NCBI GenBank assembly: GCA_010030205.1
Contig: RGQD01000014.1
Location: forward strand, 1-33,025
DNA: 33,025 nucleotides
From: Betaproteobacteria bacterium
GTDB lineage: Bacteria; Pseudomonadota; Gammaproteobacteria; Burkholderiales; Burkholderiaceae_C
Direction: 5' to 3'
The notes under the pieces are model-generated. The model saw only the letters and a list, made by a program, of their open reading frames with translations, was not told where the DNA came from and made no database searches. The translations under genes were made by a program, and so were the position numbers. This document shows positions 1 to 33,025 of the stretch, one piece after another; the first letter of the stretch is position 1; each line of letters begins with the position of its first letter.

Positions 1-25
1 ACTTGAACTTGGAGATCGCGAGCGG

Positions 26-49
26 GGCGAGCCCCGGGCTCAGCTCGCC
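26..49. promoter_or_regulatory. inverted repeat upstream of the acyl-CoA ligase
   Basis: A perfect 7-bp inverted repeat (GGCGAGC at 26-32, GCTCGCC at 43-49, 10-base loop) lies in the leader before the first gene. Two smaller palindromes follow, ATCCCC/GGGGAT near 63-77 and CGTCCG/CGGACG near 78-99. No T-run follows, so it may be the end of an upstream terminator or leader RNA structure. The upstream gene is outside the window, so its role cannot be settled. Confidence 0.3.
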
Positions 50-109
50 AAGCCGGCTCGCCATCCCCTTGGGGGATCGTCCGGCGTACCCGTCGGACGA
101 GGGGCGGAC

Positions 110-1705
110 ATGAATGCCGCACAGACCTGCAACCTGGCGCGCCTGCTCAGCCATACAGCCCGGTTGTGGCCGGACCGCACCGCGCTGATCCAAGGTGAAC
201 AGCGTTGGACTTGGGCCCAGATCGATGCCCGGGTGGACGCGCTCGTGGCCGCGCTGCGCTCGCTAGGGCTCAAGAAGGGCGACCGCATCCTGCTGCAGTC
301 GCGCAACAACCTGGCGATGTTCGAGAGCGGCTGGGCCGCATTCCGGATGGGCTGCGTCTGGGTGCCGACCAACTTCAGACTGGCGCCTAGCGAGGTGGCC
401 TACCTGGCGGCGTCTAGCGGCGCGTCGGTGATGCTGGTCGAGCCGCTGTTCGCGGGCCATGCCGAGGCGGTGCGGGCCGCGTCGCCGGCGCTAGCGCAGG
501 TGGTTTGGATCGGCGACCCGCCGGCAGGCGGGCTGTGTTACGCGGCGCTGGTCCAACAGCACCTGGGCGCCGCGCCGGCCGAGGCCACCGTCAGCCACGA
601 CGACCCGCTGTGGTTCTTCTACACCTCGGGCACCACCGGCAAGCCAAAGGCCGCGGTCCTGACCCATGGCCAGATGGCGTTTGTCGTCACGAATCATCTT
701 GCCGACCTGATCCCCGGCACGACCGAGCAGGACGTCTCGATCGCGCTGGCGCCGCTGTCGCATGGCGCGGGCATCCATGCACTGCTCAATGTCGCGCGCG
801 GCGCGGCCACCGTGCTGCTGCCGAGCGAGAAGATGGACCCGGCGCTGGTCTGGCAACTGGTGGAACGCTATCGCATCAGCAATCTGTTCACGGTGCCAAC
901 CATCGTCAAGATGCTGGTCGAGCACCCAGCAGTCGATCAGCACGACCATTCGTCGCTGCGTTTCATGGTCTATGCCGGCGCACCGATGTACCGCGCCGAC
1001 CAGCGCTTGGCGCTGCAAAAGCTCGGGCTGGTGCTGGTGCAGTACTTCGGTCTGGGCGAGGTGACGGGCTGCATCACCGTGCTGCCGGCACGCATGCACT
1101 CGGCCGATGATGCCGACCCCGCTGCCCACATCGGCGCCTGCGGCTTGCCGCGCACCGGCATGGAGGTGGCGGTGCTTGACGAGCAGATGAATGCGCTGGC
1201 GGTGGGCGAGGTCGGCGAGATCTGCGTGCGCGGGCCGGCGGTGTTCGCCGGCTACCACGACAACCCCGATGCCACTGCCCGCGCGCTGCGTGGCGGCTGG
1301 TTTCATACCGGTGATCTGGGGCGGCTCGACGCACGCGGCCTGCTGTTCATCACCGGGCGCGAGTCTGACATGTACATCTCGGGTGGCTCGAACGTCTACC
1401 CGCGCGAGGCCGAGGAGGTGCTGCTGGGTCACCCTGGCGTGGCCGAGGTGGCGGTGCTGGGCGTGCTTGATCGCCAGTGGGGCGAGATCGGGGTTGCGGT
1501 GGTGGTGCGCCGGATCGGCGCCGAGCCTGTCGTTGCCGAGTCGCTGCTGGCCTACCTCGATGGGCGCTTGGCGCGCTACCGCTGGCCGCGTCAGATCTTC
1601 TTTTGGGACAGCCTGCCAAAATCGGGTTACGGCAAGATCACCAAGAACGAGGTGCGTGCGCTGTTGTTCGAACGCGGAGACGTTCAACGCGTTACGGCCG
1701 ATTGA
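110..1705 (+). CDS. acyl-CoA synthetase / AMP-dependent ligase (class I adenylate-forming)
   Basis: Predicted to activate a carboxylic acid to its acyl-AMP and then its CoA thioester in the cytoplasm. The 531-residue protein has the usual length and order of the ANL superfamily. The phosphate-binding loop is YTSGTTGKPK at residues 171-180, an acid-activating core follows (YFGLGEVTG), then the hinge region FHTGDLGRLD and ITGRESDMYISGGSNVYPRE, and near the C-terminus the catalytic lysine motif LPKSGYGKITK. The start at 110 is supported by a GAGGGG ribosome-binding site at 99-104. A TRAP transporter follows in the same direction after about 60 bp, which suggests that the ligase activates the imported acid. 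The motifs do not distinguish medium- or long-chain fatty acids from aromatic acids, so no symbol is given. Confidence 0.9.
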   Translation: MNAAQTCNLARLLSHTARLWPDRTALIQGEQRWTWAQIDARVDALVAALRSLGLKKGDRILLQSRNNLAMFESGWAAFRMGCVWVPTNFRLAPSEVAYLAASSGASVMLVEPLFAGHAEAVRAASPALAQVVWIGDPPAGGLCYAALVQQHLGAAPAEATVSHDDPLWFFYTSGTTGKPKAAVLTHGQMAFVVTNHLADLIPGTTEQDVSIALAPLSHGAGIHALLNVARGAATVLLPSEKMDPALVWQLVERYRISNLFTVPTIVKMLVEHPAVDQHDHSSLRFMVYAGAPMYRADQRLALQKLGLVLVQYFGLGEVTGCITVLPARMHSADDADPAAHIGACGLPRTGMEVAVLDEQMNALAVGEVGEICVRGPAVFAGYHDNPDATARALRGGWFHTGDLGRLDARGLLFITGRESDMYISGGSNVYPREAEEVLLGHPGVAEVAVLGVLDRQWGEIGVAVVVRRIGAEPVVAESLLAYLDGRLARYRWPRQIFFWDSLPKSGYGKITKNEVRALLFERGDVQRVTAD

Positions 1706-1767
1706 TGTTTTTCGCTGCCATGACTGTCCTCACTTCACCACAGCAAGACCCTCTCAGGAGACCCACC

Positions 1768-2781
1768 ATGTCGATCAACCGCCGCCACCTCATCGCCAGC
1801 GCAGGCGCCATCGCGCTGCCTGTGCTGTCCATCCGCAGCGTCCAGGCTGCTGCCGAATTCAGCTTCAAGTACGGCAACAACCTGCCGCTGTCGCACCCGA
1901 TGAACAGCCGCGCCGCCGAGATGGCCGCAGCGATCAACGCCGAGTCCAAGGGCCGGATCGACTTCCAGGTCTTTCCGAACAACCAGCTCGGCAATGACAC
2001 CGACATGCTGTCGCAGGTGCGCTCGGGCGCGCTCGACTTCTTCACGCTGTCGCCACTGATCCTTGGCACCTTGGTGCCGGCGGCGCAGGTCAGCGGCGTG
2101 GGCTTCGCGTTCAAGGACTACGGCCAGGTCTGGCCGGCGATGGACGGTGACCTGGGGGCCCATGTTCGCAAACAGATCGCAGCGTCCAGCAGCTTGTTCG
2201 CTTTCGAGAAGATCTGGGACAACGGCTACCGTCAGATCACGACCGGCACCAAGCCGATCGCCACGCCCGACGACCTGAAGGGCTTGAAGATCCGCATTCC
2301 ACCGAGCCCGTTCTGGGTCTCGATGTTCAAAGCCTTCGAGTCCTCGCCGCAGACGATCAACTTTGCGGAGGTCTATTCCGCGCTGCAGACCAAGGTCGCC
2401 GATGCGCAAGAGAACCCACTGGCCATCATTGCCACCGCGAAGCTCAACGAGGTGCAGAAGTTTTGCTCGATCACCAACCACATGTGGGACGGCTTTTGGT
2501 TTCTCGGCAACAAGAAATCCTTCGACCGCTTGCCGCAAGACCTGAAGGACATCGTCACACGCAACGTCAATGCTGCCGGCCTGAAGCAGCGCGACGACGT
2601 GAAGAAGCTCAACGACAGTCTGCAGGCCGACCTCAAGGCCAAGGGCATGGTGTTCAACAACACCGAGGCCGAGTTGTTCCGCAACAAACTGCGGTCGGCG
2701 GGCTTCTACACCGAATGGCACAAGAAGTTCGGTGAAGAGGCCTGGGGTCTGCTCGAGAAGTACACCGGCAAGCTGGTGTGA
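1768..2781 (+). CDS. TRAP transporter periplasmic substrate-binding protein (DctP family)
   Basis: Extracytoplasmic receptor that captures an organic anion and delivers it to the TRAP permease encoded next. The 337-residue protein begins MSINRRHLIASAGAIALP, a twin-arginine-like signal peptide ending near VQAAAEF. The mature part has the DctP pattern: LPLSHPMN near the N-terminus, FPNNQLGND, then DDLKGLKIRIPPSP containing the conserved arginine that normally pairs with the substrate carboxylate, and NFAEVYSALQTKVADAQENP. The start at 1768 is chosen because AGGAG at 1756-1760 is well spaced and the signal peptide begins there; the frame is open further upstream, but that part does not look like a DctP protein. 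The stop overlaps the GTG start of the permease by four bases, indicating translational coupling. The ligand is unknown; the neighbouring CoA ligase suggests an organic acid. Confidence 0.93.
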   Translation: MSINRRHLIASAGAIALPVLSIRSVQAAAEFSFKYGNNLPLSHPMNSRAAEMAAAINAESKGRIDFQVFPNNQLGNDTDMLSQVRSGALDFFTLSPLILGTLVPAAQVSGVGFAFKDYGQVWPAMDGDLGAHVRKQIAASSSLFAFEKIWDNGYRQITTGTKPIATPDDLKGLKIRIPPSPFWVSMFKAFESSPQTINFAEVYSALQTKVADAQENPLAIIATAKLNEVQKFCSITNHMWDGFWFLGNKKSFDRLPQDLKDIVTRNVNAAGLKQRDDVKKLNDSLQADLKAKGMVFNNTEAELFRNKLRSAGFYTEWHKKFGEEAWGLLEKYTGKLV

Positions 2782-4610
2782 GCGGCGGCCATCTGACGAT
2801 GGCGGCGCAACCGGCTGTGGGCTGGCCAGCAAGACTGGACCGTTGGCTGGGCTGGGCGGTCGAATGGCCGGCCGCTTTGCTGGTGTTGGCCGACATCGCG
2901 GTATTGTTCGCAGGCGTGGTCTCGCGCTATGTCTTTCACAGCCCCTTGCTGTGGTCAGACGAGCTCGCGGCTATCTTGTTCTTGTGGCTGGCAATGCTGG
3001 GCGCTGTGGTGGCCTTGCGGCGCGGCGAGCACATGCGCATGACGGCGCTGGTCAGCAAGGCGTCAGCTGCGTCCCGTGCGCTGCTGGAGGCGCTGGCCAC
3101 GGTGGCTTGCGGCGCTTTTCTGGCGATGGTGGCCTGGCCAGCCTGGGTCGAGTTGTCCAACCTGTGGCGAGCTGCGGCACTGCCGGTTGGCCTGGGGCTG
3201 ATGGGCATGTTCACCTTGCTGCGGCTGTGGCGTCAGCTCGGCAGCTCGGGGGTCAAGCCCGTGTTGCAGGCATTGGCCTTGATCGCTGCGGTCATCGCCT
3301 TGTTTTGGCTCGCCGCGCCCTTGTTCGCCGGTCTGGGCCGGATCAATCTGCTGATCTTCTTCGTCGGCGTGGCGGGCAGCTGCGTGTTCGCCGGCATCCC
3401 GATCGGCTTTGGCTTCGGTCTGGCGACTTTCGGTTACTTGGCCTTGGGCACGAGCACACCGTTGCCGGTGATCGTCGGCCGGATGGACGAAGGCATGTCG
3501 CACCTGATCCTGTTGGCGGTGCCGTTGTTTGTTTTCCTTGGCCTGCTGATCGAGATGACCGGTATGGCGCGCGCGATGATCGCGTTCCTCGCTGCGCTGC
3601 TAGGCCATGTCAAGGGCGGCTTGTCGTATGTGCTGATCGGCGCGATGTACCTGGTCTCTGGTATTTCGGGGTCGAAAGCGGCCGACATGGCGGCGATCGC
3701 GCCGGCGCTGTTCCCCGAAATGAAGGCGCGTGGCGCCAAGCCCGGCGACTTGGTCGCGCTGCTGGCGGCCACCGGCGCGCAGACCGAGACCGTGCCGCCC
3801 AGCTTGGTGCTGATCACGATCGGCTCGGTCACCGGCATCTCGATCGCCGCACTGTTCACGGGTGGCCTGCTGCCCGCGCTGGTGCTGGGCGCGATGCTGT
3901 GTGCAGTGGTGTGGTGGCGTTACCGCGACGAAGATCTGAGCCAAGTCCGGCGAGTTCCCAAGATGCAGGTGGCCAAGCTTTTCGTGATCGCATTTCCCGC
4001 GCTGGCCCTGCCCTTCGTGATCCGCGCTGCGGTGGTGCAGGGCGTGGCCACCGCCACCGAGGTGTCGACCATCGGCATCGCCTACTCGGTGCTGGCCGGG
4101 CTGCTGATCTACCGCGAGTTTGACTGGCGGCGGCTGGCCCCCATGCTGGTCGACACGGCGTCGCTGTCGGGTGCGATCCTGCTGATCATCGGCACCGCCA
4201 CCGCGATGGCCTGGGGACTGACGCAATCGGGTTTTTCGCGACTGCTGGCGCAGTCCATGGCCGCGCTGCCCGGCGGTGCGCCGATGTTCCTGGCGGTGTC
4301 TATCCTTGCGTTCACGGTGCTGGGTTCGGTGCTCGAGGGCATCCCGGCGATCGTGTTGTTTGGCCCGCTGCTCTTTCCGATCGCCCGCGCGCTGGGCATC
4401 CACGATGTGCACTATGCGATGGTGGTGATCCTGGCCATGGGCTTGGGTCTGTTCGCGCCGCCGCTGGGCGTGGGTTATTACGCGGCTTGTGCGATCGGTC
4501 GGGTCAACCCGGACGAAGGCATTGGCCCGATCGTTGGCTACATGGCCGCGTTGTTGATCGGCACCGTGATCGTCGCCTTCGTGCCCTGGATCTCGATCGG
4601 GTTCCTGTGA
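2778..4610 (+). CDS. TRAP transporter fused permease (DctQ-DctM)
   Basis: Membrane part of the TRAP importer, which drives solute uptake with a sodium or proton gradient. At 610 residues it joins the small subunit and the large subunit, which are often separate genes. The N-terminal part (about residues 8-165) has four hydrophobic segments and the DctQ signature VVSRYVFHSPLLWSDELA. The remainder is DctM-like, with many membrane segments and motifs such as VSGISGSKAADMAAIAPALF, PPSLVLITIGSVT and FAPPLGVGYYAAC. The GTG start at 2778 overlaps the dctP stop (GTGA); an ATG at 2799 is the alternative and would shorten the protein by seven residues. The gene ends about 15 bp from the convergent PPC-domain gene. 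Confidence 0.92.
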   Translation: MSGGHLTMAAQPAVGWPARLDRWLGWAVEWPAALLVLADIAVLFAGVVSRYVFHSPLLWSDELAAILFLWLAMLGAVVALRRGEHMRMTALVSKASAASRALLEALATVACGAFLAMVAWPAWVELSNLWRAAALPVGLGLMGMFTLLRLWRQLGSSGVKPVLQALALIAAVIALFWLAAPLFAGLGRINLLIFFVGVAGSCVFAGIPIGFGFGLATFGYLALGTSTPLPVIVGRMDEGMSHLILLAVPLFVFLGLLIEMTGMARAMIAFLAALLGHVKGGLSYVLIGAMYLVSGISGSKAADMAAIAPALFPEMKARGAKPGDLVALLAATGAQTETVPPSLVLITIGSVTGISIAALFTGGLLPALVLGAMLCAVVWWRYRDEDLSQVRRVPKMQVAKLFVIAFPALALPFVIRAAVVQGVATATEVSTIGIAYSVLAGLLIYREFDWRRLAPMLVDTASLSGAILLIIGTATAMAWGLTQSGFSRLLAQSMAALPGGAPMFLAVSILAFTVLGSVLEGIPAIVLFGPLLFPIARALGIHDVHYAMVVILAMGLGLFAPPLGVGYYAACAIGRVNPDEGIGPIVGYMAALLIGTVIVAFVPWISIGFL

Positions 4611-4624
4611 TGTGACGCGCCGGT

Positions 4625-5533
4625 TCAGGTCGGCTCGAGCACCAGTTCGAAGGTCACCAGCACTGGATTCGCGCCCCGCATCAGCCGGCCGCTGGCCTGG
4701 CCACCGAGATGGTCGACCATGCTGACGTCGATCTCGGCGAGCGGCTGGCCGTCGGGTCCGGGGTGCACGCGGCCATGACGCACCAGGGTTTCGGTGACGA
4801 AGGCTTCGACCCGGCGACCATCGTCAAACCAAGCGCCCACCGTGCTGCCGACACCGCCCCGAACGCTGGCGTGCTGGATGCCGTGCTCACGGCAGATCGA
4901 TTCGAGCGCATTGCAGACATCTTGGTTCGGTGCGATTCGGATTGCCAGCGCCGGGCGTGCCGTCGGTCCGGGCGTCGGTCCGGGCGTTGGTCCGGGCGTT
5001 GACTCGGGAGTTTGTGCGGGCATTTTCTCGGGCCAGGCCACTGGCTTGAACAGCGAAAAGTGCGTTTCCTCGTCGGGCACGACCTCGAAGCCTGCGCCTG
5101 TCAAAACCCAAGCTTGGGCCTGCAGGCTTGTTGTCAGCATGCACTCGTCAGGCAGCAGATGGCCGCAATGCTTTACGCCCTCGGCGTCGGCCCAGACGGC
5201 GTGGCAGTGCAGCCAGGCCTGGCCATCGCGCAGTCCGTAGGTGACGGTCGCGAATTCGAGCTGCACAGCGGCCTGGGCATCGAATTGATCGCTGAAATAC
5301 ACCGCGTGCGCCGGGCTCTTCGAAAGTGCCGGCATCACATGGGCGAACGGGAACAGTTCGCCGCCAGACAGCGTCAGCACGGCGCTGGTCGCGCCGCTGG
5401 GTGCGAGCGCTTCGGTCAGCGCCGCGACCAACGAGCGACCCGGCTGCAGCTGCAGCTGGCAGGACTGCACGCTGGCGTTCACCGCGGTGTTGCGCTGGGC
5501 CGCAGCCGTGCCTGGGTGTTGAATGTGTCGCAT
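4625..5533 (-). CDS. tandem PPC (DUF296) domain protein
   Basis: A 302-residue protein with two copies of the PCC/PPC (DUF296) fold, a small trimeric domain found alone in bacteria and fused to AT-hooks in plants. The bacterial function is not established. Copy 1 (about residues 25-165) has LTLSGGELFPFAHVMPA, LHCHAVWADAEG and GHLLPDECMLTTS. Copy 2 (about 195-300) has HGIQHASVRGGVGSTVG, ETLVRHGRVHP and VDHLGGQASGRLMRG. A linker of TPGP repeats encoded by 12-bp tandem repeats joins them. The start ATG is 11 bp downstream of the ppsR stop, so the two genes probably form an operon. No strong ribosome-binding site is seen. No signal peptide or membrane segment is apparent. Confidence 0.75.
   Translation of the reverse strand: MRHIQHPGTAAAQRNTAVNASVQSCQLQLQPGRSLVAALTEALAPSGATSAVLTLSGGELFPFAHVMPALSKSPAHAVYFSDQFDAQAAVQLEFATVTYGLRDGQAWLHCHAVWADAEGVKHCGHLLPDECMLTTSLQAQAWVLTGAGFEVVPDEETHFSLFKPVAWPEKMPAQTPESTPGPTPGPTPGPTARPALAIRIAPNQDVCNALESICREHGIQHASVRGGVGSTVGAWFDDGRRVEAFVTETLVRHGRVHPGPDGQPLAEIDVSMVDHLGGQASGRLMRGANPVLVTFELVLEPT
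4962..5009. repeat. 12-bp tandem repeat, four units, inside the PPC-domain gene
   Basis: Four consecutive 12-base units are present: two identical copies of GTCGGTCCGGGC, one GTTGGTCCGGGC, and a diverged GTTGACTCGGGA. On the coding (minus) strand they encode the TPGP-type linker between the two PPC domains. Because the unit is a multiple of three, copy-number changes would lengthen or shorten the linker without breaking the frame. Confidence 0.85.
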
Positions 5534-5544
5534 GGATTGATCCG

Positions 5545-6369
5545 TCAGTAGATCAGCCGGTCCGGCCGGATGTCGCGCAGGATGGTGGTGGCGATCTCTT
5601 CGATCGACTTGTGGGTCGAACTGAGCCAGGCCACGCCGCTACGCCGCATCATCGACTCGGCTTCGTGCACCTCGTAGCGGCAGTTCTCGAGAGCGGCGTA
5701 TTGGCTGCCAGGCCGGCGTTCGTTGCGGATCTGGGACAGCCGGCCTGGGTCTATCGTCAGACCGAAGCACTTGCTGATGTGCGGCGCCAGCGGCGTCGGC
5801 AATCTGTGGCGCTCGAAGTCCTCTGGGATCAACGGGTAGTTGGCGGCCTTGATGCCGTGCTGCATCGCCAGGTAGAGCGAGGTTGGCGTCTTGCCACTGC
5901 GGCTCACGCCCAGCAGGATCACGTCAGCGCTGGCCAGATTGCGGGCTGATTGACCGTCGTCATGCGCGAGCGAAAAATTGATCGCCTCGATTCGGTCGTT
6001 GTACTCGGTGCTTTTGGCGGCATCCGAGAAACGCCCGACGCGGTGGTTGCTCTTGACCGCGAATTCAAGCTCCAAGGGTTCGACAAAGGCCTTGAACATG
6101 TCGAGCACCAAGCCTCGGCAGCTGGGGTCGGTGAGAATTTGCCGCACCTCGTCGTTGACCAGGGTGATGAAGACGATGGGTTTTCGTGCCTCGGCGTCGG
6201 CTACCTGGTTGATCTCGCCGACGACCGCCAGCGCCTTGTCGACGGTGTCGATGAAGGGCCTGCGCACATGGCGCGGTTTGGCTGAAAACTGAGCCAGGAT
6301 CGAGTTGCCGAAGGTCTCGGCGGTGATCCCGGTGCCGTCTGAGACAAAGAACACGCTGCGATTGGGCAT
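5545..6369 (-). CDS. ppsR: PEP synthase regulatory protein (bifunctional kinase/pyrophosphorylase, DUF299)
   Basis: Controls PEP synthase by ADP-dependent phosphorylation of a threonine next to the catalytic histidine of PpsA and by Pi-dependent reversal; this is family knowledge. The protein is 274 residues from MPNRSVFFVSDGTGITAE, matching the family length of about 270. The nucleotide-binding loop GVSRSGKT is at residues 154-161. Other family blocks are FIDTVDKA, GLVLDMFKAFVEPLE and GSQYAALENCRYEVHEAE. The frame is open further upstream, but the start at 6369 fits the family N-terminus. It is divergent from ppsA, its target, with a 226-bp gap, the usual betaproteobacterial arrangement. The PPC-domain gene follows 11 bp downstream. 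Confidence 0.95.
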   Translation of the reverse strand: MPNRSVFFVSDGTGITAETFGNSILAQFSAKPRHVRRPFIDTVDKALAVVGEINQVADAEARKPIVFITLVNDEVRQILTDPSCRGLVLDMFKAFVEPLELEFAVKSNHRVGRFSDAAKSTEYNDRIEAINFSLAHDDGQSARNLASADVILLGVSRSGKTPTSLYLAMQHGIKAANYPLIPEDFERHRLPTPLAPHISKCFGLTIDPGRLSQIRNERRPGSQYAALENCRYEVHEAESMMRRSGVAWLSSTHKSIEEIATTILRDIRPDRLIY

Positions 6370-6493
6370 GTGGGGCCGCCGCTGGTCGGCGTTCGATCGA
6401 AGTCCGGTGATGATAGGGGTTGTGGTCCTTAGAATCATGGCTTGAGCAACCGATGAAGCCCGTCCCAGCCCCCGCCCCAATGGCCCGCGTTTG

Positions 6494-6505
6494 TCGAAGC
6501 TTCGA
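6494..6505. promoter_or_regulatory. 12-bp perfect palindrome in the ppsR/ppsA intergenic region
   Basis: TCGAAGCTTCGA is a perfect palindrome lying about 90 bp before the ppsA start and 125 bp before ppsR. The spacing would suit a shared operator, but there is no second copy and no convincing promoter hexamer pair next to it. It may be chance. Confidence 0.2.
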
Positions 6506-6595
6506 ATCGGCATGCGTGGAGGCGTCTTGGCGCGGCAGTGCAGGGGCCGCCGCCTGCCGGACAGCACCGATTTCCCACCATCCCGGAGCTTTCCC

Positions 6596-8992
6596 ATGTC
6601 ACCCACCCCATTGGCGGCCGCCTTGGTCTTGCCGTTTGAACAACTGAGAATGACCGATGTCGAGGTTGTTGGCGGCAAGAACGCCAGCCTCGGCGAAATG
6701 ATCAGCCAGCTCTCGACCAGCGGCGTTCGCGTGCCGGGCGGCTTTGCCACCACCGCGCAGGCCTTCCGCGAGTTCCTGGCCTACGGCGGCCTGACCGACA
6801 AGATCAACGCCCGCCTGCTGGCGCTAGACACCGACGATGTCAACGCGCTGGCCGCCGCCGGCGCCGAAATCCGCAACTGGGTCATCGCTGCGCCGTTCCC
6901 GCCTGCATTCGACGACGCGGTGCGGACCGCGTTCGCCGCGCTGACGGTCGAGCATCCTGGCGCGAGCTTTGCGGTGCGTTCGTCGGCCACTGCCGAGGAC
7001 TTGCCTGATGCGTCTTTTGCCGGCCAGCAAGAGACCTTCCTGAACGTGCATGGCATCAGCGATGTGCTGCACAAGATGAAGGAGGTCTTCGCCTCGCTCT
7101 ACAACGACCGCGCGATCAGCTACCGGGTGCACAAAGGCTTTGCCCATGCCGATGTGGCCTTGTCGGCCGGGGTTCAGCGCATGGTGCGCTCAGACCTGGG
7201 CGCGGCCGGGGTGATCTTCACGATCGACACCGAATCAGGCTTCGAGGACGTGGTTTTCATCACCGCCAGTTACGGCCTGGGCGAGACGGTGGTGCAAGGC
7301 GCCGTCAATCCTGACGAGTTCTATGTCCACAAGCCAGCACTGAAGGCCGGCAAGTTGCCCATCATCCGACGCAACCTGGGCTCCAAGCTGATCCGCATGG
7401 AGTTCAGCTCGACCGAGGAGCGCCAGGCGACTGGCCGCCTGGTGCGCACTGTCGATACCCCGCCCGAGTTGCGCAACCGTTACGCGCTCAGCGACGCCGA
7501 CGTGATCGAACTGGCCCGCTATGCGCTGATCATCGAGCAGCATTACGGCCGGCCTATGGACATCGAGTGGGGCAAGGACGGTGAGGACGGCAAGCTCTAC
7601 ATCCTGCAAGCCAGGCCCGAGACCGTGAAGAGCCAGGCCAGCGGTCAGGTCGAGCACCGCTACAAGCTCAAGGGTCACAGCACCGTGCTGGCCGAGGGCA
7701 GGGCGATCGGCCAGAGGATAGGCACCGGGCCAGTGCGTCTGGTGACCAGTCTGTCAGAGATGGACAAGGTCCAGCCCGGCGACGTGCTGGTCACCGACAT
7801 GACCGACCCGAACTGGGAGCCGGTGATGAAGCGCGCCAGCGCGATCGTCACCAACCGCGGCGGCCGCACCTGCCATGCCGCGATCATCGCCCGCGAGCTG
7901 GGCATCCCGGCGGTGGTCGGTTGTGGTGACGCGACCGAAACGCTGGCCGACGGCGCGCTCGTCACCGTGGTGTGCAGCGAGGGCGACACCGGCTTCATCT
8001 ACGACGGCCTGCTCGAGACCGAGGTCACCGAGGTCAAGCGCGGCGAACTGCCGTACTGTCCGATCAAGATCATGATGAACGTCGGCAACCCGGCGCTGGC
8101 CTTCGACTTCGCACAGATCCCGAACTCCGGCGTCGGCCTGGCGCGGCTGGAATTCATCATCAACACCAACATCGGGGTGCACCCGAAGGCGATACTCGAC
8201 TACCCCAACATCGACTCCGACCTGAAGAAAGCGGTCGAATCGGTGGCGCGCGGGCATGCCTCGCCGCGAGCGTTTTACGTCGACAAGCTGGTCGAGGGCA
8301 TCGCCACGATCGCCGCGGCGTTCTGGCCCAAGACGGTGATCGTTCGCTTGTCTGACTTCAAGTCCAACGAGTACAAGAAGCTGATCGGTGGTTCGCGCTA
8401 TGAGCCCGACGAAGAAAATCCGATGTTGGGCTTTCGTGGCGCTTCGCGCTACATCAGCGGCGAGTTCGCCGATGCCTTCGCGATGGAATGCGAGGCCCTG
8501 AAGCGTGTGCGCAACGACATGGGGCTGAGCAATGTCGAGATCATGGTGCCTTTCGTTCGTACGGTGCGACAGGCCGAGCAAGTCGTCAAGCTGCTGGCTG
8601 ACCGTGGCCTGGCGCGCGGCCAGAACGGTCTGCGCGTGATCATGATGTGCGAGGTGCCGAGCAACGCGATCCTGGCCGACCAGTTTCTTGCGCATTTCGA
8701 CGGCATGTCGATAGGCTCAAACGACCTGACGCAGTTGACGCTGGGCTTGGACCGCGATTCAGGGCTGGCGCAGCTGGCACAGGATTTCGATGAGCGCGAT
8801 CCAGCCGTCAAGGCATTGATCAGTCGGGCCATCGCCGCCTGCCGCGCCACCGGCAAGTACATCGGCATCTGCGGCCAGGGCCCGAGCGACCATCCTGACT
8901 TTGCCGACTGGCTGGCCGCTGAAGGCATAGGCTCAATCTCGCTGAATCCCGATTCGGTGGTCGAGACCTGGATGCGGTTGGCCTCGCGCTAG
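6596..8992 (+). CDS. ppsA: phosphoenolpyruvate synthase (pyruvate, water dikinase)
   Basis: Converts pyruvate, ATP and water to phosphoenolpyruvate, AMP and phosphate, the entry to gluconeogenesis from C3 compounds. From [19 protein letters not shown] the protein is 798 residues, close to the 792 of E. coli PpsA. Domains in order: ATP-grasp nucleotide-binding domain with [20 protein letters not shown]; the swivelling domain with the phosphorylated histidine H427 in [14 protein letters not shown]; and the PEP/pyruvate barrel with [29 protein letters not shown] and the catalytic cysteine in [17 protein letters not shown]. The frame stays open 105 bases upstream, but the family N-terminus begins at 6596, preceded by CGGAG. 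All key residues are present. The symporter gene follows after 12 bp and may be cotranscribed. Confidence 0.97.
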
Positions 8993-9004
8993 CCGCGAGC
9001 GGCC

Positions 9005-11089
9005 ATGTCCAGCCCATCTGCCGACAGCGTCGAGAACACGCGGCGCTTCGCCAGCCGCTTGCACCGCCGCTATGCCTTGTTCACGTTGTGCGTGGTGCTG
9101 TTCATCGTCGCGCTGGCGCTGCTCGAGCGCAACGGCTGGCCGCGCGGCTGGATAGGCGCAAGCTTCCTGATCGCGACCGTGCTGGTCTATGCCGGCATCG
9201 GCTTGATGAGCCGCACCACCGACGAAGCCGAGTACTACGTCGCGGGTCGGCGCGTGCCGGCGATGTACAACGGCATGGCCACTGCGGCCGACTGGATGTC
9301 GGCCGCGTCCTTCATCGGCACGGCTGGCGTGCTCTACCTGCAGGGCTTTGATGGCCTGGCCTACATCCTGGGCTGGACCGGCGGCTACTGCTTGGTCGCG
9401 GTGCTGCTTGCGCCCTACCTGCGGCGCTTTGGCCAGTACACGATCCCTGATTTTCTTGGCGCACGCTATGGTGGCAGTGCGCCGCGGCTGATCGGCGTGG
9501 CCGCCACCGTGCTGGTGTCTTTCGTCTATGTGGTGGTCCAGGTCTACGGCGTTGGGCTGATCACCTCGCACCTGACCGGTTTCAGCTTCGAGATCGGCAT
9601 CTTCATCGGCCTTGGTGGTGTGCTGGTGTGCTCGTTCTTGGGTGGCATGCGTGCCGTCACCTGGACCCAGGTGGCGCAGTACATTGTGCTGATCATCGCC
9701 TACACCGTACCGGTGGTCTGGTTGAGTCTGCACCAGACTGGCTCGTGGCTGCCGATGTCGAGCTACAAGCAGCAACTGGCGGTCGTGACCCAGCGCGAGG
9801 CGCAGTTGCTGGCCGATCCCGCCGAGCTCGAGGTGCGGCGCTTGCTGACCGAGCGAGCCGACGATGCCCAGCGCAAGCTGCTTGACGTGCCGGCGGCGAT
9901 GCTCAGCGATGCTCAATCCTTGGTGCGCGAGGTCGAGCGCATGCGGACTGAGAACGCACCGCTGGCCCTGATCCAGCAGGCAGAGCGACGGCTCGAACGC
10001 ATGCCGCGCAACGAGGCTGAGGCGCGCGCCGGCTACCAGCGCGAGCAGGACCAGGCCAGGACTCAAGCCCAGCCGCTGGCTGGACTGGCGCCTCAGTCGG
10101 GAACGGCGGGCGCTGCGGGTGGCGGTAGCCGTGCCAATTTCCTCGCTCTGGTTTTTTGTCTGATGCTGGGCACCGCAGCGATGCCCCATGTGCTCACACG
10201 CTACTACACCACCGCCTCGGTGGCCGACGCTCGGCGCTCGGTGGGTTGGTCGCTGCTGTTCATTGTGTTGCTCTACATCAGCGCACCGGCGCTGGCCGTG
10301 ATGGTCAAGTACCAAGTCTTCACCGAACTGGTGGGCACTTCGTTCGGCAGTCTGCCCGACTGGATCAGGCGCTGGAGCAAGCTCGATGCCTCTCTGGTGT
10401 CGGTGCAGGACATCAATGGTGACGGTCTTGTGCAGTTCGCTGAACTGCGACTGGGCGCTGACATGATCGTGCTGGCCGCGCCAGAGCTGGGTGGCTTGCC
10501 GCTGGTCGTGACCTATCTGGTCGCCGCCGGGGGGCTGGCGGCAGCCTTGTCGACGGCGGACGGGCTGCTGTTGACGATTTCCAACGCGTTGTCGCACGAT
10601 TTCCTCGTTCGAGTGATCAACCCGGGTGCTTCGGCCATCAAGCGGGTGATGATGAGCAAGATGATGGTTCTGGTCACCGCAGTGCTGGCGGCTTGGGTCG
10701 CATCGCTTCGGATCGCCAACATCCTGCCGTTTGTCACCGCGGCCTTCTCGCTCGCTGCGGCGACCTTCTTTCCAGCGCTGGTGATGGGCATTTTCTGGCG
10801 CCGCGCCAACCGTGCCGGGGCGGTGGCTGGCATGTTGGCGGGGGCTGGCTTGTGTCTTTGGTACATGGCGCGCAACCAAGCCGGCCCGCGTGCCTGGCTG
10901 GGCCTGGCCGAGGCTGCCGGTGACGGCCGCTGGTTTGGCATCGACCCGGTCGCGGCCGGGGTCTTCGGCGTTCCGGCAGGCTGTGTGGCGCTGGTGCTGG
11001 TGAGCTGCTTGACCGCTGAGCCCGCTGCCGCCGAACTGGCCATGGTCGACGCGCTGCGACGCCCTGGCCCGTTGCCCGACAGCCGCTAA
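9005..11089 (+). CDS. sodium:solute symporter, VC_2705-like, with EF-hand loop
   Basis: Inner-membrane transporter of the SSS family, the group including acetate permease ActP; the substrate is unknown, and short organic acids are likely from relatives. The 694-residue protein has about 13 hydrophobic segments. Family blocks are DEAEYYVAGRRVPAMYNGMA, ATAADWMSAASFIGTAG, FGQYTIPDFLGARYGG and GGLAAALSTADGLLLTISNA. Two soluble inserts are notable. Residues 253-374 are a charged, helical, probably coiled-coil stretch. Residues 469-480, DINGDGLVQFAE, are a perfect 12-residue EF-hand calcium loop. The start at 9005 lies 12 bp after the ppsA stop. Confidence 0.88.
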   Translation: MSSPSADSVENTRRFASRLHRRYALFTLCVVLFIVALALLERNGWPRGWIGASFLIATVLVYAGIGLMSRTTDEAEYYVAGRRVPAMYNGMATAADWMSAASFIGTAGVLYLQGFDGLAYILGWTGGYCLVAVLLAPYLRRFGQYTIPDFLGARYGGSAPRLIGVAATVLVSFVYVVVQVYGVGLITSHLTGFSFEIGIFIGLGGVLVCSFLGGMRAVTWTQVAQYIVLIIAYTVPVVWLSLHQTGSWLPMSSYKQQLAVVTQREAQLLADPAELEVRRLLTERADDAQRKLLDVPAAMLSDAQSLVREVERMRTENAPLALIQQAERRLERMPRNEAEARAGYQREQDQARTQAQPLAGLAPQSGTAGAAGGGSRANFLALVFCLMLGTAAMPHVLTRYYTTASVADARRSVGWSLLFIVLLYISAPALAVMVKYQVFTELVGTSFGSLPDWIRRWSKLDASLVSVQDINGDGLVQFAELRLGADMIVLAAPELGGLPLVVTYLVAAGGLAAALSTADGLLLTISNALSHDFLVRVINPGASAIKRVMMSKMMVLVTAVLAAWVASLRIANILPFVTAAFSLAAATFFPALVMGIFWRRANRAGAVAGMLAGAGLCLWYMARNQAGPRAWLGLAEAAGDGRWFGIDPVAAGVFGVPAGCVALVLVSCLTAEPAAAELAMVDALRRPGPLPDSR

Positions 11090-11112
11090 TCGATTCGGTC
11101 CTCCATCCGCGT

Positions 11113-11118
11113 TATAAT
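11113..11118 (+). promoter_or_regulatory. -10 box (TATAAT) of the rpsF operon
   Basis: A perfect TATAAT sits 75-80 bases before the rpsF start, in the gap after the symporter gene. No good -35 hexamer is present at the expected distance. Transcription would start near 11125, giving a leader of about 68 bases. Confidence 0.6.
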
Positions 11119-11140
11119 CGCAGGCTTTCCCTTTGCTGCA

Positions 11141-11177
11141 CCAGCGACGCTGCTGGGTAGCTTCCGATTTCCGGAAA
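11141..11177 (+). promoter_or_regulatory. structured rpsF leader, possible S6:S18 autoregulatory element
   Basis: The predicted leader contains a 5-bp hairpin (CCAGC 11141-11145, GCTGG 11152-11156) and then a 10-bp palindrome, TTTCCGGAAA (11168-11177), just before the AAGGAG ribosome-binding site at 11182-11187. Many bacteria control rpsF by binding of the S6:S18 complex to a leader helix with a CCG bulge; CCG occurs twice here. Whether the fold matches is inference. Confidence 0.35.
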
Positions 11178-11192
11178 CCACAAGGAGTGTCC

Positions 11193-11561
11193 ATGCGTCA
11201 TTATGAAATCGTGCTGTTGATCCACCCGGATCAGAGCGAACAGGTTCCAGCCATGTTGGAACGTATCAAGACAACCGTCACCACAGCCTCTGGCAAGGTG
11301 CACAGGGTCGAGGACTGGGGCCGGCGCGCGTTGGCCTATCAGATCCAGAAACTGGCCAAGGCCCACTATGTGTGCCTGAACGTCGAATGCACCAAGGAAA
11401 CCTTGGCTGAAATTGAGACGGGCTTCAAGTTCAACGACGCGGTGCTGCGCCACCTGACGGTGTCCAAGGCCAAGGCCGAGACCACGCCGTCGGTCATGAT
11501 GAAGGCGGTCGAGAAGGAAGAGTCCCGCAAGTCGGCGCATCAGCAGGAGGCCGCTGCCTGA
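11193..11561 (+). CDS. rpsF: 30S ribosomal protein S6
   Basis: Small-subunit ribosomal protein that binds the central domain of 16S rRNA as a dimer with S18. The 122-residue protein starts [19 protein letters not shown] and contains the family blocks [21 protein letters not shown] and [13 protein letters not shown]. The C-terminal tail is acidic and alanine-rich, as in proteobacterial S6. The start at 11193 has AAGGAG at 11182-11187. It is the first gene of the rpsF-priB-rpsR-rplI operon. Confidence 0.98.
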
Positions 11562-11599
11562 TTGAGTCCTACGCTGCAGCGCTTGAGCCTGCGGCGTCG

Positions 11600-11956
11600 A
11601 TGAACCGGATGGTTCTTTCGGCGCAACTGCTCGAACGAGGCGTCGTGCGCTACACCCCGGCTGGTCTTCCGGTCATCGATTGCAGGCTCCAACACGAGTC
11701 CACAGTCACCGAAGACGGGCAGCCTCGCCGGATCTCGCTGGAGATCAAGGCGTTGGCGATAGGGGCGATCGCAAGGCCGATGAGTGCACTGATGCTGGGG
11801 CAAACCGCTTTGTACGGTGGCTTCCTGGCATCGGCCCGCAATGGCCGCGGACTGCTGTTTCACATCACCGAACTGACCCCAGGCGCACTTGCACTGCCAA
11901 CACCAGCGCTCCCGCCATCATCTGATTCACTGCCGACCGCAGTCGGCGACACATAG
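11600..11956 (+). CDS. priB: primosomal replication protein N (PriB)
   Basis: Single-strand DNA-binding OB-fold protein that helps PriA reload DnaB at stalled forks. The 118-residue protein starts [20 protein letters not shown] and shows the PriB pattern [13 protein letters not shown] followed by [12 protein letters not shown]. Its place between rpsF and rpsR is the standard proteobacterial one. M4 at 11609 is a possible alternative start. The C-terminal tail after about residue 95 is proline- and serine-rich and unlikely to be folded. Confidence 0.95.
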
Positions 11957-11970
11957 AAAAGAGGTACACC

Positions 11971-12261
11971 ATGCCCCCGCCAAGAGGTAAAGGTAAGTTT
12001 TCCAAAGACCGCAAGCCCAAGCGCAATACCCAGTCGCTGCTGTTCAAGCGCAAGCGTTTTTGCCGCTTCACGGTCGCCAATGTGGTCGAGATCGACTACA
12101 AAGACGTCGATGTGCTGCGCGATTTCATAGGCGAGAACGGCAAGATCACGCCGGCCCGTCTGACCGGCACGCGCGCTTTCTACCAGCGTCAGCTGACCAC
12201 CGCCATCAAGCGTGCGCGCTTCCTGGCGCTGGTGCCGTACAGCGACCAGCATCGCGTCTGA
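11971..12261 (+). CDS. rpsR: 30S ribosomal protein S18
   Basis: Partner of S6 on the 30S platform. The 96-residue protein starts [19 protein letters not shown] and contains the family blocks [24 protein letters not shown] and [11 protein letters not shown]. It follows priB after 14 bp with an AAGAGG ribosome-binding site, and its stop overlaps the AAGGAG site of rplI. Confidence 0.98.
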
Positions 12262-12274
12262 AGGAGCACTGTTC

Positions 12275-12727
12275 ATGCAAATCATCCTGCTGGAAAAAGT
12301 GGCCAACCTGGGCAACCTGGGTGATGTGGTCAATGTGAAGTCGGGCTACGCTCGCAACTTCCTGATCCCCACCAAGCAAGCCCGTCGCGCGACCGAAGTC
12401 GCGAAGAAGGAGTTCGAGCTCAAGCGTGCTGAACTGGAAAAGATCGCCAGTGAGAAGCTCGCTGCGGCGCAGGCTTTGGGAGACAAGCTCAGCGGCAAGG
12501 TCGTCACGATCTCGCAGAAAGCCGGTGTCGATGGCCGTTTGTTCGGTTCGGTCACCAACGCCGACATCACCGAAGGCCTGAAAAAGCTCGGCTTCGACCT
12601 GATCAAGTCCCAGGTGCGCATGCCCAGCGGTCCGCTCAAGACTGTCGGCGAGCATCCGGTGCAGGTCGCACCGCACACCGATGTGGTGGTTGAGATCACC
12701 ATCAAGGTCGTGCCAGAGTCAGCCTGA
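12275..12727 (+). CDS. rplI: 50S ribosomal protein L9
   Basis: Large-subunit protein with two globular domains joined by a long helix. The 150-residue protein starts [19 protein letters not shown] and has the signature [13 protein letters not shown], the connecting helix (about residues 45-75) and a C-terminal domain including [12 protein letters not shown]. The start at 12275 is fixed by AAGGAG at 12261-12266. It is the last gene of the ribosomal operon; a strong hairpin follows. Confidence 0.98.
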
Positions 12728-12749
12728 TTCTGGTCTTGCGATCACCTGC

Positions 12750-12773
12750 AGGGCGGCCAATGGCCGCCCTTTT
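12750..12773 (+). terminator. rho-independent terminator after rplI
   Basis: AGGGCGGCCA (12750-12759) is complementary to TGGCCGCCCT (12761-12770). In practice this gives an 8-bp GC-rich stem with a short loop, followed by four T. It separates the ribosomal operon from dnaB. Confidence 0.8.
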
Positions 12774-12825
12774 CAATGGGGGCGGCCAATCTTGTTCAGC
12801 GACGTTCCCCAGAATTTCCCCAGCC

Positions 12826-12834
12826 TTATCCACA
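12826..12834 (+). promoter_or_regulatory. perfect DnaA box upstream of dnaB
   Basis: TTATCCACA is identical to the strongest class of DnaA box (R1 type of oriC). It lies 62 bases before the chosen dnaB start, within the probable promoter or leader region. Only one box is seen, so this is not an origin. Control of dnaB by DnaA is possible but is inference from a single 9-base match. Confidence 0.45.
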
Positions 12835-12895
12835 GGCCGGCGCTGGCCCTCGCCTTATGATCATCGGTCAAGGTTCAGCCCGAGATCCCAACCCG

Positions 12896-14314
12896 ATGTC
12901 TGCCGTTTTCCGTCCGTCCCCTAGCACTTCACCGCCAGATGACGAGGTAGCCCGCCTGCGTGTGCCGCCGCATTCGGTCGAGGCCGAGCAAAGCGTGCTG
13001 GGCGGCTTGCTGATCGACAACATGGCCTGGGACCGCGCCGGCGACCAGGTCAGCGACAGTGATTTCTACCGCTACGAGCACCGTGAGATTTTCATCGTCA
13101 TTGCGGCCTTGATCAACGCCAGCAAGCCGGCCGACGTGATCACGGTGTTCGAGCAGTTGCAAAGCAACGGCAAGGCCGAAGCCTGCGGTGGCCTGGCCTA
13201 CCTCAACGCGCTGGCCCAGAGCGTGCCCAGCGCAGCCAACCTGCGGCGTTATGCCGAAATCGTTCGTGAGCGCGCTATCCTGCGTAAACTGATCTCGGCT
13301 GCCGATGACATCGCCACCAACGCTTTCAACCCGCAGGGCCGGCAGGTCTCGCAGATCCTGGACGAGGCCGAGGGCAAGATCTTCAAGATCGGCGAGGAAG
13401 GCTCGCGCAACAAGCAGGGTTTCATCGGCGTCGACAAGCTGACGATGCAGCTGATAGACCGCGTCACCGAGTTGGCCGAGAACGGCGCCGAAGAAGTCAC
13501 CGGCGTTCGCACCGGCTTCTTCGACCTCGACCGCATGACCGCAGGCCTGCAAAAAGGCGATCTCATCATCGTGGCGGCGCGGCCGTCGATGGGCAAGACC
13601 GCGCTGGCGATCAACATCGCCGAAGCGGTGGCGGTCAACGAAGAGTTGCCGGTGCTGGTGTTCTCGATGGAAATGGGTGCATCCCAACTGGCGTTGCGCA
13701 TGATCGGCTCGCTCGGGCGGATAGATCAAAGCGGTTTGCGTACCGGCAGGCTGCGCGACGACGAATGGACTCGGTTGACCGAGGCCGCTGAACGTCTTGG
13801 CAAGGCTCAGCTCTACATCGACGAGAGCCCGGCGCTGAACCCGGCCGAGGTGCGAGCGCGCTCACGCCGAATGGCACGCCAGTTCGGCGGCACGCTCGGC
13901 CTGATCGTGGTCGACTACCTGCAGTTGATGAGCGGCACGGGCAAGAGCGACGGCGAGAACCGTGCCACCGAGATCAGCGAGATCTCGCGCGGCCTGAAGG
14001 CGCTGGCCAAGGAACTGCAATGCCCCGTGATCGCGCTGTCGCAGCTCAACCGCTCGGTTGAGACCCGCACCGACAAGCGCCCGATGATGAGCGACCTGCG
14101 CGAGTCCGGCGCGATCGAGCAGGATGCCGATGTCATCATGTTCATCTACCGCGATGACTACTACAACAAGGAGAGCAAGGAGCCTGGCATTGCCGAAATC
14201 ATCATCGCCAAGCAGCGCAACGGCCCTGTCGGCACGACCAAGCTCACTTTTTTGAAGCCGCTGACCAAGTTCGACAACCTGGCGCCGGGCAGCAACGGCA
14301 GCGGCGAATATTAG
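12896..14314 (+). CDS. dnaB: replicative DNA helicase DnaB
   Basis: Hexameric 5'-3' helicase that unwinds DNA at the replication fork. From MSAVFRPSPSTSPPDDEVA it is 472 residues, matching the 471 of E. coli. The N-terminal domain has VPPHSVEAEQSVLGGLLID. The RecA-like motor has Walker A ARPSMGKTALAIN with K234, VFSMEM, Walker B LIVVDYLQLM, then QLNRSVETRTDKRPMMSDLR and EQDADVIMFIYRD. The reading frame is open back to 12776, with ATGs at 12776 and 12857 as alternatives; 12896 is chosen for family length and start sequence. No intein or insertion is present. Confidence 0.96.
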   Translation: MSAVFRPSPSTSPPDDEVARLRVPPHSVEAEQSVLGGLLIDNMAWDRAGDQVSDSDFYRYEHREIFIVIAALINASKPADVITVFEQLQSNGKAEACGGLAYLNALAQSVPSAANLRRYAEIVRERAILRKLISAADDIATNAFNPQGRQVSQILDEAEGKIFKIGEEGSRNKQGFIGVDKLTMQLIDRVTELAENGAEEVTGVRTGFFDLDRMTAGLQKGDLIIVAARPSMGKTALAINIAEAVAVNEELPVLVFSMEMGASQLALRMIGSLGRIDQSGLRTGRLRDDEWTRLTEAAERLGKAQLYIDESPALNPAEVRARSRRMARQFGGTLGLIVVDYLQLMSGTGKSDGENRATEISEISRGLKALAKELQCPVIALSQLNRSVETRTDKRPMMSDLRESGAIEQDADVIMFIYRDDYYNKESKEPGIAEIIIAKQRNGPVGTTKLTFLKPLTKFDNLAPGSNGSGEY

Positions 14315-14324
14315 CCCCCCCGTA

Positions 14325-14497
14325 GCGCCTTTGGCGCATTCCACGGCCGACCAGAGGTCGGCCGGTTCGCCAGGCGACCGGGCCTGCGCAGGCAGGCCCG
14401 TCCGTCCGGGCTCACCCCCCAGGGGGGCGGACGCTGGTGGACCGGCGGAGCCGGATCCACGGCGTCTGCTGGGTTGGCCGGCGCCGATGGCGCGGCC
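14325..14497. repeat. cluster of short GC-rich hairpins (repetitive extragenic-type element)
   Basis: The 245-bp gap after dnaB holds a row of perfect inverted repeats: GCGCC/GGCGC at 14325-14337; GGCCGACC/GGTCGGCC at 14345-14363 with a 3-base loop; GGGCCTG/CAGGCCC at 14380-14399; CCCCCC/GGGGGG at 14415-14427; CCGGC/GCCGG at 14442-14454; and GCGCC/GGCGC at 14481-14493 flanked by GGCC. No plausible gene is present. The first hairpins may terminate dnaB transcripts. The overall look is of a dispersed extragenic repeat family, but only one copy is in this window. Confidence 0.6.
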
Positions 14498-14524
14498 TTG
14501 GTAGCCGCTTGAAGGGTGAAGTGC

Positions 14525-14553
14525 TGGACGGATGAACAGATGCTGTATATATT
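14525..14553 (+). promoter_or_regulatory. sigma70-type promoter of the radical SAM gene
   Basis: TGGACG (14525-14530) and TATATT (14548-14553) are separated by exactly 17 bases. The expected start of transcription, six or seven bases downstream, falls at 14559-14560, on or next to the A of the only usable ATG. The transcript is therefore predicted to be leaderless. Confidence 0.6.
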
Positions 14554-14558
14554 GACAG
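14543..14558 (+). promoter_or_regulatory. LexA (SOS) box
   Basis: CTGTATATATTGACAG fits the proteobacterial LexA consensus CTGT-N8-ACAG exactly, with the usual AT-rich centre; the flanks TG/CA extend the dyad to 20 bases. It covers the -10 element and ends one base before the ATG at 14560, an ideal position for repression. The site is seen directly; LexA control is inference. Confidence 0.8.
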
Positions 14559-14559
14559 C

Positions 14560-15720
14560 ATGCGACGCATCCCGATTCAGATTTTTCGGCCGACTCCAGC
14601 CGATCAGACGTCGCCATTTGTCCACGGATTACCGCCCGAGCCGATCAAGGGCCGTGGCACGACCTGGGAGTTGGCGCACCGGTTCTCCAAGGATGAGCGC
14701 GAGGCCTATGACGATGGCTGGGGCACGCTGGAGCAGTCGGTGCAGGCGCAGCCGCTGCCGCCCAGCACCCAGGTGTTCGAGGAGCGGGTCAAGACCATTC
14801 TGGCCAGCAACGATTCGCCCGACATCGGCTTCGACCTGTCGATCAACCCGTATCGGGGTTGCGAGCACGGCTGCATTTACTGCTACGCGCGGCCGACCCA
14901 CAGTTATCTCAACCTGTCACCCGGTCTGGACTTCGAGACCCGCATCGTCGCCAAGGTCAACGCTGCACAGCGTCTGCGAGAGGCCTTGGCGGGCAGCAGT
15001 TACAAGCCGACGATGATCAACATCGGCTCGGTCACCGACGCCTACCAGCCGGCCGAGCGCAGGCTCAGGATCACCCGGTCGATCATTGAGGTGCTGGCCG
15101 AGCACCGGCATCCTTTCTCCTTGGTCACCAAGTCGGCCGGCGTCGAGCGCGACCTCGACCTGATGGCGCCGATGGCGCGCGCCAAGCTGGCGGCCGTCTA
15201 TGTGTCGATCACCACGCTAGATCCTGCGCTGGCCAGGTTGATGGAGCCGCGCGCGGCCTCGCCCGAGCGGCGCCTGCTGACCATCCGCCGGCTGGCCGAG
15301 GCCGGCGTGCCGGTGGGCGTGAGCGTGTCGCCGGTGATCCCGTTTCTGAACGAGCCCGAGCTCGAGCGCATTCTCGAGGCAGCTCGAGACGCCGGCGCAG
15401 CTTCAGCCTTCAGCATCGTGATCCGCCTGCCCTGGGAGGTCAATCCGCTGTTTCAGCATTGGCTGGAGCAGCATTTCCCCGAACGCGCCTCGCGCGTGAT
15501 GGCGCGCATCCGTGAGATGCGCGGCGGCGCTGACAACAGCAGCCGTTTTGGCGAGCGCATGACGGGCAGTGGTATCTGGGCTCAACTGCTGCGCCAGCGT
15601 TTCCAGAAAGCCAGCGCCAGACTCGGTCTGAACCGCGCCAGGGTCGAGCTCGACTTGGCACAGTTCAGACGCCCGGCCTGCCCGCCCGATCTGCCTGCCG
15701 CGCAGGCCAGCCTTTTTTGA
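14560..15720 (+). CDS. PA0069-family radical SAM protein (spore photoproduct lyase-like)
   Basis: A 386-residue radical S-adenosylmethionine enzyme of unknown substrate. The [4Fe-4S] cluster motif CEHGCIYC has cysteines at residues 101, 105 and 108. Other family blocks are KGRGTTWELAHRF at the N-terminus, FDLSINPYRG before the cluster, NIGSVTDAYQPAERRLRITR, SLVTKSAGVERD and VSVSPVIPFLN. The family (named after a Pseudomonas aeruginosa gene) is related to spore photoproduct lyase, so a DNA-repair role is plausible but unproven. The start is certain: an in-frame TGA lies at 14533-14535 and no other ATG, GTG or TTG occurs between it and 14560. There is no ribosome-binding site; the promoter and LexA box abut the start codon. 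Confidence 0.9.
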   Translation: MRRIPIQIFRPTPADQTSPFVHGLPPEPIKGRGTTWELAHRFSKDEREAYDDGWGTLEQSVQAQPLPPSTQVFEERVKTILASNDSPDIGFDLSINPYRGCEHGCIYCYARPTHSYLNLSPGLDFETRIVAKVNAAQRLREALAGSSYKPTMINIGSVTDAYQPAERRLRITRSIIEVLAEHRHPFSLVTKSAGVERDLDLMAPMARAKLAAVYVSITTLDPALARLMEPRAASPERRLLTIRRLAEAGVPVGVSVSPVIPFLNEPELERILEAARDAGAASAFSIVIRLPWEVNPLFQHWLEQHFPERASRVMARIREMRGGADNSSRFGERMTGSGIWAQLLRQRFQKASARLGLNRARVELDLAQFRRPACPPDLPAAQASLF

Positions 15721-15775
15721 CGCGCTGCCATCAACGGCTGCCGTCGAGCGCCACCGCACGCTGGCGGCAACTCGA

Positions 15776-16927
15776 TCAAGTCGGGTAAGTGCCTGGCAGC
15801 AAAATGGTCTGGTCGACCTGCTCGATCCGGGTTCGGCCGCAGAAGGCCATGGTCAGGTCGAGTTCCTTGTGGATGATCTCCAGCGCCTTGGTCACGCCGG
15901 CCTCGCCCATCGCGCCCAGACCGTAGAGCATGGCGCGGCCAATATAGGTGCCGCGCGCGCCCAGTGCCACCGCTTTGAGCACATCCTGGCCCGAGCGTAT
16001 GCCGCCGTCCATGTGCACCTCGATCTGGTCGCCGACCGCGGCGACGATTGCCGGCAACGCGCGGATGCTCGACTCGGCGCCGTCGAGTTGGCGCCCGCCG
16101 TGGTTGCTGACGATCAGCGCGTCGGCGCCTGACTCCACCGCGATTCTGGCGTCCTCGACATCTTGAATGCCTTTGAGGATCAGCTTGCCGCCCCAGCGCT
16201 TCTTGATCCATTCGACATCGCCCCAGTTGAGCTGCGGGTCGAACTGTTTGGCTGTCCACTCCGACAACGAACCCATGTTTTCGATGCCTTTGACATGGCC
16301 CACGATGTTGCCGAACTGACGGCGCGAGGTGCCGGCCATGCCCAGGCACCAGCGCAGCTTGGTCGCCATGTCGAGGATGTTGGTCAGCGTCAGCTTGGGT
16401 GGCGCCGACAAGCCGTTCTTCAGGTCCTTGTGGCGTTGACCGAGAATCTGCAGGTCCAGCGTGAGCACCAGCGCAGCGCATTTCGCCGCCTTGGCGCGGT
16501 CGATCAAGCGCTCGATGAAGTCGCGGTCCCGCATCACGTAGAGCTGGAACCAGAACGGCACCTTGGTGTGGGTGGCGATGTCCTCGATGGAGCAAATGCT
16601 CATCGTTGACAGCGTGAATGGGATGCCGAATTTCTCGGCCGCCTTGGCGGCCAGGATTTCGCCATCGGCATGTTGCATGCCTGTCAGCCCAGTCGGCGCG
16701 ATGGCCACTGGCATCACTGCGTCGACGCCGACCATCTGGCTCGCAGTGCTGCGGTTTTCGATGTTGACGGCCACGCGTTGGCGTAGCTTGATCTGCTGGA
16801 AATCGCTCTCGTTGGCACGGTAGGTGCTCTCGGTCCAGCTGCCGGAGTCGGCATAGTCGTAGAACATCCGCGGCACGCGCTTTTTCGCCAGGATTCGCAG
16901 GTCTTCGATGTGGGTGATCACGGTCAT
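15776..16927 (-). CDS. lldD: FMN-dependent alpha-hydroxy-acid dehydrogenase (L-lactate dehydrogenase type)
   Basis: Flavoenzyme that oxidises an L-2-hydroxy acid to the 2-oxo acid, passing electrons to the respiratory chain or to oxygen. The 383-residue protein begins MTVITHIEDLRILAKKRVP. The family signature SNHGGRQLD is at residues 274-282, with catalytic H276 and R279. Other blocks are FYDYADSGS, PVAIAPTGLTGMQHADGE, FWFQLYVMRDR and HMDGGIRSGQDVLKA. The start at 16927 has AGGAG close upstream. It lies 34 bp downstream of dinB on the same strand. L-lactate is the most likely substrate, but mandelate or glycolate types cannot be excluded by eye. Confidence 0.85.
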   Translation of the reverse strand: MTVITHIEDLRILAKKRVPRMFYDYADSGSWTESTYRANESDFQQIKLRQRVAVNIENRSTASQMVGVDAVMPVAIAPTGLTGMQHADGEILAAKAAEKFGIPFTLSTMSICSIEDIATHTKVPFWFQLYVMRDRDFIERLIDRAKAAKCAALVLTLDLQILGQRHKDLKNGLSAPPKLTLTNILDMATKLRWCLGMAGTSRRQFGNIVGHVKGIENMGSLSEWTAKQFDPQLNWGDVEWIKKRWGGKLILKGIQDVEDARIAVESGADALIVSNHGGRQLDGAESSIRALPAIVAAVGDQIEVHMDGGIRSGQDVLKAVALGARGTYIGRAMLYGLGAMGEAGVTKALEIIHKELDLTMAFCGRTRIEQVDQTILLPGTYPT

Positions 16928-16961
16928 GGAGGTCTCCTGAAGGCCAATACTAGCGCGGCCG

Positions 16962-18110
16962 TCATGCTGCAAGCTCGGTTGCCCGCTGCAAGGCTCCAAC
17001 GCGAACGCCGAGCAAACGTATGCGGCGGGCCAGATCGACGCGCTTGAGGCACAGACCGGCCGCCTGTCGGATCGCAAGAGCGTCGGCCGTGGGCTGGTCG
17101 ATCGTCAGATCCCGCGTGACGGTCTTGAAGTCCTCGAAGCGCAGCTTGATGCCGATGGTCCTGCCGACATAGCCTTTTCGCTGCAGGTCGCTTGCGACTT
17201 GGTTGGCGAGTTGGGTGAAGATCGCTGTCAGTGCGGTCCTGTCGCGCAAGGCGTGCAGGTCGCGTTCGAAGGTGGTCTCGCGGCTCATCGACACAGGCTC
17301 GCTGTGGGTGACAACCGGTCTATCGTCGATGCCATGCGAGGCATCGAACAGCCATGCGCCATAGCTGAGGCCGAATTGCTGAATCAGCAATGCACGGTCT
17401 TGCTCGGCAAGTTGGCCAATGGTCTCGATGCCGAGCATGCCGAGCTTGGCGCCTGCCTTCGGGCCAATCCCGTTGACCCTGCGCACCGGCAGGGGCCAGA
17501 TCCGCTCGGCCAGGTCGTCTAGCGTCAGCAGCGTCAGCCCGTCGGGCTTGTCCAGGTCGCTGGCAATCTTGGACAGCAGCTTGTTCGGCGTGACGCCGAT
17601 CGAGCAGTTCAGGCCGGTGGCGCGTCGCACGTTGTTTTTCAGGTCCAGCGCCAGCGCCCGAACGCCGCCGTGCGGGTCATGCGCGATCGCATCCTGCGCA
17701 CCAGCTTGGTCGCTGAGGTCGATGTAGATCTCGTCGATGCCGCGGTCCTCGATCACCGGGGCCAGTTCTGCCACCGCAGCTTTGAAGCGGCGTGAATAGG
17801 CGCGGTACTGCTCAAAGTCCACTGGCAGCAGCACGGCCTGAGGCGCCCTCAACGCGGCTTTCATCAATCCCATGCCCGAATGCACGCCCAGGTCTCGCGC
17901 TGCATAAGTGGCGGTGGTGATCACGCCGCGGCCTGCGTAGCCATCGAGCGTCGCGAAACGACGCGTACCGTCGGGCAACAGCCCTGGCTGGTGGCGCTTG
18001 CCGCCGCCGATCACCACTGCTTGGCCCATCAACTCGGGATAGCGCAGCAACTCCACTGACGCATAGAAGGCGTCCATGTCGAGGTGGGCAATCCAGCGGC
18101 GCGGCGGCAT
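16962..18110 (-). CDS. dinB: DNA polymerase IV (Y-family translesion polymerase)
   Basis: Low-fidelity polymerase that bypasses DNA lesions. From MPPRRWIAHLDMDAFYASVE it is 382 residues. Catalytic acids are D11 and D13 in HLDMDAFYASVE and D126/E127 in GIDEIYIDLS. The helix-hairpin-helix region includes VRRVNGIGPKAGAKLGMLGI, and the little-finger domain has MSRETTFERDL. The insert between VVIGGGKRH and GRGVITTATYAAR is common in Burkholderiales. The frame is open to 18248, with alternative ATGs at 18170 and 18239; none has a good ribosome-binding site. The C-terminus ends LGVRVGALQRATELAA with no QLxLF-type sliding-clamp peptide. No LexA box is visible upstream. Confidence 0.92.
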   Translation of the reverse strand: MPPRRWIAHLDMDAFYASVELLRYPELMGQAVVIGGGKRHQPGLLPDGTRRFATLDGYAGRGVITTATYAARDLGVHSGMGLMKAALRAPQAVLLPVDFEQYRAYSRRFKAAVAELAPVIEDRGIDEIYIDLSDQAGAQDAIAHDPHGGVRALALDLKNNVRRATGLNCSIGVTPNKLLSKIASDLDKPDGLTLLTLDDLAERIWPLPVRRVNGIGPKAGAKLGMLGIETIGQLAEQDRALLIQQFGLSYGAWLFDASHGIDDRPVVTHSEPVSMSRETTFERDLHALRDRTALTAIFTQLANQVASDLQRKGYVGRTIGIKLRFEDFKTVTRDLTIDQPTADALAIRQAAGLCLKRVDLARRIRLLGVRVGALQRATELAA

Positions 18111-18323
18111 CTGTCGATTGTGTGCTGGCTTGCGCGGCGGCGCCAATGACAGCTCGGCCGGGCCGGCCATCAGCGCATCGCGAGTGAGGCGCGCGATGCG
18201 GTCGATCGAGGGTGGCAGGCTGCGGTGATAAATGGGCATTTTGCACATATAACCATGGGATGCTTTGCGCCATGAAACCCGAGCTGTGTCTTTGAGGCAT
18301 CGGACTGCGCCGCGAGCTCATTC

Positions 18324-19222
18324 TTGTCAAGCGACGACTCACCCGCTACTGCCGACGCGCTGATCGCCGCGATGCGTGAGATGCTGGGGCCGCCGGCCAG
18401 ACTGGCTGTGGCGCGTGGCTTGCCACATGCGACGCTCGACGACTTGCTCAAGCAGGCGCTGGTCGAGGCCGCTGACCGCAGCCACACAGAATTGCCACCG
18501 CACCGCCTCGTCAACCGCATCACCGCCGCCACCGGGATTCACAGGCGCGAGGTCTCGAGCTTGATTGCGGCACTTCGCGAGGGCCGGGCGCAACAGCCTC
18601 CTGCGTCGCGGTCGCATGCCAGCGAGTTGTTCACCCACTGGCGGACCGACCGCGCTTACTGCGACCGGCGAGGGTCAGCTGCGGAGTTGGTGCGCCAGGG
18701 CCCTGCGCCCAGCTTCGAGTCTCTGGCCCAATGCATCACTCGCGATGTTCACCCGCGCAGCCTGCTCGACGAGTTGCTGCGTCTGGGGATGGCCGCGCAC
18801 GACACTGAGCTCGACACCGTCAGCTTGCTGCGCGAGGCCTTTGTGCCCAGGGTGACGAAATCCGGATGCTGCAGGTACTGGGACGAAACCTGGGCAACCA
18901 CCTCCAAGCGGCGGTGGACAAGCTGCTGCGCGACAACCGTCGCCACTTCGAGCAGGCCTTGTTTGCCGACGGCCTGAGTGTGGCCTCGGTGACTGAGTTC
19001 CGCCAACTGGTGCGCGACCAGTGGCAGGGTTTGCTCGATGCGCTGGTACCTGTGCTCGAAGCGATGGTTGCGCGAGATGCTGCCGATGGTGCCGCGGACA
19101 CTGGCTCGCCACCCGAGACTGTCCGACACCAGATTCGACGGGGACGCTTCACCTTTTCTCAAGCACAAGCTGGTTTGCCGGCATGGCCAGTCGCTGCCTC
19201 CACAACGCAACCCGTTCGATGA
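18324..19222 (+). pseudogene. DUF6502 family gene, frameshifted
   Basis: A protein of unknown function in the DUF6502 family, common in Burkholderiales. The first part reads from a TTG at 18324 (or ATG at 18372) and includes HRLVNRITAATGIHRREV and the signature QGPAPSFESLAQCITRDVHP, then SLLDELLRLGMA and LLREAFVPR. After FVPR (about 18851) the family sequence continues in the other frame as GDEIRMLQVLGRNLGNHL and RRHFEQALFADGLSV, ending at 19222. Adding one G to the GGG run at 18850-18852 restores the frame exactly. As written, the protein would be 217 residues with a nonsense tail. This is either a true single-base deletion or a homopolymer sequencing error. Confidence 0.75.
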
Positions 19223-19318
19223 CTGCCTCGCTCGCACCGACCCGACCCGACCCGAACCGAAGCGCACGCTGGCGCCGTATTGCGGCGCTTTGCATAGACC
19301 GACAACATTGGCAGCTGG

Positions 19319-19579
19319 GTGGTGATCGCGCAGCGGGCCGGCGACGATGCACCGTCAGACCGCGATGGTGCTGAGCTGGACGGTCTGGTGTCGGCGCTGA
19401 TGTCGGCGATCCGGTTTGTGGTCGCTGGCGTCACGGTAGATGCCAGCGCAGTCGGTCCGAGTAGCAGCGTCCAGTTGGGTGCCAAGCTGTCGGGCTACAC
19501 CGGCAGCCTGAGGGTCGAGGGCCTGTAGTCGGCCGACCGCACGCTGCTGCTGGTCAGCCGGATCAGCTTCAACAACTGA
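19319..19579 (+). pseudogene. decayed DUF5666-like remnant
   Basis: A 69-codon open stretch from GTG at 19319 to TAG at 19526-19528 includes AELDGLVSALMSAIRFVVAG and VTVDASAV, which resembles one DUF5666-type beta repeat. The same frame continues past the TAG as SADRTLLLVSRISFNN to a TGA at 19579, again like the end of such a repeat. The region 19223-19318 between it and the DUF6502 gene has only scraps of reading frame. From memory, DUF5666 genes often follow DUF6502 genes, which supports the reading. The evidence is weak similarity judged by eye. Confidence 0.4.
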
Positions 19580-19586
19580 CGCCGCG

Positions 19587-20897
19587 CTAGGCGGCATAAC
19601 GTCGATACTGCTCGCGCAGCTTGTCGTCATAAGCATTGAGCCGGTAGCCTTTGCCGTTGTAGGCGTAGGCAAACCCGGCCCAGTCCCGAGCCGCCAGCAA
19701 CTCGGCCAAGCTGTGGCCGCTGCGGTCTTTGGTGGTCGACGCGAAGCGGCAGAAAGCGTCGAGCTGGTCGCGCTCATGCCTGCACATGTGCTCGACAAAA
19801 TCGTCGATCGAGTCGTAGCCCAGTGGTTTCCAGTGGTAGCCCATGATCTGGAACAGGCCCCAGGACGCCGATTCGCGGGCGGCTTCGCGATGTATGGCCT
19901 CGGCGCGGGTCAGCCGCTGCCACTCACCGCTGCCGCCGACATAGAACTGCTTGGTCCAGCTTGGGTAGAGGATGTCTTCGTTGCCCGCGGCCAGCGACTG
20001 CGGCCGCAGGCCGAGCTTGCTGAGCCGCTGCCAGAAGACATGGCCTTCGAACAGGATCTTGGGCTGATCGCCGACAAAGCCTTTGCCGTTGGACTCGACC
20101 TTGTAGACCGACTTCAGCGCCGCGAGCTCGACTTTCAGGTCTTTGGCTGCGGCCTCGAAGTCGGCGTCGCCGATGAAGCGCTGGGCCATCGCCTGCTGCG
20201 CCTCGCCGGTCTGCGACAGCAGCATGGTCCAGGTCTTTTCGCCCGCCACGCCGTCGGCGACCAAGCTGTGGGCGCGTTGGAACGCGATCACCGCGCGCTC
20301 GGTTTGCTCGTCGAAGTTGCCATTGGCTGTCTCGAGCTTGCCGGTCTTGACTAGCAAGGCCTGCATTCGCGCAATCGCCTCGCGCTCGAGCGACCCGCGT
20401 CTGAGCGTGGGAGTCAGCCCCGCACTCGGCAGTTTCTGCAAGATCACTGCGGCCGGCCGCGACGCGTCGGCCAGCGCGACGGCTTCAACCGGCGCTGCGG
20501 GTTCTACCGGCGTGAGCAGACTCGCCACCGCGCTCGATGGCCAACCGCCGGGGTCACGCTCGAAGCGCGACAAGCCTGCACCAGCGTCGCGACGCCCACC
20601 CCAGCGGTTGCGCGGATCCAGGCCTTCCCAGAACTGGCCCAGCGCTTCGAGCTTGTCAGCGCTTTGCATCAGTTCGTGATGGTCATCGGTGGCCCGAAAG
20701 AAGTTCAGCGCGATCGCACACTTGCGCAGATGCGGGCTGTCCATGGTCTTCTCGCGACCGTCTCGCAGATACAAGGCCTGAGTCTCGGGTGTGCGTTCGA
20801 GTTCGCCGCCGGTGACGACAAAGCCTTGCTCGTCGGCGAACGCCAGCAGCTTGCGTGCGTCCTTCAGGAACGCCGCTTGTTCCAGAAGCAAACTCAT
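19587..20897 (-). CDS. phage-type endolysin: degenerate M15 domain, PG-binding domain, N-acetylmuramidase
   Basis: A 436-residue peptidoglycan hydrolase. Residues 8-115 resemble phage M15-type peptidases (VVTGGELERTPETQALYL, GREKTMDSPHL, GLDPRNRWGG). Residues 165-230 are a PG_binding_1 domain (NGNFDEQTERAVIAFQ, LVADGVAGEKTW). Residues 240-433 are an N-acetylmuramidase (DUF3380) domain with the probable catalytic E268 in YKVESNGKGF, then ILFEGHVFW, SWGLFQIMGYHW and GFAYAYNGKGY. In the M15 part, H56 is kept, but the position of the usual ligand aspartate is A63 and that of the last ligand histidine is R111, so that domain is probably inactive. No signal peptide is present, so export would rely on the holin. 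The ATG overlaps the holin stop (ATGA). Confidence 0.88.
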   Translation of the reverse strand: MSLLLEQAAFLKDARKLLAFADEQGFVVTGGELERTPETQALYLRDGREKTMDSPHLRKCAIALNFFRATDDHHELMQSADKLEALGQFWEGLDPRNRWGGRRDAGAGLSRFERDPGGWPSSAVASLLTPVEPAAPVEAVALADASRPAAVILQKLPSAGLTPTLRRGSLEREAIARMQALLVKTGKLETANGNFDEQTERAVIAFQRAHSLVADGVAGEKTWTMLLSQTGEAQQAMAQRFIGDADFEAAAKDLKVELAALKSVYKVESNGKGFVGDQPKILFEGHVFWQRLSKLGLRPQSLAAGNEDILYPSWTKQFYVGGSGEWQRLTRAEAIHREAARESASWGLFQIMGYHWKPLGYDSIDDFVEHMCRHERDQLDAFCRFASTTKDRSGHSLAELLAARDWAGFAYAYNGKGYRLNAYDDKLREQYRRYAA

Positions 20898-21490
20898 TTT
20901 TCTGCCCCGGATGTGGTCTGCGCCAACACCTTGTCAAGACTCTTGGACTTGCTGGCACTGCCTTGCGAGCTGCCGAAGTAATAACCCAAAATTTGCGTGA
21001 CTGCAGCCGACAACACGCCCAGGATGTAGATGATGATGTCTTTTTGTGTGTCGTTGATCCTTTTCACCAGCGTAGACTTGCCATCGACGACCTCGGTGAT
21101 GTCGCCGCTCCAGTAGACGAACATGCCGAACAACAAGATGGTGGCGAGCAGCGTGAAAGCAGCCAGCGTGGGCTGTATCGCTTTGGCGTACCAGGGCGCA
21201 TTGGCGCTCATCAGGATTTCGGACTGGATCTTCCGTGCGTCGGCCACGTCGGCCAGAAAGGCCTTGGTTTCCTCGAGCCCGAGCTTGTTGTCCTCGAGTT
21301 GCAGGCGCAGCAACTCTTCCTCGTGCTCGGCCTGAAACTGGCGCAGCTTGACTTGGTCTTCCGCGCTGATGGTGGCTTGGTCGAGGTCTACGCCTGTTTT
21401 TTCTTGGATAAAAGCCTTACCTTTTACAAGAGCGGCGTTGGCGACCAATCGAAGACCAGAGCTCAACAGCGTGAGGATGAAAGGCGGCAT
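20894..21490 (-). CDS. holin, 3-TM (gene-transfer-agent release) family
   Basis: A 198-residue membrane protein of the type called holin of 3TMs, first linked to gene-transfer-agent release. Strong membrane segments are at about residues 105-127 (LAAFTLLATILLFGMFVYW) and 152-174 (IIIYILGVLSAAVTQILGYY). The N-terminal segment (about 4-21) is amphipathic or weakly hydrophobic, and residues 45-90 form a charged helix. The motif NAPWYAKAIQPT before the first strong segment is typical of the family. The stop overlaps the endolysin start by four bases, so the two form a translationally coupled lysis pair. No capsid, tail, terminase or integrase gene is nearby. Confidence 0.8.
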   Translation of the reverse strand: MPPFILTLLSSGLRLVANAALVKGKAFIQEKTGVDLDQATISAEDQVKLRQFQAEHEEELLRLQLEDNKLGLEETKAFLADVADARKIQSEILMSANAPWYAKAIQPTLAAFTLLATILLFGMFVYWSGDITEVVDGKSTLVKRINDTQKDIIIYILGVLSAAVTQILGYYFGSSQGSASKSKSLDKVLAQTTSGAEK

Positions 21491-21559
21491 GAAGTTCTCT
21501 TTTCAGCGTTGTGGGGCACGGCGCCGCAGGATGTTCCGGCAGCATGGTTCGCCCAGCAA

Positions 21560-21697
21560 CTATAGGTCGTCGATGATGTAATAACGTTCAAAAAGAACGT
21601 CTAAAAAGAAGTCAATCCCATGCTCAGCAATGAACCCCTGAACCGGTGGTGGCTGCGGCGGCTGTCGGTCATTCGACGGCGCCGATGATGCAGTCAT
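21560..21697 (-). CDS. small 45-residue protein of unknown function, coupled to the PaaK-like gene
   Basis: A 45-codon frame from ATG at 21697 to TAG at 21560. The ATG overlaps the TGA of the upstream adenylating-enzyme gene (ATGA), which argues for a real, translationally coupled gene. The protein starts MTASSAPSNDRQPPQPPPVQ, a proline-rich disordered stretch, and ends with a hydrophobic/acidic helix, GIDFFLDVLFERYYIIDDL. I do not recognise the family. The 3' half is clearly AT-richer than its surroundings. It ends 69 bp before the holin start on the same strand. Confidence 0.5.
   Translation of the reverse strand: MTASSAPSNDRQPPQPPPVQGFIAEHGIDFFLDVLFERYYIIDDL
21584..21600. promoter_or_regulatory. 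inverted repeat ACGTTC-N5-GAACGT upstream of the holin gene
   Basis: A perfect 6-bp inverted repeat with an AAAAA centre lies inside the end of the small gene, about 95 bases before the holin start. It is not GC-rich enough for a standard terminator stem. It could be an operator for the lysis pair, or chance within an AT-rich coding segment. Confidence 0.25.
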
Positions 21698-23127
21698 CGC
21701 GCCGCAGCGCCTGGTCGGCGACCGGCGGCCGGCACTGCGACGATGCGTTTGAGCTTGCCGCTGGCGCTCAGTGGCAGGCTGTCGACGCAGCAGATGACGA
21801 TTCGCGGTGCGGTAGCGCCTTGCGCCAGCGCGAAGTCTGTCAGCACGCGGCGGTAGCGATTGCGCAGCGCTGTGCCGCGCGCTGCACGCGGTCCCAATGT
21901 CACCCGCCAATCGCCGTCGGCCAACTGTCGAAGCTGAAAGTCGAACAAGCCGGCCTGGTCTTCGAGCACCGTGGTCAAGGCCAGCGGTAGCAGCGTGACC
22001 GGCGAGCCGTCGCGTCCTGGCACGACGAGCATGTCGTCGCGTCGGCCCTGCACCTGCAACACTGGCAGCGCCGATCCGCAGGTGCAGGCTTTGGGCTCTA
22101 TCAGGATGCGGTCGCCGATGTCGAAGCGGATCAGCGGCTGCACATGGTTGGCCAGATTGGTCAGCAGCGTGGTGTGTGAGACCTGGCCATTGGGCACCGG
22201 CCGATGATTGGCATCGACGGGTTCCAGGATCACCCAGTCGGCATTGACGTGCAGTCTCCCCCGGCCGCATTCCCAAGCGATCGGCAGGAACTCAGAGGCG
22301 CCGTAGCTGTTGCGCAGCGCGCAGCCCAGGCCTTGCTCGATGCGGGACCGCACCGCCGGCGTCAGCGTCTCGCCACCGGTCCAGACCTCGGCTGGTCGGA
22401 TGTGCAGCTTGTCCCGCAGGGCAAGCTCAGCCAGCAGCAGCGCGGCAGTCGGGTAGGTCGCGACGATGCTCGGACCGAAGGCCTCGAGCTGTTCAGTCAG
22501 TGCATTGGCGGCTTGCAGGATCGAGAAGCTGCGCCAGCGTGACGCCAGCCACGGCTGGGCCTTGCGCTGGCGTTGCACTGACACCTGGCTGGCGTAGTGG
22601 CCGCCGGTCGCGCCAACGAAGGCCAAGCGCTCGCCCAGGTAGAGTGGGTCGAGCAGCCTGACCCAGGGCCGGGGCGAGTGGCGCCGCAAGCCCTCGAGCG
22701 CGTCGTAGATCGCCATCGCGGCCTCGTCCTGCACGAACAGACCGGGTTGGCCGGTGCTACCCGAGCTCTCCCAGACCCAGTAGCGTCCCAGGTAAGGCTG
22801 GCCTACGCGCTGCGGGTCAGCGCAAAAGCTTTGCAGTCCTTCCAGTGTCAGTTCGGGATCGGTGACGTGCTCGGCAAACCGCTGCATCATTGCGGGCTTG
22901 TCGGTCACCGGCAGCGCGGTCAGTGGGATGTTGGCTGGATCCAGGCCCTGGAGGGCTTGTCGGTAGTAGCGCGTGCCCAGCGCGGCTTGCAGCAGGCTGG
23001 CCCATCGACTGGCCTGGCGCTCGGCGATCTGCCTGGGCGTGGCTGAGTTGGTGGCCAGCACGTCCAGCGCGATGGCCGCCAACTGATGGGATGCGATGGT
23101 GGATGGCTTGGCAGGCAGTTCGGGCAT
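21694..23127 (-). CDS. PaaK/CapK-like adenylate-forming enzyme
   Basis: A 477-residue member of the phenylacetate-CoA ligase-like branch of adenylate-forming enzymes. The nucleotide loop SSGSTGQPG is at residues 121-129; the core motif is NSYGASEFLPIAWECGRGRL; RFDIGDRI precedes a CTCG cysteine pair; and GRRDDMLVVPG is the hinge. The C-terminus has LSASGKLKRIV with the expected lysine. True phenylacetate-CoA ligases are similar in size (about 430-440), but no paa genes are present, so the substrate is unknown. It lies 127 bp downstream of argH on the same strand and is coupled to the following 45-residue gene. Confidence 0.8.
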   Translation of the reverse strand: MPELPAKPSTIASHQLAAIALDVLATNSATPRQIAERQASRWASLLQAALGTRYYRQALQGLDPANIPLTALPVTDKPAMMQRFAEHVTDPELTLEGLQSFCADPQRVGQPYLGRYWVWESSGSTGQPGLFVQDEAAMAIYDALEGLRRHSPRPWVRLLDPLYLGERLAFVGATGGHYASQVSVQRQRKAQPWLASRWRSFSILQAANALTEQLEAFGPSIVATYPTAALLLAELALRDKLHIRPAEVWTGGETLTPAVRSRIEQGLGCALRNSYGASEFLPIAWECGRGRLHVNADWVILEPVDANHRPVPNGQVSHTTLLTNLANHVQPLIRFDIGDRILIEPKACTCGSALPVLQVQGRRDDMLVVPGRDGSPVTLLPLALTTVLEDQAGLFDFQLRQLADGDWRVTLGPRAARGTALRNRYRRVLTDFALAQGATAPRIVICCVDSLPLSASGKLKRIVAVPAAGRRPGAAAR

Positions 23128-23218
23128 GGCGTGATCCGGTGCGGGACCGGCGCCGGGCTGCGTTGCTCAGTCGCCGTTCATCCCCATTCTGGGATCGACA
23201 GTCCAGCTTCTGGTTGAC

Positions 23219-23233
23219 GCCTGCCAAGCAGGC
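23219..23233 (-). terminator. small hairpin downstream of argH
   Basis: GCCTGC/GCAGGC with a 3-base loop lies 21 bp past the argH stop. No T-run follows on the minus strand, so it would be a weak terminator or an attenuator before the PaaK-like gene. Confidence 0.25.
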
Positions 23234-23254
23234 CTGCGAACCCGTGCAGTGGCC

Positions 23255-24652
23255 TCAGCCCAGCCGCGCCCGGTGCCGCGCGACCTGGGCCAGCACCTGG
23301 GTCGGTGCGGTGCCGCCGCGCACATTGCGCGCTTCGAGTGAGCCGCGCAGTGTCAGCACGCTGGGTGCGTCGTCGGTGATCAGTGGGTGCAGCGATTGCA
23401 ACTCGGCCAGCGGCAACTCGGCCAAGTCCAGGCCGCGCTGCAGCCCGAGTTTGACGGCATGCGCCACGACCTCGTGGGCGTCGCGGAAGGGCAGGCCTTT
23501 CTTGACCAGGTAGTCGGCCAGGTCGGTGGCGGTGGCATAGCCGCGGCGCGCGGCGGCTTCCATCGCCGCTGGTTTGACCTGGATGCCTGCGACCATCTCG
23601 GCCAGGATGCGCAGCGTCGCGGCCAGCGTGTCGACGGTGTCGAACAGCGGCTCCTTGTCCTCCTGGTTGTCCTTGTTGTAGGCCAGCGGCTGGCCCTTCA
23701 TCAGCGTGATCAAACCCATCAGATGGCCAATCACCCGGCCGCTCTTGCCGCGTGCGAGTTCGGCGACGTCGGGGTTGCGCTTTTGCGGCATGATCGACGA
23801 GCCGGTGCAATAGCGGTCGGCCAGGTCGATGAAACCGAAGTTCTGGCTCATCCACAGCACCAGTTCCTCGGCCATGCGCGAGACATGGACCATCGTGATG
23901 CTGGCGAAGGACAGGAACTCGATCGCGAAGTCGCGGTCGCTGACGGCGTCCAGGCTGTTCTCGCAAAGCCCTTCGAAGCCGAGCTCGCGCGCCACGGCCT
24001 CGCGGTCCAGCGGGTAGCTGGTGCCGGCCAGCGCTGCCGCACCCAGTGGCAGGCGGTTGCAGCGCTTGCGGACATCGGCCAGGCGCTCGGCGTCGCGGGA
24101 GAACATCTCCACATAGGCCAGCAAGTGGTGCGCAAAGCTCACCGGCTGCGCCACCTGCAGGTGGGTGAATCCGGGCATCACGGTGTCGGTGTTGGTGGCT
24201 GCCACTTCGACCAGCGCGCGCTGCAGGTCGACCAGCAGCAGCGCCAACGCGTCGATCTCGCCGCGCAGCCACAGCCGCACATCGGTGGCGACCTGGTCGT
24301 TGCGCGATCGTCCGGTGTGCAGCCGCTTGCCGGCGTCGCCGACCAATTGGGTCAGGCGGGCCTCGATGTTGAGGTGAACATCCTCCAGCTCAAGCTTCCA
24401 CTCGAAGCGGCCCTCTTCTATGTCCTGGGCGATCTGGCCCAAGCCGCGCTGGATGTCGGCCAGATCTGTCTGGCCGATGATGGCTTGCGCTGCCAGCATG
24501 CTGGCATGTGCCAGGCTGCCTTGTATGTCGGCGCGCCACAGCCGCTGGTCGAAACCGACGCTGGCGGTGTAACGCTTGACGAGCTCGCTCATCGGTTCAG
24601 AGAACAGGGCCGACCAGGCCTGGGATTTCTTGTCGAGTTGGTTGCCGGACAT
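23255..24652 (-). CDS. argH: argininosuccinate lyase
   Basis: Last step of arginine synthesis: argininosuccinate to arginine and fumarate. From [20 protein letters not shown] it is 465 residues, the normal length. The fumarase/aspartase-superfamily signature [12 protein letters not shown] carries the mobile-loop serines S285-S286. Other blocks are [57 protein letters not shown] and [10 protein letters not shown]. The frame is open upstream into the ppc remnant with no stop, but 24652 is the family start. The gene looks intact. Confidence 0.96.
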
Positions 24653-24914
24653 GGCTGGATGCGCTTCGTCGAGTGGTGGGTCGCCAGCGGGCGCCGGCGA
24701 GGCATTATCTGGCGCCACCGTCGGTCCAGGCACTGCTGTCAAGCCCAGGGCATGGCGTCGCTTGCTATCCAGCATCGCAGATCGCGACCGCTTCGGCCCG
24801 GCTGCGGTTGCAATGGCGGTCGACCCGTGATCCGATCGAACCCACGGCGACGATGCGATGGTGCCCCGCCCGATTGGGATTTTCCGGTTCGTTCTGCGAC
24901 CTTCGTTCTCGGGC

Positions 24915-27718
24915 GCGCCTTCGATGCGGCTGCGGTAGCGCCGCATCAGCTCGACCTGCAGGTGGTTGAGCGGGTCGAGGTAAGGGAAGCGGTGCTCGAT
25001 CGATCGCGCCAGCGCCGGGTTGCTCTGCAGCCTGTCGGGCTCACCGGTGATCAGCGACAGCGCGTCGTGCGTCGACTGCCATTCGGCGCTGATCGCGGCG
25101 AAAACCCGCTTGGCCATGCGTTTGTCCTCGACCAGTTCGACATAGCGGGCCGCGATGCGCAGGTCGCTCTTGGCCAGCACCATGTCCAGGTTGGACAACA
25201 GGGTGCGGAAGAACGGCCACTGTTGGTGCATTTTCTGCAGCAAGGCCAGCTTGGCGCTGCGGTCTTCTTCGACGCCGAGAAAGGCCGTGATCGCCGAGCC
25301 GAAACCGCACCAGCCCGGCAGCGCCACCCGGCACTGGCCCCATGAGAAGCCCCAGGGGATCGCGCGCAAGTCTTCGATTGTTCGCGTCGCCTGGCCGTCC
25401 TTGGGGCGGATCGCAGGGCGCGAGCCGATGTTCAATTCGGCAATCTCGCGGATCGGCGTGGCCGAGAAGAAGTAGTCGCTGAACCCTGGTGTCTCGTAGA
25501 CCAGCTTGCGGTAAGCAGCGTGGCTGGCCTCGCTGATGCAGGCCGCGGCGGCTAGAAAACGCTTGGGCGCGCCTGACTTGCTGCCGGCGTTCAGCAGCGT
25601 GGCCTCCAGCGTCGCCGCCACCAGGGTCTCGAGGTTGCGCCGGCCGATGTCGGGGTTGGCGTACTTGCTGCCGATCACCTCGCCTTGCTCGGTCAGCCGG
25701 ATCTGGCCGTTGACCGTGCCCGGCGGCTGGGCCAGGATGGCCTAGTAGCTCGGGCCGCCGCCGCGCCCGACGGTTCCGCCGCGGCCGTGGAACAGTCGCA
25801 GCGTGATGCCCGGGCTGCCGTCGGTCTGGGTGCGCAGCGGGCCGAACAGCTCGACCAGCGCCAGCTCGGCCCGGTACAACTCCCAGTTGCTGGTGAAAAA
25901 GCCACCGTCCTTGTTGCTGTCGCTGTAGCCCAGCATGATGTCTTGCTCGCCGCCGCTGCGCAGCACCAGGTCGGCGATGCCGGGCAGGGCGTAGAACTCG
26001 CGCATGATGGGCTCGGCTTGGCGCAGGTCGGCGATGGTCTCAAACAGCGGCACAACGATCAATGCGCTGCGGGCGCCGGCCCGCAGCGCGCCGCCATTCG
26101 GCCCGCTCACCAGATCGCATTCCTTGAGCAGCAGCAGCAATTCCAGCAGATCGCTGACCGACTCGGTGTGGCTGATGATGCAGTGGCGCAGCGCCTCGCG
26201 GCCGTAGCGCGCCAGCATTTCGCGCGCGGTCTCGAAGACCGCCAGCTCACGCTGCGCGAGTTCACTGTACTGCGCGCCGTGCACCCGCAGCGGCCGCGCA
26301 TCGTCCAGCAGTCGCATCAGCAGCGTGCGGCGACCCATCTCGTCTAGCGCCGAGTAGTCGTCGTGCAGGCGCGCGGCGCGCAGCAACTCGGCCAGCACCG
26401 CCTCATGCTTGTCCGAGCTCTGGCGCAAGTCCAGCGTCGCAAGATGGAAGCCAAAGACCTGCACCGCGCGCATCAGCGGCGCCAGCCGCGGTGCGACGAG
26501 CGCCTGGGCGTGGTGCGAGCGCAGGCTGTCGGCGATCACCGTCAGGTCGGCCAGCAATTGCGCCGGCGCGGTGTAGGCGTTTTGCGGTGACACCGCATGG
26601 CGCAGCGCCTCGGTGCCGGTCAGCGCCAGCAGCGTGGCCGCGAGCCTTGCGTAGATGCCTATCAGCGCGCGGCGGTAGGGCTCGTCCTCACGGTGCGGGT
26701 TGAGGTCGGGCGATGCGTCGGCCAGCGCTTGCATCGCCGGTGTCATGCCGGCCAACATCTGGCTGATCGACAGCTCGGCCCCCAGCGAGTGCACCTCGGT
26801 GAGGTAGAAGCGCAGCGCTACCTCGCCCTGGCGTGCCATCGCCGTGCGCAGCGTTTCGGCGCCCACATTGGGGTTGCCGTCGCGGTCGCCGCCTATCCAC
26901 TGGCCCATGCGCAGAAAACTCGGCACCGCATGGCCTGCCAGCTGCTGCTCGATCTCGGCATACAGCTTGGGGATCTGGCGCAAAAAGGTGCTCTGGTAGT
27001 AGCTCAGCGCGTTCTCGATCTCGTCGGCCACCGTGAGCTTGGTGTAGCGCAGCATGCGCGTTTGCCAGAGCTGGGTGATGCGTGCGCAGATCAGCGCCTC
27101 GTTGTCGCGCCGTTCCCGGTCGCCGTGCAGGTCGTCGCGCAGGCCCACCAGTTCGGCGATCGCGCGCTCGGCGTCGAGGATGCTCGTGCGCTGCACTTCG
27201 GTAGGGTGCGCGGTGAGCACCGGCGAGATATAGGCCCGGGCGAGCGTGCGGGCCACATCGGCGGCGCGGATGTCGGCCCGGTGCAAGCGCTCGAAGGTCA
27301 AAGCCAGCGAGCCCTCCTGCAGGTGCCCCAACTGCTCGTGGTGCAGGCGCCGGCGCACATGGTGGCGGTCCTCGGCGATGTTGGCCAAGTGTGAAAAATA
27401 GCTGAAAGCACGGATCACGCTGACGGTCTGGTCAGCCGACAGGTTCTTCAGCAAGCGGTCGAGCGCCCGGCCGGCCGAGGCGTCGTTCTTCAGCCGATAG
27501 GCCACCGAGAGCTGGCGCACGCGCTCGATCAGCTCGAACCCCGCTTTGCCCTCCTGCTCTCGGATCACGTCACCCAGGATCCTGCCAAGCAAGCGGATGT
27601 CTTCCATCAAGGCCTTGTTCCCGGCCGCAGCCTCAGCTGTTCCGAGTCTGTTCCTGGGTTGTTCTGCCGGCTCGCGATGGCCGGCAGCAGAGGGGATGGG
27701 TACGAAAGCACGAGGCAT
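24915..27718 (-). pseudogene. ppc: phosphoenolpyruvate carboxylase, interrupted by an in-frame amber codon and C-terminally altered
   Basis: PEP carboxylase makes oxaloacetate from PEP and bicarbonate. The gene starts at 27718 with a GGGAG ribosome-binding site. It keeps [48 protein letters not shown] and [16 protein letters not shown]. Codon 659 (25744-25742) is TAG where the family has GAG (glutamate). The same frame then continues with family sequence: [54 protein letters not shown] and [20 protein letters not shown]. After that the conserved end (TINGIAAGLRNTG type) is missing and the frame runs open into argH. The 658-residue product would lack about the last quarter. The lower boundary given is approximate. 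Confidence 0.85.
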
Positions 27719-27755
27719 GAAAACTCCCTGGAAGTTGCAGCACGGTCGCCGGGAC

Positions 27756-27761
27756 ATCATA
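27756..27761 (-). promoter_or_regulatory. possible -10 box of ppc
   Basis: TATGAT on the minus strand, one base off the consensus, lies about 40 bases before the ppc start. No good -35 hexamer is at the right distance. Confidence 0.3.
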
Positions 27762-27862
27762 TGGAGCCAATTCGTGGCAACTTGGCTGCTGTAGCGGCTT
27801 GCGCCGCGAACCTGGGCATGCGCCACGCCCTGGGCCTGCGCTGCCAGACAAGAGGCACTAGC

Positions 27863-27868
27863 GATAAT
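27863..27868 (+). promoter_or_regulatory. possible -10 box of the hem operon
   Basis: GATAAT lies only 10 bases before the hemC ATG, in the 159-bp gap divergent from ppc. If used, the transcript would begin at or near the start codon, consistent with the lack of a ribosome-binding site for hemC. The -35 match is poor. Confidence 0.35.
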
Positions 27869-27877
27869 CGGGCCACG

Positions 27878-28867
27878 ATGACCGAAAACCGTGCTGAAGC
27901 CAGCCTGACCCTGAGCGCGACGGGCCTGCAGATCGCGACCCGCGAGAGTCGGCTGGCGCTGTGGCAGGCCGAGCATGTGCGCGATTTGCTGGCCCGGCGC
28001 CTGGGCCTGCACGTCGGTTTGCTGGGTATGACAACCCGCGGCGACCAGATCCTCGATCGCGCACTCAGCAAGGTTGGGGGCAAGGGCTTGTTCGTCAAGG
28101 AATTGGAAGTCGCGCTGGAAGAGGGCCGCGCCCACCTCGCGGTGCATTCGCTCAAGGATGTACCGATGGAGCTGCCCGAGGGCTTCGTGCTGGCCGCGGT
28201 GCTCGAGCGCGAAGACCCGCGCGACGCGCTGGTGTCGACCCACTTCGCGTCGGTCGCTGCGTTGCCGCAGGGCGCGGTGGTGGGCACATCCAGCCTGCGC
28301 CGCGTGGTCCAGCTGATGAGTCTACGGCCCGATCTGCGGATCGAGCCGCTGCGCGGTAACCTAGACACCCGACTGCGCAAGCTCGATGAAGGCGGCTTCG
28401 ATGCCATCGTGCTGGCCGCAGCCGGCCTGAAGCGTCTGGGCCTGGCCGCACGCATCCGTGCCACCTTCGACGAGCAGCAGATGATTCCTGCCGCAGGCCA
28501 GGGCGCACTGGCCATCGAGGTTCGCAGCGACGCTGAAACACTTCGATCCCAGCTCGCCGAGCTGACCCATGTGCCGACCTGGCTGGCGGTGCATGCTGAG
28601 CGTGCGGTATCGCGCGCGCTGGGCGGCAGCTGCAGCATGCCCTTGGCAGCGCACGCGGTTTGGCAAGGCCAGACGCTGGTGATCGACGCCGCACTGGGCG
28701 ATGTCGAACAACCCAGCCGGCCGCTGCTGCGCACCCGGGCTCAAGCCTTGATCGAGCTCTCGGGCGACGCTGTCGCCACTGCCGAAGCCACCGCGCTGGG
28801 CGAACTCGCTGCGGCGCAACTGCGCAGGCTGGGCGCCGACGGCTACCTCGCCGCCACGCTGGCCTGA
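27878..28867 (+). CDS. hemC: hydroxymethylbilane synthase (porphobilinogen deaminase)
   Basis: Joins four porphobilinogen molecules into hydroxymethylbilane, a step of heme synthesis. The 329-residue protein has the family blocks [61 protein letters not shown] and the dipyrromethane cofactor site [10 protein letters not shown] with C252. The start at 27878 gives a short N-terminal extension before the conserved IATRES block. No ribosome-binding site is evident. It is the first gene of hemC-hemD-hemX-hemY, divergent from ppc, an order I know from Burkholderiales. Confidence 0.97.
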
Positions 28868-28899
28868 CCGGGCACGCAGATGGCTGGCGCCGCGGCGTG

Positions 28900-29670
28900 A
28901 TGTCAGCTGCCCCGCCCTGCGTGGTGGTGACGCGGCCCCAACCGCAGGCCGACGAGTGGGTGGTTCAATTGCTGGCCCTTGGGCTGAACGCCGGCGCTTT
29001 GCCTCTGCTGGGCATCGCTGCACCTGCCGATGCTGCGCTGGTGTGCGCGGCCTGGCAGCAACTGGCACAGCACGCGTTGGTGATGTTCGTCAGCCCGAGC
29101 GCGGTTGAGCGCTTTTTCGCGCTTCGGCCTGTCGGACTGGCCTGGCCACAGCTGGCGATCGCTGCCGGCACGGGTCCTGGCACCCGGCGTGCGCTGCTGC
29201 AAGCTGGCGTGCCCGAGCCTTCGGTGCTGACGCCGCCCGAGGCGAAGGGCCAGTTCGACTCCGAGGCGCTGTGGCTGCTGTTGCGCGATCGCCTGGATTG
29301 GCCGGGTCGCAGCGCGTTGATCGTTCGCGGTGACGGCGGCCGCGACTGGCTGGCCGAGGCGCTGCGCCTAGAGGGCGCGCGAGTGCACTTTGTCCAAGCC
29401 TACCGCCGCACCGCGCCGGTGCTTGACCCGGCCGGCCGCGCGTTGCTGGGTCAGGCCCTGGCCGACCCGGCCAGGTATTGTTGGTTGTTCAGCAGCCGTG
29501 AGGCGCTTGGCCATCTGCCGGCCTTGCTACCCGATCGGTCCTGGCGCGATGCCCGTGCTTTGGCCACCCACAGCCGCATTGTCGAAGCCGCGCGGGCGCT
29601 TGGTTTCGGCCGCGTTCAGCAGGTTGCGCCGACGCCCGAAGCGGTGACTGAGCTGCTGCGCAGGACCTGA
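28900..29670 (+). CDS. hemD: uroporphyrinogen-III synthase
   Basis: Closes hydroxymethylbilane into uroporphyrinogen III with inversion of ring D. The 256-residue protein starts MSAAPPCVVVTRPQPQADEW. The family is poorly conserved, but VVVTRPQPQA, MFVSPSAVERFF, ALIVRGDGGRDWLAEAL, VQAYRRTAP and WLFSSREAL are characteristic. Its place directly after hemC, 32 bp on, confirms the call. A GTG at 28897 could also serve as start. Confidence 0.93.
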   Translation: MSAAPPCVVVTRPQPQADEWVVQLLALGLNAGALPLLGIAAPADAALVCAAWQQLAQHALVMFVSPSAVERFFALRPVGLAWPQLAIAAGTGPGTRRALLQAGVPEPSVLTPPEAKGQFDSEALWLLLRDRLDWPGRSALIVRGDGGRDWLAEALRLEGARVHFVQAYRRTAPVLDPAGRALLGQALADPARYCWLFSSREALGHLPALLPDRSWRDARALATHSRIVEAARALGFGRVQQVAPTPEAVTELLRRT

Positions 29671-29705
29671 CGCCACTGTGCGGCCGCCAGAAGCCCGTCG
29701 ATACA

Positions 29706-30833
29706 ATGATTGGGAACGTGACCGCCGAAGACAAGCCCGCCTCAGTCCTGTCTGCTGCCAGCCCGCCCGCTGAGGCAGTGGCTAGCGCGGCGCTTGCGCC
29801 GGCCGCCGCGCCGGTGGCCGGCAACGGTTGGTGGATCGCGCTGGGTTTGGCGGGCGTGGTCAGCGTTGCGGCCATCACGCTGGCGCTGCTGGGTCAGCAG
29901 CGTATCAAGTCGCTCGAGCAGGAGTTGGTGCGGCGGCAGCAGGACAGTCAGGGCCAAGCGATCGAGGCCCATGCGATGGCCAAACAGGCGCAGGAGGCTG
30001 CCCGTGCCGCCGAGTCCAAGGTCGGTCTGCTCGAAGCCCGGGTGGCCGAGACCGTGCTGCAACGCAGCCAGCTTGAAGACCTGATCCAGCAGCTCTCGCG
30101 CTCGCGCGACGAGAACGTGTTGGCCGATGTGGACGCCGCCGTTCGCGTGGCGGTGCAGCAAAGCGCCATCACCGGCAGTGCCGAGCCGCTGGTGTCGGCC
30201 TTGCGCCAGGCAGAAGAGCGCTTGGCGCGGATGAATCAACCCCGCCTGGAGCGGGTGCGGCGATCGCTGGCACGCGACCTGGATCGGGTGCGGGCTGTGG
30301 CTTTGACCGACCTCGCCAGCCTGACGATCAAGATCGACGAAGCGGTTCGCACGGTCGATGAGTTGCCCCTGGTGTCGCAGCCTGAGCGCCGTGCTGCTGC
30401 TGCGCGGCCGGCAGCATCGGCGTCTGACGGTGCGGCGCCCGGGCCTGGTGCCTGGCTGCCTTGGCTGCAGGAACGCTGGGCCGCGATCGGCAGCCGGATC
30501 TGGGTTGAGGTCAGAAGTCTGGTGCGGGTGACCCAGATCGACAAGCCCGAGGCCATGTTGGTGGCGCCTGACCAAGCCTGGTTCTTGCGTGAAAACCTCA
30601 AATTACGTTTGCTGAACGCCAGGTTGTCGCTGTTGTCACGTCAATTCGACATTGCGCAAGCTGACTTGCGCGAAGCCCAAGCCGTGCTGGAGCGCTACTT
30701 CGATCGCAATGCTCGCCGCGTCGCGCTCACCATCGACTTGGTGCGGCAAGTCACTGGCCAATCGCGTCAACTCAATGTGCCGCGGCCCGACGAGACCTTG
30801 GCGGCGCTGGCGGCGGCCCAGGCCGGGCGCTAG
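29706..30833 (+). CDS. hemX: HemX-family membrane protein
   Basis: A 375-residue membrane-anchored protein encoded with the heme genes; often annotated as a uroporphyrinogen-III C-methyltransferase, although the HemX family lacks a proven methyltransferase role. It has an alanine/proline-rich N-terminus, one membrane segment at residues 42-63 (WWIALGLAGVVSVAAITLAL), a coiled coil at about 66-125, and a periplasmic helical domain with VRVTQIDKPEAMLVAPDQAW and REAQAVLERYFD. A GTG at 29718 is an alternative start. It follows hemD after 35 bp. Confidence 0.88.
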   Translation: MIGNVTAEDKPASVLSAASPPAEAVASAALAPAAAPVAGNGWWIALGLAGVVSVAAITLALLGQQRIKSLEQELVRRQQDSQGQAIEAHAMAKQAQEAARAAESKVGLLEARVAETVLQRSQLEDLIQQLSRSRDENVLADVDAAVRVAVQQSAITGSAEPLVSALRQAEERLARMNQPRLERVRRSLARDLDRVRAVALTDLASLTIKIDEAVRTVDELPLVSQPERRAAAARPAASASDGAAPGPGAWLPWLQERWAAIGSRIWVEVRSLVRVTQIDKPEAMLVAPDQAWFLRENLKLRLLNARLSLLSRQFDIAQADLREAQAVLERYFDRNARRVALTIDLVRQVTGQSRQLNVPRPDETLAALAAAQAGR

Positions 30834-30919
30834 GCCGCCAGCCATCGAGCAGCAGATGCCTTGCGCCCATGTCTTTCCTCTGAGCGGCCCGGCGCGGGCT
30901 TGCCGGTCCGGGCACTGAC

Positions 30920-32164
30920 ATGCGCAGCGTCATCTGGTTGGTGCTGCTGTTCGTGGTGGCGGTGGTGGCTGCGCTGACATTGGGCGACAACGAAGGCCTG
31001 GCATCGTTTTACTGGGCAGGGTGGCGGCTAGACTTTTCGCTCAACTTCTTTGTGCTGGCTGCGATCGGGACAGGCTTTGCGGTGGTGACGGCGGTGCAGG
31101 CGATCAATGCGCTGGTCGGCTTGCCGGCGCGGGCGCGCGAGTGGCGGGTGCTGAGGTTGGAGCGCTCAGCCCAGGCGGCGCTGCGCGAGGCATTGGCCGA
31201 ATTCTTTGGTGCCCGCTACAGCCGCTCACTCAAGGCGGCGCAGCGCGCCATCGCTCTGGCGCCGCAGGTCCCTGTGCTTGCCGACGATCACGAGTTTCAG
31301 GTGCTGGGGCGTTTGCTGGCCGCTGGTTGCCTGCACAAGCTGCAAGACCGCGTGCGTCGCGACGAGTTGTTGGGCAGCGCGCTGCAAGCTGCCCGTCGCA
31401 ACGGTGGTGTGGCGGTTGACGATGGTGCGCGCTTGTTGGCTGCCGAATGGGCGCTCGACGACCGTGACGGCCAAAACGCCCAAGCGCTGCTGGTGGAGTT
31501 GCAACCTGGCGTGGCACGTCGTACCCAGGCCTTGCGGCTCAAGCTGCGAGCAGCCAGGCTGGAGCGTCGGCCACTTGACGCGCTGCACACGGCGCGCTTG
31601 CTGGCCAATCACCAGGCTTTCTCCAAGGCTGCTGCGCAGGGATTGCTGCGCTCGCTGGCGATCGAGGCATTGGACGCACCGCACGATGCCGACCAGTTGC
31701 GCCGGACCTGGTTGCAGTTCGACGCTGCCGACCAACGCGACCCCTTTGTGGTGGCCCGTGCTGCGCGCCGCGCCGCTGCGTTGGGCGTGTCAGCAGAGGG
31801 CAGGGCATGGTTGCGGCCGCTGTGGGACCGGCTCGACACACTGGAGGTCGAAGGCCGAGCCGAAATGGCGTTGGCACTGGTCGATACTGCCGCAGGCCTG
31901 GGGGCTGAATGGTTGCAGCGTATCGAGGCGGCACAGCGGGCATATCCCGCCGAGTCGGCGGTGCAGGCCGCCGCAGGCGCTGTGTTGGCCGAACGTCAGC
32001 TCTGGGGCAAGGCGCGTCGGCCGCTTGAGCAAGCCGCCAACGACCCATCGCTAGCCTCCCGAGCCCGTCGCCAAGCATGGCGAGCGCTGGCCCGCCTGGC
32101 TGATGAGGAGGGCGACCCGGATCGCGCCAACGCTTGCTACCGCTGCGCCGCAGCGATCGACTGA
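30920..32164 (+). CDS. hemY: HemY-type TPR membrane protein of heme synthesis
   Basis: A 414-residue inner-membrane protein of the proteobacterial HemY family (unrelated to the Bacillus oxidase of the same name), of uncertain role in late heme synthesis. Two N-terminal membrane segments lie at about residues 4-21 and 43-65, with LASFYWAGWRLDFSLNFF between them, typical of the family. The remainder is alpha-helical TPR-like repeats. It follows hemX after 86 bp that hold no other gene, and ends the operon. Confidence 0.9.
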   Translation: MRSVIWLVLLFVVAVVAALTLGDNEGLASFYWAGWRLDFSLNFFVLAAIGTGFAVVTAVQAINALVGLPARAREWRVLRLERSAQAALREALAEFFGARYSRSLKAAQRAIALAPQVPVLADDHEFQVLGRLLAAGCLHKLQDRVRRDELLGSALQAARRNGGVAVDDGARLLAAEWALDDRDGQNAQALLVELQPGVARRTQALRLKLRAARLERRPLDALHTARLLANHQAFSKAAAQGLLRSLAIEALDAPHDADQLRRTWLQFDAADQRDPFVVARAARRAAALGVSAEGRAWLRPLWDRLDTLEVEGRAEMALALVDTAAGLGAEWLQRIEAAQRAYPAESAVQAAAGAVLAERQLWGKARRPLEQAANDPSLASRARRQAWRALARLADEEGDPDRANACYRCAAAID

Positions 32165-32168
32165 GTGC

Positions 32169-32189
32169 AATGCCCTAGAGCATTCATTT
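32169..32189 (+). terminator. weak terminator after hemY
   Basis: AATGC/GCATT with a 6-base loop is followed by a T-rich stretch (CATTTT). The stem is only 5 bp and AT-containing, so termination would be weak. Confidence 0.3.
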
Positions 32190-32235
32190 TCTGTTTGCCT
32201 CCATCGAGCAATGAGAAATTTTCAGAAATTGGCTG

Positions 32236-32241
32236 TATACT
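32236..32241 (+). promoter_or_regulatory. -10 box of the tRNA gene
   Basis: TATACT lies 10 bases before the tRNA 5' end in an AT-rich segment. No clear -35 hexamer is seen. Its presence suggests the tRNA-like gene is still transcribed. Confidence 0.45.
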
Positions 32242-32251
32242 TTTAGGCTGC

Positions 32252-32325
32252 GCGGCTGTAGCTCAGCTGGATAGAGTACTTGACGAACCAAGGGGTCGTG
32301 GGTTCGATTCCTGCCAGCCGCACCA
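32252..32325 (+). tRNA. tRNA-Arg(ACG)-like gene with a 3-base deletion in the anticodon arm
   Basis: The acceptor stem GCGGCTG/CAGCCGC is perfect and an encoded ACCA end follows. The D arm is GCTC-AGCTGGATA-GAGT and the T arm GTGGG-TTCGATT-CCTGC. The anticodon arm is only 14 bases, CTTGACGAACCAAG, instead of the standard 17. Compared with the usual tRNA-Arg(ACG) pattern of a 5-bp stem and the loop CTACGAA, the bases GCT are missing: the last stem base, position 32 and the invariant U33. The whole gene is 74 bases instead of 77. As written, the loop cannot present a normal anticodon. It could be a pseudogene, a sequencing error, or an RNA with another role. Confidence 0.8.
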
Positions 32326-32333
32326 TAAAAATC

Positions 32334-32374
32334 AACGGGTTAGCTCTCACAAGGGGCTAACCCGTTTGACTTTG
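32334..32374 (+). terminator. terminator after the tRNA
   Basis: AACGGGTTAGC (32334-32344) pairs perfectly with GCTAACCCGTT (32356-32366) across an 11-base loop. A modest T-rich stretch (TTGACTTT) follows. This is a strong stem for ending the tRNA transcript, though the T-tract is imperfect. Confidence 0.65.
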
Positions 32375-33025
32375 TGGGCCGGGATGCGTCTCTGAGCGCC
32401 GTTCGGTAGCCGTTTGCCGTTCGCTGCCGCCAGCAAGCTCGGTCGTTGTTGCCGTTCTCACTGCTGCCGTGTAGCTCATTGTTGCCCGTGGGCACATCGA
32501 CGCAGTCGTGCTGCATCGATTCCACGGCGGCGGCGGATGGGGTTGGGGGTGAAGAAATCCAGATTCCCAGACCCCACCACCCGGGGTACACCCCATTCCT
32601 CAGAACGAGACCCCTTCTCAGCCTACGCTCTGATCCGCTCGGTCAAAGACGATCTCCAGGACTTAAATAACGTCACGTAAGTGCGTACAGGCGATGCTCC
32701 TGGGCAACGTCCTGAGCGGCTGTGTTGGTCCATAGGTCTAAGATCATCCTGAAGGGCCGTAGAAGGCCAATAACCACGCATAGCCTGTAAAGCTGGCAGG
32801 TCATGACTTGGGGCGTGTACGGAGCTTCTTCCCTGCCTGTCCGGTGGCTAGAGCAGCTTGTGACATGCCGGCTGACGGCGCTGCAACGGCTCATGAGCCC
32901 TACAAGGCTCTGAATCGGCCGTAGAAGCCAGTCGGTAGGCTCCATGGGACCACGGGTGGAGAATGAACCCTGTAGGCTCTGCAAACCCCTGGAACCGCCA
33001 TGTTCATCCGCCTGTTGATCACCCT
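32375..33025. other. gene-poor, lower-GC region downstream of the tRNA
   Basis: About 650 bases to the window end have no recognisable gene. Two open frames, 32414-32680 on the plus strand and 32673-32984 on the minus strand, have no familiar motif, no good ribosome-binding site and an odd residue composition. A hand count of 32641-32820 gives 96 G+C in 180, about 53 percent, well below the coding DNA elsewhere. A G/C-rich imperfect hairpin centred near 32565 pairs ATGGGGT with ACCCCAT. The position next to a tRNA is typical of island integration sites, but no integrase gene is visible before the window ends. Confidence 0.5.
32755..32929. repeat. direct repeat GGCCGTAGAAG and palindrome in the post-tRNA region
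   Basis: GGCCGTAGAAG occurs at 32755-32765 and again at 32917-32927, each followed by a short inverted copy of its first bases. Between them a perfect 12-bp palindrome, GGCTCATGAGCC, lies at 32888-32899. Several GGCTC(T) motifs recur nearby (about 32906, 32936 and 32973). Their meaning is unknown. Confidence 0.4.

Follow-up and report, generated by a model that had tools for sequence, protein, structure and literature searches.

LexA sites at splB were predicted by comparative genomics in alpha- and beta-Proteobacteria, the species named being Burkholderia, Ralstonia/Cupriavidus and Variovorax, and were presented as a first instance in which SOS control extends to a photoreactivation-type enzyme (Sanchez-Alberola et al. 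2012, PMC3323433). The gene has also been called SOS-regulated in several species (PMC8565304), and SplB-like enzymes have been linked with ImuB-C operons (PMC3765255). SOS control of splB-type genes, as these sources describe it, is already predicted in print and is not new. To judge from its COG1533-type annotation, the splB of the 2012 report probably belongs to the NF033668 family, the family of the gene described here, and in both cases a LexA box precedes a gene homologous to spore photoproduct lyase, while box-to-start spacing, promoter register and a leaderless mRNA are not mentioned in the accessible portion of that report. A second parallel is the lexA mRNA of Mycobacterium tuberculosis, which is reported to be leaderless (PMC2897130). 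It shares with the present case an SOS-system gene with a transcript starting at the start codon, but differs in the gene, the phylum and the LexA motif. Leaderless mRNAs are also fairly common in the order considered here: in Cupriavidus metallidurans they are reported to account for 4.67% of primary starts, with an enrichment in the categories replication, recombination and repair (PMC7563307). For PA0069 itself, put forward earlier as one of the LexA-controlled genes of P. aeruginosa, no literature joining it with LexA was found in the collection searched; a microarray table lists it together with PA0669 and PA0670.

The locus lies in a stretch of 33,025 nucleotides (the window) from a Betaproteobacteria bacterium (contig RGQD01000014.1). 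Its relevant features are as follows.

12776..14314, + strand: dnaB, for the replicative helicase; upstream neighbour in the same orientation, with its stop 228 bases before the box
14525..14530, + strand: putative -35 element TGGACG, four of six matches to TTGACA
14543..14558, + strand: putative LexA operator CTGTATATATTGACAG, conserved in relatives; the ATG...CAT flanks lengthen the inverted repeat by three bases per side
14548..14553, + strand: putative -10 element TATATT, within the operator, separated by a 17-bp spacer from the -35 element
14560..14562, + strand: ATG start codon and predicted transcription start, the A being 7 bases past the last -10 base
14560..15720, + strand: PA0069-family radical SAM protein of 386 aa (NF033668, 463.4 bits with a cut-off of 360; PF04055)

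The original prediction was of a perfect LexA box covering the -10 element of a promoter with 17-bp spacing, ending one base before an ATG that is preceded by an in-frame stop, and the sequence agrees on each point. The element CTGTATATATTGACAG is a perfect CTGT-N8-ACAG box with a single base between its end and the ATG at 14560. TGGACG-17-TATATT (14525-14553) has 9 of 12 matches and is the sole promoter-like site within 14300-14640, where 0.1 would be expected. Between the in-frame TGA at 14533-14535 and the ATG there is no in-frame ATG, GTG or TTG.

From the computed features (the box, its spacing and conservation, the clade-wide abutment, the predicted promoter register and the fold resemblance) we infer binding by LexA, induction, the point where transcription starts, translation without a leader and the substrate, and we consider it likely that this is a LexA-repressed SOS gene with fused promoter, operator and start codon, a leaderless mRNA, and a spore-photoproduct-lyase-like radical SAM product acting most likely on damaged DNA or nucleotides. 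The -10 element in the operator and the -35 element 17 bp upstream would direct transcription from the A of the ATG, and LexA bound to the box would cover both the -10 element and the start point and so block RNA polymerase. RecA filaments on single-stranded DNA would then bring about the self-cleavage of LexA, whereupon the leaderless mRNA would be transcribed, its translation starting at the 5'-terminal AUG with no Shine-Dalgarno sequence. With the fused layout, leaderless SOS expression in beta-Proteobacteria becomes open to a direct test.

Taken alone, the site could be a chance match without LexA control. It is the only perfect CTGT-N8-ACAG within the window, but 0.39 are expected there and at least one perfect box appears in 34 of 100 window shuffles, so that its mere presence is weak evidence. 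Over the whole genome the bare motif occurs at 24 places versus 34 for the reversed control; the motif as such therefore shows no genome-wide enrichment. What makes chance an extremely improbable account of this site, and refutes it as a general one, is the recurrence of the box at the same gene. Between -180 and +20 of the gene in 80 named relatives, the box is perfect in 54, has one mismatch in 9 and two or more in 17, compared to 0.11 perfect boxes per 80 in dinucleotide shuffles and to 2 among 2016 control stretches of 200 bases each from the same loci. In the window's own family (coded f1), the gene is found in 143 of 200 sampled genomes at E <=0.001 (139 above the cut-off), and of the 129 loci fetched, the window's own excluded, 98 have a perfect box and 22 a box with one mismatch within 260 bases upstream of the conserved core. 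Absence of the box in close relatives, which had been named as evidence against LexA control, is thus not what these loci present.

The Pseudomonas loci among the 80 relatives all have a perfect box (8/8). In other families of the order, the 30 loci with the best scores gave only five perfect boxes and two with one mismatch, which indicates that LexA control is not universal. The genome itself carries lexA (L024; TIGR00498, 217.3 bits) whose ATG is closely preceded by two imperfect boxes, and has perfect boxes upstream of the recA start (recA being a contig-end fragment), at ruvB, and also at a gene for an error-prone polymerase, of which a frame of 323 residues scores 229.3 bits, below the model's full-length cut-off. 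The conservation of the box across relatives, together with LexA and boxed SOS genes in the same genome, places the PA0069-family gene in the putative LexA/SOS regulon, and the predicted LexA control is strongly supported by these comparisons.

The position of the box relative to the start codon divides the family. Among the 120 boxed own-family loci, the first in-frame ATG or GTG lies exactly one base past the box in 50 and two bases past it in 8, the remainder having gaps of 3-116 bases, apart from three without a start. In a tree of 209 proteins (FastTree only, built without L214 and without L025-L054, the 30 loci from the order level), the window falls inside a clade of 69 with support 96. 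This clade comprises 64 abutting sequences (gap 1-2), one with a longer gap and four without a box within one mismatch, so that the start abuts the box in 64 of its 65 boxed sequences. The 140 sequences outside the clade include 10 abutting ones, 105 with a longer gap and 25 with no box or no start by the rules used, and the distribution of abutting and leadered states requires 11 changes on the tree. Most of the clade members with names belong to the Sphaerotilaceae (Aquabacterium, Rubrivivax, Roseateles, Rhizobacter, Azohydromonas, Aquincola). The start codon is fused to the putative operator, the -10 element lies within the latter, and the arrangement is kept in one clade; this layout appears to be new. 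It was not found in the accessible portions of the literature on LexA-controlled splB or on leaderless LexA/SOS-box genes; a search combining splB, LexA and leaderless gave no match, and one combining leaderless, LexA and Burkholderiales gave nothing relevant, only an unrelated review.

The same comparison bears on the promoter. In 67 gap-1 loci the only columns above 0.21 bits between -50 and -6, offsets being counted from the box start, are -18 to -16 (0.80, 0.52 and 0.50 bits; TTG/TGG), and this conserved TTG/TGG sits 17 bp before box positions 5-10 (TATATT). It is found at -18 in 32 and at -17 in 14 of the 74 abutting loci, and 0-8 times at any other offset between -45 and -6, although the abutting loci are kin and the column counts not independent. 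At box position 10, where the -10 element ends, T stands in 45 of 74 abutting loci versus 4 of 92 leadered loci, 62 of which have the A of a symmetric operator; the symmetry of the operator is thus broken in abutting loci by a base that completes the -10 element. By a simple promoter score, transcription is predicted to begin at the start codon itself in 41 of the 74 and within three bases of it in 63, the best-scoring promoter being in another register in 31. A Shine-Dalgarno match of at least 4 bases is found in none of 77 abutting loci compared to 18 of 88 loci with gaps of 5-40, but as 70 of these 88 leadered loci also lack it, its absence discriminates weakly. The box itself, filling -17 to -2 relative to the start codon, leaves no room for such a sequence. 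A leaderless mRNA is well predicted from this comparative promoter geometry, which supports the earlier suggestion that the transcript would begin at or next to the ATG.

The neighbourhood could offer another source of transcripts. In addition to its position in the window, dnaB is found directly upstream in 41 of the 69 clade members versus none of the 140 others, a count in which more distant dnaB genes may be missed, as for many loci the sequence retrieved extends no more than some hundred bases upstream, and in clade members the box begins 17-430 bases after the dnaB stop. With dnaB on the same strand and no terminator-like site in 14300-14640, the box could be a LexA operator while the main transcript comes from upstream, from a promoter of its own or by read-through from dnaB, giving a leadered mRNA in which the box is a roadblock or a part of the 5' UTR. 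We regard this as rather unlikely, since the -35/-10 register is conserved and tied to the box, and a leadered message would be poorly translated with a box at -17 to -2 excluding a Shine-Dalgarno sequence. The preferred reading, a leaderless transcript from the promoter fused to the box, would also allow for a logic gate, an idea which we put forward with reserve as doubtful. The dnaB operon would be read all the time, and a leaderless AUG would be used well only as the 5' end of a message. Read-through RNA, having the AUG internal and without a Shine-Dalgarno sequence, would then be nearly silent, while the SOS RNA beginning at AUG would be translated. If this is true, the clade has brought an enzyme made only upon damage to a place behind a housekeeping operon, and translation is the level at which that restriction has been preserved.

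All of this presupposes that translation begins at 14560. The N-terminal stretch of about 29 residues is variable, and further in-frame ATG, GTG or TTG codons are found before the conserved core in 37 of the 74 abutting loci, which would be compatible with a true start further downstream and an ordinary short leader on the mRNA. We hold this to be very unlikely, as no later in-frame ATG, GTG or TTG precedes the core in the other 37 of the 74, no further ATG does so in 59, and some N-termini are very short (that of L135 is MSIHPDPIKGRG). The first 30 codons also have an excess of third-position changes, with 16/10/34 changes by codon position in five comparable pairs versus 56/58/58 in the DNA that precedes the box. 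The next in-frame start codon of the window's gene, a TTG encoding L37, comes only after the invariant R32 and G33. By these sequence comparisons the ATG at 14560 is very probably the real start.

A search for CTGT-N8-ACAG-N-ATG gave 79 matches, compared to 2 for the control, in 40 genomes that were picked because the PA0069-family gene abuts its box in them. According to the match table, 38 of the 79 belong to this gene itself, another 6 come from the mirror strand at the same gene, and 35 are found at other places. The 19 regions fetched cover 21 of these 35 sites, and none of the 21 has TTG/TGG at -18, which makes the promoter geometry special to this gene. Two of the sites, each with its ATG one base after a perfect LexA box, belong to a umuD-like gene (L301; NF007621, 148.2 bits, above the cut-off), which the start of L302 resembles by eye, and imuA (L306; NF033429, 168.9 bits, above the cut-off). 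Another site, L295, belongs to a GNAT protein, and at several others the frames are all very short or doubtful. At L309, L310, L311 and L303, MK(V/Q) opens a frame of roughly 95-125 codons directly after the LexA box; L309 and L311 had no NCBIfam or Pfam family match, and these four short frames are possible new SOS genes.

The product was correctly placed in the PA0069 family, with a score well above the NF033668 cut-off (463.4 versus 360 bits). It carries the cluster motif C101-x3-C105-x2-C108, and in 56 aligned proteins these three are the only invariant or nearly invariant cysteines. The structure model has a mean pLDDT of 78.5, residues 1-65 being low, and the six best solved Foldseek matches are all spore photoproduct lyase (4fhc and mutants), with TM-scores of 0.50-0.52 by query length, 15-16% identity and a probability of 1.00; a profile search against solved structures yielded no useful match, the best being 6efn (E 0.0014). 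The likeness to spore photoproduct lyase, as first proposed, therefore holds for the predicted fold and the radical SAM C-x3-C-x2-C motif, but does not extend to a further conserved cysteine. No counterpart of C140 of 4fhc, which we take to be the catalytic cysteine beyond the cluster motif, is among the invariant cysteines of the 56 aligned proteins. A canonical spore photoproduct lyase is ruled out by this lack of a further invariant cysteine together with a score of 18.7 bits, far below the cut-off of 400, with TIGR04070. The closest other curated family is that of Rv2578c (NF038135; 218 bits, under its cut-off of 430), for which the LexA motif differs from the box found here. Rv2578c is presumably the RecA-dependent 'DNA repair photolyase' of M. 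tuberculosis. A 'DNA repair photolyase' of that species is reported to be RecA-dependent under mitomycin C (PMC8151990). Given the putative damage control and the spore-photoproduct-lyase-like fold, the likeliest substrate is a DNA or nucleotide lesion, and the conservation of the box would strengthen the case for the PA0069 family acting on DNA damage.

Some further observations concern the surroundings of the gene and of its box. An FMN-dependent dehydrogenase gene (15776-17077, - strand; PF01070, 447.4 bits) is convergent to the radical SAM gene. Two genes off lies dinB (DNA polymerase IV; 16962-18248, - strand), for which there is no perfect LexA box in the window. Long perfect inverted repeats centred on the LexA box, with 10-20 further bases per side, were seen at L087, L089, L104, L119, L121, L124, L128 and L239; arms of at least 6 around the box were counted in 11 of the 106 leadered loci and in 6 of the 74 abutting ones. 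At L104 the right arm holds a GGAG just 5' of the ATG, and a read-through RNA could there bury the ribosome site in a hairpin.
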